Origin: Pseudomonadota bacterium | GTDB lineage: Bacteria > Pseudomonadota > Alphaproteobacteria > GCA-2746255 | NCBI GenBank assembly: GCA_040752895.1 | Contig: JBFMHN010000003.1 | Location: 157,501 to 221,500 of the forward strand | DNA length: 64,000 nt | Direction: 5' to 3' | Shown: positions 1 to 64,000 of the stretch, one piece after another | Numbering within the stretch: position 1 is the first letter of the stretch | How the letters are laid out: each line of letters begins with the position of its first letter | Made by a program: the position numbers and the translations under genes | Notes under the pieces: generated by a model | Told to the model about the DNA's origin: nothing | Seen by the model: only the letters and a program-made list of their open reading frames with translations | Databases searched by the model: none

Positions 1-2312
<2,312 letters not shown>

Positions 2313-2316
<4 letters not shown>

Positions 2317-2819
2317 GGGCGCGTTCCCCCCGTACCCAAGACAAAACGCGCGCGTTCGCGCCGCAGCATCTCGTAGGGGCTGACGCAGGTCAGGCTCAGA
2401 CCGATGCAGGCATTGGGTATCTTGATCTTGCGGGTCGAGTCCGCCGGCACTTCGTGCGTGACGACGGTAAAGCCGTGCGCGAGCGCATGCGCCACCAGCC
2501 AGTAATCGGCGACCTGCAGAAAGGTGGCGATCGCGGCGGGTTCGTATGTCTGCCCGGTCGCCCATGCGCTCACCCGGGCGAGTGCGGGCAGGACCGGATC
2601 GTCCGGTGGCAGAAAGAAGGCACGTCCGCGCACCGTGGCCCAGTCCGAAAGCTCGTCCCCGCCTGCTTGCAGTTCGTCGCCGACCTTCTCGATACTTGCC
2701 ACCTGGCCCACTTGGTTCCGGGACACCAACCAGTCCCAGAAAGCCGGGCAGAAATCGAAGCCGTAATGCAGGTTCTTGGCCTGGATGAAGATGTTGGCAT
2801 CGAGAAGGTAACGGGTCAC
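2313..2819 (-). CDS. DUF4411 family PIN-like protein
   Basis: Protein of 168 residues beginning [20 protein letters not shown], the opening of the DUF4411 family. The early LLDANIFI has the acidic residue expected of a PIN-type nuclease fold; further acidic residues and a VVTHE strand sit in the C-terminal half. DUF4411 genes often follow an XRE-ImmA gene and are treated as toxin-like RNases, though the activity is inferred from the fold. Here it overlaps the upstream XRE-ImmA gene by 4 nt and the downstream hsdR by 4 nt, so the pair is translated as part of the restriction operon. It is probably the toxin or effector half of a module with the metallopeptidase. Confidence 0.8.
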
Positions 2820-3973
2820 GGAATGACCCCCACTTCGCGCCCGATATGGTTGAATGTCTCGGTCCTGGCGACACCGAGCATGCGGAAGGCGTCGCGATAG
2901 AGGGTCTGGCCTTCCAGCGTGCTTTCGACCAAGGCGCGCGCGAAGCGGCGGCTCACCCGCGACAGCGTGGTGCGGTAGAAGTCGCCGCCGCCCATGCCGC
3001 CGCGGGCGGCGATGTCGCGCAGGCGTTCCCGCTCGGCGGCCCAGGCGGCATCGAAGGCAGGCCGATCAAGCCAACCTGCATCGAGCAGGCGGCGCAGGAT
3101 AACCAGTGTGCTGACCTTGAAACGCCGTGCCAGCCTCTGCAGGGTGTCGCTCAGCTCTTCGCCACGGACCAGCTCGGCCCGCAAGGTTGCCAAGGGAACC
3201 AGCAGTTCCGCCGCCACCGCGTTGCACCAGACCTCCTCGCGCCTATGGCCGGCAAGCGGCGCCGCGCCGGCATCGGACAGCGCCGAGGCGCCCAGCCAAA
3301 GATGCGCCAGCTCATGCGCCAGCGTGAACATCTGCGCCGATTTGCTGTCCGCGCCATTGATGAACACCAGCGGCGCGCGCCGGTCGGCCAGCGCGAAGCC
3401 CCGGAATTCTTGCGGGTCGAGCGTGCGGCGGTTGTTGCTCAAGACAACCCCGCTCACCATTACTAGCACGCCTAAGCGGTCGGCCTGCCGGATGAACAGG
3501 CGGAACGCTTCCTCCCAGGTGCGGCACGACGCCCGCGCGTCGAGGTCGAAGCCGAGCGCCGCAGCCATCCGCGCCGCCACTGTTTCTGGCGCGGCGGCCA
3601 GCGTGACGCTGCCGACGAAATCGGCCTCCTTCTGGCGCATTGCCAACGCGAATTCCCGATACCAGCCCTGCCGCTCCTGGCAGGCATAGAGCGTGTCGAG
3701 CAGGTTGGGGCTGGGCCGGAGGACAGCACGGCCCTCCATGGTGCGGAAATCCGGGATGGGAAGCGGTTCATCCGGCGGCTGGGGCAGAAACAGGTAGCCG
3801 ATCGGCACATGCACAGCGCGCGCGAAAGCCTCCAGTTGCTTCAGCGTCGGCTGTGTCTCGCCCGCCTCCCAGGCATCGAGCTTCGCAAAGCGATGCTGAA
3901 GGTCAAACGGCTCCAGCCCGGCACGCATGCGAGCCCAGGTCAGCAGCGCAGGATTGATCTCAACACGCTTCAT
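2816..3973 (-). CDS. XRE-family HTH / ImmA-IrrE metallopeptidase
   Basis: Protein of 385 residues with two parts. The N-terminal ~70 residues look like an XRE helix-turn-helix ([41 protein letters not shown]). The central region carries the ImmA/IrrE zinc-peptidase signature HELAHLWLG near residue 218, with a downstream acidic segment ([15 protein letters not shown]) typical of the third ligand. ImmA/IrrE enzymes cleave repressors or antitoxins. Combined HTH-ImmA proteins next to DUF4411 are a known toxin-antitoxin-like arrangement. It overlaps the Abi gene by 4 nt upstream and DUF4411 by 4 nt downstream. Whether it is antitoxin, stress sensor or operon regulator cannot be told from sequence. 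Confidence 0.88.
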
Positions 3974-4803
3974 CGCCGATCTCCCGCGACGCTGGCAAGC
4001 GCTGCCTTAAGCACCTGAAAGCAGACCTTGGCAGTGTGTTCGTCGGGCGTGAAGCCCGAAACCATCTGCTCGTAAGGATGAATGTAGTTACGGAAATCGC
4101 GCAAACCGTGGCTGAACTTCTTCACGTCGAGCTTTAGAATGCCGACCTCACAGGAGACGTCGATGAACTGTGCGAGACTCCACTCGTGAAAGCGCTTGAC
4201 CGAGCCATCGGCGGCCTTCGGACTCGTTGTTGCGCGATTGAAACGCGCCGGGTCCTTCTGTGCCGCTCCCAGCAGCACGGCTTCAAGAACGCTTCCGCAC
4301 AGAAAAATGACGGAGAGATAGGCCCCGGCCTGCAAAGCCTTCCGCCCCTCGTCAAGACGGCTCTGGATAATCGACACGGCCATTGCTTCGACCGGCAATT
4401 TTTGGACATTAGGGATCGCGAACTCCCGCTCGAGAAACGCATCAACGGTTTCGATGGGAGCGGTGGCCACAGGCTTTCCGGCCAATCGAGCGACGATCGC
4501 CCGGCATTTATCAAGTAACCCGGCGTCGCGCTCTCTTCCATTGAGGTCGCAATCGGCTTGATAGGCATCTAGCAATTCGGAAAGGACGCGCCCTGCAAGC
4601 GCGTCGGACTCCTGCTCCCAGAACGCTCGCACCTTCTTGGCTTTCGACGTGCCGTATTTTTGATATTTTGCGCCGTGGATATCGACTTTGTGCCTAGCGA
4701 AGAACTCACCAAAGGTCGCGTCCGAATAATCGAGCACATACCCGCTCTGCATGCCGAGCAGCTTCTCTAAGTAACGCTTTTCTATGTCTGTAAGGTTACT
4801 CAT
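3970..4803 (-). CDS. Abortive-infection family protein (Abi-C / HEPN-like)
   Basis: Protein of 277 residues. The N-terminus (EKRYLEKLLGMQSGYVLDYSDATFGEFFARH) resembles the AbiJ-type N-terminal domain, which often precedes effector domains. The C-terminal half matches the Abi_C pattern: FLCGSVLEAVLLG, then LRDFRNYIHPYEQ, where R...H spacing is that of a HEPN RNase active site. Such proteins are thought to kill or arrest infected cells. It overlaps hsdS by 4 nt (ATGA) and the XRE-ImmA gene by 4 nt. Its place inside an hsd operon suggests a back-up that acts when restriction fails; that role is inference. Confidence 0.8.
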   Translation of the reverse strand: MSNLTDIEKRYLEKLLGMQSGYVLDYSDATFGEFFARHKVDIHGAKYQKYGTSKAKKVRAFWEQESDALAGRVLSELLDAYQADCDLNGRERDAGLLDKCRAIVARLAGKPVATAPIETVDAFLEREFAIPNVQKLPVEAMAVSIIQSRLDEGRKALQAGAYLSVIFLCGSVLEAVLLGAAQKDPARFNRATTSPKAADGSVKRFHEWSLAQFIDVSCEVGILKLDVKKFSHGLRDFRNYIHPYEQMVSGFTPDEHTAKVCFQVLKAALASVAGDRR

Positions 4804-6188
4804 GCAGCCTCCCCGACGAGTTTGTCGGCTTGGCGCACTCGGACTTCGCCAGACATGAGCTTTGGTAACAGGTAATCCCGCGTAGCAGCTAGGGCTCTGT
4901 TTTCTTTGTCATTCGCGACAATCCGATCAAATAGCGGACGCACTGTTTCATCAAACGCCTTCAGAACAGCGGGTGACGCGACAGTAACCGGTATGGGCCG
5001 GAAGTTAGTCTTGCTGATTTCCTGGAACGTCGAACCATTCGCTTTCTGTAGGATAGTCTCCACGTTCGCCTGGGTCCAAAGCCAAGCGAAGACGTTGGAC
5101 AATCGCTTCCGGCAGACCATGGCAATAAATCCTTGGTTCACAGCTGTCGGTATCTGCGCGATGGCCAAGTAGCCGATAGGAGCCCTGGAGGACAGCAACA
5201 CTGTCCCAACAGGCAGCAAACCTGAGCCAATCTGCGTGAGGCCCTCCGCCGTGATCTGCCGTCCAGTCTGCAGCAAGACGGGCGTGCTCAGAGAGGACAA
5301 ATCCTTCGGTGTCGCCCAAGCGATATCACCGCCCCAGAAGGCGGGTTCTTTTGTGCTAGGCGTAGAGCCACCGACGACATCAACTTCCTGTCCAATGGTC
5401 GAAGTCGCCCACCCCTCCGGCTTGCTGTCGGGGTCGAGGCGAGCGGGGAAGAGGGACCAGAGGTCGGGGGCGAGGTAGGGCGGGCGGCCTTCCATCTTGG
5501 CGCGGGTGGAACCGAAATCGACGAACCAGTCCTTGAAGATCGCCCGCGCCAGCGCCTCCAGCGTCTCGTTCATCCGGCGGTTCAACTCGATCTTGTCATC
5601 GAGCGCACCAAGGACTTCGACAATCGCATCCTGAGACTTTCGATCCGGCATGCAGATGTGAAAAGCCTTGGCCTCAGGGAAGTAGATCGTCTGGTGGACG
5701 CTCCCGACCGCGAAAATCAGAAGGGCTTCGCGCTCAGCAAGCAGAACATACTTCAGGAAATACGGGTTTAGATCCTCTGAACAGATCCAGTTCACGAAGT
5801 CTTGGCTGGTCGACATCGGACGACCCATGACGACGACGTAACCGACGGAGGCCGTTCTAGACAGACAAACAGTGTCCTTCGGCAGAACGCGAGCCGAGGA
5901 ATTTTCAATCCCAAGTTCGTTCGTGTATTCAATTGTCTCTTGAATGACGCGGCCATGATTTCCTGTCGCGTCACGAATGCCGATCCACGGGATCGAGCCG
6001 CCCCAGTATTCCGGATGCCGTCTGCTTGGTGTATGACCGGATTCAAGTCTTGCGACCGACGACAGCGGCGTCCAACGCCATCCTTCTGGTGCCGGCAAAT
6101 TAGGTAGCCCAACAGACAGCGCGTAGCGCCCCGGAATCACGGCGGCAGTGGCGTCGCGTCCACCGGTTATGGTTTGCGCACGCGCCAT
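4800..6188 (-). CDS. hsdS: Type I restriction-modification S (specificity) subunit
   Basis: DNA-recognition subunit (462 residues) that directs HsdM and HsdR to a bipartite target. The two target-recognition domains each open with the usual signature: WRWTPLSSVARLESGHTPSRR...YWGGSIPW near residue 38 and WATSTIGQEVDVVGGSTPSTKEP...WGGDIAW near residue 260. Each domain is followed by a helical spacer (LDDKIELNRRMNETLEALA; FDETVRPLFDRIVANDKENRALAATRDYLLPKLMSGEV). It shares a TGATG stop/start overlap with hsdM and overlaps the Abi gene downstream. Base composition drops within the target-recognition domains compared with hsdM, as is common for S subunits. The recognition sequence cannot be read from this. 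Confidence 0.93.
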   Translation of the reverse strand: MARAQTITGGRDATAAVIPGRYALSVGLPNLPAPEGWRWTPLSSVARLESGHTPSRRHPEYWGGSIPWIGIRDATGNHGRVIQETIEYTNELGIENSSARVLPKDTVCLSRTASVGYVVVMGRPMSTSQDFVNWICSEDLNPYFLKYVLLAEREALLIFAVGSVHQTIYFPEAKAFHICMPDRKSQDAIVEVLGALDDKIELNRRMNETLEALARAIFKDWFVDFGSTRAKMEGRPPYLAPDLWSLFPARLDPDSKPEGWATSTIGQEVDVVGGSTPSTKEPAFWGGDIAWATPKDLSSLSTPVLLQTGRQITAEGLTQIGSGLLPVGTVLLSSRAPIGYLAIAQIPTAVNQGFIAMVCRKRLSNVFAWLWTQANVETILQKANGSTFQEISKTNFRPIPVTVASPAVLKAFDETVRPLFDRIVANDKENRALAATRDYLLPKLMSGEVRVRQADKLVGEAA

Positions 6189-7807
6189 CAGCCCGTCACT
6201 CTCTGAAGGTTTTGGAGAATGCGGGCAGAGAGAACTTCTGCTTCGCCAAACTGACTGCGGAGCTTGTCTGTCAGCTCTGCGAGGCGATCCGCGAAAAGTC
6301 CGTCAAACTCGCTGAATTCGGCCGATCCAACGTACCGTCCTGGTGTCAGGACATGAGCCTGCTGCCTTACTTCTTCAAGTGTCGCTGCCTTGCAGAACCC
6401 CGGCACGTCTTCATAAGCACCCGCTTCAGTTTCAGCTCGCCAGGCATGATAGGCGCGCGTGATCTTCGCGATATCGGTGTCGGAGAATTCCTTGCGCGTG
6501 CGATCCACCATGTGGCCTAGCTTGCGCGCGTCGATGAACAGCACCTCGCCGCGCCGGTCGCGCAGCTTCGCATCGCGCGCGATGCCGTTCGACTTGTCGC
6601 GCGCCAGAAACCACAGGCAGGCCGGAATCTGGGTCGAATAGAAAAGCTGCCCCGGCAGCGCCACCATGCAGTCCACCGCGTCGGCCTCGACCATGGCGCG
6701 GCGGATCGCGTCCTCGCCCGACTGGGCCGAGGACATCGAGCCGTTGGCCAGCACCACGCCCGCCGTGCCGGCAGGCGCCAGGTGCCACCAGATGTGCTGG
6801 AGCCAGGCATAGTTGGCATTGCCCACGGGCGGCGCGCCGAACACCCAGCGGGCATCCTCGCGCAGCCGCTCGCCGCCCCAGTCCGAGATGTTGAAGGGCG
6901 GATTGGCGAGGATGTAATCGAAGCGCAGGTCCTTGAGTTCGTCCTTGTGGAAGCTGCCCTCGTTGTTCCAGCGGATGTCGGCGTCGATGCCGCGCACCGC
7001 GAGGTTCATCTTGGCCAGCCGCCAGGTGGTGTAGTTGCTTTCCTGCCCGTAGATGGCGATGTCGCCGATCCGCCCGCCGTGGCTTTCGACGAACTTCTCG
7101 GACTGAACGAACATGCCACCCGAGCCGCAGCAGGGATCGTAGACGCGGCCCTTGAAGGGCTCCAGCATCTCGACCAGTACGCGCACGACCGAGCGCGGGG
7201 TATAGAATTCGCCGCCGCGCTTGCCTTCGGACCCGGCGAAGCCGCCCAGAAAATATTCGTAGACGCGGCCCAATATGTCCTTGGCCTTGTCGCCCGGCTC
7301 GCCAAGGCCGATGCCCGAGATCAGGTCGATCAGCTCGCCCAGCATCACCTTGTCGAGGGCGGGGCGGTTGTAGTCCTTGGGCAGCACGCCCTTGAGGCCG
7401 GGGTTGTGCGCCTCGATCGACCCCATGGCGTCGTCGATCAGCTTACCGATCGTGGGCTGGCGGGCATTAGCTTGCAGGTGCGACCAGCGGGCCTCCTTCG
7501 GCACCCAGAAGACGTTCTCGGCCAGGTATTCGTCGGGGTCCTCGGCGGCGGCGGGCTCCTCGGCGAGCAGGGCCGCGTGCTTGGCCTCGAAGGCGTTCGA
7601 AATGTACTTAAGGAAGATCAGCCCGAGCGCAACATGCTTGTAATCGGACGGCTCCAGATTCTTGCGCAGCTTGTCGGCGGCCAGGAACATCTGCGCCTCG
7701 AAGCCCAGGTTGGCGCCGTTGCCGTTGGCCTTCGGGGTCTTGGCCGGCTTGGCGGCCTTTGCGGCCGGCGCGCCAGCGGCGAATTTTTTCGCGTGTCCAC
7801 GGGCCAT
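6188..7807 (-). CDS. hsdM: Type I restriction-modification M (N6-adenine methyltransferase) subunit
   Basis: Methyltransferase of 539 residues that modifies adenine in the target recognised by HsdS. After a lysine/alanine-rich N-terminal tail (about 30 residues) comes the HsdM N-terminal helical domain ([27 protein letters not shown]). The N6-adenine methyltransferase core follows, with SAM-binding motif I ([11 protein letters not shown]) near residue 223 and catalytic motif IV NPPF ([14 protein letters not shown]) near residue 302. It starts 20 nt after the ribbon-helix-helix gene and runs directly into hsdS (TGATG), so it is the first enzyme gene of the operon. Confidence 0.96.
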
Positions 7808-7827
7808 GCCGCTGTCTCCCCTTCGAT

Positions 7828-8034
7828 CTATCGTTTGCCGGATGCGTCGTCGGGCAACACGCGCCGTGGGTTCGGCGGTCTGCCTTGCATGTCCAGATAG
7901 CGGTCGAGGGCCTGTCGCAGCACCCAGGCGATCGAGGCGTCGTTCGTCCTGGCTATATCCCGGACACGCTTGAACTGCGTTTCGGTCAAGATGACCGACG
8001 TCCGAAACTCTTTCCTCTCCGGCCTGGCCGCCAT
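7828..8034 (-). CDS. Ribbon-helix-helix DNA-binding protein, first gene of the hsd operon
   Basis: Small protein of 68 residues ([20 protein letters not shown]...). The short beta strand EFRTSVILT followed by two helices ([29 protein letters not shown]) is the Arc/CopG ribbon-helix-helix pattern. The ATG at 8034 is preferred over an in-frame ATG 39 nt upstream because GGGAG lies about 8 nt before it. The gene is 20 nt upstream of hsdM on the same strand. It is therefore a likely autoregulator or antitoxin-type regulator of the restriction operon; the role is inferred from position and fold. Confidence 0.72.
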
Positions 8035-8062
8035 GGTCGGGTCTCCCGTTGCTCCGTCGAAC

Positions 8063-8092
8063 ATGATATGCAAATTACACCAACTATGTCAC
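8063..8092 (-). promoter_or_regulatory. Possible promoter of the hsd operon
   Basis: Reading the minus strand, GTGACA (8092-8087) and TATCAT (8068-8063) are separated by 18 nt and lie about 30 nt upstream of the ribbon-helix-helix start. The spacing and similarity to -35/-10 elements are reasonable but not strong, and the call rests on pattern only. The stretch abuts the transposase remnant, whose insertion may have set the upstream edge of the promoter region. Confidence 0.35.
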
Positions 8093-8099
8093 GATGCAT

Positions 8100-8396
8100 T
8101 CAGCAGTCACCCGATGTTTTCCGCCCCTTTGGGGATCGGACCATGCCGACGCCCCCATCACCGCCGCCATGCTTTACGATCTGGTTCAGTGCCCCCATCG
8201 TCCGGCCATGGACCTCTTCGGCGATCCCTTCGCGCCGGCACAGCTCCGAGATCGAGCATTCGCCGCGAAGGCCGGCCAGCACGATCCGGATCTTTTCCTC
8301 GGCCGAATACTGGCGGTGCGTGGCCCGCCGAATGTCGCGGATCGTTTTCTCCGCGCTCTCTGGGTCGTGTCTCGTTTCTGTCTCGTCTTCGCCGCC
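8100..8396 (-). pseudogene. IS3-type transposase OrfA remnant
   Basis: The minus-strand frame from 8396 reads ...DPESAEKTIRDIRRATHRQY, then a conserved helix-turn-helix (SAEEKIRIVLAGLRGECSISELCRREGIA). This is the N-terminal part of the OrfA transposase subunit of IS3-family elements. There is a TAA immediately upstream and no usable start. After GIAE the reading changes to unrelated residues (EEVHGRTMGALNQ...) and ends at 8100, so the 3' half of orfA and all of orfB are lost. No terminal inverted repeats were found. It marks an old insertion next to the hsd operon. Confidence 0.72.
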
Positions 8397-8575
8397 TTAG
8401 GGGCTACGATGAGCCGGAAACCCTCCCTTATTCAGTCACCTGATTCTGTCCAATATGTTCTGAAGGGATACAACGGGATGGGCGTCGGTTTGGGCGACGG
8501 GCGCCTTAGCTTCAGGGACCCGCCGCTTCGATCCCATTCTCTGCCGACTTGACTGGAGTGGCGGCCGACCCCGCC

Positions 8576-8875
8576 TTAATGCGATCCACCATGTTTCCGG
8601 CTCAGCGTGTCGCGGACATCCAGGAGCAGTTTTCGATAGCCACTCTCCGTCATCCATTTGGCCCGCTTCAGATGCGTCTCCCAGCATAGCCGTGTTCGGT
8701 CGGGCTCGGCTGCCGGGTTGCGGTGCAGGACGACCCGCGCCACCTCTCGCCAGTCGGCACCCTCGTCTTCTGCATCCAGCAGCCGGAGGTAGGTGACGAA
8801 GTGCTGCTCGTCGTAAGGGGTGATGCTGTTTGACCAAGGCACGTCGTCGGCAACGTCGGGATCGAGCTCGGTCAT
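8576..8875 (-). CDS. DUF2285-like DNA-binding protein
   Basis: Protein of 99 residues from the ATG at 8875. The residues TPYDEQHFVTYLRLLDAEDEGADWREVARVVLHRNP...RLCWETHLKRAKWMTESGYRKLL match the short DUF2285-type (RovC-like DNA-binding) proteins found in alphaproteobacterial ICEs. A longer reading with an earlier start (8995) would run through the operator region and is less likely. It is divergent from the XRE gene at 9009 and shares a 133-bp intergenic region holding two palindromes. Together the two probably form the element's regulatory switch. Confidence 0.72.
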   Translation of the reverse strand: MTELDPDVADDVPWSNSITPYDEQHFVTYLRLLDAEDEGADWREVARVVLHRNPAAEPDRTRLCWETHLKRAKWMTESGYRKLLLDVRDTLSRKHGGSH

Positions 8876-8939
8876 AATCCGGCCTTCCTGAAGCCGTCCG
8901 TCTCCGCTGTGTGCAGACGGAGGCGCTACCGTCGAACAG

Positions 8940-8973
8940 TATCCCGATATGGGATAATCCGAAATCAGGATTA
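8940..8973. promoter_or_regulatory. Two adjacent palindromes between divergent DUF2285 and XRE genes
   Basis: TATCCC-N5-GGGATA occupies 8940-8956. It overlaps by 2 nt with TAATCC-N7-GGATTA at 8955-8973, and the two share the half-site core ATCC. The pair sits 36 nt before the XRE start and 65 nt before the DUF2285 start. This is a typical position for operators bound by a dimeric XRE-type repressor. Which protein binds is inference. Confidence 0.6.
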
Positions 8974-9008
8974 ATGGAAGAGCCGGCCTCACCATTTAGC
9001 CGGTTTTC

Positions 9009-9299
9009 ATGCCCAAATCGCTCCGCACGCCGCGGCAAGAACGACTGCAAGCATTATTAGCCGAAGTCCGGAAAGCCAGAAAGCTCACGCAATCCGATGT
9101 TGCCGAACGGCTCGATCGCCCGCAGTCCTTTGTAGCCAAGTATGAAGGCGGCGAACGCAGGCTGGATGTCGTTGAATTCGTCGAGGTCGCGCAAGCGCTT
9201 GAAACAGACCCCTGCGCATTGCTCTCGAACCTTCTTCATGCCGACGAACCTTTGCCCCCTCCGATTCAAAGTCGCCGACCAAAGCGCACCAGAGCATAG
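9009..9299 (+). CDS. XRE-family transcriptional regulator
   Basis: Protein of 96 residues. The central Cro/C1-type helix-turn-helix is clear (RLQALLAEVRKARKLTQSDVAERLDRPQSFVAKYEGGERRLDVVEFVEVAQAL, residues ~12-64), with a proline- and arginine-rich tail. Single-domain XRE proteins of this size commonly repress transfer or excision genes of ICEs. It is transcribed divergently from the DUF2285 gene, with the palindrome pair upstream, and convergently with the AraC gene at 9424. Confidence 0.85.
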   Translation: MPKSLRTPRQERLQALLAEVRKARKLTQSDVAERLDRPQSFVAKYEGGERRLDVVEFVEVAQALETDPCALLSNLLHADEPLPPPIQSRRPKRTRA

Positions 9300-9423
9300 G
9301 CCACTTCGTCGGCGGTCCGGACTTCGCAGGCTGGTCCAGGCGCGTCTGTCCGTCGCGCACTCACGCTATCGACATATCACTTCGGGTGCGCATGAGGGAT
9401 CGCTATCGTAACCGTTTTGCAGA

Positions 9424-10362
9424 TCAGCGCCGATCAATCCGAAAACGGGATGGCGTTGTGCCTGTCAGCTTCCGGAAATTGTCGGTGAAGTGGCTATGAC
9501 TCGCGAAGCCAACGGCGAGCGCGACCTCGGCGATCGACCGGTCGGCACCGAGCAGCAGCTCCTTGCCTCGGCGGATGCGCCGTTCGATCAGGTAGCGATG
9601 CGGCGGCCTGCCGGTGGAGGTCTTGAAAGCTTCGCCGAAATGATGCGTGCTCAAACCCGCTACCGCCGCGAGATCGCGCAGGCTCACAGCTTCGGCCAAA
9701 TGCGCCTCGATGTAGTCGGCGACGCGCCGTAGGCGCAGCGCGCCGAGTCCCCCGATCACCGGCGGCGACCGCTTCAATCCATCGCCATAGGTACGGAAGA
9801 TGTGGACGGCGAGCGCCGATCCCAGGCCTTCGGTATAGAGCCGGCCGCCCGCGCCGCGTTCGGCCAGTTCCTGGCGCCACGCCGCTGTCATGCCCTCGAT
9901 GACCGGATCGCGGATGCCGATCACGGTTCGCAGCACTGGCTCGTTCCCATCGAAGGCATCGCTCACGACTTGCTCGATGAAGGTCCGTTCCATCGCGATG
10001 ACGAAAACCCGAGGCGAACTCGTCCAGCGCAGGAAGATCGGCCGGTCGGCGGGATTGATATGAAGTTCCCCGGCGACGATCCGGCGCCGTTCCGTTTGCC
10101 GGTTCTCGGGTAGGCGCCATTCCATCTCGAACGGCTCGCCCTCATGGATGGCGACGATGAACTGTGACGCGCCGAGCATCGCGCCCGGATTTGGCTGCAA
10201 TGTGCAGCGGCTGACTCCGACTCCACCATGGACGATCCGCTCGGCATAGGATAACCGAGCAGGAGGAGTTTCGGCGCCGAAGTCGATCAGCTCTATTAGG
10301 TTCTTGGGCTGCGAATCCGGCATCCCTCGAAGCCTCCATCCAATGATGGCCGAGGTTGGCAT
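9424..10362 (-). CDS. AraC-family transcriptional regulator
   Basis: Protein of 312 residues. The C-terminal ~100 residues hold the double helix-turn-helix of AraC/XylS regulators (VADYIEAHLAEAVSLRDLAAVAGLSTHHFGEAFKTSTGRPPHRYLIERRI, then SIAEVALAVGFASHSHFTDNFRKLTGTTPSRFR). The N-terminal ~200 residues are a sensory or dimerisation region without recognisable catalytic motifs. It is monocistronic, convergent with the XRE gene, and faces an AT-rich intergenic region of about 200 bp shared with the lipoprotein locus at 10569. A regulatory link to that broken locus is possible but unproven. Confidence 0.88.
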   Translation of the reverse strand: MPTSAIIGWRLRGMPDSQPKNLIELIDFGAETPPARLSYAERIVHGGVGVSRCTLQPNPGAMLGASQFIVAIHEGEPFEMEWRLPENRQTERRRIVAGELHINPADRPIFLRWTSSPRVFVIAMERTFIEQVVSDAFDGNEPVLRTVIGIRDPVIEGMTAAWRQELAERGAGGRLYTEGLGSALAVHIFRTYGDGLKRSPPVIGGLGALRLRRVADYIEAHLAEAVSLRDLAAVAGLSTHHFGEAFKTSTGRPPHRYLIERRIRRGKELLLGADRSIAEVALAVGFASHSHFTDNFRKLTGTTPSRFRIDRR

Positions 10363-10568
10363 CCAAATGTCGAGTATCCATATATCGTCTCGATCGCTTT
10401 GATCCCAGCCTCGCGCAATAGAGGAAGGAATAGTAAAAGATTAGGTCAAGCATAAGGCGAGTATTTCGAGGACAATTACCGTCAATGTTAATATAAGTTT
10501 TACTATTTTTACTTTATTTCAATGTTTGGTAACTTACGGCGCCGTGCGCAGAAGCGGAGGAGCATCTG

Positions 10569-11187
10569 ATGAGTTCGCGCTGCAATCTGGTCGTTTGCGT
10601 CGCTGCGCTGTCTTTCCTCGCCGCCTGCGATAATCCGCCGAAGGCGGACAAGAGCAGCTTCGAAAAGGCGCTTCAGAGCTACTACGACGCCCACCCCGTC
10701 TGCGCCGCGATCCCCGTTGACGTTCCCCGTCGAACTCCGCAGCGATGGAGATGCCGCCAGGAAGCGGCAGCTGGAGTCGCTGGTCACGGCTGGTCTGATC
10801 TCGGTCGCGACGATCCAGAAGAACGAACCCGCCGCTTCAGGACAAGCGCGCGCGGTTGACTATCTCCGCTACGCGCCGACCGCCGCCGGCGAGAAGGCCG
10901 TGCGAAAGGGCGCGAACAGTTTTCTCGGCGGGACGGACATCTGTTTTGCCTGGCGCAAGGTGGTCAAGATCGAGTCCTTCACCGAGCCGGCCGAGGCGAT
11001 GGGGCTGAAGGTCTCGCGCGTCACTTATGCTTATGAACTGACGGACGTGGAGCCGTGGGCGAAGGGGGTGGACATCGCGGTTGCTTTCCCGCAGATTGGG
11101 GCCTTACTGGCGAAACCCAGTGGCCGCGCGACCGACGTTCTGGTCCAGACCGACGAAGGCTGGAAGCACGAACGCGACATCCGTTGA
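10569..11187 (+). pseudogene. Putative lipoprotein gene broken by a frameshift
   Basis: The first frame starts MSSRCNLVVCVAALSFLAAC, a lipoprotein signal peptide with a lipobox ending at Cys20. It stays protein-like to about CAAIP. A second frame then continues with LTFPVELRSDGDAARKRQLESLVTAGL to a stop at 11187. Removing one G near 10716 would join the two into a protein of about 205 residues. The family is not recognised; the C-terminal part (DICFAWRKVVKIESFTEP...WKHERDIR) looks like a soluble periplasmic domain. The break may be a genuine mutation or a sequencing error. Confidence 0.6.
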
Positions 11188-11492
11188 CGGAACAAGTATC
11201 AGAACCGGAATCGATTTCGTGCTACACGGCCATGGGCCGCGACGGCTTCGTTCGCTGCGGCACTATGCCAGCCCATCATCCGACGATTACCCCGTTTCTC
11301 CGACAATCTCCGGTTGAACTCGGAAGCCGCGCATCTCCCGCGTGCCGATATCGACAGGTGTCGCTGGAATATTCTTCCCGAGGCCCGTGCCGCGCTTGAG
11401 CGGCGAGCCATGCTTCCCAGCGACAGATCGTCGAACAGCCCCGCCCGGCGATTCTTATGCCACGAGCGGCGCGATGGGAGGAGGCGGAGCCC
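11188..11492. other. Intergenic stretch with no recognised gene
   Basis: These 305 bases between the broken lipoprotein gene and the DUF6499-type regulator hold only short overlapping frames on both strands, none resembling a known family. GGGAGGAGGCGGAG just before 11493 is the ribosome-binding site of the next gene. Confidence 0.5.
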
Positions 11493-12321
11493 ATGTCCGA
11501 GGAAAGGTCCGAAGAACCCGGCGAGCCGTCACGCGCCAGTTGGCGCGATCCCACGAATTACAAATGCTTTCTGACTCTCGACCGCGCCGGCTGGGCATGG
11601 GAATGGCTTCGGCGCAATCCCGATTACATCGCCCTAACAGCCCAACTCCCCACGTGCGTACCAGTCAATCAACCCGGCACGCGATTGCGGATCATCACTG
11701 CGTCAAGTGCCGATGAGGCGCTCGACTGGGGGTTGCATTTTCGCCGAGGCGTCAAGCCGCCGGGTAACCGATGCCTGCATCTTCTGGCGGGCCGACTGGG
11801 ATGTGTCGGTGCTGGCCGTCGAGACGCTGCGGGTGCCGCGCGGCGATGGCGACGCTTTCGACATCCGACATTTTGACCGCCTGGCGACCGTGCTGCGGCA
11901 GGCCGATGGCCATCAGCTTCTTTTGCTCAGCGATGGGGATCATCGCCTCCAGATCGACGTGACGGCCGGCAGCGTGCTCGATGGCCCTGTTTGCTTCCGC
12001 TACGAGTTATCGGGGTTCAGGCATATCGAGGCGAAGACGCTGACGCTGCGCCGCCTCCTGCTACTCCGTCGGCTTGGGCGTTTCCCACGCGGGCTCTTCC
12101 CGCCGGAACGTCGTGCCCGCCGCTGGGCGATGGCGCTTCAGGCCTATGACGGGGTGCGGGTCGGCGCCAGCCATCGCGACATCGCGGCGGCACTCTTCGG
12201 CGAGGAAGTTGTGCGGGAGGACTGGTCCGGCCGATCCGATTATTTGCGCCTGCGGGTGCAGCGGCTGATCCGCACCGCTGACAAGCTGGTGAAAGGCGGC
12301 TACCGCGATCTCTTGCGATGA
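11493..12321 (+). pseudogene. DUF6499-DUF2285 ICE regulator broken by a frameshift
   Basis: The gene opens at the ATG at 11493 behind a strong GGGAGGAGG site. It reads WRDPTNYKCFLTLDRAGWAWEWLRRNPDY, the N-terminal domain (DUF6499 type) of a regulator widespread in alphaproteobacterial ICEs. At about 11741, within DWGLHF, the reading moves to another frame. That frame continues AEASSRRVTDACIFWRADWDVSVLAV and ends with a DUF2285-type DNA-binding region (QAYDGVRVGASHRDIAAALFGEEVVREDWSGRSDYLRLRVQRLI) at 12321. Deleting one C near 11742 restores a protein of about 275 residues. Either the regulator is inactivated or there is a sequence error. Confidence 0.7.
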
Positions 12322-12386
12322 GCCGGAACGCGGCAGGGGCTGTGGCTTTGGGAGGTGGTGGGAGTGAGAGGGCGGTTGCGGTTTCC

Positions 12387-12443
12387 GTGACGGGTTGAGG
12401 AGGCGAGAGAGAGGCTCTCGCCGGCCCGTCGCGGAGATCCGCG
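12387..12443 (+). promoter_or_regulatory. Structured leader upstream of ardC (copy A)
   Basis: This block runs from GTGACGGGTTGAGG to the base before the ardC start. An outer inverted repeat GACGGG/CCCGTC encloses an inner stem GGCGAGAG/CTCTCGCC with loop AGAGG, followed by GGAGA as the ribosome-binding site. A closely similar block precedes parB at 13905-13962. The repeat and its fixed distance to the start codon suggest a shared RNA leader or operator. Confidence 0.55.
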
Positions 12444-13448
12444 ATGCCACGTTCAGCCGCTTGCGCTCGCCCCGGCCGGGACCGGGCGAGCCTCTATCAG
12501 GAAATCACCGACAAGATCATCGCCGAGCTGGAGGCCGGCCGCGTGCCCTGGGCCCAGCCTTGGGGTACGACTGCGGCGAAGGCGTCGCTCGCCATGCCGA
12601 AGAATGCCGCGACCCAACGCCGCTATTCTGGGATCAATGTGCTTATCCTCTGGGGCGCGGTGATCGAGCGCGGCTTTTCGGGTCAGGGCTGGCTCACGTT
12701 TCGACAAGCGCTCGGGCTCGGCGGTCATGTCCGCAAGGGCGAGACCGGCACGACCGTCGTCTACGCCGACCGCTTCGTGCCGGACGAGGAGCGCCGCCGG
12801 GCCGAACGCGACGGGGATGGTGAGGCCGAACAGGAAACGCTCCGGGGGAGCGTTTCCTGGCCGAACGGGGCGATCCCCTTCCTGAAGCGCTTCACGGTGT
12901 TCAACACCGACCAGTGCGACGGCCTGCCGGCGGAGCTCTCGACCACGCCACCGCCCCTGGCCGAGGGGCTGATCCTGCCGCAGGCCGAGGCGCTCATCGC
13001 CGCGACCGCTGCGGATTTCCGTATCGGCGGTGACCGCGCCTTCTACAGCCCCTCGCACGATTTCATCCAGGTGCCACGGCCCGACGCCTATTTCGAGCCG
13101 ATCAACTGGCACCGCACGGCGCTGCACGAGCTCGGCCATTGGAGCGGCCATCCCTCCCGGCTCGGCCGTGACCTGTCGGGTGGATTCGGTTCCGCGCTCT
13201 ATGCCAAGGAAGAACTTTGCGCCGAGATGAGCAGCGCCTTCGTCTGCGCCTCGCTTGGCATCGTGCCGACGGTGCGCCATGCCGACTACATCGGTTCCTG
13301 GCTCGACGTGCTGCGCGACGATGACCGCGCCATCGTTCGCGCCGCGAGCGCCGCGTCGAAAGCGGCCGATTATCTGCTCGCCTTCCGGCCAATTCCCGAC
13401 GAGCCCGTCGATATGGCCGTAGACGAAGACGAGCGGGAGGCGGCGTGA
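12444..13448 (+). CDS. ardC: ArdC-like antirestriction protein with zincin domain
   Basis: Protein of 334 residues. The N-terminal ssDNA-binding ArdC domain (SLYQEITDKIIAELEAGRVPWAQPW...YSGINVLILW) is followed by a zincin-like metallopeptidase domain with HELGH at residues 228-232 and a downstream acidic helix (ELCAEMSSAFVC). ArdC proteins enter the recipient with transferred DNA and protect it from type I/II restriction. It stands at the head of the ICE maintenance block behind a structured leader and shares a TGATG overlap with the next gene. An unusual 13-bp perfect hairpin encodes residues ~130-138 (see 12831-12859). Confidence 0.9.
   Translation: MPRSAACARPGRDRASLYQEITDKIIAELEAGRVPWAQPWGTTAAKASLAMPKNAATQRRYSGINVLILWGAVIERGFSGQGWLTFRQALGLGGHVRKGETGTTVVYADRFVPDEERRRAERDGDGEAEQETLRGSVSWPNGAIPFLKRFTVFNTDQCDGLPAELSTTPPPLAEGLILPQAEALIAATAADFRIGGDRAFYSPSHDFIQVPRPDAYFEPINWHRTALHELGHWSGHPSRLGRDLSGGFGSALYAKEELCAEMSSAFVCASLGIVPTVRHADYIGSWLDVLRDDDRAIVRAASAASKAADYLLAFRPIPDEPVDMAVDEDEREAA
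12831..12859 (+). repeat. Perfect 13-bp hairpin inside the ardC coding sequence
   Basis: CAGGAAACGCTCC at 12831-12843 and its exact reverse complement at 12847-12859 are separated by GGG. The hairpin encodes QETLRGSVSW between a charged linker and the next conserved block. It keeps the frame and looks like a palindromic insert tolerated in a linker. Confidence 0.6.
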
Positions 13449-13993
13449 TGCGATTTCGCCGCTGGCCGCGCGTGTCGGTCTATGAGGACACGCCCCGCAA
13501 GCGCGCCGCCCTGGCTCGCGCTCAACAGGCCCGGCGCGACAAGCTCCCGTTGCTCGCCCCGCTTATCGCGGAACAGCAGCCAAGCGCCGATGCCGAAATG
13601 GCGCGCCGCGCCGCATGGTGGCCAAAGGTGCAGCAGCGCGATCGCGATCGCCGTGCCGATGATTGGCGACGCGCCCGTGCACGGCTCGCCGCCTATGGGG
13701 ACAATCTGCGCCGGGTGCTGCTCCAGCTTTGGCGCGGCTGCCCGTATCCGGCCGATCCCGTCTACCTGCTCGACCTGCTGCACAGCGTCGACACGGGCCG
13801 GATCGACCCGGAGCATCCGCCATGGAACCACCCTTGCGTGCTGACGCCGCGGGTCACGCCGGACGGGGCGGCGGCTCCAAAGGGAGAGGCAGGAGGGGGT
13901 TTTTGTGACGGGTTTGGAGGTCGAGAGAGAGGCTCCCGGCCGGCCCGTCATGGAGAACCGACATGGCTACCGCCAATCCCAAGATCGTCCTGA
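13448..13993 (+). CDS. Conserved ICE protein of unknown function
   Basis: Protein of about 181 residues starting at the ATG that overlaps the ardC stop (TGATG). It is rich in arginine and tryptophan (MRFRRWPRVSVYEDTPRKRAALARAQQARRDKLPLL; RAAWWPKVQQRDRDRRADDWRRARARLAAYGDNLRRVLLQLWRGCPYPADPVYLLDLLHSV). No family or catalytic motif was recognised; the high charge suggests nucleic-acid or protein binding. The conserved-looking part ends near PWNHPCVLTPRVTP. The last ~35 residues are read through the parB leader and the stop falls 31 nt inside parB, so the tail may not be functional. Confidence 0.7.
   Translation: MRFRRWPRVSVYEDTPRKRAALARAQQARRDKLPLLAPLIAEQQPSADAEMARRAAWWPKVQQRDRDRRADDWRRARARLAAYGDNLRRVLLQLWRGCPYPADPVYLLDLLHSVDTGRIDPEHPPWNHPCVLTPRVTPDGAAAPKGEAGGGFCDGFGGRERGSRPARHGEPTWLPPIPRSS
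13905..13962 (+). promoter_or_regulatory. Structured leader upstream of parB (copy B)
   Basis: The block GTGACGGGTTTGGAGGTCGAGAGAGAGGCTC...GGCCCGTC ends in GGAGAACCGAC before the parB ATG. It matches the ardC leader almost base for base, including the outer GACGGG/CCCGTC arms, though the inner stem is weaker. It overlaps the 3' end of the preceding gene. Confidence 0.55.
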
Positions 13994-16041
13994 GCCGGTC
14001 CCAGGACATTCCCTTCAACAAGCTCGTGCTGTCCCAGGCGAACGTGCGCCGGGTGAAGGCCGGCATCTCGGTCGAGGACCTGGCCGAGGACATCGCCCGG
14101 CGCACCCTGCTGCAAGGCCTCAGCGTGCGGCCGGTGCTGGACGCCGACGGCACGGAGACCGGCATGTTCGAAGTGCCGGCCGGCGGCCGTCGCTTCCGGG
14201 CGCTGGAGCTGCTGGTGAAGCAAAAGCGCCTTGCCAAGAACGCCCCGGTCCCTTGCGTCATACGCACCGACGGCCTCGCCGAGGAAGATTCGCTCGCCGA
14301 GAACGTCCAGCGCGTCGCCCTCCATCCGCTCGATCAGTTCCGGGCTTTCCAGACCCTGCGCGAGTCGGGTCTGGGCGAGGAGGAAATCGCGGCGCGCTTC
14401 TTCGTGAACCCCAGCGTCGTGAAGCAGCGCCTCAAGCTCGCCGCGGTCTCGCCCAAGCTTCTCGACCTCTATGCCGAGGACGAGATGACGCTCGAGCAGC
14501 TCATGGCCTTCACGGTCACCGCCGACCATGCGCGCCAGGAGCAGGTATGGGAAGGGCTGAGCCGCTCCCACAACAAGGAGCCCTATTTCATCCGCCGCCA
14601 ACTCACCGAGGGCGCCATCCGCGCTTCCGACAAGCGGGCGCGGTTCGTCGGCGTCGAAGCGTATGAGGCGGCCAGTGGCGCCGTCATGCGCGATCTCTTC
14701 CAGCAGGACGATGGCGGCTGGCTGCGGGATCCGGCGCTGCTCGACCGGCTTGTCGTCGAGAAGCTGACAAACGAGGCGGAGGCGCTCCGCGGCGAGGGCT
14801 GGAAATGGATCGAGGTCGCGGCCGAGTTCCCGTATGGACACACCTCCGGGCTGCGCCGCCTGACCGGAGAGACGGCGTCGCTCACCGACGAGGAACGGGC
14901 GAGCCACGACGCGCTACGCGCCGAGTACGACAAGCTCGAAGAGACCTATGCCGAAGCCGACGAACTCCCCGACGAGGTCGATCAGCGTCTCGGTGAGATC
15001 GAAACCGCGTTGGAGACCTTCGATGCTCGCCCGGCGATCTACGATCCGGCCGAGATCGCCCGCGCGGGCGCCTTCGTCAGCATCAATGGCGATGGCGATC
15101 TGTGCATCGAGCGTGGCTATGTGCGCCCCGAGGACGAAGCGCCGGCCGAGCCGGACGCCGACGGCGAAGCGCCCGAAGGTTCCGAGGACGACGGCGATGT
15201 CCAGCGCACGGTGATCACCATCGGCGGCGATGGATCGTCGGCAGCGGTCGAGGCGGCCGAGGAGGAAGACGGCATCAAGCCGCTGCCTGACCGGCTCGTC
15301 ACCGAGCTGACCGCCCATCGCACGCTGGCGCTACGCTACGCGCTGGCGAACGATCCCGACACCGCCTTCGTCGCGGTTCTCCATGCGCTCTGTCTCAACG
15401 CCTTCTATCGCTACGCGTCGGAGACCTGCCTGGAGATCACGGCGAAGAGCGCGAGCTTCGGGACCCAGGCGCCGGGGCTCAACGACAGCGCCTCTGCCAA
15501 GTCGATCGACGACCGGCACGCGCGATGGGTCGCACAGTTGCCGAAGGACGCTGGCGACCTCTGGAACGCGCTGATCGCCTTCGACGGCGACAGCCGGTCG
15601 ACGCTGTTCGCGCACTGCGCGTCGCTCTCGGTCAACGCGGTGCACGAGCCGTGGAACCGCAACCCCAGCCGAATCATCCATGCCGGCCAGCTCGCCCAGG
15701 CCGTCGGTCTCGACATGGTGGCGGCCGGCTGGACGCCGACCGTCGACAACTATCTCGGCCGGGTCACCAAGGCGCGCATCCTCGAAGCCGTGCGCGAGGC
15801 GAAGGGCGAAGCGTCGGCGCAGCTCATCGATCACCTCAAGAAGCCGGACATGGCGAAGGAGGCCGAACGCCTGCTCGCCGGTTCGAGCTGGCTGCCCGAG
15901 CCGCTTCGGATGCCGACGACTGACCACCCGGCGACCGAGGCCGCAACGGTCGAGGCGGAGAAGCTCCCCGCCTTCCTCGACGAGGACGAGAGCGCCGCCG
16001 CCGGGGATCCCTCGGAGCCGCGGACCGTCGCGGCTGAATGA
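13963..16041 (+). CDS. parB: ParB/RepB/Spo0J-type partition protein
   Basis: Protein of 692 residues. The N-terminal ParB nuclease-like domain is at ~20-110 (LSQANVRRVKAGISVEDLAEDIARRTLLQGLSVRPVL, then AGGRRFRALELL, CVIRTDGLAEEDSLAENVQR). The central HTH is LGEEEIAARFFVNPSVVKQRLKLAAVSPKLLDLYAEDEMTLEQLMAF. An acidic linker (around residues 390-440) and a long C-terminal region follow, which makes it much larger than chromosomal ParB. Such proteins stabilise ICEs or plasmids in alphaproteobacteria, often without a neighbouring parA, as here. A centromere site was not identified. Confidence 0.92.
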   Translation: MATANPKIVLSRSQDIPFNKLVLSQANVRRVKAGISVEDLAEDIARRTLLQGLSVRPVLDADGTETGMFEVPAGGRRFRALELLVKQKRLAKNAPVPCVIRTDGLAEEDSLAENVQRVALHPLDQFRAFQTLRESGLGEEEIAARFFVNPSVVKQRLKLAAVSPKLLDLYAEDEMTLEQLMAFTVTADHARQEQVWEGLSRSHNKEPYFIRRQLTEGAIRASDKRARFVGVEAYEAASGAVMRDLFQQDDGGWLRDPALLDRLVVEKLTNEAEALRGEGWKWIEVAAEFPYGHTSGLRRLTGETASLTDEERASHDALRAEYDKLEETYAEADELPDEVDQRLGEIETALETFDARPAIYDPAEIARAGAFVSINGDGDLCIERGYVRPEDEAPAEPDADGEAPEGSEDDGDVQRTVITIGGDGSSAAVEAAEEEDGIKPLPDRLVTELTAHRTLALRYALANDPDTAFVAVLHALCLNAFYRYASETCLEITAKSASFGTQAPGLNDSASAKSIDDRHARWVAQLPKDAGDLWNALIAFDGDSRSTLFAHCASLSVNAVHEPWNRNPSRIIHAGQLAQAVGLDMVAAGWTPTVDNYLGRVTKARILEAVREAKGEASAQLIDHLKKPDMAKEAERLLAGSSWLPEPLRMPTTDHPATEAATVEAEKLPAFLDEDESAAAGDPSEPRTVAAE

Positions 16042-16089
16042 TCGACCCGCGGGGCGGCGATGAGCCGTCCCGCATTCCCCCAACCCTTC

Positions 16090-16140
16090 GAGCCCGGCCC
16101 CCTGAACTTGTCGAAGGGGCGCCGGGCTCGTTCTTTTCTG
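16090..16140 (+). terminator. Hairpin between parB and the next gene (terminator or attenuator)
   Basis: GAGCCCGGC (16090-16098) pairs with GCCGGGCTC (16121-16129), followed by GTTCTTTTC. The loop carries CCTGAACTTGTCGAAGGGGCG, a unit that recurs at 17510-17530. It lies 48 nt after parB and 20 nt before the next start, so it could end transcription or tune read-through. Confidence 0.55.
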
Positions 16141-16149
16141 GAGTCAACC

Positions 16150-16620
16150 ATGACCGACTGGTACGCCCGCTCCGCTTACGATCCGCTCGCCAAGCGCCGC
16201 TTCCATGCCGCCACTCGCGCGCGGCTTCGCCGTCTCGCAGCAGAACTCCGCTTCCCGCCATCCTCGTTCGACCTGCGCTCGAACCAGGGCGGGATCGCCG
16301 TCTCCGGCGAGATCACCCTGCATCATGAGCATGTCTACGTGCAGGTCTGCCAACCGGCGACCGGCGCCGACAGCGGCATCCTGATCCGCAGCTGCAAGGG
16401 GCGACGGGACTATACCGGCGGACCCAACAATTTCGCGCCGCTACGGCTCCTCGATGACATTCCGGCGCTCGCCGAGCGGGTCCGCGCGGTGATGCCGAGG
16501 GACGGGGCGGGGTCCGAGCCGCGTGAGAGCCAGAGGCGGACCGGGAGCGGGGCGAGCCGGATCGGGCCGAGAGAGAGCCCGCCGGCCGTTCCGCAACCCG
16601 CATCGGGAGATCAATCATGA
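16150..16620 (+). CDS. Conserved ICE protein of unknown function
   Basis: Protein of 156 residues from the ATG at 16150 (CTGGAG lies 6 nt upstream). The first ~115 residues are well ordered: MTDWYARSAYDPLAKRRFHAATRARLRRLAAEL, a beta-rich part GGIAVSGEITLHHEHVYVQVCQP, and ILIRSCKGRRDYTGGPNNFAPLRLLDD. The last ~40 residues are low-complexity and are read through a GC-rich leader-like stretch. The stop overlaps the next start (ATGA), so the two are translationally coupled. The function is not known. Confidence 0.75.
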   Translation: MTDWYARSAYDPLAKRRFHAATRARLRRLAAELRFPPSSFDLRSNQGGIAVSGEITLHHEHVYVQVCQPATGADSGILIRSCKGRRDYTGGPNNFAPLRLLDDIPALAERVRAVMPRDGAGSEPRESQRRTGSGASRIGPRESPPAVPQPASGDQS

Positions 16621-17093
16621 CCGACACCACATCGACCCCCACCGTCAATCCGGACTGGGAGGCCTGGCAGGCTCAGGCCCGAGAACGTGACCGGCTCGCC
16701 AAGGACGTCCTTCCCGCCAACAAGGCCGCCCTCTTCGACGTGCTCGCCGCCGCCGGCATCAGCGTCGTCACCGTCCGCTTCGACGGCTATGGCGATTCCG
16801 GACAGATCGAGGACATCGAGGCCCATGCCGACGACACGGCCATCGCTCTTCCCCCCGACCAGATCGAGATCGCCGAGCCACTTTACGACGGCTCGGGGCT
16901 GGAGCGATCCACCCTGTCGGTTCGCGACGCGATCGAGAAGCTCGCCTACGTCTTCCTCGAGGAAACCCATGGCGGCTGGGAGAACAACGAAGGCGCCTAT
17001 GGCGATTTCACCTTCGACGTCGAGAGCCGGACCATCACGCTCGAATACAACGAGCGAATGATGACGTCCGAATATTACCAGCACGCATTCTGA
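16617..17093 (+). CDS. DUF6878-like protein
   Basis: Acidic protein of 158 residues. The pattern NKAALFDVLAAAGISVVTVRFDGYGDSGQIEDI and the C-terminal EETHGGWENNEGAYGDFTFDVESRTITLEYNERMMTSEYYQHAF match the DUF6878 family found in alphaproteobacterial mobile elements. No catalytic motif is evident. It overlaps the preceding gene by 4 nt and is followed 10 nt later by the DUF6915-like gene, so the three form one transcription unit. Confidence 0.78.
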   Translation: MTDTTSTPTVNPDWEAWQAQARERDRLAKDVLPANKAALFDVLAAAGISVVTVRFDGYGDSGQIEDIEAHADDTAIALPPDQIEIAEPLYDGSGLERSTLSVRDAIEKLAYVFLEETHGGWENNEGAYGDFTFDVESRTITLEYNERMMTSEYYQHAF

Positions 17094-17103
17094 GGGGGCG
17101 ACG

Positions 17104-17469
17104 ATGGGACATTGCTATCATCACGCCGTCTCCTCGGTGAAGAAATGGGGCGGCGCGGCGGAGGACTATCTCCCGCTTCATCAGTGGTTCGACGAGTCCA
17201 AGGCGATCACCGCCGACTTCCGTCACCGGGCGCTGCGCCACCATGCCGAAGGCATCTTCATGCTGGAGCGCTTCTTCGGCCCGACGATCACCATCTCCTC
17301 GGGCCGCGTTGTGCCGGTCCGGCTGATCGGCGAGCAGCATGTGCGCGAGGATCTCGGTTTCATCCCGAGTTTCGCCGAGTGGGTCCGCTGCATACGGCCC
17401 GAACCCTGGATGGGCCGGGCCCAGCCCATCCACCGCGACGTCGATCCCTTCGCGGCGACCGCCGCCTGA
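17104..17469 (+). CDS. DUF6915-like protein
   Basis: Protein of 121 residues beginning MGHCYHHAVSSVKKWGG, with the conserved core LHQWFDESKAITADFRHRALRHHAEGIFMLERFFGPTI and a C-terminal HVREDLGFIPSFAEWVRCIRPEPWM. Several histidines (HCYHH, HQW, FRHRALRHH) could bind metal, but this is only suggested by composition. It follows the DUF6878-like gene by 10 nt. The family assignment is from memory of the motif and is moderate. Confidence 0.72.
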   Translation: MGHCYHHAVSSVKKWGGAAEDYLPLHQWFDESKAITADFRHRALRHHAEGIFMLERFFGPTITISSGRVVPVRLIGEQHVREDLGFIPSFAEWVRCIRPEPWMGRAQPIHRDVDPFAATAA

Positions 17470-17494
17470 CGCCCTTTCCGTCATCATCACCGTC

Positions 17495-17540
17495 GAAGAG
17501 CCCGACCTCCTGAGCTTGTCGAAGGGGCGCCGGGCTCTTC
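17495..17540 (+). terminator. Hairpin with the same loop repeat as 16090-16129
   Basis: GAAGAGCCCG (17495-17504) pairs with CGGGCTCTTC (17531-17540). The loop contains CCTGAGCTTGTCGAAGGGGC, nearly identical to the loop of the hairpin at 16090. It lies between the DUF6915-like gene and the gene at 17560 and ends 19 nt before that start. Confidence 0.55.
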
Positions 17541-17559
17541 GCATCTCAGGAGAACTCTC

Positions 17560-18324
17560 ATGGCCGATTATCACTCACCGACAGTGGTGCAGCCGACGAT
17601 TCCAGATCGCGAGATGACCCCGCTCGAGCGCCTGCTGCTCTCGCGCATCCTGGACTGCGAGCCGGACGGCGACGGACTCTATTTCTACAGCGAGACCGGT
17701 CCGAATGACGACATCGAGCTGCCACTCGACGAACTCCGCACGGCGCTCTCGGCGTCCGACGGTGTTCCGAGCACAGCCTACGACTACGTCATCGAGCGGC
17801 TGGCCCTTGCCGGCGCGGACGATACCTATATCGAGATCGACCTCAGCGGAACGTCGTGGGAGTTCATCCTCCAGGACATCGTCCGCCGGTCGCGGACCCT
17901 CGATCACATCACCGTCGTCTCGGCGTTCACCTGCACCAAGATGCGCACGGACGGTTTCGGGGGCATGGCCGTGCTGATCACCGCCGACACCATCAAGGGC
18001 AAGTCCACCCACGACATCCTGGAAGACTTCTTCGCTGAGGGCGAGGAAGACGATCCAATGCTTTCCGTCTCGCCCGGCGCGGGATCGCATGTGCTGCTGG
18101 CGCTCGACGAAGCGTCGGTAAAGCATGAGGTCGGGGTGGTCATCGAAAGCGATCCTGCCTTCGCGGCCTTGGCGCCTGAGGCGGTGACGGACGCCGATAT
18201 CCGTGCTGCCTGTATCGCGGTCGCCGAACGTGCCGGCCTGGCGGAGGAACAGGGCGCCGCCCGCTTCCGCGCCGCCCTCCGCGCTATTCGCGAGGCCGAG
18301 CGACGACGCTCGCAGATCGACTGA
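17560..18324 (+). CDS. Conserved ICE protein of unknown function
   Basis: Acidic protein of 254 residues. Recognisable stretches are LERLLLSRILDCEPDGDGLYFYSETGPND near the start, TVVSAFTCTKMRTDGFGGMAVLITADTIKGKSTHDILEDFFAEGE in the middle, and a C-terminal helical region (TDADIRAACIAVAERAGLAEEQGAARFRAALRAIREAERRR). No domain was recognised with confidence. It is placed between hairpins, the last gene before a clear terminator, within the group of ICE-specific small genes that follow parB. Confidence 0.75.
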   Translation: MADYHSPTVVQPTIPDREMTPLERLLLSRILDCEPDGDGLYFYSETGPNDDIELPLDELRTALSASDGVPSTAYDYVIERLALAGADDTYIEIDLSGTSWEFILQDIVRRSRTLDHITVVSAFTCTKMRTDGFGGMAVLITADTIKGKSTHDILEDFFAEGEEDDPMLSVSPGAGSHVLLALDEASVKHEVGVVIESDPAFAALAPEAVTDADIRAACIAVAERAGLAEEQGAARFRAALRAIREAERRRSQID

Positions 18325-18351
18325 ATCTTCCACATCCGATCTTGTGCAACG

Positions 18352-18378
18352 AGCCCGGCCATCGCGCCGGGCTTTCGC
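18352..18378 (+). terminator. Rho-independent-like terminator
   Basis: AGCCCGGC (18352-18359) pairs with GCCGGGCT (18366-18373) across CATCGC, followed by TTCGCTGTTCT. It lies 28 nt after the stop of the gene at 17560. Confidence 0.55.
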
Positions 18379-18508
18379 TGTTCTGGCGTGCACCGGTCCC
18401 CGCCGGCCGGTTGAGAGGAAGAGGGGGCCGGGACGGGGTTGAGCCGGCCGGGCTTCAGAGAGAGCGGCCTGCCGGTCTCTCCCCTCCCGCTCTCCCGGAC
18501 ATCCGCCC

Positions 18509-21500
18509 ATGCACCCGATCAGAGTATCCGCGGCCGTCACCACGGCCGCGCCCCGTACCCCCGCCATCACCGGCCCGGACACGGCTACCTGCCTAATCCG
18601 CGCCGCAAATCTCCTGCTCCCGGATCTCGAACGCGGCCATGCCGTTGGTTCACGGCAACTACGCGCCGCCATGGAACAGGCCTTCGGCGGCTCCGACGCC
18701 GAAGGCGCCTGGGCGTGGAAACACGCCTATGACGCCTGCGAGGCCGCGCAGGTGCTCTTCCTGCGCAAGTTCGGCCCGGCCATCCGGGCGCGCGCCGCGA
18801 CACGGGCCGCCCAGCTCGCCATGCTCGGCAAGGTCGCCGCTCTTCTGCCGTCGCAGACGCGTCGTTCCGAGGAGAGCCAGGCGCTTCAGCAATTCTCGAC
18901 ACCGATCGCCCTCGGCTTCGCCGCCAGCATCGCCGCCGCGCTCAGCCCCATCGATCTCGTGCTGGAGCCGTCGGCCGGGACGGGCCTGGTGGCGATCTTC
19001 GCCGAGTTGGCCGGGACATCGCTCGTCCTCAACGAGTTCGCCGAGACCCGTGCCGGGCTGCTCGACTCTCTCTTCCCCGACGCGTCCGTCACCCGTCATG
19101 ACGCAGCGCATATCCACGATCACCTCGACGCCGGCATCGCGCCCAGTGTCGTACTGATGAACCCACCCTTCTCGGTGGCGGCGCATGTGGACGGCAAGGT
19201 CGCCGACGCAGCCCTGCGCCATGTCTCGTCGGCGCTGGCGCGTCTCGCCGAAGGCGGCCGCCTGGTTGCCATCACCGGCGCCAACTTCTCGCCCGATAAT
19301 CCCACTTGGCGCGACGGCTTCGTCCGGCTCCAGGAGCGGGGTCGCGTCGTGTTTTCCGCCGCCATCGACGGCCGCGTCTATGCCCGTCACGGCACCAGCG
19401 TCGAGACACGCCTGACCGTGATCGACCGCACCCCCGCCGACGATCCGGCGTCGTTCCTCCTTTCGCCGGGCGCAGCACCTGACGCCGCCACCTTGCTCGA
19501 TTGGGTAATCCGTCACGTCCCGCCACGTGCCGCCCCAGTGGCTTCCCCAGCGATACGGGCCGCGACGCCCGCGCGGCGTCCGGGATTTGCACGTTCGGCG
19601 CCGCATGTAGCGCCGCCCCAGCATATTGGACCCGTTTCAGAGGACGCCGTCGATGTCGCTTACGAACCTTGCGACTGGGCGCCAGCCGAAGACGGGCGCA
19701 TCAGCGAGGCGCTCTATGAGAACTACGCCCTCCAGTCGATCCGTATCGCCGAGGCCAAACCACATCCGACGCGGCTGGTGCAATCGGCGGCGATGGCGTC
19801 GGTCGCGCCGCCCAAGCCGAGCTACCGCCCGCATCTCCCACCCGCCGTCGTCACGGACGGCCTGCTGTCGGACGCCCAGCTCGAGAGCGTCATCTATGCC
19901 GGCGAGGCTCATGCCGGCTTCCTCGCCGGCTCGTGGACCGTCGACGAGACCTTCGACATCGTCGCGGCCGCGCCCGACGATGCCGAGGCCGCCGTCCGCT
20001 TCCGTCGTGGCTGGATGCTGGGCGACGGCACCGGCGCTGGCAAGGGCCGCCAGGTCGCGGGTGTCCTGCTCGACAACTGGCTGCAAGGCCGCCGCCGTGC
20101 GGTCTGGGTGTCGAAGTCGGACAAGCTGATCGAGGACGCCCAGCGCGACTGGTCCGCGCTCGGACAGGAACGGCTGCTGATCACGCCGCTCGCCCGCTTC
20201 CGCCAGGGCACGCCGATCCGGCTGGAGCAGGGCATTCTCTTCACCACCTATGCAACGCTGCGCTCCGATGCGCGGGAAGCGAAAGCCTCCCGCGTTCAGC
20301 AGATCGTCGATTGGCTGGGCCGCGACTTCGATGGCGTGATCGTCTTCGACGAGAGCCACGCCATGCAGAACGCCGCTGGTGGCAAGGGCGAACGGGGCGA
20401 TCAGGCGCCCTCTCAGCAGGGCCGTGCCGGACTTCGCCTGCAGCATGCGCTGCCCAACGCCCGCATCCTCTATGTCTCGGCGACCGGCGCCACCACCGTC
20501 CACAATCTCGCTTATGCCCAGCGGCTCGGCCTCTGGGGTGGCGATGACTTCCCCTTCGCTACACGCGCCGAGTTCGTCCAGGCGATCGAGGCCGGCGGCG
20601 TCGCGGCGATGGAGGTCCTGGCCCGCGACCTGAAGGCGCTCGGTCTCTATGCCGCTCGCTCTCTTTCATATGAGGGCGTCGAATACGAGATGGTCGAGCA
20701 CCTCCTTAGCCCAGAACAGATCCGCATCTACGACGCCTACGCCGGCGCCTTCCAGATCATCCACAACAATCTGACCGCGGCGCTAGAGGCCGCGAACATC
20801 ACGGGCGAGGGCGGCACGCTGAACGGTCAGGCGAAGTCCGCCGCGCGCTCGGCGTTCGAGAGCGCCAAGCAGCGCTTCTTCAATCACCTCATCACGGCGA
20901 TGAAGACGCCGACGCTGATCGCCGCCGTCGATCGCGATCTGGACGCGGGCCACGCCGCAATCATCCAGATCGTCTCGACCGGCGAGGCGCTGATGGAGCG
21001 ACGCCTCGCGGAGATTCCAACCGAGGAATGGGGCGACGTGCAGGTTGACATCACGCCCCGCGAATATGTCCTCGACTACCTGGCGCACTCCTTCCCGACA
21101 CAGCTCTACGAGCCCTTCACCGACAGTGAGGGTAATCTGTCCTCACGCCCGGTGTTCCGCGATGGCCAGCCGGTCCAGTGCCGTGACGCCATCGAGCGTC
21201 GCGACCGATTGATCGAGAAGCTCGCGGCGCTGCCGCCGGTGCAGGGCGCGCTCGATCAGATCGTCCAGCGCTTCGGCACGGATCTGGTCGCGGAGGTCAC
21301 CGGCCGCTCGCGGCGCATCGTCCGGCACGCAGACCGTCTGCGCGTCGAGAGCCGGGCCGGCTCGGCCAACCTCGCCGAGACGCAAGCCTTCATGGACGAC
21401 GAGAAGCGCATCCTCGTGTTCAGCGACGCCGGCGGCACGGGCCGCAGCTACCATGCCGATCTGGGTGCCAGGAACCGCCGCCTGCGCGTTCACTACCTGC

Positions 21501-22846
21501 TCGAAGCCGGCTGGAAGGCGGACACGGCGATCCAGGGTCTCGGGCGTTCCAACCGCACCAACCAGGCGCAGCCGCCGCTGTTCCGGCCGATCGCCACCGA
21601 CGTGAAGGCGGAGAAGCGTTTCCTCTCCACCATCGCCCGCCGCCTCGACACGCTCGGCGCCATCACCAAGGGCCAGCGCCAGACCGGCGGGCAAGGGCTG
21701 TTCCGCGCTGACGACAACCTCGAATCCGTCTATGGCCGCGCCGCGCTGCGCCAGCTCTACGTGCTGCTCTATTCCGGCAAGGTCGAAGGCTGTTCCTTGC
21801 AGGCGTTCGAGGACGCCACCGGTCTCAAGCTCACAGACGGCGACGGCAGCCTGCGCGAGGAGCTGCCGCCGATCACCACCTTTCTCAACCGCTTGCTAGC
21901 GCTCACCATCGACCTGCAGAACGTCCTGTTCGGCGTGTTCGAGGAACTGTTGCGCGCGAAGATCGAGGGCGCCGTCGCCTCCGGCACCTACGATCTCGGC
22001 GTCGAGACGGTCACGGCGGAATCGCTGCGCATCACCGATCGCCGCAGCATCTACGCCCATCCCGGCAGCGGCGCCGAGACGCAGGTCTTCATCGTTGCAC
22101 GCCGGGATCGCAACCGGCCGCTCGGCCTCGCCGAGGCGCTCGACCGCGCCGATGATCCCCGGGCAACGCTTCTGATCAACGGCCAGTCGGGCCGCGCCGC
22201 CGTCCAGGTTCCCGCACCAAGCCTGATGCTCGATGACGGCGAGGTCGAGCGGCGCGTCCGCCTCCTACGGCCGATGGAGCGTACCGCCATCCCCTTGGCC
22301 ATGATGGCGCAGACCCATTGGCGCGAAGCCGACCGCGACGCCTTCGCCGCCGCCTGGAAAGCCGAGCTCGCCGATCTGCCGGAGTTCACCGACAGCCGGA
22401 TCCATATCGTCACCGGTCTTCTTCTGCCGATCTGGAAGCGGCTTCCCGACGAAGGCTGCCGAGTCTACCGCCTCCAGACCGATGATGGCGAGCGGGTGAT
22501 CGGCCGTCTCGTCTCGCCGGCCTGGGTCGCCCAGGCGGTCGCGACCGACGTCCCGACGATCAACCCCGCCGATGCCTGGACCGCCGTGCTCGACGGCCGG
22601 ACCGTGCTGGAGCTCGCCGATGGCCTCCAGCTTCGTCGTGCCAGGATCATGGGCGCATTCCGCGTCGAACTCTCCGGCTTCACCGATGGGATGGTCGACC
22701 GGCTGAAGGCGACGGGGCTCACCGCCGAGATCATCGCCTGGAAGCTCCGGCTGTTCGTGCCCACCGGCGCGACCGGCCCGGCGATCCTCGGCGCGCTGAT
22801 GGAGCGCCATCCGCTCGTGCGCATCGCCGACCGTAACGCGGCGTGA
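18509..22846 (+). CDS. Methyltransferase fused to strawberry-notch-type helicase
   Basis: Very large protein of 1445 residues. An N-terminal class I methyltransferase-like domain has SAM motif I (VLEPSAGTGLVAIFAELAG, ~155) and motif IV NPPF (VVLMNPPFSV, ~216). A superfamily 2 helicase follows, with Walker A GDGTGAGKGRQ (~507), a DESH box (VIVFDESHAMQNA, ~614) and SATGATT (motif III). The C-terminal half has the strawberry-notch helicase C region (AHIIQIVSTGEALMERRLAEIP-like, then GLGRSNRTNQAQPP as motif VI). Such fusions are a hallmark of alphaproteobacterial ICEs and plasmids. They are thought to modify or protect element DNA against host defence, but the activity is not established. A GAGAGAG-rich leader precedes it. 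Confidence 0.9.
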   Translation: MHPIRVSAAVTTAAPRTPAITGPDTATCLIRAANLLLPDLERGHAVGSRQLRAAMEQAFGGSDAEGAWAWKHAYDACEAAQVLFLRKFGPAIRARAATRAAQLAMLGKVAALLPSQTRRSEESQALQQFSTPIALGFAASIAAALSPIDLVLEPSAGTGLVAIFAELAGTSLVLNEFAETRAGLLDSLFPDASVTRHDAAHIHDHLDAGIAPSVVLMNPPFSVAAHVDGKVADAALRHVSSALARLAEGGRLVAITGANFSPDNPTWRDGFVRLQERGRVVFSAAIDGRVYARHGTSVETRLTVIDRTPADDPASFLLSPGAAPDAATLLDWVIRHVPPRAAPVASPAIRAATPARRPGFARSAPHVAPPQHIGPVSEDAVDVAYEPCDWAPAEDGRISEALYENYALQSIRIAEAKPHPTRLVQSAAMASVAPPKPSYRPHLPPAVVTDGLLSDAQLESVIYAGEAHAGFLAGSWTVDETFDIVAAAPDDAEAAVRFRRGWMLGDGTGAGKGRQVAGVLLDNWLQGRRRAVWVSKSDKLIEDAQRDWSALGQERLLITPLARFRQGTPIRLEQGILFTTYATLRSDAREAKASRVQQIVDWLGRDFDGVIVFDESHAMQNAAGGKGERGDQAPSQQGRAGLRLQHALPNARILYVSATGATTVHNLAYAQRLGLWGGDDFPFATRAEFVQAIEAGGVAAMEVLARDLKALGLYAARSLSYEGVEYEMVEHLLSPEQIRIYDAYAGAFQIIHNNLTAALEAANITGEGGTLNGQAKSAARSAFESAKQRFFNHLITAMKTPTLIAAVDRDLDAGHAAIIQIVSTGEALMERRLAEIPTEEWGDVQVDITPREYVLDYLAHSFPTQLYEPFTDSEGNLSSRPVFRDGQPVQCRDAIERRDRLIEKLAALPPVQGALDQIVQRFGTDLVAEVTGRSRRIVRHADRLRVESRAGSANLAETQAFMDDEKRILVFSDAGGTGRSYHADLGARNRRLRVHYLLEAGWKADTAIQGLGRSNRTNQAQPPLFRPIATDVKAEKRFLSTIARRLDTLGAITKGQRQTGGQGLFRADDNLESVYGRAALRQLYVLLYSGKVEGCSLQAFEDATGLKLTDGDGSLREELPPITTFLNRLLALTIDLQNVLFGVFEELLRAKIEGAVASGTYDLGVETVTAESLRITDRRSIYAHPGSGAETQVFIVARRDRNRPLGLAEALDRADDPRATLLINGQSGRAAVQVPAPSLMLDDGEVERRVRLLRPMERTAIPLAMMAQTHWREADRDAFAAAWKAELADLPEFTDSRIHIVTGLLLPIWKRLPDEGCRVYRLQTDDGERVIGRLVSPAWVAQAVATDVPTINPADAWTAVLDGRTVLELADGLQLRRARIMGAFRVELSGFTDGMVDRLKATGLTAEIIAWKLRLFVPTGATGPAILGALMERHPLVRIADRNAA

Positions 22847-22858
22847 AGGGAGGCGATC

Positions 22859-23899
22859 ATGTCCAGCCAAGCAGCCGATCTGGCGCGTCGTCTCGCGCGG
22901 GATGCCGAGGCCGTCTGCCGCCACTATCTTCCCAACGGCCGCCGCCATGGCCGCTATTGGCTAGTCGGCGATGTTCGGAACACGCCCGGCCGCAGCCTCT
23001 ATGTCCGTCTCACGGGGCCAGAGTCCGGTCCCGGCGCCGCCGGCAAATGGACCGACGCCGCCACCGGCGAGCACGGCGATCTCCTTGACCTGATCGCCCT
23101 CAATCGCGGGCTCGACGCCTTCCGCGACGTGCTTGACGAGGCGCGCCGCTTCCTCTGGCTGCCACGCTCCGAGCCTGCGCATCCGACCCGCGAACCGCCG
23201 CCGCCCGCTGGGTCGCCTGAAGCCGCCCGCCGTCTGTTTCGAGCCGGCCGGCCCGTCGCCGGCACCCAGGCCGAAGCCTATCTGCGCGCGCGCGGCATCA
23301 CCGCACGGCTTGACTGGCCGTCCCTGCGCTTCCATTCCGCGCTCTGGTACCGGTCCGACCGCGATGCTGCCCGCGAGTCCTGGCCGGGACTGCTCGCCGC
23401 CGTGACCGACGCGGACGGCCGGATCACCGGCGTCCATCGCACCTGGCTCGACCGGCAGTGTCCCGAGAAGGCCCCGCTCGCCGATCCGCGCCGCGCGCTC
23501 GGCCAACTGCTGGGCAACGGCGTGCGCTTCGGCCGCGCCATCGACGTGCTCGCCGCCGGGGAGGGCATCGAGACCATGCTCGCGCTCAAATCGGTGCTGC
23601 CGGACCTGCCGATGATCGCCGCGCTCTCGGCCAACCATCTCGCCGCCCTGGATCTCGCCCCGATGCTGGCCCGGCTCTATGTCGCGCGCGATCGCGATGC
23701 GGCCGGCCGGATGGCGGCGGAACGGCTTCACGCACGCGGTCGCGACGCGGGCATCGAGGTCCGCGATCTCATGCCGGCCAGGAGCGATTTCAACGTCGAT
23801 CTGCGCCGGCTCGGCCCGGACGTCATGCTGGCCCGGCTGGCGGATCAGCTCGCCCCGGCCGACGTCCTGCGGTTCCTGCGCCGTCGCGATGCAGCCTGA
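22859..23899 (+). CDS. Toprim-domain primase-like protein
   Basis: Protein of 346 residues. The N-terminal part (CRHYLPNGRRHGRYWLVGDVRNTPGRSLYVRL...GKWTDAATGEHGDLLDLIALNRG) resembles the DUF7146-type N-terminus of phage/plasmid primases. The C-terminal Toprim domain has GEGIETMLAL (~234) and the DxD-type RDRDAAGRMAAERL (~276). It probably primes or processes element DNA after transfer. It starts 12 nt after the methylase-helicase, in the same transcription unit. Confidence 0.88.
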   Translation: MSSQAADLARRLARDAEAVCRHYLPNGRRHGRYWLVGDVRNTPGRSLYVRLTGPESGPGAAGKWTDAATGEHGDLLDLIALNRGLDAFRDVLDEARRFLWLPRSEPAHPTREPPPPAGSPEAARRLFRAGRPVAGTQAEAYLRARGITARLDWPSLRFHSALWYRSDRDAARESWPGLLAAVTDADGRITGVHRTWLDRQCPEKAPLADPRRALGQLLGNGVRFGRAIDVLAAGEGIETMLALKSVLPDLPMIAALSANHLAALDLAPMLARLYVARDRDAAGRMAAERLHARGRDAGIEVRDLMPARSDFNVDLRRLGPDVMLARLADQLAPADVLRFLRRRDAA

Positions 23900-24256
23900 T
23901 CGGAAGGCCGAGCGCGGCATCTCCTGCGGTTCGGTGTCGGGCCGGAAGGGGGCGGGGAGGCGTGCGGCGGGACGCCTGGCCCGGTCAGAGGCGCGCGCCT
24001 GCGGCCTTCCCGAGCGGCGATCTGCCAGAGCCGGCCCCGGTCCCGCAATGGCGTCCAGCGACTATTTTCCGCCGCCGGGCGGCAGGCCGCCCGGCTTTGC
24101 ATCGCGAAACAGAATAGCCGCCTCCCGCCATCCTCCGCTGGCGCTCCGGCCCCTTGCCGGCAGGCCGGCGGCGGGGTGCGGGCCCGGTTCCGTCCCCGGC
24201 GGGCGATCGCCGTGAAGGCCGCGATGGGCGCGGCCAGACCGCAACAGGAGCCCGCC
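23900..24256 (+). other. GC-rich intergenic stretch with hairpin
   Basis: This 357-nt stretch between the Toprim and DUF2493 genes holds no gene recognised on either strand. A 9-bp hairpin GCCGGGCGG/CCGCCCGGC (24074-24095, loop CAGG) followed by TTT could be a terminator. AACAGGAG just upstream of 24257 is the ribosome-binding site of the next gene. Confidence 0.5.
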
Positions 24257-25216
24257 ATGACGCACGAATCCTTGCCCTTCCTCTCCCCCGACACCGAGTC
24301 CGGCGACGAGCCGCACGCTCTCTCGCCTACCGCGCATCTGCTCGACGAGCTGGCGCTCTGCGGCCATCGCCCTGGCCAGGACGAGCCCGATCCGCGTCCG
24401 CTGCCCGAGGCGGATGCCGTCCGCGCCGAGCTCGGCGCGATCGTCGACGGCTTCGCCGCGATGCTGACCGACACGCGGCTCGAGGACGATCTCGACGACC
24501 TGCTCTGGTCCTTCGTCAACCTGTTCCACCGCAAGATCGCCCGCATCGAGCGCGATCTCGACGCCAACGAGCAGGCGCAGCGCCGCTCGCAGCTCGAGCA
24601 GAACGGCACCGAGGTCCGCTCGGTCGAGCTGGAGCGCCTCATCGATCAGGGCCTCAGCCTGGTCGAGCGCCGCAACGCCTTCGAGTTCTGCCGCGACCAT
24701 GCCGCCGAGCACTACGAGGCCGTCACCGGCTCAGCATGGCGGCCCCGCTCGGGCTCGATGGTCAACCATCGCGCGCTCACCTCCGCCATGATCGACAGCC
24801 GCGAGTTCATCGCCGCCCAGCGCCGCGCCGAGGCGCAACTGCTCGTGCCCGCGGGCAGCCGCATCGCCTTCACCGGCGGTTCCGACTTCAACGATCACCG
24901 GCGCATCTGGGCCGCGCTCGACAAGGTCCATGCCAAGCATCCCGACATGGTGCTGCTGCACGGCGGCAGTCCACGCGGCGCCGAGCGCATCGCTGCCTGC
25001 TGGGCCGACAACCGCAAGGTCGCGCAGGTCGCCTTCAAGCCCGACTGGAACCGCCACCACAACGCCGCGCCCTTCAAGCGCAACGACCAGATGCTCGAAG
25101 CCCTGCCGATCGGCGTCGTCGTCTTCCCCGGCTCGGGCATCTCCGCCAACCTCGCCGACAAGGCCCGCAAGATGGGCATCCCGGTGTGGCGGTTCAGCGA
25201 GGAGGGCGGCGCTTAG
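24257..25216 (+). CDS. DUF2493 (SLOG-type) domain protein
   Basis: Protein of 319 residues from the ATG at 24257 (AACAGGAG upstream); an earlier in-frame start would lack a site. The N-terminal two thirds are helical and acidic. The C-terminal ~130 residues carry the DUF2493/YspA-like SLOG nucleotide-binding fold: RIAFTGGSDFNDHRRIWAALDKVH, LHGGSPRGAERIAACWADNRKV, VVFPGSGISANLADKARKMGIPVWRF. It is typical of this class of ICE and usually sits at the end of the maintenance block. Nucleotide or ligand sensing is a family-level guess. The cargo region begins immediately downstream. Confidence 0.88.
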   Translation: MTHESLPFLSPDTESGDEPHALSPTAHLLDELALCGHRPGQDEPDPRPLPEADAVRAELGAIVDGFAAMLTDTRLEDDLDDLLWSFVNLFHRKIARIERDLDANEQAQRRSQLEQNGTEVRSVELERLIDQGLSLVERRNAFEFCRDHAAEHYEAVTGSAWRPRSGSMVNHRALTSAMIDSREFIAAQRRAEAQLLVPAGSRIAFTGGSDFNDHRRIWAALDKVHAKHPDMVLLHGGSPRGAERIAACWADNRKVAQVAFKPDWNRHHNAAPFKRNDQMLEALPIGVVVFPGSGISANLADKARKMGIPVWRFSEEGGA

Positions 25217-25314
25217 GCGCCGTTCGTCCGATCGCCGGCGGGGCTGGACCACCACCATTCAAAACCCTGGGCCTGTTTACATCACGTGTATCTCTTTATG
25301 TGGTGTTCCTGTTG

Positions 25315-25568
25315 ACCCGGGCCGCCACAAGTTCTTACGCTTCAGCTTCTCGTCTGCGAATTGACTACGGGCGACGCATCGCGTCCCAGGTCTTCGCTCG
25401 GTTCTAAGACGCGGGATCCGAGAACTGACGCGACAGCCACGAAGCGCGAGTCTCACGCAGATTGCCGAGGAACTATCGCGCTATCTCGTCGGATGCCGCA
25501 GCTACTTCTGCTTCTGCGGAGCACCGTCGGTGGCGTTGAACTCGATAACACGTATTCCGTGCTCTTAG
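25315..25568 (+). pseudogene. Group II intron reverse transcriptase/maturase remnant
   Basis: Fragments in several frames reproduce the C-terminal maturase region of group II intron-encoded proteins. One frame reads GRHKFLRFSFSSAN then a stop, another reads YGRRIASQVFARF, and a third reads GIRELTRQPRSASLTQIAEELSRYLVGCRSYFCFCGAPSV ending at 25568. In intact proteins these segments occur in the order KFLGFSF, RR-IA--A-ARF, IRELTRR-RG-SL--I-EEL-RYL-GW-SYFGFC-TPSV. Frameshifts and stops separate them and the rest of the intron is missing. It marks the left border of the cargo region. Confidence 0.7.
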
Positions 25569-25606
25569 ACATCGAGCTTGCCGTCTTGGAGTAAGTAGCT
25601 CGGTCG

Positions 25607-25745
25607 CAGCTTTTGCTGCCTCGTGTGTCATGCGCTCGACCTCCCGGTGAACGCTACGGTTCTTCCCGCAATTGGGCTACTCTCGGCCGGGCGACCGGCA
25701 TCGCGGATGCGGACCCGTGCCGCAAGGTTTCGCGACGCAACTGAT
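25607..25745 (-). pseudogene. Fragment of a second ligA (BRCT-junction region)
   Basis: In the minus-strand frame this reads [20 protein letters not shown] then AGRTVAFTG, followed after a frameshift by ERMTRGSKS. The full ligA at 28755-30917 reads [20 protein letters not shown] then AGKTVVFTG...ERMTRDEAE. The nucleotide match is strong but not identical, so this is a remnant of a related ligase gene rather than a recent copy. Confidence 0.7.
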
Positions 25746-25914
25746 TCAAAAGTCGGAGCGCATTTGGTCGACACTGAACCCGGCGAATAATCGCAAGAAC
25801 GTCCTTGACCCTGACGCCATCCGCCCGCATCACGGCTTGAGTGATCGGATCAGAAAGAAGTTCGGCAATTGAAGGCTCAACGCCGGAATTCCCCCATTGA
25901 TGCAGCCCATTCAT
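25654..25914 (-). CDS. Small conserved hypothetical protein, 3' end altered
   Basis: Protein of 86 residues. The segment SIAELLSDPITQAVMRADGVRVKDVLAIIRRV is the pattern of small alphaproteobacterial proteins of unknown function (ELL-DP---LVM--DGV---D--ALL). The last ~25 residues are read, in a different frame, through the ligA fragment, so the natural C-terminus was probably replaced when the debris was joined. It lies on the same strand as the two small genes upstream. Confidence 0.5.
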   Translation of the reverse strand: MNGLHQWGNSGVEPSIAELLSDPITQAVMRADGVRVKDVLAIIRRVQCRPNALRLLNQLRRETLRHGSASAMPVARPRVAQLREEP

Positions 25915-26056
25915 CTGACCTCCTCCGGAGAGTCAAAGCATGCATGCTCTTGCGTCGAGAACCGGTGCCCATACCGAGGCGACGGCAACCGGGTGACTTC
26001 AATACTACCCATCTCACAGAAGCCTTTCCCGCGAGAAAATCAGCTACTGGCCGCAC

Positions 26057-26287
26057 CTAGCCGGCTGCCCTACAGTCTTGCGGCGCTTGATACCGGAACA
26101 CCAGCCTATCCCTCTGCCAAATCTCGAACCCGTGAATCTGATTGCGGCGCTGGTGATACATGGTTTCCACCTTGATGCGCGCCTCTTCGTCGCTGCTCGC
26201 GGAGAAGTCTTCTGCGGCGTCAATTGATTGGGTCATGCCACAATGGATCGTTGGCGCACCCAAGAAATAGCAGCGATAGTCAACCAT
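26057..26287 (-). CDS. Small conserved hypothetical protein
   Basis: Protein of 76 residues from the ATG at 26287 (MVDYRCYFLGAPTIHCG...). The core DEEARIKVETMYHQRRNQIHGFEIWQRDRLVFRY matches a common small Hyphomicrobiales family in which FEIWQ is near the C-terminus. No function is known. The start overlaps the end of the upstream small gene by 8 nt, indicating co-transcription. Confidence 0.68.
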   Translation of the reverse strand: MVDYRCYFLGAPTIHCGMTQSIDAAEDFSASSDEEARIKVETMYHQRRNQIHGFEIWQRDRLVFRYQAPQDCRAAG

Positions 26288-26519
26288 TGCTGCCCTCCGT
26301 CGGAAGGGGAACGCTCGCATCCGCATTCGGCGCTCCCGGGCTCGAATAGTCGCGATCATCAGCGCGGTTATCGGGCCGCCGCCTCAGACTTAGCCGACCC
26401 AGCCGTGCCTCCTCAGCCGCCAGTAGCTCCATCAATACCTTGCGTCGACTTTCTTCACGAAGCGTGCGAAGTTGCGCGCGGAAGTGCTCGATATTTTTCT
26501 GGCAGATCCAATCGTCCAC
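26280..26519 (-). CDS. Small helical hypothetical protein
   Basis: A GTG start at 26519 is preferred because GGAGG lies 6 nt upstream of it; an in-frame ATG at 26597 has no such site. The protein (79 residues) begins VDDWICQKNIEHFRAQLRTLREESRRKVLMELLAAEEARLGRL, a helical small-protein pattern seen in many alphaproteobacteria, with a low-complexity tail. It is the first of a small minus-strand operon that includes 26057-26287, and a TTGA-N6-TCAA box lies about 215 nt upstream. No function is known. Confidence 0.6.
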   Translation of the reverse strand: MDDWICQKNIEHFRAQLRTLREESRRKVLMELLAAEEARLGRLSLRRRPDNRADDRDYSSPGAPNADASVPLPTEGSNG

Positions 26520-26731
26520 TGCCGGCCTCCACTTCCGCGCCCACCGCCGCACAGGATCGTGGTATTTGGCAATCGTACCGCGGGCCGACCCTGCCATCTG
26601 TCTGCGCCCGAACCAACGATCAAAGATCTCGGGTCGTGAAGCTTGAACGCTCGGAGGAGACGCCGAGGCGCCAGTGGAGATTTAGAAACGCGCCGCGGGC
26701 AAGGGCGGTTTGTCGCGACAAGTAGCCCACC

Positions 26732-26745
26732 TTGATTTGAATCAA
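26732..26745. promoter_or_regulatory. FNR/FixK-type box 1
   Basis: TTGATTTGAATCAA matches the FNR/FixK consensus TTGAT-N4-ATCAA exactly in both half-sites. It lies upstream of the small minus-strand genes at 26519 and of the IS3 remnant on the plus strand. Confidence 0.6.
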
Positions 26746-26878
26746 TGGCTTGGCTGCCCGCTCAATGTATCAAGAAAACATGAGCGCCCTTTCGTCCTAC
26801 TCTGAAGTGGACCCCGAATTTGGGACCAGTTGATTAGTTGGAGCGCGGGCCGTTCCGTCATGCTAGACGGAGCGGATC

Positions 26879-27004
26879 ATGACGAAGAGAACGAGACGAA
26901 AGATTGACGCGGCGCTGAAGGCGAAGATCGCCTTGGAGGCGCTGCGAGAACAAGCGAGCGTGGCCGATCTGGCCCAGCGCTACCAGGTTCCAGTGTTGAT
27001 GTGA
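26879..27004 (+). pseudogene. IS3-family transposase OrfA fragment
   Basis: The reading MTKRTRRKIDAALKAKIALEALREQASVADLAQRYQV is the N-terminal helix-turn-helix region of an IS3-family OrfA. It is followed by PVLM and a stop. About 75 nt upstream, TGAAGTGGACCCCGAATTTG at 26803 looks like the left terminal repeat of that IS group. The rest of the element is absent: the sequence changes near 26990 to unrelated DNA. Confidence 0.75.
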
Positions 27005-27079
27005 TTGTCCCGAGCCTCTGGGCTCGAAGAGCCCATGGTCGGACACACAGGAAATCTGGTTTTGCAGCTGCCCTCATTG

Positions 27080-28617
27080 GTCGCCCGTGAAGAATGCGTA
27101 AGCCACTGAGGGGCTGAACAGATCGACGGCGTGGAAGTAATCGTTTTTGCAGGAAAGCGGGCTTTCGCGCCCGCTTTCTTGCGTTTTGGGATTCCCGCGG
27201 GCTGCGGTTCGTGATTCTCTCGATCCGGGTCTGGTGTCGGGGACGAGGGATGAGCAAGCCACGCGACGAGCGTCAGAAGGACCTGTTCCGGCCGCCGCTG
27301 GAGGAGATCATCGATCTCGAGCATCCGCTGGCGCGGTTGGCCGGGGAGATCGATTGGGGGTTCCTGTCGGGCCGCTTCGCTTCGGTCTGTCGCTCGGGTC
27401 CGGGCCAACCGCCGCTGCCGACGCGGCTGGTGGCCGGGCTGCTGCTCCTCAAGCACATGCACGCGCTGTCGGACGAGGCGCTGTGCGCGCGCTGGCTGGA
27501 GAACCCGTACTACCAGTACTTCTGCGGCGAGGTCGTGTTCCGGCACGAGCTGCCGTTCGATCGCTCGTCTTTGACTCGCTGGCGCCAGCGGCTGGGCGAG
27601 GCGCAACTCGTTGCGCTGCTCCAGGAGAGCCTGGCGGTGGCGCACAAGACCGGGGCGCTGGCGACCCGGGACCTCGAGCGGGTAGCGGTGGATACCACCG
27701 TGCAGCCGAAGGCGATCGCGCACCCGACCGACGCGCGCCTGATGCACCGGGCGCTGGAGAAGCTGGTCGGTCTGGCCAAGCGCGAAGGCGTGCCGCTGCG
27801 CCAGAGCTACCTTCGGGTCGCCAAGCGCGCCGCGATCATGGTCGGGCGCTACAGCCACGCGCACCAGTTCAACCGGGCGCGGCGCGCGCTCAGGTTCCTG
27901 CGCACGCGATTGGGGCGGGTCATCCGCGACATCCGGCGCAAGATCGATGGCGATCCGGCGCTCGAAGACCGCTTCGCGCAGCTCCTCGGCCTCGCGGTCA
28001 AGGTGCGCCATCAGGACCACCGGCAACGCGGGCCGAAGGTCTATTCGCTGCATGCGCCCGAGGTCGAGTGCATCGGCAAAGGCAAGGCGCGCGCCCCCTA
28101 CGAGTTCGGCTGCAAGGTGAGCGTCGCCACTCCCGTCACCCAGCCCAAGGGCGGCCAGTTCGTGCTGCATACGAAGGCGCTGCACGGCAACCCGTTCGAC
28201 GGCCATACCCTCGGCCCCGTCATCGCCGACATGCAGAGGCTCACCGGCGTCGAGGTCCGCCGCATCCACGTCGATAAGGGCTATCGCGGACACAACCACC
28301 CGCACCGGTTCCGGGTCTGGATCTCCGGTCGGGTGCGGCGCGTCACCAAGACCATCCGCCGCGAGATGAAACGGCGCGCCGCCGTCGAGCCGGTGATCGG
28401 CCACCTCAAGGCCGAGCACCGTATGGACCGCAACCACCTGAAGGGCCGCGACGGCGACCGCATCAACGCCGTCCTCGCCGCCGCCGGCTACAACTTCGGC
28501 CTCCTCCTGCGCTGGCTCGCCGCCTTTTGGCGTGCCCTGTTCCAGGCCTTCCTTCAGTCCGCTCCCACGGCCCGCTCAGCCTGAAAAATCACTCGGCAGC
28601 GATTCTTCACGGACGAC
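27080..28617 (+). mobile_element. IS5-family-like insertion sequence, complete
   Basis: Terminal inverted repeats begin GTCGCCCGTGAAGAAT at 27080 and, on the minus strand, GTCGTCCGTGAAGAAT at 28617. A 6-bp direct repeat TCATTG flanks the element (27074-27079 and 28618-28623). The element is about 1.54 kb with one transposase gene. Intact gene, matching ends and a perfect flanking repeat indicate a fairly recent insertion. The exact end and target-duplication length could differ by 1-2 nt. Confidence 0.8.
27250..28584 (+). CDS. IS5-family-like transposase
   Basis: DDE transposase of 444 residues from the ATG at 27250, with GACGAGGG upstream. The N-terminal domain reads DLFRPPLEEIIDLEHPLARLAGEIDWGFL, then LVAGLLLLKHMHALSDEALCARWLENPYYQYFCGE. 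The catalytic core includes VAVDTTVQP (first D), IHVDKGYRGH (second D) and KRRAAVEPVIGHLKAEHRMDRNHLKG (E), the usual DDE layout of this family. It is intact and alone in the element, so it is likely active or recently so. Confidence 0.9.
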   Translation: MSKPRDERQKDLFRPPLEEIIDLEHPLARLAGEIDWGFLSGRFASVCRSGPGQPPLPTRLVAGLLLLKHMHALSDEALCARWLENPYYQYFCGEVVFRHELPFDRSSLTRWRQRLGEAQLVALLQESLAVAHKTGALATRDLERVAVDTTVQPKAIAHPTDARLMHRALEKLVGLAKREGVPLRQSYLRVAKRAAIMVGRYSHAHQFNRARRALRFLRTRLGRVIRDIRRKIDGDPALEDRFAQLLGLAVKVRHQDHRQRGPKVYSLHAPEVECIGKGKARAPYEFGCKVSVATPVTQPKGGQFVLHTKALHGNPFDGHTLGPVIADMQRLTGVEVRRIHVDKGYRGHNHPHRFRVWISGRVRRVTKTIRREMKRRAAVEPVIGHLKAEHRMDRNHLKGRDGDRINAVLAAAGYNFGLLLRWLAAFWRALFQAFLQSAPTARSA

Positions 28618-28620
28618 TCA

Positions 28621-28634
28621 TTGATTTGAGTCAA
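28621..28634. promoter_or_regulatory. FNR/FixK-type box 2, next to the IS right end
   Basis: TTGATTTGAGTCAA matches TTGA-N6-TCAA. It begins inside the 6-bp flanking repeat of the IS, so the insertion landed at its edge. No gene now starts close by on either strand. The rest of 28618-28754 shows nothing recognisable. Confidence 0.5.
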
Positions 28635-28754
28635 TAGCCGCTCAAGCTCACGCTCGGCAGTCATCCGATGCAATGGTTTAGGGTATGGGCAATCCGCCGA
28701 AGCCGAATGTTCGCCGAAGCGCGCTATCCCCCGAATCCGGGTGGTGCGCGTTCG

Positions 28755-30935
<2,181 letters not shown>

Positions 30936-31027
30936 TTACGAAACATGGCCGCGCGGGAGGGCATGGAACGACGATTGAAGGCGTTCTGAGGTGCAATCGA
31001 TCATCAGCGCCGCGACGTACACCGACA

Positions 31028-31041
31028 TTGACCTGTGTCAA
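31028..31041. promoter_or_regulatory. FNR/FixK-type box 3, upstream of ligA
   Basis: TTGACCTGTGTCAA is a perfect TTGAC/GTCAA dyad in the 335-nt gap between ligA and marC. Relative to ligA the centre is about 118 nt from the start codon. A class II site (centre at -41.5) would leave a leader of about 76 nt. The rest of the gap holds nothing recognisable. Confidence 0.55.
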
Positions 31042-31252
31042 CCGTCATCGCCGAGCCAGGCAAGATCTAGCTGGCCGCGGTCTTGCTTGCGACAAGCCAA
31101 CGAGGTCAACAACCGCGAGCACTCCGTTTCGGGCGAGGTCCTCGGCTTCAAGAGATGGGTGCGGCGAATGGCTCTGGGTGCCGGCGCAGCGCCCCATGTC
31201 GCTCCAGCAAGGCGCGGCGGTCGAAGCAGGCTCTACTCGGTTCTATAGGTCT

Positions 31253-31906
31253 TCACGGGCTGACGAGAACCGGAAAGGACGCCGCAAGTCCATCGATGAT
31301 GTACTGAATGGCGAGGCCGGCGAGCACGATGCCGAACACTCGGCCGGCGACATTGACACCGATCAGACCAAGGTGGCTCATCAACCGTGACGCGAATAGA
31401 AAGACCGCTAGAGACAACAGCAAGGTCGCAATTAGTATGGCCACCGCGCTGGACTGAAGAACGATATCGCTGCCCGCCTTTCCGGTAATGAGTATAACCG
31501 ACGTTATGGCGCCGGGACCGGCAACGAGCGGCACGGCAAGAGGAACGCCAGCGATATCGGTGCTTTCTTCCGCCTCCCGTTCTTCGGCTTCAGTCGCGGT
31601 GCGCAGCCCGCTGGGCCGCACAAGGATTATATCAACAGAAAGTAGCAATAGCAGCAGACCGCCTGCTACTCGAAATGCCGGAAGCGATATTCCCAGAAAG
31701 CGGAAAACGGCGTCTCCTGCGAGCGCAAACACCAACAATGCCACGGCGGCAAAAACGACCATACGGACTGCGATTCTGCGGCGCGCGGCTGCGCTCTTCC
31801 GCGCGGTTAAAGCCATGAATATGGGGAGGACGCCGATTGGATCGATGACGACGAAGAATGTAACAAAGGTAGCCGCAGCAAATTCCAGTCGGTCCAAGGC
31901 GCTCAC
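31253..31906 (-). CDS. MarC-family integral membrane protein
   Basis: Protein of 217 residues with six predicted membrane segments, for example FAAATFVTFFVVIDPIGVLPIFMAL, VVFAAVALLVFALAG, AGGLLLLLLSVDIIL, AVAILIATLLLSLAVFLFA and FGIVLAGLAIQYIIDGLA. The PIGVLPIF and PLAVPLVAGPGAITSVI motifs are the paired half-membrane signatures of the MarC/UPF0056 family. Function is unsettled in the family; earlier links to antibiotic resistance were withdrawn. It lies 138 nt downstream of groEL on the same strand, within the stress island. Confidence 0.88.
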   Translation of the reverse strand: MSALDRLEFAAATFVTFFVVIDPIGVLPIFMALTARKSAAARRRIAVRMVVFAAVALLVFALAGDAVFRFLGISLPAFRVAGGLLLLLLSVDIILVRPSGLRTATEAEEREAEESTDIAGVPLAVPLVAGPGAITSVILITGKAGSDIVLQSSAVAILIATLLLSLAVFLFASRLMSHLGLIGVNVAGRVFGIVLAGLAIQYIIDGLAASFPVLVSP

Positions 31907-32044
31907 CGCGATTCGTTTAGCCAGCCGTTGGCTGATTGAAGCCCTCCCATGGTCGTATCACCCATGGTGGCATGCGGAAGCGGTGACTGCTCTTCGGGCG
32001 ATGGCCCGCGTGCAGCGAATGGCGCGTGGGGAAATCACGCTCCG

Positions 32045-33667
32045 TCACATCGCCATTTCGGACTCCGGCGTGTGTTCCTTCTTGGCTTCCGGGATTTCCG
32101 TCATCGTCGCCTCGGTCAGCAACAGGACGCTTGCAACCGAAACGGCGTTCTCAAGTGCAATGCGCACAACCTTTGTCGGATCGATAATTCCGGCCTCGAT
32201 CAGATCCACATACTGCTTGTGCGCGGCGTCGAAGCCCTCGCTACCTTTCCCACTCAACATGCGCGCGACGACCACGCCGCCATCCACCGCGGAATTCTCT
32301 GCAATCTGGCGCGCCGGCGCCTCGAGCGCGCGCTTGAGAATCTGGATTCCGGTGCGCTCGTCTCCCTCGCACCTGGCTTCCTCCGCCGCAACCGCCTCGA
32401 CGCAGCGCAGCAGCGCGAGTCCGCCGCCTGGAACGACACCCTCGGCGACCGCAGCCTTGGTCGCGCTGATCGCATCGTCGAGCGCCTCCTTCTTCGACTT
32501 CATCTCAGCCTCGGACGGAGCGCCGACCCGGATCACCGCCACCCCGCCCGCGAGCTTGGCGAGACGCTCCTCCAGCTTCTCGCGATCATAGTCGCTCGTC
32601 GCCTTCTCGATTTCGCGGCGGATCTGCTGAATGCGGCCGTCGATCTCCTTGCGCTCGCCCGCGCCACCAATGATGGTGGTGTTGTCCTTGTCGACGACCA
32701 CGCGCTTGGCGCGGCCGAGCTGTTCGATGGCCACATGTTCGAGCTTGACGCCAAGCTCCTCGGAAATCACCTGGCCGCCGGTCAGCACTGCGATGTCCTG
32801 CAGCATCGCCTTGCGCCGGTCGCCAAATCCCGGCGCCTTGACGGCGCAGCTCTTCAGCGCCCCCCGGATATGATTGACGATCAGCGTAGCGAGCGCCTCG
32901 CCCTCGACGTCTTCCGCCACGACGAGGAGGGGCGATGCCGCTTTCGCGATCTGCTCTAGCAGCGGGACCAGGTCCTTGAGGATACTGATCTTGCGGTCGG
33001 AGATGAGGATGAGGGCGTCCTCCATCACCGCCTCCATCTTCTCGGGATTGGTGATGAAATAGGGGGACACAAAGCCGCGGTCGAACCGCATGCCTTCGAC
33101 GACTTCAACCGTCGTCTCGGTGGTCTTGGATTCCTCTACGGTGATGACGCCGTCATCGCCGACTTTTTCCATGGCGTCGGCAACGAGTTCGCCGATCGCC
33201 GGATCATTGTGCGCCGAAATCGCCGCGACCTGCGCCTTTTCCTTCTGGGTCTTCACCGGACGCGACAATGCGCGTAGCGCCGCGATGGCGCATTTGGCGG
33301 CCCGATCAAGGCCGCGCTTGATGTCGATCGCACTCGCTCCGGCCACCACGTTGCGGACCCCATCGGCGAAGATTGCGTGGGCGAGGATAGTCGACGTACT
33401 CGTTCCATCACCCACCATGTCACCTGTCTTCTCCGCCGCCTGCCGAAGCATGCGGGCGCCGAGGTTTTCCTCAGCATCCTTCAGGTCGAATTCCTTGGCG
33501 ATCGTGACGCCGTCGTTGCAGACGATCGGAGCGCCCCATTTCTTCTCGATCAGCACCGACTTGGATCTCGGACCCAAGGTCACGCGCACGGCGTCCGCGA
33601 GCTGCGTCGCGCCGCGCAGAATCTTTTCCCGCGCGGCCGATCGGAACAGGACTTGCTTATGTGGCAT
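32045..33667 (-). CDS. groEL: Divergent GroEL-type chaperonin
   Basis: Hsp60 chaperonin of 540 residues. It keeps the apical/equatorial signatures [30 protein letters not shown] (canonical GDGTTTATVLA), [29 protein letters not shown] and [13 protein letters not shown]. It differs from housekeeping GroEL in having [19 protein letters not shown] and in lacking the glycine-methionine C-terminal tail; it ends ...[10 protein letters not shown]. No groES is found next to it. It probably works with the host GroES or on island-specific substrates. A small gene lies 6 nt upstream, and a TTGA-N6-TCAA box precedes that pair. Confidence 0.94.
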
Positions 33668-33673
33668 CTCCGA

Positions 33674-33991
33674 TCACCCTCCTTCGCGAATGCCTGACCA
33701 GGTTTGCTCGGCTTCTTCTTCGTCATGCAATAAGATATCGACGATCTGCGCGATCAGTCCGGTCTGCGGATGGCCGCTCTTTGCCAGAACGTCGCCGTCA
33801 CCGAGCGCCCACACAGCGGCTTCTTCGATCTCGGCGAGCGTCGGCTGCAATGCCAGGATCTCGATAATGTTGGACTCGCCGATATCGCCCAGGATGTTTC
33901 GGACATCGTCACCGCATGCGGCGCCGGAGGCCACGGCAATCATCTCCTGTTTTGAGATCGCAGTCGAAGTCGTGGGAGTCCACACTCTCAT
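33674..33991 (-). CDS. Small acidic protein upstream of groEL
   Basis: Protein of up to 105 residues, rich in acidic and hydrophobic positions (GDDVRNILGDIGESNIIEILALQPTLAEIEEAAVWALGDGDVLAKSGHPQTGLIAQIVDILLHDEEEAEQTW). No family was recognised. It ends 6 nt before groEL, where groES would normally be, but shows no GroES features (no mobile-loop or KP-GD patterns). The start is uncertain: the ATG at 33991 has no ribosome-binding site, and the ATG at 33943 has AGGAG directly adjacent. The FNR-type box is 24 nt upstream of 33991. Confidence 0.65.
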   Translation of the reverse strand: MRVWTPTTSTAISKQEMIAVASGAACGDDVRNILGDIGESNIIEILALQPTLAEIEEAAVWALGDGDVLAKSGHPQTGLIAQIVDILLHDEEEAEQTWSGIREGG

Positions 33992-34014
33992 AATGCATGA
34001 GTTAACCGCCGGCG

Positions 34015-34028
34015 TTGATTTGGCTCAA
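34015..34028. promoter_or_regulatory. FNR/FixK-type box 4, upstream of the groEL operon
   Basis: TTGATTTGGCTCAA lies in the 71-nt gap between dnaJ (ends 34063) and the small gene upstream of groEL. With a class II geometry, transcription would start near 33980, which favours the downstream start (33943) for the small gene. Confidence 0.6.
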
Positions 34029-34062
34029 ACTTCGTGCGTAAAGCCGCGGCCGTCCCCCAAAA

Positions 34063-35154
34063 TCACGTGGAGACCACTTTTCGAGTTCCCGCCCGTAGCT
34101 GCTCGAACAGGCGCCGGTCTCGCTCGGTCAGGCGCTGCGGGATATGCACCTGCAGCCGCACATAGATGTCGCCGCGAACCCCGCCGCCGAACTGCGGCAG
34201 GCCTTTGCCGCGCAAGCGGAGGACTGTGTCAGGCTGCGTACCCGGATCGACTTTGGCCGAGACCGGCTTCTCAAGCGTGGGAACTTCAATGCTCGTGCCG
34301 AGGACCGCGTCGACCACATCGATGGTTTCGACCCGGTAGAGGTCGCGACCGTGACGTTCGAAGCGCGGATCGTCAGCCGTGCGGATGACGACGAAGAGAT
34401 CGCCCGACGGCAGCCCCGGCTTTTCCGCCGGTTGTCCGTGGCCGGGCACGCGCAAGGCCATGCCGTCCTCCACCCCGACCGGAATGCGGACTGTGAGGGT
34501 TTCGTCGTTCATGACTTGCCCTGTCCCCCCGCACTCTGGGCACGGCGTGTCGATGATCGTTCCCCTGCCGGCGCAGTCGGGGCAGGTCGTAATCTGCTGC
34601 AGCGTGACGCCCTGCTTGCGCTGGCTGTGCACGAGCTGTCCGCTGCCGCCACATTTGGAGCAGGTGCGCGGCTTTGTTCCCGCCTTGGCGCCGGATCCTT
34701 GGCAGGCTCGACAGGGTACCGGACGCCTGACATGGACCGTTTCTTCGCCCCCGGTCAGGACGCGCTCAAGGGGGATAGTGACCGTCGCCTCGAGATTCTC
34801 ACCGTGGCGCGGCGCTCTAGGACGCCGGAACAGGCGATCGAACGGGCCGGCGCCGCCGAAATCGAAGCCGAGCCCGCCAAAGATGTCCTCGAAATTGATC
34901 CCGCCGAACAGGTCCTCGGCGGAAAAGCCAGCAATGCCGGCGTGGCCGCGGGCATCGTATTCAGCGCGCTTCCTCGGGTCGCTCAAGACCGCATAGGCTT
35001 CGGCGATCTCCTTGAACCGCTCGCTCGCCCCCGGGTCCTTGTTTCGATCAGGGTGATATTTGAGCGCGAGCTGCCGAAAGGCATCTTTGATGACCTTGAT
35101 GTCCGCATCGCGCGGAACTCCGAGTACTTCATAGTAGTCGCGCGGCTCGGCCAC
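34063..35154 (-). CDS. dnaJ: DnaJ-type co-chaperone with zinc finger
   Basis: Hsp40 of 363 residues that delivers clients to DnaK and stimulates its ATPase. The N-terminal J domain has the HPD motif ([14 protein letters not shown]). A glycine/phenylalanine-rich linker follows ([21 protein letters not shown]). The zinc-finger domain has four CxxCxGxG repeats: [24 protein letters not shown] and CPECGGTG. The C-terminal client-binding domains end in [26 protein letters not shown]. It is a type I DnaJ and sits 14 nt downstream of dnaK, clearly in one operon with it. Confidence 0.95.
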
Positions 35155-35168
35155 GGCTGCCAGCCCAC

Positions 35169-37040
35169 CTATCGCTTGTCGCCCGCAGTCTCCTTGTACT
35201 CCGCGTCAACCACCCGGCCGCCCGGACCGGGTCCGGTCGGTCGCGCCTCACCGGTTGGCCCGCTCACATCGGGCCTAGGCTGCGGTCCCGCTTGGGGTGC
35301 CTGCGCGTAAAGCACCTGGCCTGCCTCCTGCAGCACGGTCTTCAAGGCTTCCGCCTTCTGAGAAGCGAGCTCGGCATCGCGCTTTGCAAGCGCCTCGCGT
35401 CCCTCACGCAGCGCCGTTTCGACGCGCCGACGCAGGTCGTCGGACAGCTGGGGCCCGAAATCGGCCAGCGTGCGCTCGGCCTGATAGCAGATCGCATCCG
35501 CATTGTTGAGCTTCTCGGCCTGGTCGCGGCGTCTCTTGTCCTGCTCCGCAAACTGTTGCGCCTGATCGATCATGCGCTGCTTTTCCGCGTCCGGCAGACG
35601 CGTAGACCCGGTGATACGGATGGACTGCGAGCGCTGACTCGCCATGTCCTTGGCCGTCACGTTGAGGATGCCATCGGCATCAATATCGAACGTGACCTCG
35701 ATCTTCGGTACGCCCCGCGGGGCCGGAGGGAGCCCATCGAGGTTGAATTGTCCGAGGCTTGTATTGTCGAGCGCCATCGGCCGCTCGCCCTGAAAGACGT
35801 GCACGGTGACACTGGTCTGCATATCGGCCGCGGTCGTGAAGATTTCCGAGCGCTTGACCGGGACAGGGGTGTTGCGCGCAATCAGCGGCGTCGCGACGCC
35901 ACCGAGAGTCTCGATGCCGAGCGTGAGCGGTGTAACGTCGACAAGGACGATCGAGCCGACATCGCCGGCCAGCACACCGGCCTGAATCGCCGCCCCTTGG
36001 GCCACGCATTCCATCGGATCGATGCCGGTCTCGCCCTTATGCCCGGTGAGATCCTCGAAGAAGCTTCGCACCATTGGCATACGCGTCGGTCCGCCGACGA
36101 AAACCAGGCGATCGATCTTGTTAGGCTCGATACCGGCATCGTGAAAGGCTTGCAGGACCGGCTCGCGGCAGCGTTCGACAACCGGCCTTACGATACGCTC
36201 GAGATCGGTGCGCGTGAGGTCGATCTCGAAATGAACCGGTCCCGAAGGGCCCGCGGCGAGAAACGGCAAGGTGATATGCGTTGTCGTATTGGTGGACAAC
36301 TCTATCTTGGCAACTTCACCGGCCTCTGTGATGCGCGTCGCCGCCATACGGTCCGCACGCACATCGGCACCACTTTGTGCTTTGAAACGGTCGGCAAGAA
36401 ACTCGAACACCAGCTTGTCCATGTCGGTGCCGCCAAGTTGCGTGTTCCCGCTCGTCGCCTTCACTTCGAAGACACCCTTGCCGAATTCCATGATGGTCAC
36501 GTCGAGGGTGCCGCCGCCGAAGTCGACGACCGCAATGCGCAACTCCTGCCCCAGGCGATCGAGCCCGTAGGCAAGCGCGGCCGCCGTCGGCTCGTTCACC
36601 AATCGCACCACCTCGAGGCCGGCGATGCGGGCTGAATCCTTCGTCGCATTGCGCTGATTATCGTTGAAATAGGCGGGCACCGTGATCACGGCCTGCTTGA
36701 CAGGCTCACCGAGGAACGCCTCGGCATCCCGCTTGATCTTCTGCAGAAGAAACCCCGAAAGCTCCTCCGGCGAAAACTCGCGCTCTCGCAGCCGGACCTT
36801 CTCGCGCCGGCCCATGAGGCGCTTGAACGCCGTCGCCGTCCCATCGGGATTGACGGTTGCTTGCCGGCGCGCCGGTTCCCCGATGATGATCTGGCCATCC
36901 GCCGTGAGCGCGACGTAGCTTGGAAAAGCCTTCCCGCCGAGCGTGATGCCTTCGGCGCTCGGAATGATCATCGGCCGGCCTCCGCGGAGAACCGCAGCGG
37001 CCGAGTTGGAGGTGCCGAGGTCGATACCGATAATGGGCAT
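35169..37040 (-). CDS. dnaK: DnaK-type Hsp70 chaperone
   Basis: Hsp70 of 623 residues. The ATPase domain begins [20 protein letters not shown] and holds [42 protein letters not shown] and [16 protein letters not shown]. The substrate-binding domain includes [14 protein letters not shown] and the interdomain [14 protein letters not shown] linker. The C-terminal lid ends in a GPG-rich tail ([15 protein letters not shown]). The ATG at 37040 is chosen because the family starts there; an open extension of 105 codons upstream is not Hsp70-like. It is divergent from hsp20 across a 116-nt gap with an FNR-type box and is followed by dnaJ. No grpE is nearby. Confidence 0.95.
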
Positions 37041-37074
37041 AAGTAACAAAATATCAGGCGGGGCCGAGGGTGCT

Positions 37075-37088
37075 TTGACCTGGATCAA
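37075..37088. promoter_or_regulatory. FNR/FixK-type box 5 between dnaK and hsp20
   Basis: TTGACCTGGATCAA matches TTGA-N6-TCAA with the classical CTGG core. It is in the divergent 116-nt promoter region. Its centre is 76 nt from the hsp20 start and 41 nt from the dnaK start, so class II activation fits hsp20 better. Confidence 0.6.
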
Positions 37089-37156
37089 GGCGAACAGATC
37101 CCAGTGGACGCATGAGTTAAATCCGTCGTTTCCAATTCCATATGGAGGACCTACCC

Positions 37157-37702
37157 ATGGCCGAAGCATCAAGCAAGGTACCGGTGAAGATGGAAGAAAA
37201 GGCTCCCGCGCGGGAAACCGCGCTGCAGGCCTGGCGGCCGTTCGAAACCCTGCGACGTGAAGTCGATCGGCTTTTCGAGGATTTCGACCGGGGATTCTGG
37301 CGGTCACCGTTCCGGCGCTCAATGTTCGACATCGAGCCGTTCTGGGGCCGCGCAAAAAGCTGGACCGCGGAACCCGCCGTTGACATCGTCGAGAAGGAGA
37401 AGGCCTACGAGATTACGGCCGAGCTTCCCGGCCTGGACGAGAAGAACATCGAGGTGAAGCTCGCCAACGGCGGCCTGACGATCAAGGGCGAAAAGCAGGA
37501 GGAGAAGGAGGAAAAGAAAAAGGACTATTACCTCCACGAACGCAGCTTCGGCTCCTTCGAGCGCTGCTTCGCGGTGCCGGAAGGCGTCGACACCGACAAG
37601 GTCGAGGCGAGCTTCAAGAAGGGCGTGCTGACGGTCACGCTCCCGAAGAAGCCCGAGGCGATCAAGCCGGAGAAGAAGATCGAGGTCAAATCAGCCGCCT
37701 AA
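37157..37702 (+). CDS. Hsp20/alpha-crystallin small heat-shock protein
   Basis: Holdase of 181 residues from the ATG at 37157 (TGGAGGAC 7-8 nt upstream). A charged N-terminus is followed by the alpha-crystallin domain: PAVDIVEKEKAYEITAELPGLDEKNIEVKLANGGLTIKGEKQ, then RSFGSFERCFAVPEGVDTDKVEASFKKGVLTVTLPKK with the A-x-x-x-n-GVL signature. A lysine/glutamate-rich stretch (QEEKEEKKKDYYLHE) separates the two halves. It is the first gene of the rightward arm of the stress island and is followed by degP. Confidence 0.94.
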   Translation: MAEASSKVPVKMEEKAPARETALQAWRPFETLRREVDRLFEDFDRGFWRSPFRRSMFDIEPFWGRAKSWTAEPAVDIVEKEKAYEITAELPGLDEKNIEVKLANGGLTIKGEKQEEKEEKKKDYYLHERSFGSFERCFAVPEGVDTDKVEASFKKGVLTVTLPKKPEAIKPEKKIEVKSAA

Positions 37703-37799
37703 TCCTCCAGCAAATCAGCCGGCGGACTGAAGCGTAGTGCCGTCCGAGCCCCATCAGCGGCTCGGACGGCAGCCTGTGCGAGGGATCGGGAGAGCTGCC

Positions 37800-39164
37800 A
37801 TGCGTCTTTTGATCGCGACCTTCTCCATTGTCTTGGCGTTGTCACAGTTTGCTTTGGCGCAGGAACCGCCACCAGTCCGGACAGCGAGTCCGCTGCAAGG
37901 TGTTTCGACGCTCGCCCCCCTGGTCAAAAAAGTTATGCCGAGCGTCGTGAATATCGCGATCAAGGGCCGCATGGCCCAAGAGCAGAACCCTCTGCTCAAC
38001 GACCCCTTCTTTCGTCGCTTCTTCAATATTCCCGAAATGCCCGTTGAGAGGGAAATCCGCGCCGCCGGGTCGGGCGTGATCGTTGATGCGCGGCAGGGCC
38101 TCGTGATCACGAACAATCATGTCGTCGAGCATGCCGACGAGATCTCGGTCACGCTCACCGATGGCCGTCGCTTTCAGGCTAAACTGGTCGGCGCCGACGC
38201 GGATACGGATGTGGCTGTGATCAAGATACCGACGGAGAATTTGGTCGCGCTCCCGCTTGGCGATTCCGACAAGCTCGAGGTCGGTGATTTCGTGGTGGCG
38301 ATCGGCAATCCGTTCGGGCTGGGCCAGACCGTCACTTCGGGAATTGTCAGCGCCCTGCGGCGCACTGGCCTCGGCATCAAGGGTTATGAGGACTTCATCC
38401 AGACCGACGCGCCAATCAACCCCGGCAATTCGGGCGGTGCGCTGGTCGATCTGCAGGGCGAGCTGATCGGGATCAATACCGCGATCATCGGCCCAAGCGG
38501 CGGTAATGTCGGCATCGGATTTGCAATCCCTTCGAACATGGTGCGCGACGTCATGGACCAGCTTGTAAAGTACGGCCACGTTCGGCGGGGACAGCTCGGC
38601 ATCACGATCCAGGACCTGACCCCCGATATCGCGCAGGCACTAGGGTTGCACACCCAACAGGGAGGTGCGGTCATCGCCGGGGTTGAACCGGGGTCGCCAG
38701 CGGAGCGCGCCGGCCTGAAGGCAGGCGACGTCATCACCGAAATTGGCAAGTCCGCCGTGCGGGACTCCGCCGATCTGCGCAACAAGATTGGCCTGTTGCC
38801 CGTTGGCGAAACAACCGAACTGACAGTCTTGCGCGGCGGGAGATCCATGACTGTGCGCGCCACGCTGACGGCGCGGCCCAGGACCGTTTTGCAGGGCGGA
38901 GAGCTCAGCCCCCTCTTGGAGGGCGCTTCCTTCGCTCCGACAAGCCCAAATGCCACGGCACGCGGCATCGAAATCGTGACCATCCAGACTGGAAGCGCGG
39001 CATGGGCAGCCGGGCTGCGCATGGGCGACGTGGTCACATCCGTCAATCAGGAGCCGGTGGCAAATCCCGGCGATTTTGCGGCCAAAGTCCAGGAATCGCC
39101 GAAGCGCCTGCTGCTCAATCTCCTACGGGAGGGACGCGCCTTGTTCATCGTTTTACAGGCCTAG
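37800..39164 (+). CDS. degP: DegP/HtrA-type periplasmic serine protease
   Basis: Protein of 454 residues with a signal peptide ([20 protein letters not shown], cleavage expected after ALA). The catalytic triad is His107 ([10 protein letters not shown]), Asp137 (DTDVAVIKI) and Ser211 ([10 protein letters not shown]). Two PDZ domains follow ([19 protein letters not shown]...; [24 protein letters not shown]). It degrades or refolds damaged envelope proteins. The ATG at 37800 is used because the signal peptide starts there. It lies about 100 nt after hsp20 on the same strand, so co-transcription is possible. Confidence 0.93.
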
Positions 39165-39262
39165 CAAGTAAAGGAAGCGGGCGCGCATCGAGAGAGGACG
39201 GACACGCGACAGTGCGCGAATATGGGTTCCGCCTATGATCCAAATGAAAGGAGGCAAAGACC

Positions 39263-39949
39263 ATGAAGGCCAGTGACGTCATGTCATCGCCCGTCATTAC
39301 GGTGAAGCCCTATGCATCGGTGAAGGAAGCGGCCACGCTATTTCTGGACCGTGGGATTAGCGCTGTTCCTGTTGTTGACGATGCCGGCAGGCTCGTCGGG
39401 ATCGTGAGCGAAGGCGACCTGATCCACCGATCGGAGATCGGAACGGAACGACGCCGTTCCTGGTGGCTGTTGCTCGTCGCGGAGGAACAGGCGCTTGCAG
39501 CCGACTACATTAAGACGCATGCGATCAAGGTTGCCGACGTGATGACACGAACGGTCATTACCGCTACGCCGGAAACGCCGCTGCACGAAATAGCGATGAC
39601 GATGGAAAAGAATGGGATCAAACGCGTACCCATTGTGAGGGATGGGCAACTTGTCGGAATCGTCAGCCGAGCTAATCTTGTGCAAGCCTTCGCCAGCAGC
39701 GGAACAAAGCTCGAAATCCCGCTGTCGGATACGACGGTTCGCGACAAGCTGATGGAGAAGCTCAAACAGCAAAGCTGGGCTCACACCGGCCTTTTGAATG
39801 TGACCGTGAATGATGGCGTCGTCGACCTCTGGGGCTTCAGCAGCTCGGAGACGGAACGCAATGCCGTTCGCGTGGCTGCGGAAACGACGTCAGGGGTACG
39901 GGCGGTCAACGATCACATTCTGATCAGGCGCATGGAAGCAGCGGCGTAG
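39263..39949 (+). CDS. CBS-domain pair with C-terminal BON domain
   Basis: Protein of 228 residues. CBS domain 1 is at ~1-60 (MKASDVMSSPVITVKPYASVKEAATLFLDRGISAVPVVDDAGRLVGIVSEGDLI). CBS domain 2 is at ~95-150 (VADVMTRTVITATPETPLHEIAMTMEKNGIKRVPIVRDGQLVGIVSRANLV). A BON domain follows at ~160-222 (VRDKLMEKLKQQSWAHTGLLNVTVNDGVVDLWGFSSSETERNAVRVAAETTSGVRAVNDHI). CBS pairs sense adenosyl ligands; BON domains bind phospholipid or membrane. It ends the stress-island coding block. AAAGGAGG lies 11 nt upstream of its start. Confidence 0.9.
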   Translation: MKASDVMSSPVITVKPYASVKEAATLFLDRGISAVPVVDDAGRLVGIVSEGDLIHRSEIGTERRRSWWLLLVAEEQALAADYIKTHAIKVADVMTRTVITATPETPLHEIAMTMEKNGIKRVPIVRDGQLVGIVSRANLVQAFASSGTKLEIPLSDTTVRDKLMEKLKQQSWAHTGLLNVTVNDGVVDLWGFSSSETERNAVRVAAETTSGVRAVNDHILIRRMEAAA

Positions 39950-41344
39950 GAATCCCATCAACGTTCACGCCGCCGGTCAAGCCGGCGCGCTGGCGGCAAA
40001 GCTTTTAAAAGCGGGGGCCTGTAGCGGATTGATGTAGTCAGCGATGCGCGAAAAGGAGGAACTCAGCGCTTCCGCGGACATATCGCTGCTTACCCAAGCT
40101 GCTCGTTATGCAACGCGGTCGGTAAGGCCAGGGTTGGCGAGACTAGCGCGTGCTACCCGCTCCTAAACGTTTCGCTTACGCCGCCATTATGCGCGACACT
40201 TCTGTTCATGGCTGCCGTCGGGACCAGCGCGGCGGCGTTTACCGTGTTTGGGAAGCACCGCCGTCAGAGACACCGCACAAGGCAGCCGTTGCACTCGGTC
40301 CGGCGCGCGGTGGCAGCCGCGACCTAAATGCTGCTCACGGACCGTCCCACTTTCCCAATCTTCACAATCAGTAAAGAGGTGCAACAAGCCAAGCTGCCAA
40401 AAGCTCTGCACCGCTGGGGCCGTTTCTCGGAAGGTAACCCTTTGAATTCTGGCGCCCGCGAATCGATGATGCGTGCCGGGCTCATGTGCCGAATATCGTC
40501 GACAGCCAGAAGATGAAATTCCTTTCTCCAGTCTTATGAAGGAGAAGGATTGGTGGTGCGCAAGAGCTCCGTCCGGAGGTGTCCTCTCGGCGTCTCAGCG
40601 CTAGCGGGCTTCCACCCCCCAGCGCAGCGCTCACGGTTGCCGGCACCAAGGGGCATCAAGGCGAGCCGCGATGGTCTCCCATCGGAGTCGTTCCAAGAGA
40701 TCGGCGTTCAGAACTTCAGCATGCCCCGCGGCGGTGATCCGCACGGCTTCGTGGCGGCTATCGGTATCGCGTCCGCCGCGCGCCGTGAGCGTAGATTGCG
40801 TCCGTCGTTGTGCCGATCATGAGGCCGGCACCGGGACGCATCAGCCCGGTCATCGGCCGGTTCGCCATGAGAATCAGCCAGTCTCACCACTCGACCGCAT
40901 TGCCGCGGCAGTCCGTCACCGACCCCGCGCTGCCGCCTTAACGGCCGGTGTGATGTGGCGGCGGACATCGTCGAAACGGGTCTGGAAGACCGGGATGACG
41001 CGGGTCAGGGGCGCCCGTTCCTGCACGGTCGAAACCAAGGTGAAGGTGCGCGGGTGTTCAAGCCAGGGTCTCCTTGCGGGTTGAGGTTCGCAGACCGTCC
41101 CTGCATGTCTCTCAAAGCGCTAGAGTCCGCGTCGCCCCTCTCCAACCTGTCCGGCGAAAGAATTTCCCCGGCCCGCAAGCGGGCCTCCTCGCGGACGCTT
41201 CGCTCCAAATTCTCCCGCCTCCCAGGTCCTCCACTGCGTTCCGGCCGCTCGGCTCACGCTCGCGGTGATGAGGGGCGCCTTGCGGTCTCTGAGCGCCGAG
41301 CCATCGCAGGACGGTCCTGCGACGCAAGCGAAAGGAGACACATC
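39950..41344. other. 1.4-kb stretch without a supported gene
   Basis: Between the CBS-BON gene and DUF736, short frames occur on both strands but none shows a family motif. It contains a 12-bp palindrome GCTTTTAAAAGC (40001-40012). At 40955-41084 there is a short WRRTSSKRVWKTGM... reading. About 240 nt of GC-rich leader precede DUF736. It looks like the right-hand border zone of the cargo, probably degraded coding DNA. A minus-strand reading around 40630-40810 (VRITAAGHAEVLNADLLERLRWETIAARLDA) has no start and is bounded by stops. Confidence 0.5.
41304..41322 (+). promoter_or_regulatory. Leader hairpin upstream of the DUF736 gene
   Basis: TCGCAGGA (41304-41311) and TCCTGCGA (41315-41322) form an 8-bp stem across CGG, 22 nt before the DUF736 start and just before its AAAGGAGA site. 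It could shape translation or mark a processing site. Confidence 0.4.
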
Positions 41345-41677
41345 ATGGCCATCACCCTCGGCACCTTCACCAAGCTCGACGACGGCGTCTTCACGGGCAC
41401 CCTCAAGACCCTCAACGTCACCGCCGCGCTCACCATCGTTCCGATCGACAAGATGTCCGAGAACGCGCCCGACTATCGGGTCTATGCCGGCCAGCGCTAC
41501 GAGGTCGGAGCGGCCTGGAGCCAGGTCGCGAAGTCGAGCGGCGAGACCTACCTGAACCTTAAGATCGGCGCGCCGGAGTTCGGGCCGAACTGGGTCCGGG
41601 CCCGGCTGGTCAAGCTCGAGAACCCCAACGGGGACGGCGCCACACACATCGCGCTGTGGGAACCGCGCGACCGATAA
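41345..41677 (+). CDS. DUF736 family protein
   Basis: Protein of 110 residues. MAITLGTFTKLDDGVFTGTLKTLNVTAALTIVPIDKMSENAPDYRVYAG...EVGAAWSQ...YLNLKIGAPEFG is the DUF736 pattern, a small single-domain family that is abundant on alphaproteobacterial plasmids and ICEs. Its function is unknown; the small beta-rich fold is thought to bind single-stranded nucleic acid. AAAGGAGACACATC gives a strong ribosome-binding site. It opens the second ICE core block after the cargo. Confidence 0.93.
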   Translation: MAITLGTFTKLDDGVFTGTLKTLNVTAALTIVPIDKMSENAPDYRVYAGQRYEVGAAWSQVAKSSGETYLNLKIGAPEFGPNWVRARLVKLENPNGDGATHIALWEPRDR

Positions 41678-41865
41678 CGCCCCCAAGCCCCGTCGCGGAT
41701 CGCCGCGGCGGGGCTTTCCTTCTGCGTGTGATTTCGCACGCCCGCTCGAATTCGCGGGGGGTGCCTTTTCGAGCGTCCCGGAACCCGCCCCATCGCGCCC
41801 ATCCTCGCTCGGCACGCTGCCGTGTTCGCCGTCGTCGCCTGCATCGCAACCGGGGAGCGCCGAAC

Positions 41866-42138
41866 ATGGACGACGAGATCATCCGGGCCGCCAATGCGAA
41901 GAAGGGCAGTCCGTTTCTGAACACCGACCAGGCCGCCCACTATGTCGGCTTGTCGCGCCGGACGCTCGAAAAGATGCGCACGGCCGGCGGCGGTCCGCGC
42001 TTTCGCAAGCATGGCCGCTACGTCCGCTACCACATCGACGACCTCGACAAATGGTCGGCCGAGCACGGCAAGACCTCGACCTCGGAACCCGACCGTGAGC
42101 ATCCCGCCCGGCCTGAGAGTCGCGGGCCACGGCGATGA
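41866..42138 (+). CDS. Excisionase-like helix-turn-helix protein
   Basis: Protein of 90 residues. The central winged-helix (MerR/excisionase type) reads FLNTDQAAHYVGLSRRTLEKMRTAGGGPRFRKHGRYVRYHIDDLDKWS, with a charged, proline-rich tail. Proteins of this type regulate transfer genes or assist excision in ICEs. It overlaps the TraF-type gene by 4 nt (ATGA) and lies about 190 nt after DUF736. Confidence 0.85.
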   Translation: MDDEIIRAANAKKGSPFLNTDQAAHYVGLSRRTLEKMRTAGGGPRFRKHGRYVRYHIDDLDKWSAEHGKTSTSEPDREHPARPESRGPRR

Positions 42139-42698
42139 TCGAACGGTTTCTCACACGCGCGAAGCGGCGCCGGCGCGTGCGTAGGCGCCCGCGCACAGTC
42201 CTCGCCCTCACCTTGTTCGGGCTCGGCCTGATCGGTCTCGCGACGCTCGCCAATTCTGTGTTGTGGGCGCCGGCGCCGTGCCTGGTGTGGAACGCCAGCG
42301 CCAGCGCGCCCATCGGCTTCTATCGTGTCCTTCTGGGCGACGCTGTGCGCGGCGACCTGGTGCTCGTCCGCACACCGAAAGCCGTGCGACAGCTTGCAGC
42401 CGAACGGGGTTATCTCCCGTCGAACGTTCCGCTGGTGAAGCGCGTCGCGGCGCTCGACGGTGACGTCGTCTGCGCCGCCGGCGATGCGATCTCCATCAAT
42501 GGCCGCGTCGTCGCCGAGCGGCTGGCGCGCGACCGGCTCGGCCGCCCGCTGCCCGCCTGGACCGGCTGCCATCTTCTCGATGACGGCGAAGTCTTCCTGC
42601 TCATGGAGGGCGTCTCCGATTCCTTCGACGGCCGGTATTTCGGGCCAACACCGACTGCCGCGATCATAGGGAGGCTCGCTCCGCTATGGATCGAATGA
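42135..42698 (+). CDS. traF: TraF-type S26 signal peptidase
   Basis: Conjugation-specific peptidase of 187 residues. In IncP-type systems TraF processes and cyclises the TrbC pilin. A single membrane segment (TVLALTLFGLGLIGLATLANSVLWA) precedes the catalytic serine in WNASASAPIGFYRV and the lysine in NVPLVKRVAAL; the S26 end motif FDGRYFGPTP is also present. A TrbC pilin is encoded at 55635. It overlaps both neighbours by short stretches, so the HTH gene, traF and the transglycosylase gene are one unit. Confidence 0.92.
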   Translation: MIERFLTRAKRRRRVRRRPRTVLALTLFGLGLIGLATLANSVLWAPAPCLVWNASASAPIGFYRVLLGDAVRGDLVLVRTPKAVRQLAAERGYLPSNVPLVKRVAALDGDVVCAAGDAISINGRVVAERLARDRLGRPLPAWTGCHLLDDGEVFLLMEGVSDSFDGRYFGPTPTAAIIGRLAPLWIE

Positions 42699-43339
42699 TG
42701 CTCCTGATCCTCGGCGCATTGGCCATCGGACCCATCGCAAGCGCCACGCCTGCCAATGCCGAACCCGTCGCTGCGACCGATGCTGCGCTCGATCGCTGGC
42801 AGGGTTTCATCGCCGAGGCGTCTCGCCGGTTCGGCGTGCCCGAGGCCTGGATACGCGCGGTCCTGCAGGCCGAGAGCGGAGGCCGGTCAACGCTTAACGG
42901 CCGTCCGATCACCTCGCGCGCCGGGGCGATGGGCCTGATGCAGGTGATGCCCGACACCTATGAGGAGATGCGGCGCGCGCATGGTCTCGGCTCCGATCCG
43001 TATGACCCGCGCGACAATATCCTGGCAGGCACGGCCTATCTGCGCGCGATGTACGACCGTTATGGCTATCCCGGCTTGTTCGCTGCCTACAATGCTGGGC
43101 CGGAGCGATACGACGAGTATCTGCGCGATGGCCGGCCTCTGCCGATCGAGACGCGCGCCTATCTCGCCGCGATTGCGCAGATTGATCCAAGTCTGCCGTC
43201 GCCGCTTGCCGTGGCATCGGGAACGCGGCTGTTCTTCGCGCTGCGAACCACCGCCGATGCGCCGCCCGGCCGCGATGGGGTGGCGCCGTCGAGCGATCTG
43301 TTTGTCCCCCTGACCACCGTGCCGGATGGCCGGCGATGA
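42686..43339 (+). CDS. Lytic transglycosylase (VirB1-like)
   Basis: Protein of 217 residues with a signal peptide (MMLLILGALAIGPIASATPANA). The transglycosylase SLT domain has the catalytic glutamate in VLQAESGGRST, then GAMGLMQVMPDTYEEM, NILAGTAYLRAMYDRYG and LFAAYNAGP. It opens peptidoglycan for assembly of the mating channel. It starts inside the 3' end of traF (13-nt overlap). Confidence 0.93.
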   Translation: MDRMMLLILGALAIGPIASATPANAEPVAATDAALDRWQGFIAEASRRFGVPEAWIRAVLQAESGGRSTLNGRPITSRAGAMGLMQVMPDTYEEMRRAHGLGSDPYDPRDNILAGTAYLRAMYDRYGYPGLFAAYNAGPERYDEYLRDGRPLPIETRAYLAAIAQIDPSLPSPLAVASGTRLFFALRTTADAPPGRDGVAPSSDLFVPLTTVPDGRR

Positions 43340-43442
43340 GCGGCGCTGGTGCCATTGGAGCCCTCCCGGAGAGAGGGGCCTCGTCTCGGTATGCCTATCG
43401 TACCAGCCAGGACGAAACGCCCGTCAAGGATGCGCGGTCCCC

Positions 43443-43464
43443 CCAAAATGCTGGCGCATTTTGG
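43443..43464 (+). repeat. Inverted repeat in the leader of the gene at 43573
   Basis: CCAAAATGC (43443-43451) and GCATTTTGG (43456-43464) are exact inverted repeats across TGGC, in the 233-nt gap after the transglycosylase gene. They are flanked by C-rich runs. A role as transcript leader, terminator or binding site is possible. Confidence 0.45.
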
Positions 43465-43572
43465 CTCCCCCACGCCCCGCTGCGCGGCGCCTTCGGCGTC
43501 CTTGACCGGCGCTTCGCCGGCCGATGCCAGGGCCTGTCCTCGATGAGGAGGACATCAACCCTGGAGGTTCAG

Positions 43573-43935
43573 ATGACCACGCTTCACATCCATCCGCACG
43601 CCGCATTCGACCGTTTCCCAATGCTCGTCGAGAGCGTCAAAGAGCAGTTCGGCACCGAGGGACTCATGTCGAACGTCGAGCGTTTCATCGAAGCGGAACG
43701 CGCCGATTTCCATTGGGACGGGCGGCTCGCGGAGATGAATCTCGGCGCCTATGAGAGCCTCGACGACCAAGACGAAGCGTTCGAAACCGTCGCGATCATC
43801 GGCTATTTCCGCAGCCGCTATTACGTCGCGACCTGCGTCGTGGATGCCGAACGTCACGTCCGTTGGATGCTCCGGCTACGTCATTTCGAAAGCTTTGAGA
43901 GCGCCGAAAAGGCGTTTCTGGCGGGCGGTGATTGA
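43573..43935 (+). CDS. Conserved ICE protein of unknown function
   Basis: Protein of 120 residues from the ATG at 43573 (CTGGAGG upstream). It reads MTTLHIHPHAAFDRFPMLVESVKEQFGTEG...VERFIEAERADFHWDGRLAEMNLGAYESLDDQDEAFETVAIIGYFRSRYYVATCVVDAERHVRWMLRLRHFESFESAEKAFLAG. No domain was recognised. The upstream GC-rich 80 codons in frame look non-coding. It stands between the lytic transglycosylase and the oriT/relaxase region. Confidence 0.8.
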   Translation: MTTLHIHPHAAFDRFPMLVESVKEQFGTEGLMSNVERFIEAERADFHWDGRLAEMNLGAYESLDDQDEAFETVAIIGYFRSRYYVATCVVDAERHVRWMLRLRHFESFESAEKAFLAGGD

Positions 43936-44090
43936 CCCCGCCGATCGCTTCGGGAGCGGCGTCGTGACGGCGTCGCTCCCGTCACTTCAGACGACGAATC
44001 CACCTGGTGCATGGGCATCGTCTTGAGTCGAGGCCGGGCACGAGAGCGTAGGTGAGCGCAGGACGGACGGAGAGCAGATCGGAAGTCGCG

Positions 44091-44130
44091 TAAGGCAAGA
44101 TAAAAGGGCTGTCTCCACGAGACGCCCATG
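44091..44130 (-). other. oriT: Candidate origin of transfer (oriT)
   Basis: On the minus strand, an imperfect inverted repeat GGGC-GTCTC-GTG-GAGAC-A-GCCC (44127-44106) is followed directly by TTTTATCTTGCCTTAC. TATCTTGCC resembles the IncP/VirD2 nick consensus TATCCTGCC. It lies about 170 nt upstream of the relaxase gene, the usual place. The surrounding 43936-44296 gap holds no gene. The nick position would be about 44095/44096, by analogy only. Confidence 0.45.
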
Positions 44131-44296
44131 TCCTTGTCTGCACATCATTATTTATAGAGACGGGTGCTGTGCCCATGGAGACTGTTTCTTGTAACTCGTT
44201 GATTTACAGCATGGCGATGGAGACGCCTTGCGATCGACGCGAGAGCGTTGCTTCCTCGTGTTCGTGGACACCATGGATCGTCCGTGAGGCGTGGTC

Positions 44297-46285
44297 ATGA
44301 CGCAGGACGACGACTTCAAGCCGAAGCTTGGGAAGATACGGTCCCAGGGCAGCAAACGCGGGCGCAAGTATCTGCACCAGATACTGCAGGCGACCGCGCT
44401 GGCCGGCGGACGCGTGCGCGGCGGTTGGTCACCCCGTCGCAGCGCCTTCCACGGCAGCCAGATCGGTCGCGGCGCCAGCATTGGCCGCATGCTCGCCACG
44501 CGCGATCGTTATGCGTCGTTCCGGAGCCGCCGTGTCGTCGTCAAATCCCGCATTGTCAAGCTCGCCGGCAACGGCATCAAGGGCGCACGGGCGCATCTGC
44601 GGTATATCCAGCGCGATGGCGTGACCCGCGACGGCCACCCGGGCGAGCTCTATTCGGCCGAGCAGGATCGCGCTGACGGCAAGGCGTTCATCGAGCGCTC
44701 GACAGGCGACCGCCACCAGTTCCGCTTCATTGTCGCGCCCGAGGATGGCGCCGAATACGACGACCTGAGGCCGTTCGTCCGCCGCCTGATGACGCAGATG
44801 GAGGAGGACCTCGGCACAAGGCTCGAATGGGTCGCGGTCGATCACTACAACACCGGCCATCCGCACAGCCACATCATCCTCTGCGGCAAGGACGACCGGG
44901 GCCGGGACCTGGTCATTGCCCGCGAGTACATCACAAAGGGGCTGCGCGAGCGCGCCGCCGAACTGGTCACGCTGGACCTCGGGCCGCGCTCCGATCTGGA
45001 GATCGAGAACCGCCTGCGCAACGAAGTCGAACAGGAGCGGCTTACCAGTATCGACCGGCGCCTGCTGCGCGACCGGGATGGGGAAGGGCTGGTCTGGTCC
45101 ACCGACAGGGATGCGTTACAGCAAACCTTGCGGGCCGGCCGCCTGCAGAAACTGAAACATCTGGGACTGGCCGAGGCAGTGCGGCCGGGCCAGTGGCGTC
45201 TGGCGGACGACCTCGAGGAGACGCTCAAGCGCATGGGCGAGCGCGGCGACATCATCAAGACGATGCAGCGCGAGATGACAGCGAAAGCTCTGGTGCGTGC
45301 GGCCGCCGATTACGTGATCTTCGACCCGGCCGCGAAAGAGATCCGCCCGATCACGGGCCGGGTGGTCGCACGAGGTCTGTCCGACGAGATCAACGACCGT
45401 CATTACTTGATCGTCGACGCTCTCGACGGTCGCGCCCACTATGTCGACATCGGCAAGGGGGAAGGGACTGAGCCCACGCCCGAAGGCGCCATCGTGCGCA
45501 TCGAGCCGAAGCGCCCCGAGCCCCGGCAGGTCGATCGCACGGTGTCCGAAATCGCGGCTGCCAATGGTGGACGGTATGACGTCGATATCCACCTCCGTCA
45601 CGACCCGTCCGCCAACGCCGGTTTTGCAGAAACCCATGTGCGCCGGCTGGAGGCGATCCGCCGCGTCACCGGCGGCGTCGAGCGCGAGCCCGATGGAACC
45701 TGGGTGATCGCCCCCGACCATCTGGAGCGGGTGGCGGCGTTCGAGCGCCGCCAGGCACAGGCCTCGCCCGTGGTTGTGCGAACGCTGTCGTCGTTGCCGC
45801 TGGAACGTCAGGTCGGCGCCGATGGCGCGACTTGGCTCGACCGCGAGCTTGTCGCGGAGACTCCGGAACCCGTGCGCGACGAGGGCTTCGGGCGGGACGT
45901 GCGCGAGGCACAGTCGCGTCGACGGCAATGGTTGATCGCGGCAGGTCTGGCGCAGGAGGACCAGGACCGGATCGTCTATCGCGCCAACATGCTCGGCATC
46001 TTGCGTCGGTGCGAACTGAACCGCGCCGTCGGGCAGCTATCGGGCGAACTGGGGCTGAATTATGTCGAGACCAAGTCGGGAGAGAAGGTCGAAGGCATCT
46101 ATCGCCGGCACATCGATCTCGCCAGCGGCCGCTTCGCCGTCATCGAGAAAGCTCGCGAGTTCACGCTGGTGCCGTGGCGGCCCGTGCTGGAGCGCAATTT
46201 GGGCAAGCTGGTCTCCGGCATCGTGCGCGGCGACAGCATCTCCTGGACCATCGGGCGGCAGCGGAGCGGGCCGTCAGTGTCGTAG
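44297..46285 (+). CDS. traI: MOBP-type relaxase (TraI/VirD2-like, DUF3363)
   Basis: Relaxase of 662 residues that nicks oriT and pilots the strand. The N-terminal relaxase domain has RIVKLAGNGIKGARAHLRYIQRDGV, FRFIVAPEDGAEYDDLRPFVRRLM and the metal-binding HYNTGHPHSHIIL (His178, His180, His182). The rest is the long DUF3363 region. The ATG at 44297 is used; a GTG 6 nt upstream is also open. The 3' 180 nt are duplicated at 48163-48341. It is separated from traG by 5.9 kb of defence cargo; in related elements these genes are close together. Confidence 0.92.
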   Translation: MTQDDDFKPKLGKIRSQGSKRGRKYLHQILQATALAGGRVRGGWSPRRSAFHGSQIGRGASIGRMLATRDRYASFRSRRVVVKSRIVKLAGNGIKGARAHLRYIQRDGVTRDGHPGELYSAEQDRADGKAFIERSTGDRHQFRFIVAPEDGAEYDDLRPFVRRLMTQMEEDLGTRLEWVAVDHYNTGHPHSHIILCGKDDRGRDLVIAREYITKGLRERAAELVTLDLGPRSDLEIENRLRNEVEQERLTSIDRRLLRDRDGEGLVWSTDRDALQQTLRAGRLQKLKHLGLAEAVRPGQWRLADDLEETLKRMGERGDIIKTMQREMTAKALVRAAADYVIFDPAAKEIRPITGRVVARGLSDEINDRHYLIVDALDGRAHYVDIGKGEGTEPTPEGAIVRIEPKRPEPRQVDRTVSEIAAANGGRYDVDIHLRHDPSANAGFAETHVRRLEAIRRVTGGVEREPDGTWVIAPDHLERVAAFERRQAQASPVVVRTLSSLPLERQVGADGATWLDRELVAETPEPVRDEGFGRDVREAQSRRRQWLIAAGLAQEDQDRIVYRANMLGILRRCELNRAVGQLSGELGLNYVETKSGEKVEGIYRRHIDLASGRFAVIEKAREFTLVPWRPVLERNLGKLVSGIVRGDSISWTIGRQRSGPSVS

Positions 46286-46381
46286 AGCGCTGATTGGCCA
46301 CGAAACTCGCCCATAGAAGGACTGTTGGCTATACTCGCGCAAACGGAGGTCGTTTCTCAATACGAGCGCTGCAGGTCATAT

Positions 46382-48052
46382 ATGACCAAAAGTCGGTCTT
46401 TTTCGATTTACCTGCTCAAAGAGAGCTTCGACGCGTCGAGCGCCCTTGAGGACGATCATGCCCTGGCCTCGGATGTCGAAGCTGCTAACCTTCCCGAGGG
46501 CGCGTCGATCTTCATACTGGACGGCGAACCGCGAGCACCATGGTGGCGTTCTTATTTCGGGATCGGGATAAATTTGACTCAGGCTCACAAGGGCGCACTG
46601 GTCTTCCTGCCTCTCGGCACGCGCTGCTTCGCGCTTTCCTTTGGTCATGTCGCCCACAACCTGAAAGACGCCAGCTACGAGTATGACTTCGGCCTTCGCG
46701 TAACGCTGAACAGTCTCGATCCTCAGAAGCTGAAAAGTACGGATACTCTCGATCCCGGTGTCGCCAAACGGCAGCGCACACAACTGCCGATCGAATCCGA
46801 ACTGACATTCTTCGATTTCGACCGGGACAGCACGATTCTGCGTAGCCTTACCGGCAAAGTGAGGGAGGAACACAAGGATCTGTTTCGTCACGCAACCGGC
46901 AGCAGCAATCTGCGTATCAGCACCGATGTTGCCGCCGAGGGGCTTGAGGCACTTTGCACGGCGGTCCTTGCTCTCTATGAGAGCGAGGACTACAAGACGG
47001 CGTTTCCCGAAATTCAGAACATCGTTCCTGTTCGCGATCCTGGAGGGATCGCCGCTCTGAACGCCAATCTTCTTGTGGCCTTCCGGGAGCGGAACCCGGA
47101 CCTCAACATAACGGTCCCGGAGATCATCAATTATAGCGACAACCTTTACGTCATGTTCGTAGGGGCAGGTCGGAGCCTCATCTACGACGATGTCTATATC
47201 GGCCGGTACTATGAATACCTGGATACGAACGAGATCGACTTTGCGGCCATCGACATTGACACGTTGAAACGTCATAAGCTCTTGCTGACTGACGAGGACG
47301 GGAATGGCCGCGACCGTCACAGCATCTTCAAGAGCCTTGTCTTCGATACCACCCTGCCCGGAGTTGCTGGTGAAACCTACCACCTCTGCGAAGGAGGGTG
47401 GTATCGGATCGACAACGACTATATTGCCCGCTTGCAGACCTATCTCGATCCACTCTGCGCCGTGAATGACCTTCCGCCCTATGATCACGCCAGTGAAGGT
47501 GCTTACAATCAGGCGGTCGCCGCGGGTGATGCTGCCGTCATCTGCCTCGATAGAAAGGACATCAGTCCGGCCGGGCACACACAAGTGGAGCCGTGCGACC
47601 TGCTGGCATCGCGGGGTGACACAGCCGTCTTCTATCATGTGAAAGTCTCGACGCTGTCAGCGCAGCTGAGCCACCTGTTCAACCAGGGAGTCAACGCGGT
47701 CGAGTTGATACGGCTTGAGCCTCAGGCCATCGACCGGCTCGAGGCCCTTATCCGAGAGGCGCTAGTTGAGGGCGATCCGGACCCGCTTGTGGCATTGATC
47801 CGGAATCGGCACTACCGCATCGTCTTCGGCATTGTTACGCGCAAAGATCCGGCAGGCCGCTCGCTGAATCTGCCGCTATTCTCACGTATCAGCCTCATGC
47901 GCAGCATGAAAACGCTTCAGTTGATGGATGTGCCCGCCACGGTCATGTTCGTCACCGATCAGACAGCCACTGCGGAGGGCCGAAAGAAGAAGCGGAAGAA
48001 GAAGGCTGAGGTTGTCGCCGGGGAGGAAGTGCCAGCCGATGCTGCGGAGTGA
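46382..48052 (+). CDS. DUF6119 / TIGR04141 sporadically distributed protein
   Basis: Protein of 556 residues from the ATG at 46382 (GCAGGT 7 nt upstream; a TTG 57 nt earlier is less likely). The opening SFSIYLLKESFDASSALED and FGIGINLTQAHKGALVFLPLGTRCFALSFGHVAHNL, and the central FFDFDRDSTILRSLTGKV, match the TIGR04141/DUF6119 family. That family occurs sporadically in mobile and defence islands; its activity is unknown. A basic/acidic tail (AEGRKKKRKKKAEVVAGEE) ends the protein. It is alone on its segment, and the flanking relaxase-end duplication shows it was inserted here. Confidence 0.82.
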   Translation: MTKSRSFSIYLLKESFDASSALEDDHALASDVEAANLPEGASIFILDGEPRAPWWRSYFGIGINLTQAHKGALVFLPLGTRCFALSFGHVAHNLKDASYEYDFGLRVTLNSLDPQKLKSTDTLDPGVAKRQRTQLPIESELTFFDFDRDSTILRSLTGKVREEHKDLFRHATGSSNLRISTDVAAEGLEALCTAVLALYESEDYKTAFPEIQNIVPVRDPGGIAALNANLLVAFRERNPDLNITVPEIINYSDNLYVMFVGAGRSLIYDDVYIGRYYEYLDTNEIDFAAIDIDTLKRHKLLLTDEDGNGRDRHSIFKSLVFDTTLPGVAGETYHLCEGGWYRIDNDYIARLQTYLDPLCAVNDLPPYDHASEGAYNQAVAAGDAAVICLDRKDISPAGHTQVEPCDLLASRGDTAVFYHVKVSTLSAQLSHLFNQGVNAVELIRLEPQAIDRLEALIREALVEGDPDPLVALIRNRHYRIVFGIVTRKDPAGRSLNLPLFSRISLMRSMKTLQLMDVPATVMFVTDQTATAEGRKKKRKKKAEVVAGEEVPADAAE

Positions 48053-48162
48053 CCGAGGCCTTGATGTGTATGGTAAATTAGAGGAACTGGCGATTCGAGG
48101 TTGATCGAGCATCGACGATCAAAGGAACGAGGGGCGCTCAGGGACCGCCGAATATAGTTTGA

Positions 48163-48345
48163 CGGCTTCTACCGCCGGCACGTTGATCTAGCGAGTGGCC
48201 GGTTCGCCGTCATTGAGAAAGCCCGCGAGTTCACGCTGGCGCCGTGGCGGCCGGTGCTAGATCGCCATCTCGGCAAGCAGATCTCCGGCATCGCGCGGCG
48301 ACAGCATCTCCTGGACCATCGGGCGGCAGCGGAGCGGGCCATCGG
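48163..48345 (+). pseudogene. Duplicated 3' end of a relaxase gene
   Basis: This segment reads GFYRRHVDLASGRFAVIEKAREFTLAPWRPVLDRHLGKQISGIAR. It matches the relaxase end (IYRRHIDLASGRFAVIEKAREFTLVPWRPVLERNLGKLVSGIVR, 46094-46273) at DNA level with scattered differences and one missing base. It is diverged, so it derives from a related element's relaxase rather than a fresh duplication. Confidence 0.8.
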
Positions 48346-48376
48346 TGACCTAATTAGCAGTTGTTACGGCCATTAT

Positions 48377-48414
48377 GACCTGCTATCTTGTTGTTAACAA
48401 CAAGATAGCAGGTC
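48377..48414. promoter_or_regulatory. 38-bp perfect palindrome, likely operator
   Basis: GACCTGCTATCTTGTTGTT (48377-48395) is followed directly by its exact reverse complement (48396-48414), with the centre GTTAAC. It ends 4 nt before the GTG start of the HTH gene. Length, perfection and position suggest an autoregulatory operator; a transcript crossing it would also form a strong hairpin at the ribosome-binding site. Confidence 0.75.
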
Positions 48415-48418
48415 AGCG

Positions 48419-48907
48419 GTGGCAGTTCACTACACTCCCGGTCAACTCCGTGGTGCGATGACAATCCCACAGGAGACCTATCGTCATTGGAAGAAGGCCT
48501 TGGCTCCCCTGCGTCGGGGGACAGGGCATAGTCCCTGTTTTACAGCGGGCGATTTACTCAGCGTTGCAATCGTGCGTGTTCTGACCGTTGATCTCGCTGT
48601 CCGGGTCGGTGCACTTTCAGCTATTGCTGAAGCTCTCTTCGAAGCGTGCAACGCCACCTCCTGGCCAACTCTGGAACGTAGCAAGCTGATTGTCGATCTA
48701 GCGACTGGCCGCCTTCAAATCAGGCCAGAGCTTGAGAACGTCGTTTCCGAGACGCCCGTGATCACCATCCCCTTGCGGCCATTGGTGAGTCACCTGCGAG
48801 GTGCGCTTCTGACCGACGGCGAAGTCGATAACCAGGAGACACTCCGCTTTCCGCCAACCCCGCTACCCTCGAAGACCGAAGCGGTATCGACGGGAGGCCG
48901 ATCGTGA
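48419..48907 (+). CDS. MerR-like HTH regulator of the methyltransferase-PIN cassette
   Basis: Protein of 162 residues. The GTG at 48419 is preferred because it retains HYTPGQLRGAMTIPQETYRHWKKAL, a MerR-like helix-turn-helix opening. The middle (GHSPCFTAGDLLSVAIVRVLTVDLAVRVGALSAIAEALFEACN) is an all-helical dimerisation region. The start abuts the 38-bp palindrome, and the stop overlaps the methyltransferase start by 4 nt (GTGA). It is most simply a repressor of its own three-gene operon. Confidence 0.78.
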   Translation: MAVHYTPGQLRGAMTIPQETYRHWKKALAPLRRGTGHSPCFTAGDLLSVAIVRVLTVDLAVRVGALSAIAEALFEACNATSWPTLERSKLIVDLATGRLQIRPELENVVSETPVITIPLRPLVSHLRGALLTDGEVDNQETLRFPPTPLPSKTEAVSTGGRS

Positions 48908-51396
48908 ACGCCGTCGACATCATCGCCAAGGCCGCGCGATCCACGGGCTATCGGGACGAAGCGATCGTCCGCGACTATGCCTTCGTCGATGTTCTCGATC
49001 CGGCGGACACGACGCGAACAGTCTCGCTCGCCGCCTTTACACAAACGCCCCCGTCCTACCGGTCGGCCGCACTCGCTGCTGTTTCGGTGGGAGACGGCGA
49101 TACGCTGGAGTTGGTCAAGGTGCACCGCGCGCTCGGCGCGCCGCTGCTGTTTGTCATCGAAGGCGATCAGGTTTCGCTCTGGCAGGTTCGCGGTGATGCT
49201 CCGCCGCGCGTGCTTGAACGATTGCCGGTTAACGACCTACCGGCGTTGTTCGAGCGACATCGGGAAACCTGGCGCCCGGATGCTATTCACCGCGCGAAAT
49301 CGATCGGCGCCATCGACCGGAGCTACCAACTCGATTTTGTCGATCTCGGTTTGCTGCCTGCCATCGAGGGTGAAATCCATCTCAAACTCGACCGTCTTTT
49401 GGTTGACACGCTTACGGCTGCATCCGCCGCCCAACGCGGCAAGGCCCCCGAAACAAGGCTGCTGTTTCGCGTCGTATTTCGCTTGCTTGCCGCGAAGGTC
49501 TTGCAGGATCGCCAGCACCCCTATGCTCAAGGCTGGGACGCTGCCGATCTCGCCTCCGTTCTCCGTGCCATCGAATCTTACTATTCCCTGGCGTCCGTTC
49601 CGATCAGTAGCCGCCAGAAAGTGCCGCCTGCGTTTTCGGCCGCCTGGGAATGTTTGCGTGGCGGTATCAGCTTCGCCAATATTTCATCGGACGATCTAGC
49701 CTTCGTTTATGAGAATACCCTCGTTACCCCCGAAGCCCGGAAGCATTTTGGCACGCACAGCACACCGCGTCAGCTTGCCGAATATGCCGTCGCCCGATTG
49801 GAGCTTCATCGCTACAAGCCGAATGAACTAAGCGTCTATGAACCCTTCGCCGGCGCTGGCGCGTTTCTCGTTTCCGCCCTGCGGCATATGCGCGACTTGC
49901 TGCCGATCGATTGGAGCGACCAGCAGCGCCATGACTTTCTGGTCGGGCATCTCGCGGGCGACGAAATCGACCCCTTTGCCTGCGAGGTCGCGACGCTCTC
50001 CCTGATTCTGGCTGATTACCCGAATCAGAACGGCTGGCACATTGCCGAAGCTGACCTCTTCGAGGACGGGGTCCTGCAAGACCGCATCAAGGGGCGCAAT
50101 GTCGTCCTCTGCAATCCGCCTTTCGAAGCCTTTACCGCCAAGGAACGATCACGCTATCCGATCGCGAGCGAGTTTTACTCCAAACCCGTGGCGGTGCTGA
50201 ACGCTGCGCTTGATGTACATCCACTCGCGCTCGCCTTCGTCTTACCACGTCCCTTCATTTTGGACCGGCAATTCGCGGAACAACGGCGGAAGATCGAGAA
50301 GCTCTATGGCGATGTTGAACTAGTCGAATTGCCCGATCGCATCTTTGGCGCGTCCGTTATCGAATCGGCGCTCCTGATCGCTCGCGAGCCAAGGCCACCG
50401 GCTCCAGCCGTCATCAACTTGCGGTCGACCGAAGTGTCTGACCGTGATCGTGTCATTTTCCTGAAAACTGGGAAAACGACGACGGAACGCAATGTCGTGC
50501 GTGAGGTTGGCGATCCGCCCTCGGGAGAACTTTGGGTCCCGCCGTTGCAGGCAGTCTGGGATTATCTACAAGCGTCACCGCGACTGGAGCGTCACTTCAC
50601 TATCCATCGCGGGATTGAATGGAAGTCGGCGCAAGACTCGGCTTGGGGCACTCACCGTCGCGCTGGCTACAGACGGGGACTGCACACCGCCCGGGGGGCG
50701 CGACAGTTTATGTTGCCGAATCCAGTATGGCTGGACTGCCGGGGAGAAAGACTTCGAGCTAGGGCAATCGACTTGCCATGGGACCGTCCGAAGCTGGTTG
50801 TAAACGCGGGGCGCCTAAGCCGCGGACCATGGCGTATCGCGGCGATGCTCGACAAGGAAGGGCTGCTATGCTCGCAGCAATTCTTTGGACTGTGGCCGCA
50901 TGAGTCTTTTACTGACACGCAGCTTCTGACCTTCGCGGCGATTCTGAATGGGCCGGTTGCAAATGCTTTTCTCGCGGTCCATTCCCCCGCAAAGGGTATT
51001 CGAATCTCTGCCGTTGAGCAGAGTCCTGTTCCATCGGTGCTTCCATTTCATGTAGGGGAACTGGTGGCGGAGTATGTTCGGCAAATTACGGAGCCAAGAG
51101 CGTTAAATCCGGACGAGGAGCGACTGGAGGCGCTTCTTACGCAAATCGATGCAGCGGTGCTTGGTGCCTATGATCTGCCGCCACGACTGGAACGCCAGCT
51201 TCTGGAATATTTCAGTGGCGTTGATCGTCCTGTTGCGCATCCGTGGCGGCATTGGGACGTCAGCGACCCGACGCCCGGTTTGACACTGGCTGAGCGCGTG
51301 TCCAGGCGTTTTCATCCGCACGGCTCCTGGATTCAGAAAGTGTTCCAGCCATTGCCGAACGGGGAAGCCATGCTCCTGCGTACTTATGGAGCATGA
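48904..51396 (+). CDS. Large adenine-specific DNA methyltransferase (Eco57I/type IIG-like)
   Basis: Protein of 830 residues. The N-terminal ~280 residues may be nuclease-like or helical. The methyltransferase core has HSTPRQLAEYAV (start of the N6-MTase fold), SAM motif I YEPFAGAGAF (~313) and motif IV LCNPPFEAF (~403). The C-terminal half (LWVPPLQAVWDYL; HRGIEWKSAQD; LNGPVANAFLAVHSPAKGIRISAVEQSPVP) resembles the target-recognition part of single-chain enzymes. No clear PD-(D/E)xK was found at the N-terminus. The GTG start overlaps the HTH gene. With the PIN gene 6 nt downstream it forms a compact cassette. Confidence 0.82.
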   Translation: MNAVDIIAKAARSTGYRDEAIVRDYAFVDVLDPADTTRTVSLAAFTQTPPSYRSAALAAVSVGDGDTLELVKVHRALGAPLLFVIEGDQVSLWQVRGDAPPRVLERLPVNDLPALFERHRETWRPDAIHRAKSIGAIDRSYQLDFVDLGLLPAIEGEIHLKLDRLLVDTLTAASAAQRGKAPETRLLFRVVFRLLAAKVLQDRQHPYAQGWDAADLASVLRAIESYYSLASVPISSRQKVPPAFSAAWECLRGGISFANISSDDLAFVYENTLVTPEARKHFGTHSTPRQLAEYAVARLELHRYKPNELSVYEPFAGAGAFLVSALRHMRDLLPIDWSDQQRHDFLVGHLAGDEIDPFACEVATLSLILADYPNQNGWHIAEADLFEDGVLQDRIKGRNVVLCNPPFEAFTAKERSRYPIASEFYSKPVAVLNAALDVHPLALAFVLPRPFILDRQFAEQRRKIEKLYGDVELVELPDRIFGASVIESALLIAREPRPPAPAVINLRSTEVSDRDRVIFLKTGKTTTERNVVREVGDPPSGELWVPPLQAVWDYLQASPRLERHFTIHRGIEWKSAQDSAWGTHRRAGYRRGLHTARGARQFMLPNPVWLDCRGERLRARAIDLPWDRPKLVVNAGRLSRGPWRIAAMLDKEGLLCSQQFFGLWPHESFTDTQLLTFAAILNGPVANAFLAVHSPAKGIRISAVEQSPVPSVLPFHVGELVAEYVRQITEPRALNPDEERLEALLTQIDAAVLGAYDLPPRLERQLLEYFSGVDRPVAHPWRHWDVSDPTPGLTLAERVSRRFHPHGSWIQKVFQPLPNGEAMLLRTYGA

Positions 51397-51402
51397 TCGG
51401 CC

Positions 51403-51906
51403 GTGGACGGATACATTCTTGACACCTCCGTCTTATCGGCTCACCTCGACCCTTCACACCACTGGCACAGCGATGTGCGGGCGGCGATCGAGGCACTGGA
51501 TCAAGACTCGGCGCAGTTCGTCTCCGCGATGTCCTTGGCGGAACTCACCTTCGGTGTGCGGATGGCCGAGGCTTTCGGCGGAGCTTCTCTGCCGGCCCTT
51601 CAGCAGATGCTGATAGAGGCTCGTGCGTATGCAGTGCTGGACGTGACCCATCATACCTCGGCGGCTTATGCCGAACTGAAGACCAATCTCGCCAAGCGGT
51701 ATTTGGCCAAGGCGAGCCGTCGAGATCGGCCGCGCTGGCTGGAAGAATGGGTGGATAAGACAAGTGGACAGAAACTCCAGGTCGATGAGAACGACGTGTG
51801 GATGTGCGCGCAGGGGAAGGAGCGCGACCTCATTCTCGTCACGGCTGATGGTCGCATGAGGCGGATTGCTGATGCAGATCCCGAGATCCGGCTGCTCATC
51901 CTATGA
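51403..51906 (+). CDS. PIN-domain nuclease, third gene of the methyltransferase cassette
   Basis: Protein of 167 residues. PIN acidic residues are in YILDTSVLSAH (first Asp), FVSAMSLAELTFGVRM (Glu), and ENDVWMCAQGKERDLILVTADGRM (two further Asp). Such proteins cleave RNA, often as toxins. It starts with GTG 6 nt after the methyltransferase stop, so the two are co-translated. No separate antitoxin gene is seen; the HTH protein or the methyltransferase may restrain it. This is inference. Confidence 0.85.
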   Translation: MDGYILDTSVLSAHLDPSHHWHSDVRAAIEALDQDSAQFVSAMSLAELTFGVRMAEAFGGASLPALQQMLIEARAYAVLDVTHHTSAAYAELKTNLAKRYLAKASRRDRPRWLEEWVDKTSGQKLQVDENDVWMCAQGKERDLILVTADGRMRRIADADPEIRLLIL

Positions 51907-52125
51907 CACAGCAGCGACGAGTCGCTCGAAATTGGCATATTCATTGTCATTGGAATTGTGTTTCATTTCTGACGACCGGAGACTATCGACGATCGTTCGA
52001 TGTGGCCGGACGTTGTTGTTCATACCCTCTCTTACGATCTCCTTCATCCCCTCGCTTATGAGCGTAAGTAGTCGTAAATAAAGGCGATTTTCTCTTTTTA
52101 TCTTCTGCCTGAATTCTGTCTCCAT
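51901..52125 (-). CDS. Possible small AT-rich gene, convergent with the PIN gene
   Basis: An open frame of 74 residues (METEFRQKIKRENRLYLRLLTLISEGMKEIVREGMNNNVRPHRTIVDSLRSSEMKHNSNDNE...) in a lower-GC patch has protein-like composition. It ends 6 nt inside the PIN gene on the opposite strand. No family was recognised and there is no clear ribosome-binding site, so it may be chance. Confidence 0.3.
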   Translation of the reverse strand: METEFRQKIKRENRLYLRLLTLISEGMKEIVREGMNNNVRPHRTIVDSLRSSEMKHNSNDNEYANFERLVAAVS

Positions 52126-52163
52126 TCCCGAATGCGCTGTCCGCGTTCGGCGGGAGACAGCAA

Positions 52164-54203
52164 ATGACCCCGACCAAGCTCCTTATCGGCCCGATCCTGA
52201 TCGTTTTCGCGATCGTGATCGCGGGCGTCTGGGCGTCGACGCAATGGACCGCCGCCGAGCTTGGCTATCAGGCGCAATTGGGCACGCCCTGGTTTATGTT
52301 GACCGGACTCCCGGTCTATTACCCCTGGCGTTTGTTTGAATGGTGGTACGCCTATGAGGCCTACGCCCCGCGCATCTTCGACCGGGCGGGAATGCTGGCC
52401 GGCGCCAGCGGCTTCATGGGGTGCGCTGCGGCGGTTATCGGCTCGCTGTGGCGGGCACGCCAGAACCGGCTCGTCACCACCTACGGCTCGTCGCGTTGGG
52501 CGAACAAGCGCGAGATCGATGCGGCCGGACTCTTCCGGGCCGCCGGCGTTTTCCTCGGCCGCCTCGGCGGTCAGTATCTGCGCCATGACGGTCCCGAGCA
52601 TGTCATGGCCTTCGCGCCGACGCGCTCGGGCAAGGGCGTCGGCCTCGTCATTCCCACGCTTCTCTCCTGGACCGGGTCGGCGGTCGTTCATGACATCAAG
52701 GGCGAGAACTGGCAACTGACCGCCGGCTGGCGGTCACGTTTCTCGCACTGCCTGCTGTTCAATCCGACCGATCCGCGTTCGGCCCGCTACAACCCGCTTC
52801 TGGAAGTGCGCAAGGGATCGGACGAGGTTCGCGACGTCCAGAACATCGCCGACATTTTAGTCGACCCGGAAGGCGCGCTGGAACGCCGCAGCCACTGGGA
52901 GAAGACCAGCCACTCGCTGTTGGTCGGCGCCATCCTGCATGTGCTCTACGCCGAGGAAGAGAAGACACTCGCCCGCGTCGCTACCTTCCTCTCCGATCCG
53001 CAGCGCTCCTTCGCCCACACGTTGCGCCGGATGATGGCGACCAATCATCTCGGCACGCCGGATCATCCGCGGGTTCATCCTGTCGTCGCTTCGGCCGCGC
53101 GCGAGGTGCTGAACAAGTCCGAGAACGAACGCTCGGGCGTGCTCTCCACCGCCATGTCGTTTCTCGGCCTCTATCGCGATCCGACCGTGGCGGCGACGAC
53201 GGCGGCCTGCGACTGGCGCATCGTCGATCTGGTCGATGCGGCGCGGCCGGTCTCGCTCTATCTCGTCATTCCGCCGTCGGACATCTCGCGGACCAAACCG
53301 CTGGTGCGGCTGGTGTTGAACCAGATCGGCCGCAGGCTGACCGAGCGGCTGGAGGGCGATCCCGGCAAGCGCCGTAAGCACCAGCTCCTGATGATGCTGG
53401 ACGAGTTTCCCGCGCTCGGGCGGCTCGACTTTTTCGAGACCGCGCTCGCCTTCATGGCCGGCTATGGCATCCGCGCCTACCTGATCGCCCAATCCCTCAA
53501 TCAGATATCCAAAGCCTACGGCGAGAACAACGCCATCCTCGACAATTGCCATGTTCGCATCGCCTTCAGCAGCAATGACGAACGGACGGCGAAGCGGATT
53601 TCCGACGCGCTCGGCACGGCGACCGAGCTGCGTGCCCAGCGCAACTATGCTGGCCATCGTCTGGCGCCGTGGCTCTCCCACGTCATGGTCAGCCGGCAGG
53701 AGACCGCCCGCCCGCTGCTGACACCGGGCGAGGTGATGCAATTGCCGCCAGCCGACGAACTGGTGCTGGTCTCCGGCCTGGCGCCGATCCGGGCGAAGAA
53801 GCTCCGCTATTACGAAGACCGCAACTTTACATCGCGCGTGGCGGACGCACCGGTGCTGGCCGATGTCGTCTATCACGACAAGCCGGCGTCTCGGCCGGAT
53901 GACTGGAGCGGCCAGGTGCGCGGCCTTCATATCCGCCTCGCCGCCGTGGTCGATGAGGAAGGCGGCCTTGCCGAAGAAGAGGGCGGGCTCCAGCAGCAAC
54001 GCCATCCTGGTCTGCCGGAAGAGGGTGTCACCAAGCCAGCCGCCGCCGAGCACGAAACCGATCTTGGCCTGGCCGACGACGAATCCGACACGGCCGCCGA
54101 CAAGCGCGCCATGGATCGACTGCGTGGTCTCGGCTCGGTCGCGCGCGCCCACGCCATGAACGAGGGCACGGGTCGCGGCGACGACCTGCTGCCGTCCTTC
54201 TGA
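52164..54203 (+). CDS. traG: TraG/VirD4-type coupling protein
   Basis: Type IV coupling protein of 679 residues that brings the relaxase-DNA complex to the channel. Two N-terminal membrane segments (LLIGPILIVFAIVIAGVWAST; GMLAGASGFMGCAAAVIGSLW) precede GSSRWANKREIDAAG. Walker A is APTRSGKGVGLVIPTLL (~150) and Walker B MLDEFPALGRLDFFE (~410). A C-terminal acidic tail (EEGGLAEEEGG...) ends the protein. GGGAGACAGCAA gives its start. It begins the trb transfer operon. Confidence 0.95.
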   Translation: MTPTKLLIGPILIVFAIVIAGVWASTQWTAAELGYQAQLGTPWFMLTGLPVYYPWRLFEWWYAYEAYAPRIFDRAGMLAGASGFMGCAAAVIGSLWRARQNRLVTTYGSSRWANKREIDAAGLFRAAGVFLGRLGGQYLRHDGPEHVMAFAPTRSGKGVGLVIPTLLSWTGSAVVHDIKGENWQLTAGWRSRFSHCLLFNPTDPRSARYNPLLEVRKGSDEVRDVQNIADILVDPEGALERRSHWEKTSHSLLVGAILHVLYAEEEKTLARVATFLSDPQRSFAHTLRRMMATNHLGTPDHPRVHPVVASAAREVLNKSENERSGVLSTAMSFLGLYRDPTVAATTAACDWRIVDLVDAARPVSLYLVIPPSDISRTKPLVRLVLNQIGRRLTERLEGDPGKRRKHQLLMMLDEFPALGRLDFFETALAFMAGYGIRAYLIAQSLNQISKAYGENNAILDNCHVRIAFSSNDERTAKRISDALGTATELRAQRNYAGHRLAPWLSHVMVSRQETARPLLTPGEVMQLPPADELVLVSGLAPIRAKKLRYYEDRNFTSRVADAPVLADVVYHDKPASRPDDWSGQVRGLHIRLAAVVDEEGGLAEEEGGLQQQRHPGLPEEGVTKPAAAEHETDLGLADDESDTAADKRAMDRLRGLGSVARAHAMNEGTGRGDDLLPSF

Positions 54204-54214
54204 GGAGCCGCCCC

Positions 54215-54628
54215 ATGAAACGCTCCAAGATCCGCCATCAACTTTTCCTCGACGCCGATCTCAGCGAGAAGCTAGAGGCGCTGGCGGCGAAGCCCGGCGC
54301 GTCCAAGTCCGCCATCCTGGCCGATGCGGTGGCGGCGTGGCTCACCCGGCGCGGCTCGCAGGAACTCGACGACCGCTTCGGGCTCCGCCTCAATCGGATC
54401 AGCGCCCAGCTCAACCGCATCGAGCGCGACGGCCAAGTGCTGCTGGAGAGCCTGGCGCTGTTCGTCCGTTACCAGCTCACCGTCACGGCGCCGCTGCCCG
54501 AACCGGGTCAAGCGGCGCGCGCGGTCGGACGCGACCGCTTCCAAGCCTTCATCGACCAGGTCGGCCGGCAGATCGCCGGCGGCGGCCGCACCCTCGGCGG
54601 CAATACGGATGGAGAGGGAACGCCATGA
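54215..54628 (+). CDS. CopG-type ribbon-helix-helix protein
   Basis: Protein of 137 residues with an N-terminal ribbon-helix-helix (RSKIRHQLFLDADLSEKLEALAAKPGASKSAILADAVAAWLTRRG) and a helical C-terminal part. This gene is regularly placed between traG and trbB in alphaproteobacterial trb clusters. It probably regulates the operon or acts as an accessory oriT protein. It ends overlapping trbB by 4 nt (ATGA). Confidence 0.88.
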   Translation: MKRSKIRHQLFLDADLSEKLEALAAKPGASKSAILADAVAAWLTRRGSQELDDRFGLRLNRISAQLNRIERDGQVLLESLALFVRYQLTVTAPLPEPGQAARAVGRDRFQAFIDQVGRQIAGGGRTLGGNTDGEGTP

Positions 54629-55617
54629 GCAGTCTCTCTCATCCCGAAGCCCAGGGCCGCCGCCGCGCCATGCTGCGCACCGCCATGGGACCGGCGATCG
54701 CGGCGGCGCTCGCCGATCCCGCTGTCATCGAGGTGATGGTTAATCCGGACGGCAGCCTGCGGCTCGATCGTCTCGGTGAGGGACGGATCTACACCGGGGA
54801 ACGGCTCGAACCGGCCGAGGTCGAACGCATCATTCGTTTGGTTGCAAGCCACGTCCGAATGGAGGTGCATGCCGGCAATCCGGTGGTCAGCGCCGAGCTA
54901 CCGCCGCGCGATGACGGTATCAGCGGCGAACGTTTCGAAGGTTTGCTGCCGCCGGTCTCGACCGCACCCTGCTTCGCCATCCGCAAGCCGGCGGCCAGGG
55001 TCTACACCCTCGACGACTACATCGCCGATCGCATTCTGGCGCCGATCCAGGCAGACGCGCTGCGTAAGGCCGTTCGTGACCGCCGCAACCTGCTGATCGC
55101 CGGCGGCACCAGCTCGGGCAAGACGACGCTCGCCAACGCATTGCTTGCCGAGGTGGCACGCTTCGACGAGCGGGTGATCATCCTAGAGGACACGCGCGAA
55201 CTGCAATGCGCGGCGCCTGACTGCGTGGCGCTCCGCACCAAGCCGGGCGTGGTGAGCCTAGCCGATCTCGTCCGCTCGACGCTTCGCCTGCGTCCCGACC
55301 GCATCATCGTCGGCGAGGTCCGGGGCGCGGAAGCCCTCGACATGCTCAAAGCCTGGAACACCGGCCATCCGGGCGGCATCGCCACGGTGCATGCGAACTC
55401 CGCCCGATCCGCGCTCTACCGCCTCGAACAGCTTGTCCAGGAAAGCGTCGTCACCGTGCCGCGCCGCCTCATCGCCGAGGCGATCGACCTCGTCGTCTTC
55501 ATCCAGGGCCGGGGCCTGGCGCGCCGCATCGAGACCATCGCCGAGGTCACGGGCCTCGACGCGGACGGCGATTACGCCGTCACCGATCTCACCCCCCACC
55601 GGCTTCATGACCTCTGA
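54625..55617 (+). CDS. trbB: TrbB (VirB11-type ATPase)
   Basis: Hexameric traffic ATPase of 330 residues powering pilus assembly and transfer. Walker A is LLIAGGTSSGKTTLANALL (~160), the Asp box VIILEDTRELQC and Walker B LRPDRIIVGEVRGAEALDMLKAWNTGHPGGIATVHANS with the His box. The N-terminal domain (AALADPAVIEVMVNPDGSLRLDRLGEG) is intact. It overlaps the CopG-type gene upstream. Confidence 0.95.
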   Translation: MSSLSHPEAQGRRRAMLRTAMGPAIAAALADPAVIEVMVNPDGSLRLDRLGEGRIYTGERLEPAEVERIIRLVASHVRMEVHAGNPVVSAELPPRDDGISGERFEGLLPPVSTAPCFAIRKPAARVYTLDDYIADRILAPIQADALRKAVRDRRNLLIAGGTSSGKTTLANALLAEVARFDERVIILEDTRELQCAAPDCVALRTKPGVVSLADLVRSTLRLRPDRIIVGEVRGAEALDMLKAWNTGHPGGIATVHANSARSALYRLEQLVQESVVTVPRRLIAEAIDLVVFIQGRGLARRIETIAEVTGLDADGDYAVTDLTPHRLHDL

Positions 55618-55634
55618 CAGACGGGAGACCCAAC

Positions 55635-55958
55635 ATGCGTGCTCATCTTCGTTCGTTGCGAACGGCCGTCTCGGGCGCCGTGCTTTCGGTGGCCGTGACC
55701 GCGACGGCCCACGCCGCCGGCTCCAACATGCCCTGGGAGCAACCGCTTCAGCAGATCCTGGAATCCGTGCAAGGGCCGGTCGCCAAGATCGTGGCGGTGA
55801 TCATTATCATCGTCACCGGCCTGACGCTCGCCTTCGGCGAGACGTCGGGTGGCTTCCGCCGGCTGATTCAGATCGTCTTTGGGCTGTCGATCGCCTTCGC
55901 GGCGTCGAGCTTCTTCCTGTCCTTCTTCTCCTTCGGCGGCGGGGCGCTCGTGTCATGA
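55635..55958 (+). CDS. trbC: TrbC (VirB2-type pilin)
   Basis: Pilin precursor of 107 residues. A long signal peptide (LRTAVSGAVLSVAVTATAHA) is followed by two membrane segments, KIVAVIIIIVTGLTLAFGE and IVFGLSIAFAASSFFLSFFSFGG. It is the major subunit of the conjugative pilus and the likely substrate of TraF. GGGAGACCCAAC upstream is its ribosome-binding site; it overlaps trbD by 4 nt. Confidence 0.93.
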   Translation: MRAHLRSLRTAVSGAVLSVAVTATAHAAGSNMPWEQPLQQILESVQGPVAKIVAVIIIIVTGLTLAFGETSGGFRRLIQIVFGLSIAFAASSFFLSFFSFGGGALVS

Positions 55959-56230
55959 GCGTCCATAGCGCCAATCACCTGGCGGGATTCGAGGCGCCGC
56001 TGCACCGCGCGCTGACCGAACCGATCCTCTTGGGCGCCGCGCCGCGCGCCATCGCCATCGTCAACGGCACGGTGGCCGCCGCAATGGGCCTCGGCCTCCA
56101 GATGTGGATCGCTGGCATCGTGCTGTGGCTGGTCGGCCATTCGCTGGCGGTGTTCGCGGCGAAGCGCGATCCCGACTTCGCGCAGGTGCTGGCTCGTCAC
56201 CTCCGCCAGAAGGCATGGTGGTCATGCTGA
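55955..56230 (+). CDS. trbD: TrbD (VirB3-type)
   Basis: Protein of 91 residues with two membrane segments (AIVNGTVAAAMGLGLQMWIAGIVLWLVGHSLAVFAA) after FEAPLHRALTEPILLGAAPR, the VirB3/TrbD signature. It connects the pilus to the TrbE ATPase. The ATG at 55955 overlaps the trbC stop, and its 3' end overlaps trbE by 7 nt. Confidence 0.93.
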   Translation: MSVHSANHLAGFEAPLHRALTEPILLGAAPRAIAIVNGTVAAAMGLGLQMWIAGIVLWLVGHSLAVFAAKRDPDFAQVLARHLRQKAWWSC

Positions 56231-58659
56231 ACCTCGCCGAATATCGCCAGAAGGCGGATAGGCTTGCCGACCACCTGCCCTGGGCGGCGCTGGTCGCGCC
56301 CGGCGTCGTGCTCAACAAGGACGGCAGCTTCCAGCGGACCTTCCGGTTCCGCGGGCCGGACCTGGAGAGCGCGACCGAAGCCGAGCTGGTCGGCGTCTGC
56401 GCGCGGGCCAATAACGTGCTGCGGCGGTTCGGCTCGGGCTGGGCGCTTTTCTTCGAAGCAGAGCGGGTCGAAGCGCTCGGCTATCCAGACGCGACCTTCC
56501 CCGATGCCGCGTCGTGGCTGGTGGACGAGGAGCGCCGCGCCGCTTTCGAGGGACAACGCGGGCAGCACTTCGAGAGCGCCTACCATCTCACCCTTCTCTA
56601 CATGCCGCCCGCCGATCAGGTCAGCCGGGCCGAGCGGGCGCTGCTGGAGACCGACCGTGAGGAGAAGGGCCGAGACTGGCGGCAGGACCTAGCCGGCTTC
56701 ATCGCCGAGACCGACCGCGTGCTCGATCTGCTCTCCGGCTTCATGCCGGAAGCGCGGGCACTCGACGATGGCGGGACGCTGACCTACCTGCACGGAACCG
56801 TCTCGACCAAGCGGCATCGCCTCGCCGTTCCCGAGACACCGATCTATCTGGACGGCATCCTGGTCGATACCTCGTTAAGCGGCGGTATCGAGCCGATGTT
56901 GGGCGACCGGCATCTCCGCACGCTGACCGTGCTGGGCTTTCCGAACCTGACCCGGCCGGGGATTCTCGACGCGCTCAACCATCAGGATTTCGCCTACCGA
57001 TGGGTCACGCGATTCGTCGCCCTCGACAAGACCGAGGCGGCCAGGACGCTGACGAAGCTGCGCCGGCAGTGGTTCTCCAAGCGCAAGTCGATCACGGCCC
57101 TGCTGCGCGAGGTGCTCTATAGCGAGCCGGCCCAGCTTCTCGATTCCGACGCCGACAACAAGGTGGTGGACGCCGATCTGGCCCTTCAGGCGCTGGGCGG
57201 CGATCACGTCGCCTTCGGCTATCTTACCACCACCATCACGGTCATGGACGAGGACCGTGCTCGGGCGGACGAGATGGTCCGCGCCGTCGAGCGCATCGTC
57301 AACGGGATGGGTTTCACCTGCATCCGCGAGAGCGTCAACGCGGTGGAAGCCTGGCTCGGTTCGCTCCCCGGCCATGTCTACGCGAATGTTCGCCAGCCGC
57401 TCGTCCACACGCTGAATCTCGCCCATCTGATGCCGCTGTCTTCGGTGTGGGCTGGCCCGGCGCGCAACGCCCATCTGGATGGGGCGCCGCTGCTCTACGC
57501 CGAGACCAGCGGCTCGACGCCGTTCCGGCTTTCCACCCATGTCGGCGATGTCGGTCATATGCTGATCGTTGGGCCGACCGGCGCCGGCAAGTCCGTGCTG
57601 CTGGCGCTCCTGGCGCTTCAGTTCCGCCGCTATGCCGGTTCCCAGGTCACCATCTTCGACAAAGGCAATTCGGCACGCGCCGCCGTGCTCGCAATGGGCG
57701 GCGAACACCATGGACTGGGATCGGGCGGATCGCTGGCCTTCCAGCCGTTGCGCGGCATCGACGTGTCCGCAGAGCGCAGCTGGGCCGCCGAATGGATCGG
57801 CGCGCTCTTCGCCCATGAGAAGGTCGTCGTCACCCCGGAGGTGAAGGAGGCCGTCTGGTCGGCGCTGACCAGCCTCGCGTCCGCGCCCGTCGAGGAGCGC
57901 ACGCTCACCGGGTTCTCAGTGTTGTTGCAGTCGAACGCGCTGAAAGCCGCGCTCATGCCCTACACCCTGGACGGGCCGTTCGGCCGGCTGCTCGACGCCG
58001 CGGAGAACCGCCTGGCGTTCGACGACGCGCAGTGCTTCGAGACCGAGGAACTGATGTCGCAAGCCGGCGTGGTCCTGCCGGTGCTGACCTATCTCTTCCA
58101 CCGTCTCGAAGAGCGCTTCAATGGGCAGCCCACGCTGCTGATTCTGGACGAAGCCTGGGTCTATCTCGACAACCCGGTCTTCGCCACGCGCATCCGCGAA
58201 TGGCTGAAGGTGCTGCGCAAGAAGAACGTCGCCGTCGTCTTCGCCACCCAGTCGCTCGCCGATATAGCCGGCAGCAGCATCGCGCCGGCCATCATCGAGA
58301 GCTGCCCACAGCGCATCTTCCTGGCCAACGACCGGGCGATCGAGCCGCAGGCCCGTGCCGCTTATGAGCGCTTCGGCCTCAACGAGCGGCAGATCGAGCT
58401 GATCGCCCGCGCCACGCCGAAGCGCCACTACTACCTGCAATCCCGCCGCGGCAACCGGCTGTTCGAGCTGGCGCTCGGGCCGGTGGCGCTCGCGTTCTGC
58501 GGCACATCCGATCCGGCGTCCCAAACCATGATCGACCGCGTGCTGGCCGAGCATGGCCGTGACGGATTTGCAGCCGGTTTCCTCGACGCCGTCGGCCTCG
58601 ATTGGGCGGCCGCGTTGCTCGCCAACTTCCCCAACCCCAACCTGGAGCAAGTCCCATGA
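56224..58659 (+). CDS. trbE: TrbE (VirB4-type ATPase)
   Basis: Large ATPase of 811 residues. The N-terminal VirB4 domain starts MLNLAEYRQKADRLADHLPWAALVAPGVVLNKDGSFQRTFRFRG. Walker A is VGPTGAGKSVLLALLALQ (~455) and Walker B LLILDEAWVYLDNP. ATQSLADIAGS and HYYLQSRRGNRLFELALGPVALAF close the C-terminal domain. It energises secretion and pilin extraction. The ATG at 56224 is used because it fits the family start and overlaps trbD. Confidence 0.95.
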   Translation: MLNLAEYRQKADRLADHLPWAALVAPGVVLNKDGSFQRTFRFRGPDLESATEAELVGVCARANNVLRRFGSGWALFFEAERVEALGYPDATFPDAASWLVDEERRAAFEGQRGQHFESAYHLTLLYMPPADQVSRAERALLETDREEKGRDWRQDLAGFIAETDRVLDLLSGFMPEARALDDGGTLTYLHGTVSTKRHRLAVPETPIYLDGILVDTSLSGGIEPMLGDRHLRTLTVLGFPNLTRPGILDALNHQDFAYRWVTRFVALDKTEAARTLTKLRRQWFSKRKSITALLREVLYSEPAQLLDSDADNKVVDADLALQALGGDHVAFGYLTTTITVMDEDRARADEMVRAVERIVNGMGFTCIRESVNAVEAWLGSLPGHVYANVRQPLVHTLNLAHLMPLSSVWAGPARNAHLDGAPLLYAETSGSTPFRLSTHVGDVGHMLIVGPTGAGKSVLLALLALQFRRYAGSQVTIFDKGNSARAAVLAMGGEHHGLGSGGSLAFQPLRGIDVSAERSWAAEWIGALFAHEKVVVTPEVKEAVWSALTSLASAPVEERTLTGFSVLLQSNALKAALMPYTLDGPFGRLLDAAENRLAFDDAQCFETEELMSQAGVVLPVLTYLFHRLEERFNGQPTLLILDEAWVYLDNPVFATRIREWLKVLRKKNVAVVFATQSLADIAGSSIAPAIIESCPQRIFLANDRAIEPQARAAYERFGLNERQIELIARATPKRHYYLQSRRGNRLFELALGPVALAFCGTSDPASQTMIDRVLAEHGRDGFAAGFLDAVGLDWAAALLANFPNPNLEQVP

Positions 58660-59381
58660 TCCGCCGAACTCTTGCCGTCGCGCTCGTCGCCACGTCGCTA
58701 TCCGCGCTGCCCGTTGCCGGCTTGGTTCGGCCGGCCGCCGCCATCACCGTGTTCGATCCCTCGAACTACGCCCAGAACGTGATCCAGGCGGCCCGCGCGC
58801 TGGAGCAGATCAACAACCAGATCCAGTCGCTTCAGAACGAAGCGACCATGTTGCAGAACATGGCGAAGAACCTTCAGCGCCTGGACTATTCTTCACTCGG
58901 CCAGATCACCGGGGCGCTTCAGCGCATCGACGGGCTGATGATCCAGGCGCAGGGCATCGCCTTCGAGGTCGTCGCCACCGACGCCGCCTTCCAGCAGAAT
59001 TTTCCCGAACAATATGCGGCCACGGTCACGACCGACCAGTTCGTGGCGGACGCCCGGACGCGCTGGCGCAATTCCATGAACGCCTACCGCCAGACCATGC
59101 GGATACAGGCGCAGGTGGTCGAGAACGTCCGGGCCGATGGTGCCACCCTGTCGGAGCTAGTGACGGCCTCGCAAGGCGCAGTCGGGAGCTTGCAGGCGCA
59201 ACAGGCAACCAACCAGTTGCTCGCTCTTTCCACCAAGCAGCAGCTCCAGATCCAGAACCTGATGGCGGCGCAGTACCGCTCGGAAGCGCTGGACCAGGCG
59301 CGCAAGGCACAGGCGGAAGAAGCCGCGCGCGCGGCGACGGCCCGCTTCCTGGGCTCGGGCACGGCCTACACGCCGCGATAG
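58656..59381 (+). CDS. trbJ: TrbJ (VirB5-type)
   Basis: Periplasmic/pilus-tip-associated protein of 241 residues. It has a signal peptide (MIRRTLAVALVATSLSALPVAGLVRPAAA) and then VFDPSNYAQNVIQAARALEQINNQIQSLQNEATMLQNMAKNLQ, a coiled-coil opening typical of TrbJ. The long helical middle ends in QAEEAARAATARFLGSG. The start overlaps the trbE stop (ATGA). No trbK-size gene follows: only 42 nt separate it from trbL. Confidence 0.93.
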   Translation: MIRRTLAVALVATSLSALPVAGLVRPAAAITVFDPSNYAQNVIQAARALEQINNQIQSLQNEATMLQNMAKNLQRLDYSSLGQITGALQRIDGLMIQAQGIAFEVVATDAAFQQNFPEQYAATVTTDQFVADARTRWRNSMNAYRQTMRIQAQVVENVRADGATLSELVTASQGAVGSLQAQQATNQLLALSTKQQLQIQNLMAAQYRSEALDQARKAQAEEAARAATARFLGSGTAYTPR

Positions 59382-59423
59382 CGACGGGGCACCAGAAAGG
59401 CCGAGGAGAGGGAGCTTCGCGAC

Positions 59424-60785
59424 ATGGACGATCTCAACGTCATCGACCGATTCATGGAGACCTTCATCCGCTACATCGATAGCGGGTTTGGGCTCCTGAC
59501 CGGCGACGTCGCCTTCCTGACCACCATCCTCATCGGCATCGACATCACGCTGGCGGGTCTCTTCTGGGCCATGGATGGCGAGGCCAACATCTTCGGCCGC
59601 CTGATCAAGAAGGTGCTCTATGTCGGCGCCTTCGCGCTCATCTTGAACAACTTCAGCACGCTGGCCGACATCATCTATCGGTCGTTCGCCGGTCTCGGGC
59701 TTCGCGCCACCGCCAACAGCCTGACCGCCGCCGACCTGCTGAAGCCCGGCAAGCTGGCGGGCATCGGATTTTCCGCTGCCCATCCGCTGCTGGAACAGGT
59801 CGGCGCGCTGCTCGGCTTCACCAGCTTCTTCGAGAACTTCCTGACCATCATCGTCCTGCTGATCGCGTGGTTCGTCGTCATCATCGCCTTCTTCATCCTG
59901 GCGGTGCAGCTCTTCATCACCATCCTGGAGTTCAAGCTGACGACGCTGGCCGGCTTCGTGCTGGTGCCCTTCGCGCTGTGGAACAAGACCTCGTTCCTTG
60001 CCGAGCGCGTGCTCGGGAACGTCATCTCCTCTGGCATCAAGGTGATGGTGCTGGCGGTCATCGTCGGCATCGGCTCGAGCTTCTTCGGCGAGTTCATCAC
60101 CGCGCTTCAAGGACGCGAGCCGAACATCGGCCAGGCGATGTCGCTGGTGCTGGCGGCGCTCTCGCTGTTCGGTCTCGGCATCTTCGGCCCGGGTATTGCG
60201 TCCGGCCTCGTCTCCGGCGCGCCGCAGCTTGGCGCCGGCGCCGCCATCGGCACGGCCGGGGCCGTCGCGGGCTCGGCCTTGCTGGCTGGCGGCGCGGTCA
60301 TGGGTGGCGCCCGGCTTCTCGGCGCGGCCGGCTCCGGCGGCCTTGCCGCGATCCGTGCCGGCACGTCGGTCGGTGCCGCCGCTTCCACTGCCTATAGCTT
60401 GGGACAGGCAACATCCGGCGCGACCGGCATGGGCGCTGTCGCGGCCGGTGTAGGTGGTGTCGCACGCGCTGGAGGTGGCGCGGTCGCGCAAGGAGCGCGC
60501 TCCATGGCGAGCCGCGCCAGCAATTCCCTGTCCCAGAGCGCGAAGACCGGACGAGAAGCCGCCTGGCGCGCCACCGGCGGCGGCTCGGTTTCCGGTGAGT
60601 CGGCATCCGGCGCCGCCCAGGGCGCGTCGTCCGCCGCCGCCACTGACAGTGCTCCGCAATGGGCGAAGCGCCTGCGCGCCGAGCAGGCATCGCGCGCGCA
60701 CCGCCACACCACGGCGCAGGCGATCAAGGACGGCGACAAGCCCGGCGGCGCCGCCAACCCCGATCTCAAGGACAGGGAGGACTGA
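59424..60785 (+). CDS. trbL: TrbL (VirB6-type)
   Basis: Polytopic inner-membrane protein of 453 residues. Membrane segments include FLTTILIGIDITLAGLFWAM, FGRLIKKVLYVGAFALIL, FLTIIVLLIAWFVVIIAFFILAVQLFI and GIKVMVLAVIVGIGSSFFG. A glycine/alanine/serine-rich C-terminal third of about 180 residues probably extends into the periplasm or cytoplasm. It forms the channel base. AGGAGAGGGAGC precedes the ATG. Confidence 0.93.
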   Translation: MDDLNVIDRFMETFIRYIDSGFGLLTGDVAFLTTILIGIDITLAGLFWAMDGEANIFGRLIKKVLYVGAFALILNNFSTLADIIYRSFAGLGLRATANSLTAADLLKPGKLAGIGFSAAHPLLEQVGALLGFTSFFENFLTIIVLLIAWFVVIIAFFILAVQLFITILEFKLTTLAGFVLVPFALWNKTSFLAERVLGNVISSGIKVMVLAVIVGIGSSFFGEFITALQGREPNIGQAMSLVLAALSLFGLGIFGPGIASGLVSGAPQLGAGAAIGTAGAVAGSALLAGGAVMGGARLLGAAGSGGLAAIRAGTSVGAAASTAYSLGQATSGATGMGAVAAGVGGVARAGGGAVAQGARSMASRASNSLSQSAKTGREAAWRATGGGSVSGESASGAAQGASSAAATDSAPQWAKRLRAEQASRAHRHTTAQAIKDGDKPGGAANPDLKDRED

Positions 60786-60790
60786 ACCCC

Positions 60791-61504
60791 ATGAAGTTCA
60801 AGCGAACGCTCCAGCGTTACGGCCAGACGCCCGAGCCGGTGACGCCCTACCAGAAAGCCGCGCAGCTCTGGGACGAGCGTATCGGTTCCGCGCGCAGCCA
60901 AGCGAAGAACTGGCGTCTCATGGCGTTTGGCTGCCTGACGCTCAGCGTCGGTCTCGCCGGCGGCATGGTCTGGCAATCCATGCAGAGCCGTGTGACGCCC
61001 TATGTCGTCGAGGTCGACAAGATGGGCGAGGTGCGCGCGGTCGGGCCGGCCATCGAATCCTATCAGCCGAGCGACGCGCAGATCGCCTGGTATCTGGCGC
61101 GCTTCATCACCGATGTGCGCGCTCTCTCCATCGATCCGGTGCTGGTACGCCAGAACTGGCTCGAAGCCTATGACTTCGCCACCGATCGCGCCGCCTTGTT
61201 TCTCAACGACTACGCCCGCACCAACGACCCTTTCTCAGCCGTCGGCACGCGTAGCGTCTCGGTGCAGGTGACGAGCGTGGTGCGCGCGTCCACCTCCTCC
61301 TTCCAGGTGAAATGGACCGAGCAGAGCTATGAGCGCAGCAGTCTGGCCAGGACCGAGCGCTGGACCGCCATGCTCACCATCGTCGTCCAGCCGCCGCGCA
61401 CCGCCGACGTGCTCAGGAAGAATCCGCTCGGCCTCTACGTCAACGGCCTCGCCTGGTCGCGCGAGCTAGACGTCGGAACAACCCCCGAAGGGAGGACGCC
61501 ATGA
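60791..61504 (+). CDS. trbF: TrbF (VirB8-type)
   Basis: Protein of 237 residues: short cytoplasmic N-terminus, one membrane segment (LMAFGCLTLSVGLAGGMVW) and a periplasmic VirB8-like domain (VTPYVVEVDKMGEVRAVGPA...WYLARFITDVRALSIDPVLVRQNWLEAYDF...NPLGLYVNGLAWSREL). The ATG at 60791 is used; the earlier in-frame stretch is trbL antiframe. It overlaps trbG by 4 nt. Confidence 0.93.
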   Translation: MKFKRTLQRYGQTPEPVTPYQKAAQLWDERIGSARSQAKNWRLMAFGCLTLSVGLAGGMVWQSMQSRVTPYVVEVDKMGEVRAVGPAIESYQPSDAQIAWYLARFITDVRALSIDPVLVRQNWLEAYDFATDRAALFLNDYARTNDPFSAVGTRSVSVQVTSVVRASTSSFQVKWTEQSYERSSLARTERWTAMLTIVVQPPRTADVLRKNPLGLYVNGLAWSRELDVGTTPEGRTP

Positions 61505-62505
61505 TCATGCGCTCTACACTTATTCTATTGGTCTCCGCGCTCGCGCTCGCCGCCTGCGCCGGCAAGACGCCACCGCCGGCCATCGCCTATGACAGCGACA
61601 GTTTCAGGCCGGCGGCGATCGAGGCTGAGCCTCCGAGGCCGGTCGAGATCGTCACCCTGCCTGAGCCCTTGCCGCTGCCGGGCCAGCTTCAACCGCCGCC
61701 ATCCGAGACGAAGCCCGACAAGCGAACGCCCACGGTTCGGGTGGAGGCCGCGAACAAGGCGGCGCTGCAAGAGCCCACGGCGTATGGCTACATCAACGCC
61801 GTCCAGGTTTATCCCTATACGGAGGGGGCGCTGTATCGACTCTATGCCGCGCCCGAGCAGGTAAGCGACATCGCGCTTCAGCCGGGCGAGACGCTGACCG
61901 CCGTCTCGGCCGGCGACACGGTGCGCTGGGTGATCGGCGACACCACCAGCGGCTCGGGCGATGCCAAGCGCGTCCATGTGCTGGTCAAGCCCTTCGCGCC
62001 GGGGCTCAAGACCAACGTCGTCATCACCACCGACCGGCGCACCTACCATCTCCAGCTCGAAAGCACGGATCGCACCTCCATGGCGGCGATCTCCTGGACC
62101 TATCCGCGGGACACGTTGATCGCGCTCCAGCGGCGCAACGATCAGGCGGAAGCCGTCTCGCCAGTCGCCGCCGGTGTCACCTTGGAGAACCTCCGGTTCC
62201 GCTACGCGATCAGCGGCGACAATCCGCCCTGGCGGCCGGTGCGCGCCTTCGACGACGGTAGCAAGGTTTACATCGAGTTCCCCGGCCGCATCGATCAGGG
62301 CGAGGCGCCGCCGCTCTTCGTGGTCGGGCCGGACGGCGACAACCAACTCGTCAACTACCGGGTCCGCCACAACTACTACATCGTCGACCGCCTGTTCGCC
62401 GCCGCCGAGCTGCGCCTTGGCGCCGATCCCCAGCAGGTGGTCCGCGTCAGCCGCACCGATGGCGTCGCCTCCAGCGACAACTCCCGGCCACGGCCGGGCC
62501 AATAG
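61501..62505 (+). CDS. trbG: TrbG (VirB9-type)
   Basis: Outer-membrane-complex lipoprotein of 334 residues. The signal MRSTLILLVSALALAACAG ends in a lipobox cysteine. A proline-rich linker is followed by the VirB9 domain (YTEGALYRLYAAPEQVSDIALQPGETLTAVSAGDTVRWVIGDTTSGSG...LVKPFAPGLKTNVVITTDRRTYHL; C-terminal FDDGSKVYIEFPGRI...YRVRHNYYIVDRLFAAAELRLG). It overlaps trbF upstream. Confidence 0.95.
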   Translation: MIMRSTLILLVSALALAACAGKTPPPAIAYDSDSFRPAAIEAEPPRPVEIVTLPEPLPLPGQLQPPPSETKPDKRTPTVRVEAANKAALQEPTAYGYINAVQVYPYTEGALYRLYAAPEQVSDIALQPGETLTAVSAGDTVRWVIGDTTSGSGDAKRVHVLVKPFAPGLKTNVVITTDRRTYHLQLESTDRTSMAAISWTYPRDTLIALQRRNDQAEAVSPVAAGVTLENLRFRYAISGDNPPWRPVRAFDDGSKVYIEFPGRIDQGEAPPLFVVGPDGDNQLVNYRVRHNYYIVDRLFAAAELRLGADPQQVVRVSRTDGVASSDNSRPRPGQ

Positions 62506-62516
62506 GGGAGGGCGCC

Positions 62517-63746
62517 GTGACAGAGACCACCGCTCCACGGTCGGACCCGCCGAAGGTCGATCCCGAGACCCTGGTGCTGAACGCAGCACCCCGCCGCGTC
62601 GTGCGCTTCAAGCGGCGGTTGCTGATCGGCATCGCCGCCGTCGGCTGCGCGGCGGTCTTCGGCGTCACCTGGCTGGCGCTGAAAGGCCCCGCGATGCGGC
62701 TCGGCCAGCAGGCGCAGGAGCTTTACAACACCGAGCGCAAACCGACACCGGATGGCTTGGCCGCCTTGCCCGGCAACTATGGGCAGATGCGCACCGATAC
62801 GCCGCAATTGGGGCCGCCGCTGCCGGGCGATCTCGGCCGGCCGATTCTGGAACGCCAGCGGCAGCTTGGTTTGGCGCCGGGGGTCAGCATGGAGGAACAG
62901 GCTGCTCAGGCCGAGCGGCAGCGTCTTGCGCAGCAGGCCCGGCAGGCGCGCGAGGCCGGTGTGTTCTTCCAGATTGCCAACCGCGCCGCCCCAGCCGGCG
63001 TGTCAGGAGCGGAGCAGGGCGCCGGCATCGCGATGGCCGGCGAGCTTCCACCAGCAACGGATGCCAACCGCCTGAATCTCGATCCCGATCGGGATCAGAA
63101 CAATCAGCAGCGCAAGCTCGATTTCCTGAATCAGCCCGTCGAGAAGAGCATCTACAACCCGCACGCGCTCCAGACGCCGGCGTCACCGTATCAGGTGATG
63201 GCGGGCAGCATTATCGCCGCCAGCCTCGTCACGGGCCTGAACTCGGATCTGCCGGGTCTCGTCGTCGCCCAGGTGACGGAGAACGTCTACGACAGCGTCA
63301 CCGGCCGCATCCTGCTGATCCCGCAGGGCGCGCGGCTGATCGGCAGTTATGATAGCGTCGTCGCCTTCGGCCAGTCGCGTGCGCTGGTGGTCTGGCGGCG
63401 CATCGTCCTGCCGGACGGCTCGTCGGTCCAGATCGACAACCTGCCAGCGACCGACGCCGCCGGTTATGCCGGGCTGGAGGACGAGGTCGATTATCACACC
63501 TGGCGGCTTCTGAAGGGCGTGGCGCTCTCGACGCTGCTTGGCGTCGGCACCGAGCTCAGCCTCGGCGGCGCGGAAAGCGATCTTGTCCGCGCCATCCGGC
63601 AATCGACGCAGCAGAGCGTCAACCAGGCCGGCCAGCGCATCACCGAGAAGAACCTCAACATCCAGCCGACCATCACCATCCGCCCCGGCTGGCCGCTGCG
63701 CGTGATCGTCTACAAGGATCTCGTGCTCAGGCCCTATCGCGGCTGA
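62517..63746 (+). CDS. trbI: TrbI (VirB10-type)
   Basis: Protein of 409 residues spanning both membranes. A cytoplasmic N-terminus is followed by one membrane segment (LLIGIAAVGCAAVFGVTWLAL), a proline/glutamine-rich periplasmic region and the VirB10 domain (YQVMAGSIIAASLVTGLNSDLPGLVVAQVTENVYDSVTGRILLIPQGARLIGSYDSVVAFGQSRALVVWRRIVLPDGSSVQIDNLPATDAAGYAGLEDEVDYH...RPGWPLRVIVYKDLVLRPY). It starts with GTG behind GGGGAGGG. Confidence 0.95.
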   Translation: MTETTAPRSDPPKVDPETLVLNAAPRRVVRFKRRLLIGIAAVGCAAVFGVTWLALKGPAMRLGQQAQELYNTERKPTPDGLAALPGNYGQMRTDTPQLGPPLPGDLGRPILERQRQLGLAPGVSMEEQAAQAERQRLAQQARQAREAGVFFQIANRAAPAGVSGAEQGAGIAMAGELPPATDANRLNLDPDRDQNNQQRKLDFLNQPVEKSIYNPHALQTPASPYQVMAGSIIAASLVTGLNSDLPGLVVAQVTENVYDSVTGRILLIPQGARLIGSYDSVVAFGQSRALVVWRRIVLPDGSSVQIDNLPATDAAGYAGLEDEVDYHTWRLLKGVALSTLLGVGTELSLGGAESDLVRAIRQSTQQSVNQAGQRITEKNLNIQPTITIRPGWPLRVIVYKDLVLRPYRG

Positions 63747-63759
63747 AAGGATCAAGTCC

Positions 63760-64000
63760 ATGTCCGAATTGAAGCTCGGGAAGCTGCCCGACCGGACGCC
63801 GGTCAAGATCACCATCACCGTCAGCCCGGACCTCAACCAGGCGCTTCGCGATTATGCCGCAATCTATCGCACGACCTATGGCGAGGCCGAATCCGCCGCC
63901 GATCTGATCCCCTTCATGCTGTCGAGCTTTCTGGACAGCGACCGCGGCTTCGCCAAGGCACGGAAAGAGGTGCCGATCGACCCGCCCGTCGAGCCGGCGC
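63760..64000 (+). CDS. DUF2274 domain protein, 3' end beyond window
   Basis: The reading from the ATG at 63760, MSELKLGKLPDRTPVKITITVSPDLNQALRDYAAIYRTTYGEAESAADLIPFMLSSFLDSDRGFAKARKEV, is the DUF2274 family. This small ribbon-helix-helix-like protein regularly follows trbI in alphaproteobacterial transfer operons. The first 80 codons are seen without a stop. It probably regulates the operon. It lies 13 nt after trbI. Confidence 0.88.
   Translation, partial: MSELKLGKLPDRTPVKITITVSPDLNQALRDYAAIYRTTYGEAESAADLIPFMLSSFLDSDRGFAKARKEVPIDPPVEPA

Follow-up and report, generated by a model that had tools for sequence, protein, structure and literature searches.

A DUF6119 gene between two versions of a relaxase 3' end: probable cargo exchange between related ICEs

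How did a single DUF6119 gene come to lie between two versions of the same relaxase 3' end, with the relaxase gene itself still whole? This question is raised by a locus in the window (the whole stretch of alphaproteobacterial DNA analysed here, 64,000 nucleotides in length; features in Table 1). Open reading frames and their homologues at 42135-55958 outline an ICE backbone of traF (42135), a transglycosylase gene (42686), rlxS, traG and trb, which is the traF-transglycosylase-relaxase-traG-trb order of an RlxS/ICEMlSym-type ICE, and the rlxS product, at 1079 bits with the NF041267 profile against a curated cut-off of 850, is a full-length RlxS relaxase. The original prediction, that the relaxase 3' end at 46094-46273 recurs in diverged form at 48163-48341 with the DUF6119 gene in between, holds on both points: the repeat extends a little further at either end (46086-46285 and 48156-48353), and one complete gene, the sole gene between the tails, starts 40 nt past the rlxS stop. 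The genome contains a single relaxase and a single orphan tail, both at the rlxS locus. The tail repeat was also considered as an oriT and ruled out, as the oriT of ICEMlSymR7A sits upstream of rlxS (PMC11963761).

Table 1. Coordinates of the relaxase, the two tails, the cargo genes and the right border of the slot in the window.
Feature	Position	Strand	Description	Support
rlxS	44291..46285	+	intact 664-aa RlxS/DUF3363 relaxase	NF041267 1079 bits; PF11843 E=7e-152
Tail copy 1	46086..46285	+	functional 3' end of rlxS, last 200 nt	alignment
61-nt tract	46212..46272	+	no substitutions between tails, apart from the 2-nt deletion of copy 2	
DUF6119/TIGR04141 gene	46325..48052	+	cargo, 57% GC	PF19614 E=2e-137, 460 bits; TIGR04141 448 bits
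DUF6119-to-tail 2 spacer	48053..48155	.	103 nt, 53% GC; putative illegitimate joint at its right edge	
Tail copy 2	48156..48353	+	scar; broken, frameshifted 3' end of a second rlxS, 66% GC	
Palindrome	48376..48415	.	perfect, 40 nt; probable operator of the HTH module	
HTH-like regulator	48419..48907	+	first gene of module	homologues in same three-gene order in L121, L122, L124
N6-adenine DNA methylase-like protein	48904..51396	+		PF02384 E=3e-10; homologues 60-61%
PIN-domain protein	51403..51906	+		PF01850 E=1e-11
traG	52164..54203	+	coupling protein, right border of cargo slot	NF010450 1161 bits

Gapped alignment of the two tails (46086-46284 and 48156-48352) yields 171 of 199 identical positions (86%, E=1e-56), and a chance origin of the repeat is excluded. 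The homologous stretch covers the relaxase gene from about codon 599 to the stop codon. It is interrupted by a single gap, 2 nt that are deleted in copy 2, and this shifts copy 2 out of frame. With 14% divergence between the copies, and with this architecture present in about 20 other assemblies, misassembly is an unlikely source of the repeat. The 27 differences are distributed 7/2/18 over codon positions 1/2/3, compared with means of 7.5/2.7/24.9 for a reference set of 329 functional tail pairs of similar divergence. On this test, which is of modest power, tail 2 was probably once the end of a working relaxase, in that two functional lineages explain the differences better than in-situ decay would, although the pattern (18/27 changes at third positions) is only weakly distinguishable from half-neutral decay in place. 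The GC content of tail 2 is at the level of the backbone (66-68% for traF, the transglycosylase gene, rlxS, traG and trbB), and it is flanked by AT-richer cargo, with DUF6119 on one side and the HTH, methylase and PIN genes (58-60%) on the other. One could instead suppose that the rlxS end was duplicated within one ICE, with DUF6119 then inserted and the second copy decaying, and it is true that the closest tail to each copy is the other copy, all remaining tails found being at most 78% alike. However, the differences lie mainly at third codon positions, as they do in functional pairs, and in the Mesorhizobium case described below tail 2 represents the original rlxS end of an ICE with Bil genes; we give this duplication very little credence.

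A parallel is found in Mesorhizobium ICEs, where a second rlxS tail lies 3.6-3.9 kb behind rlxS in about 20 loci belonging to one related group. As in the window, an intact rlxS is followed by cargo, an rlxS remnant and a second cargo; the two differ in the length of the remnant (119 versus 199 nt), in the cargo (IetAS versus DUF6119), and in that the Mesorhizobium pre-recombination state is preserved in relatives. The insert consists of IetA and IetS (E 8e-74 and 2e-26; L020) and the genes behind the tail are BilD and BilC (L026), so that the order reads rlxS-IetAS-last 119 nt of rlxS-Bil and then the rest of the ICE. Four relatives (L032, L042, L071 and L116) have these Bil genes straight behind rlxS, at a distance of 49-67 nt. 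Aligned with each other, the two states match collinearly at 87-90% for some 3.4 kb from a point 119 nt ahead of the rlxS stop, and the tail-2 edge is sharp at the LVPWRP codons (-119), with similarity absent to its left. This collinearity with the rlxS-Bil state, together with the sharp edge, indicates that the Mesorhizobium tail 2 is the native rlxS end, severed when another rlxS end arrived together with IetAS.

The architecture of the window, its two tail versions, the variable slot and two independent parallels, one of them with its pre-recombination state, lead us to a reading that we consider probable, where the "relaxase end plus cargo" of one ICE replaced that of another by homologous exchange combined with an illegitimate joint. 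For the window we infer the following order of events. Two ICEs with related, diverged rlxS genes would have shared one cell, the first carrying rlxS and then DUF6119, the second rlxS and then the palindrome-HTH-methylase-PIN module. The incoming block would have been joined on its left by homologous exchange in or upstream of rlxS, and on its right illegitimately, within the last ~200 nt of the recipient rlxS. The product would be a whole rlxS, new cargo, what is left of the recipient rlxS after truncation, and the cargo that the recipient already had. The relaxase-traG slot of this ICEMlSym/Tn4371-type ICE would in this way have been loaded twice, presumably with some benefit from the cargo. 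Later, the old rlxS end would have lost 2 nt and undergone a short exchange of sequence with the live copy. In general terms, cargo blocks would stack and old tails would stay as scars. In support of this, 23-40 nt separate the start of each cargo block from the relaxase stop that precedes it. The proposal that two related ICEs had recombined at the relaxase end was already part of the original prediction, and it now draws support from the functional-type tail differences and from the Mesorhizobium pre-state; its expectation of an unharmed relaxase is borne out by the intact gene, and since the relaxase is whole, transfer should be unharmed as well. Only short remnants may last, as longer direct repeats would be expected to recombine with loss of the cargo. 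Because neither the donor nor an earlier state of the window was found among ~450 different genomes and the 80 best loci from one collection scan, its illegitimate joint is placed by analogy with the parallels. Homology-facilitated illegitimate recombination, with one homologous anchor and one microhomology joint, is known from Acinetobacter transformation; here, by analogy, homology would be provided by the relaxase gene, and the recombining partners would be two ICEs.

Against a plain one-step replacement stands the 61-nt tract without substitutions, which is unexpected and needs a later conversion. It shows 0 substitutions where 8.7 are expected, and a substitution-free tract occurs in 0/329 similarly diverged functional pairs; an identical run of 48 nt is seen between the tails, and runs of at least 48 nt occur in 0/122 functional tail pairs. 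We read this tract as an exchange between copy 1 and copy 2. Lying between diverged flanks, it also resembles a crossover region, such as a Campbell-type single crossover in the shared tail would leave if a circle carrying DUF6119 and a relaxase tail had been taken up, in which case both tails would be hybrid. However, this requires a circle with just ~200 nt of relaxase plus DUF6119, a molecule of a kind that is not known, and in Mesorhizobium the tail-2 edge is sharp and its flank is collinear with the old state. We therefore regard a Campbell-type origin as unlikely.

The original prediction also advised looking for other cargo between the same repeats. Between relaxase tails of this kind lie IetAS, as described above, and the florfenicol-resistance gene floR2 of clinical SGI1-type resistance plasmids. 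In NZ_MZ475700.1 (L156 3764-5851), an SGI1-type region, floR2 is bracketed by two DUF3363 relaxase tails that are 88% alike over 103 nt, with tetR(G)-tet(G) behind the second tail. As in the window, the cargo thus lies between two diverged relaxase tails with a second cargo behind; unlike in the window, no intact relaxase is attached and the tails belong to a different DUF3363 subfamily. The tails suggest that floR2 was formerly the cargo of an ICE slot. Set against the intact floR-lysR unit, the junction of the truncated lysR with tail 2 falls at a shared 7-nt CCCTTGT, a microhomology at the non-homologous joint of this floR2 parallel. Counting the Mesorhizobium loci as one event, there are three independent bracketed cases including the window, with different cargo in each, and the remnant length in the window differs from that in the other two.

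The joints at L020 15843 and L156 5736, which are unrelated, share the same relaxase codon (the L of LVPWRP), and the joint of the window lies elsewhere. This coincidence in the Mesorhizobium and floR2 joints is not predicted by plain illegitimate joining. Many integrative elements target tRNA or housekeeping genes and supply their own copy of the gene end. An element that targeted the rlxS 3' end in this way would restore the relaxase frame and leave its cargo directly behind the stop, both of which are seen, and would also be in line with the shared codon in the two parallels. However, the 1.87-kb insert (46286-48155) contains DUF6119 alone and no integrase or transposase gene, there is no fixed att length or position (remnants of 199 nt in the window and 119 nt in Mesorhizobium), and the tails are 86-88% alike, which differs from an identical att core. 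Site-specific insertion is accordingly very unlikely in our view.

Relaxase tails of this type are widespread beside floR. A DUF3363 tail end stands just upstream of floR in over 2,200 plasmid records, and by sequence comparison the truncated "virD2" upstream of floR, as it is named in the floR literature (PMC7457074), is a DUF3363 relaxase 3' end; "floR, DUF3363, ISCR2" has been noted as a common combination (PMC13393415). Unlike the window, the virD2-floR-lysR/ISCR2 cluster is moved on by ISCR2, lies outside an ICE and usually has one tail. A broader reading, which we hold with less than even confidence, is that DUF3363 relaxase 3' ends are a general entry point for exchanging and stacking the cargo of conjugative elements, with orphan tails recording each event, and that floR, floR2-tet(G) and possibly blaAFM began as relaxase-adjacent ICE cargo. 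If so, the two joints at the LVPWRP codons would suggest that breaks occur preferentially at this point of the relaxase gene. The exchange proposed for the window would give ICEs a concrete, checkable route to collect defence and resistance genes with their own transfer intact, with an orphan relaxase tail as a sequence mark for counting past events, and it ties the "virD2" fragment beside floR, on thousands of plasmids, to the cargo slot of living ICEs. Two further orphan tails were observed. In NZ_CP073081.1 (L154 4964-5173), a DUF3363 relaxase tail lies ~400 nt upstream of blaAFM-2. Another tail (L193 7277-7471, codons 600-664) lies among metabolic genes, with a CoA-transferase operon on one side and a TetR gene on the other, in a 14-kb stretch from which a relaxase gene is absent.

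That the relaxase-traG gap is a cargo slot was put forward in the original prediction. The interval is indeed a variable cargo slot, and as such it was already published in 2009: Ryan et al. 2009 (PMC2789088) describe an insertion hotspot behind the relaxase gene for Tn4371-type ICEs, with variable cargo between a DUF3363-type relaxase and traG, as in the window. That paper invokes Tn5-mediated insertion. In the window the relaxase end is duplicated, and the element belongs to the RlxS subfamily (ICEMlSym type), unlike a Tn4371-family ICE. Among 36 loci having both borders, the relaxase-traG distance ranges from 24 nt to 10.5 kb with differing contents, and some slots are empty. Relaxase and traG are often adjacent in more distant DUF3363 elements (24-199 nt in seven loci), and the shortest gaps with RlxS-type relaxases are 206 and 303 nt (two loci). 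PADLOC matches among 92 representative slot proteins include Gabija A (2), Gabija B (2), IetA (2), LmuB-like proteins and several methyltransferases; other slot genes are metabolic or transport genes. Neither DUF6119 nor the HTH module occupies the slot in any of 80 related loci (the 80 best of one collection scan), so that, among the relatives found, the interval is not conserved with DUF6119, which would have refuted the original prediction. In one locus (L083 1582-5139), IetAS lies in the slot directly behind an RlxS-type relaxase in the opposite orientation, and owing to this reversed orientation it is probably an independent acquisition.

As for the DUF6119 gene itself, both family profiles score above cut-off across most of the length of the protein, which therefore belongs to DUF6119/TIGR04141. 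PADLOC models matched it with no family at E 0.01, no solved structural relative was found (best E 0.057), its single-sequence structure model is too poor to use (mean pLDDT 32), and it did not occur in the viral contigs searched. Relatives are present in seven genomes of a class-wide genome draw. Relatives adjoin type I R-M genes (twice), AAA/UvrD genes with Shedu and TIR genes, an ATPase and S8 peptidase pair, and a NACHT gene, and one further relative has no defence-type neighbours. Judging by these neighbourhoods, the defence role assumed for DUF6119 in the original prediction is likely, and it is perhaps antiviral. Its conserved D409...EPCD...HxK...SHxxxQG could be taken as PD-(D/E)XK-like, a reading that is no more than guesswork.

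The second cargo module behind tail 2 (HTH, N6-methylase, PIN) was absent from the original account of the interval. The regulator has no family match, and its HTH nature is a prediction; the methylase did not occur in the viral contigs searched. The HTH-methylase-PIN set is found with no relaxase alongside on an Agrobacterium plasmid (adjoining a Shedu gene, L121), on a Sinorhizobium plasmid, and in one further genome that came from the class-wide genome draw. The recurring trio could be a defence or toxin-antitoxin system that is not yet described. The palindrome in the window begins 23 nt after the relaxase stop of tail 2, and was considered as a component of the scar. This was rejected, as a core like ATCTTGTTG-N-CAACAAGAT also precedes, in other replicons, HTH homologues that have no relaxase beside them; the palindrome thus belongs to the HTH module, which is a separate unit, probably with its own operator.

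Follow-up and report, generated by a model that had tools for sequence, protein, structure and literature searches.

A DNA adenine methyltransferase as the proposed antitoxin of an exchangeable PIN or RES toxin

Introduction

A 64,000-nucleotide stretch of an alphaproteobacterial contig (JBFMHN010000003.1; hereafter, the window) raises the question of what restrains a predicted PIN-domain RNase whose gene directly follows that of a large DNA methyltransferase (MTase). The window annotation and open reading frames give the order of the elements as a perfect palindrome, a helix-turn-helix (HTH) gene, the MTase gene, and the PIN RNase gene. A sequence-only reading had regarded this arrangement as a candidate undescribed defence system in which the MTase might hold the PIN protein inactive; the analysis below follows that proposal through the relatives of the cassette and the known systems that it resembles.

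Organization and Conservation of the Cassette

The three genes are tightly packed on the plus strand. The HTH gene (48419 to 48907; 162 aa) begins with a GTG codon 3 nt past the palindrome and shares 4 nt (GTGA) with the gene of the N6-adenine DNA MTase (48904 to 51396; 830 aa), as the overlap noted earlier had implied, and the gene of the predicted PIN-domain RNase toxin (51403 to 51906; 167 aa) starts 6 nt past the MTase stop, exactly the spacing first read. The toxin matches Pfam PIN (E 1.1e-11), its catalytic quartet of D7, E47, D131, and D149 is invariant in 27 PINs, and its closest solved structure is FitB; as a VapC/FitB relative, it probably cuts tRNA or rRNA.

Upstream, a sigma70-like promoter is predicted on the plus strand (48361 to 48389), with a -35 box of TTGTTA (48361 to 48366), a 17-nt spacer, and a -10 box of TATCTT (48384 to 48389), and most relatives have the same spacing and a TATCTT or CATCTT -10 box at the equivalent position. 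The palindrome, TGACCTGCTATCTTGTTGTT|AACAACAAGATAGCAGGTCA, is indeed perfect, although its length is 40 bp (48376 to 48415, no strand assigned) and not the 38 bp first given; it is the longest perfect palindrome of the window, the runner-up having 18 bp. In 23 of 31 loci its core, ATCTTGTTG-N4-CAACAAGAT (48385 to 48406), matches at 14-18 of the 18 positions, as against shuffle maxima of 11-14, and distant members carry different palindromes at the equivalent position. The palindrome is thus predicted to be a conserved operator that covers the -10 box, and together with the HTH gene it supports the suggestion that the regulator limits dosage. The HTH protein is probably MerR-like, and this part of the earlier reading agrees with its sequence; the family assignment found no counterpart in Pfam, nor did a profile search of the PDB yield a useful match. 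It is a candidate autorepressor. An HTH homologue stands 5' of the MTase in 28 of the 33 readable cassettes by phmmer, in two more by position, and in one more by profile.

The co-occurrence check proposed with the sequence-only reading was run on those relatives whose DNA past the MTase gene could be read. In 33/33, the gene directly 3' of the MTase gene encodes a toxin (PIN in 30; RES, an NAD-degrading toxin, in three), the MTase always stands between HTH and toxin, and none of these cassettes has a restriction subunit or separate antitoxin gene between MTase and toxin, a double absence already read from the window. Given that this gene order is kept across Alpha-, Beta-, and Gammaproteobacteria and Acidobacteriota MAGs, it is virtually certain that the three genes form a conserved unit rather than a chance neighbourhood.

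The Methyltransferase and Its Toxins

The MTase, which is proposed to serve as both antitoxin and DNA-recognizing subunit, matches the Pfam families N6_Mtase (E 2.7e-10) and MmeI_Mtase (E 1.9e-7). Across 32 MTases, invariance extends to E313, P314, and G317 of the SAM-binding motif EPFAGAG (residues 313-319; 49840 to 49860, plus strand) and to the whole of the catalytic motif NPPF (residues 404-407; 50113 to 50124, plus strand). The target-recognition region (residues approximately 541-680; 50524 to 50943, plus strand) behaves differently: between two close relatives from Sphingobium strains, L014 and L015, dS is 0.35 in residues 1-400 and saturated in residues 541-680, with a protein identity of 94-97% versus 69% in the recognition region, a pattern from which it is read that close relatives swapped this domain by recombination. 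The C-terminal tail (residues 771-830; 51214 to 51393, plus strand), a proposed PIN-binding antitoxin segment, retains the pattern G.W....F.P.P..E...LR among divergent PIN-bearing members, and the region past residue ~770 is replaced in RES-bearing relatives. Purifying selection acts on all genes of the cassette (dN/dS 0.02-0.14 for MTase and PIN), and one relative (L030) has a frameshifted toxin beside an intact MTase, which is the viable direction of breakage for a toxin-antitoxin pair.

The RES-bearing cassettes are the most informative with regard to the restraint of the toxin. In the core tree, their MTases form a single clade (support 100/100) nested among the PIN-bearing MTases, and the toxin was therefore exchanged. 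These MTases (~945 aa) possess a ~140-aa C-terminal extension whose homology to antitoxins was predicted from sequence ahead of the Pfam search, and which in each of the three matches the Xre-MbcA-ParS middle and toxin-binding domains of Pfam. A tblastn search retrieved 178 plasmid records, nearly all matching that segment only and many annotated as stand-alone antitoxins; those inspected lie directly 5' of RES toxins (4/4). By blastp, the extension matches stand-alone Xre/MbcA/ParS antitoxins with E values of 1e-20 to 1e-25 (78-94 bits, where 200 shuffles gave at most 22.7 bits); the RES toxins of the cassettes share 41-48% identity with those of the stand-alone pairs. A structural model of the RES-branch C-terminus, built from a two-sequence alignment (pLDDT 70), had no significant Foldseek match, and its profile found no chain in the PDB. 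Since the MTases with the swapped toxin carry the antitoxin of the new toxin fused to them, the MTase itself very probably restrains the toxin, and its identification as the antitoxin of the RES branch can be made with high confidence from this homology.

The window cassette belongs to the PIN branch, in which the MTase is probably the antitoxin as well. No stand-alone antitoxin resembling the tail of the PIN-branch MTase was found among stand-alone PIN loci or with the tail profile, tblastn, or Pfam, so the case for neutralization of PIN leans on parsimony and on the toxin-specific conservation of the tail. Homology of this tail to Phd/VapB antitoxin tails was also considered and found no support in the same four comparisons. 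The antitoxin that RES-branch MTases carry in fused form speaks strongly for the earlier suggestion that the MTase holds the PIN protein inactive. The description of the cassette as specifically a PIN system has to be given up: because the toxin is exchangeable, being either PIN or RES, the unit is better described as HTH-MTase/antitoxin-toxin.

Proposed Mechanism

On the whole, the cassette is likely to be a toxin-antitoxin module in which a sequence-specific DNA adenine MTase acts as the antitoxin and the RNase is freed upon loss of the MTase, its inhibition, or its engagement with foreign DNA. A single predicted promoter would drive HTH, MTase, and toxin as one operon, and the HTH protein, or an HTH/MTase complex, would repress it from the palindrome over the -10 box, limiting dosage and permitting a burst of MTase after transfer. 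The C-terminal segment of the MTase would bind and neutralize the toxin, by homology in the RES branch and by extension in the PIN branch, while the enzyme would methylate target sites of the resident genome with a specificity set by the exchangeable recognition domain. Were the MTase to be lost or degraded, or were it blocked by an anti-MTase factor of a phage or shifted in state by unmodified invading DNA, PIN would be freed and would stop translation, such that the infection is aborted or loss of the element is punished. Defence, as opposed to pure addiction, is favoured as the main role, with some reserve. That the trigger depends on the methylation state of DNA is put forward tentatively, and more tentatively still that the cassette typifies a class of immune toxin-antitoxin systems, in which an MTase on methylated self would silence an exchangeable RNA- or NAD-attacking toxin and unmethylated foreign sites would release it.

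The genomic setting bears on the choice between defence and addiction. The cassette is cargo inside a conjugative element, between the relaxase and coupling protein genes; a scar upstream (48156 to 48352, plus strand), a diverged duplicate of the 3' end of the relaxase gene (84-93% match to 46086-46284), shows that it occupies a cargo site 3' of the relaxase gene. Such a location, the plasmid carriage of members in Agrobacterium, Sinorhizobium, and Rhizobium, and the lack of relatives in the viral contigs and phage records and collections searched would all suit an addiction module of a plasmid or ICE, in which the MTase-antitoxin and a stable toxin keep the conjugative element by post-segregational killing, methylation is secondary, and phages are not sensed, in keeping with ordinary type II toxin-antitoxin biology. 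Nevertheless, addiction has no need for an 830-aa sequence-specific MTase maintained by purifying selection with an exchangeable recognition domain, and some members are chromosomal (L026); this account is considered rather unlikely. The cassette is uncommon, with 2-3 carriers among about 385-399 sampled genomes, and mobile-element, defence, and ordinary genes are mixed in its surroundings, so the defence context is suggestive only.

Relation to Known Systems

The closest parallel in logic to the proposed module is PrrC/EcoprrI, a type Ic restriction-modification system with a latent anticodon nuclease, in which a linked DNA-modification enzyme keeps a translation-stopping RNase inactive until disturbance frees it (PMC2610378; PMC12707154). 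The parts are nevertheless unrelated: EcoprrI is a three-subunit restricting enzyme, and PrrC is an ABC-ATPase-linked anticodon nuclease rather than PIN or RES, with neither an exchangeable toxin nor a fused antitoxin domain, and the cassette contains neither an HsdR/M/S type Ic enzyme nor an ABC-type anticodon nuclease. The stand-alone Xre/MbcA/ParS-RES pairs share homologous toxins and antitoxin segments with the RES branch, the one branch in which a RES toxin adjoins an Xre/MbcA/ParS toxin-binding domain; in those pairs the antitoxin is a separate protein of ~225-240 aa, whereas in the cassette it is the C-terminus of the ~945-aa MTase, and most cassettes carry PIN.

VapBC/FitAB and MerR-PIN pairs have in common with the cassette a PIN toxin with the invariant D-E-D-D quartet, FitB as closest structure, and an autoregulatory-looking operator, but their canonical antitoxin is small, DNA-binding, and directly upstream of the toxin, where every cassette has the MTase. 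Pairing of MerR-like HTH proteins with PIN toxins has been described (Makarova 2009; PMC2701414), and HTH and PIN share one operon in the window, from which one might take the HTH protein for the antitoxin and the MTase for an inserted passenger. The homologous HTH persists with RES toxins, however, the MTase invariably parts it from the toxin, and the change that accompanies the toxin lies in the MTase C-terminus, all of which makes this assignment improbable.

The MTase and recognition-domain fold is shared with type IIG enzymes, MmeI, and BrxX/PglX. The AlphaFold2 model of the MTase (pLDDT 86.8) has DrdV, BpuSI, M.BseCI, CamA, and BrxX among its top Foldseek matches, in keeping with the initial description as Eco57I/type IIG-like, and the enzyme combines an N6-adenine MTase domain bearing the SAM and NPPF motifs with a recognition domain. 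The full-length extent of the DrdV and BpuSI matches and the PD-(D/E)XK-like alpha-beta order predicted for the N-terminal domain (residues 1-130; 48904 to 49293, plus strand) might suggest that the MTase also cleaves unmodified DNA, with PIN as an accessory. An N-terminal nuclease, like a lack of PIN co-occurrence, had been named at the outset as a finding that would speak against the proposal, and neither is seen; 32 homologues have neither a conserved D..ExK nor any conserved lysine in residues 1-130, where three acidic columns were seen and QTPPSYRSAA is conserved in place of D..ExK, and a Pfam nuclease family search of the N-terminus gave no match. Cleavage by the MTase is accordingly very improbable, and the effector differs from that of type IIG enzymes in being a separate RNA- or NAD-directed toxin. 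The resemblance to the orphan MTase CamA brings to mind an orphan MTase of epigenetic function that has a toxin gene beside it by accident; this reading is barely credible and already contradicted by the 33/33 co-occurrence, the two toxin families, and the fused RES antitoxin.

Other methylation-based systems are more distant. The BREX/Pgl partners PglZ and BrxC are neither in nor adjoining the cassette, and the BrxX match is at the level of fold only. In Pgl, PglX is the toxic component, whereas the cassette MTase is the proposed antitoxin. Reference 21 of PMC12839542 presents, in its title, the Pgl system of Streptomyces as a toxin-antitoxin system with a DNA methyltransferase at its centre. 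The cassette MTase scores 15.4 bits against the MAD2 methyltransferase of MADS, for which the NCBI equivalog cut-off is 720. C-protein-controlled restriction-modification systems have an HTH controller whose operator covers the promoter; in the cassette, the predicted operator overlaps the -10 box and may be bound by the HTH protein, and an REase is absent. No description of the cassette was found in PADLOC-DB 2023, NCBIfam 2026, or the portions of the open-access literature searched, passages on toxin-antitoxin, BREX, and restriction-modification systems among them; within these sources, which are not proof of novelty, it may still be called undescribed.

Implications

The proposed cassette would join in one protein two functions that are usually treated apart, namely the self-marking of restriction-modification and the growth arrest of toxin-antitoxin systems. 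As toxin and matching antitoxin segment appear to have been swapped together, a testable rule is suggested, whereby the MTase C-terminus sets which toxin is restrained and the recognition domain sets which DNA is read. If release does depend on methylation state, the cassette would act on unmodified DNA without cutting it, and, should the immune toxin-antitoxin reading prove true, methylation-based discrimination between self and non-self would be coupled to abortive infection and not to DNA cleavage.

Cassette Layout and Genetic Context

The cassette opens with a perfect 40-bp palindrome (48376-48415), found by sequence analysis to be the longest in the 64-kb window, where the runner-up measures 18 bp, and continues with an HTH ORF (48419-48907), the ORF of an 830-aa N6-adenine methyltransferase (MTase; 48904-51396) sharing 4 nt with the HTH ORF, and, after a gap of six nucleotides, a PIN ORF (51403-51906). 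It is cargo of a conjugative element, represented in a 2.29-Mb assembly, and has a DUF3363-domain relaxase (44291-46285) on one side and, on the other, a T4SS coupling protein (52164-54203) and then TrbE/L/I-like genes. A diverged second copy of the relaxase 3' end (48156-48352; 84-93% to 46086-46284), located between a DUF6119 gene and the palindrome, marks a place of cargo insertion beside the relaxase and suggests recombination with a related element at this site. The two copies flank the DUF6119 gene (46325-48052), a further cargo gene that separates the relaxase gene from the relaxase-tail scar; its product is a DUF6119/TIGR04141 'sporadically distributed' protein (E 1.6e-137), and a search for a paper on TIGR04141 returned none.

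The window also holds a minus-strand type I RM operon (within 1-7807; HsdM 6188-7807, HsdS 4800-6188), followed on the same strand by an uncharacterised ORF (3970-4803), an IrrE/M78-peptidase protein (2816-3973), and a PIN-like DUF4411 protein (2313-2819). The last two constitute a second RM-linked, PIN-containing toxin-antitoxin-like pair, positioned inside the hsd locus as prrC is.

Conservation and Integrity

A plasmid search recovered HTH, MTase, and PIN in this order from both Agrobacterium tumefaciens and Sinorhizobium chiapasense, and HTH-MTase-RES from Rhizobium sp. Q54; scanning about 85,000 genomes with aligned MTases supplied 28 further loci (L032 is truncated; L039 apparently duplicates L017). 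HTH-MTase-toxin is a conserved unit, and the co-occurrence of the three genes, which the sequence-only reading had proposed as a check, is borne out: a toxin gene follows the MTase in all 33 loci with readable downstream DNA (PIN in 30, one of them frameshifted, and RES in 3), a count that takes in the window and two later members, L080 and L081. An HTH gene was detected upstream by phmmer in 28/33; the distant members L037 and L038 carry a MerR-like ORF at this position, the HTH of L081 was recognised by profile, a contig edge cuts off the position in L028, and none was detected upstream of the L080 MTase. The frameshift (L030:8482-8993, Rhizobium leguminosarum Vaf-46) is a 1-nt deletion, possibly an assembly error, alongside an intact MTase. 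The cassette occurs in Alpha-, Beta-, and Gammaproteobacteria as well as in two Acidobacteriota MAGs, and the family is rare (counting the window's own, 2/385 genomes of the class and 3/399 in the phylum sample); phage records and IMG/VR yielded no relatives. On A. tumefaciens pAtA74a_a, the cassette is closely followed by a Shedu (SduA) defence gene (L008:11178-11993), and among the neighbours of other cassettes are MmeI-type RM, Fic, MADS-like, and PD-T4-6-like genes and integrases.

All 32 MTases compared keep the SAM and NPPF motifs unchanged, and all 27 PINs compared keep the quartet D7, E47, D131, and D149; FitB is the closest solved PIN structure. Close pairs gave dN/dS values of 0.06-0.14 (MTase), 0.02-0.10 (PIN), and 0.05-0.21 (HTH); each part looks functional, and both enzymes are intact as judged by sequence. 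By its AlphaFold2 model (pLDDT 86.8), the MTase matches the type IIG enzymes DrdV and BpuSI, as well as M.BseCI, CamA, and BrxX. Its N-terminal 130 residues, which include the conserved stretch QTPPSYRSAA, have a predicted PD-(D/E)XK-like helix/strand order, with only three acidic columns reaching 80%; we read this domain as a candidate degenerate or non-nuclease one. Because it has no conserved lysine and a nuclease-family search gave no match, the second objection foreseen by the sequence-only reading, an N-terminal nuclease that by itself would explain restriction, is not borne out.

The palindrome core, ATCTTGTTG-N4-CAACAAGAT, is matched at 14-18 of 18 positions in 23/31 loci (shuffle maxima, 11-14) and covers a predicted TATCTT or CATCTT -10 box, usually with a TTG-type -35 17 nt upstream. 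Different palindromes occupy this position in L031, L036, L037, and L038, those of the distant betaproteobacterial pair being long and unrelated (L037:5400-5438; L038:5426-5454). Given a conserved core over the -10 box and other palindromes in the same place, the palindrome is most likely an autoregulatory operator read by the HTH protein or a complex; the window's copy is set apart solely by its extension to 40 perfect bases.

Exchange of Toxin and Recognition Domain

In a tree of MTase cores, RES-bearing enzymes form a single clade (support 100/100) inside the PIN-bearing ones, so this sample contains one toxin exchange. It was accompanied by a change of the MTase C-terminus: RES-bearing MTases reach ~945 aa, and their final segment reads like an Xre/MbcA/ParS antitoxin, a likeness predicted from sequence ahead of testing. 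Pfam places the middle and toxin-binding domains in 3/3 of them, at E values (1e-4 to 2e-2) that fall short of its own cut-offs. A tblastn search with the MTase of locus L036 returned 178 plasmid records, nearly all in residues ~800-946 alone and many annotated as stand-alone antitoxins; the four inspected (4/4) lie directly upstream of a RES toxin. Pairwise, MTase segments and stand-alone antitoxins are 33-37% identical across 126-160 aa (E 1e-20 to 1e-25; 78-94 bits versus a best of 22.7 in 200 shuffles), and the corresponding RES toxins are 41-48% identical. By this homology, the MTase is very probably the antitoxin of the RES branch. PIN-branch MTases have a distinct tail (roughly G.W....F.P.P..E...LR), recognisable in the very divergent L037, L038, L080, and L081 and absent from RES-bearing enzymes. 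A search for stand-alone antitoxins with such a tail found none, so that the MTase of this branch, the window's own, is a putative antitoxin.

The MTases of two Sphingobium loci (L014 and L015) are 94-97% identical across the N-terminal and catalytic regions and 69% in the recognition region. Residues 1-400 have a dS of 0.35 and the tail one of 0.77, whereas dS in 541-680 is saturated, which shows recombination and not relaxed selection; their PINs are nearly identical (dN 0.013).

Novelty and Proposed Mechanism

No PADLOC-DB model covers this PIN family (one of 27 members gave two marginal matches), and the MTase had only generic matches there; for MAD2 of NCBIfam it scored 15.4 bits, where the cut-off is 720. 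Searches of the open-access literature yielded no such system; PIN RNases figure in a 2026 survey of BREX-related systems only as uncommon auxiliary effectors (PMC12839542), and the two PIN systems of DefensePredictor have other partners (PMC13092281). We read the cassette as following a known toxin-antitoxin logic, with a methyltransferase in the proposed role of antitoxin.

The comparisons show a toxin exchange accompanied by a matching antitoxin segment, exchange of recognition domains, and a conserved probable operator. In the proposed mechanism, the MTase would neutralise PIN, which would be released on MTase disturbance and cleave RNA, leading to growth arrest; the cassette may thereby serve defence. 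The nearest working analogy, albeit with different parts, is PrrC, which the linked type Ic enzyme EcoprrI keeps silent and which is freed when phage T4 Stp disturbs that enzyme (PMC2610378, PMC12707154). Pure addiction on mobile elements is the chief competing explanation, although a plain addiction module would have no need of an exchange such as that between L014 and L015. That the HTH protein is the antitoxin for PIN, a role for which MerR-PIN pairs on record offer a precedent (PMC2701414), is weakened because the HTH is retained when the toxin changes. Swapping the recognition domain but retaining the toxin partner is the behaviour that would be expected of a self/non-self marker.
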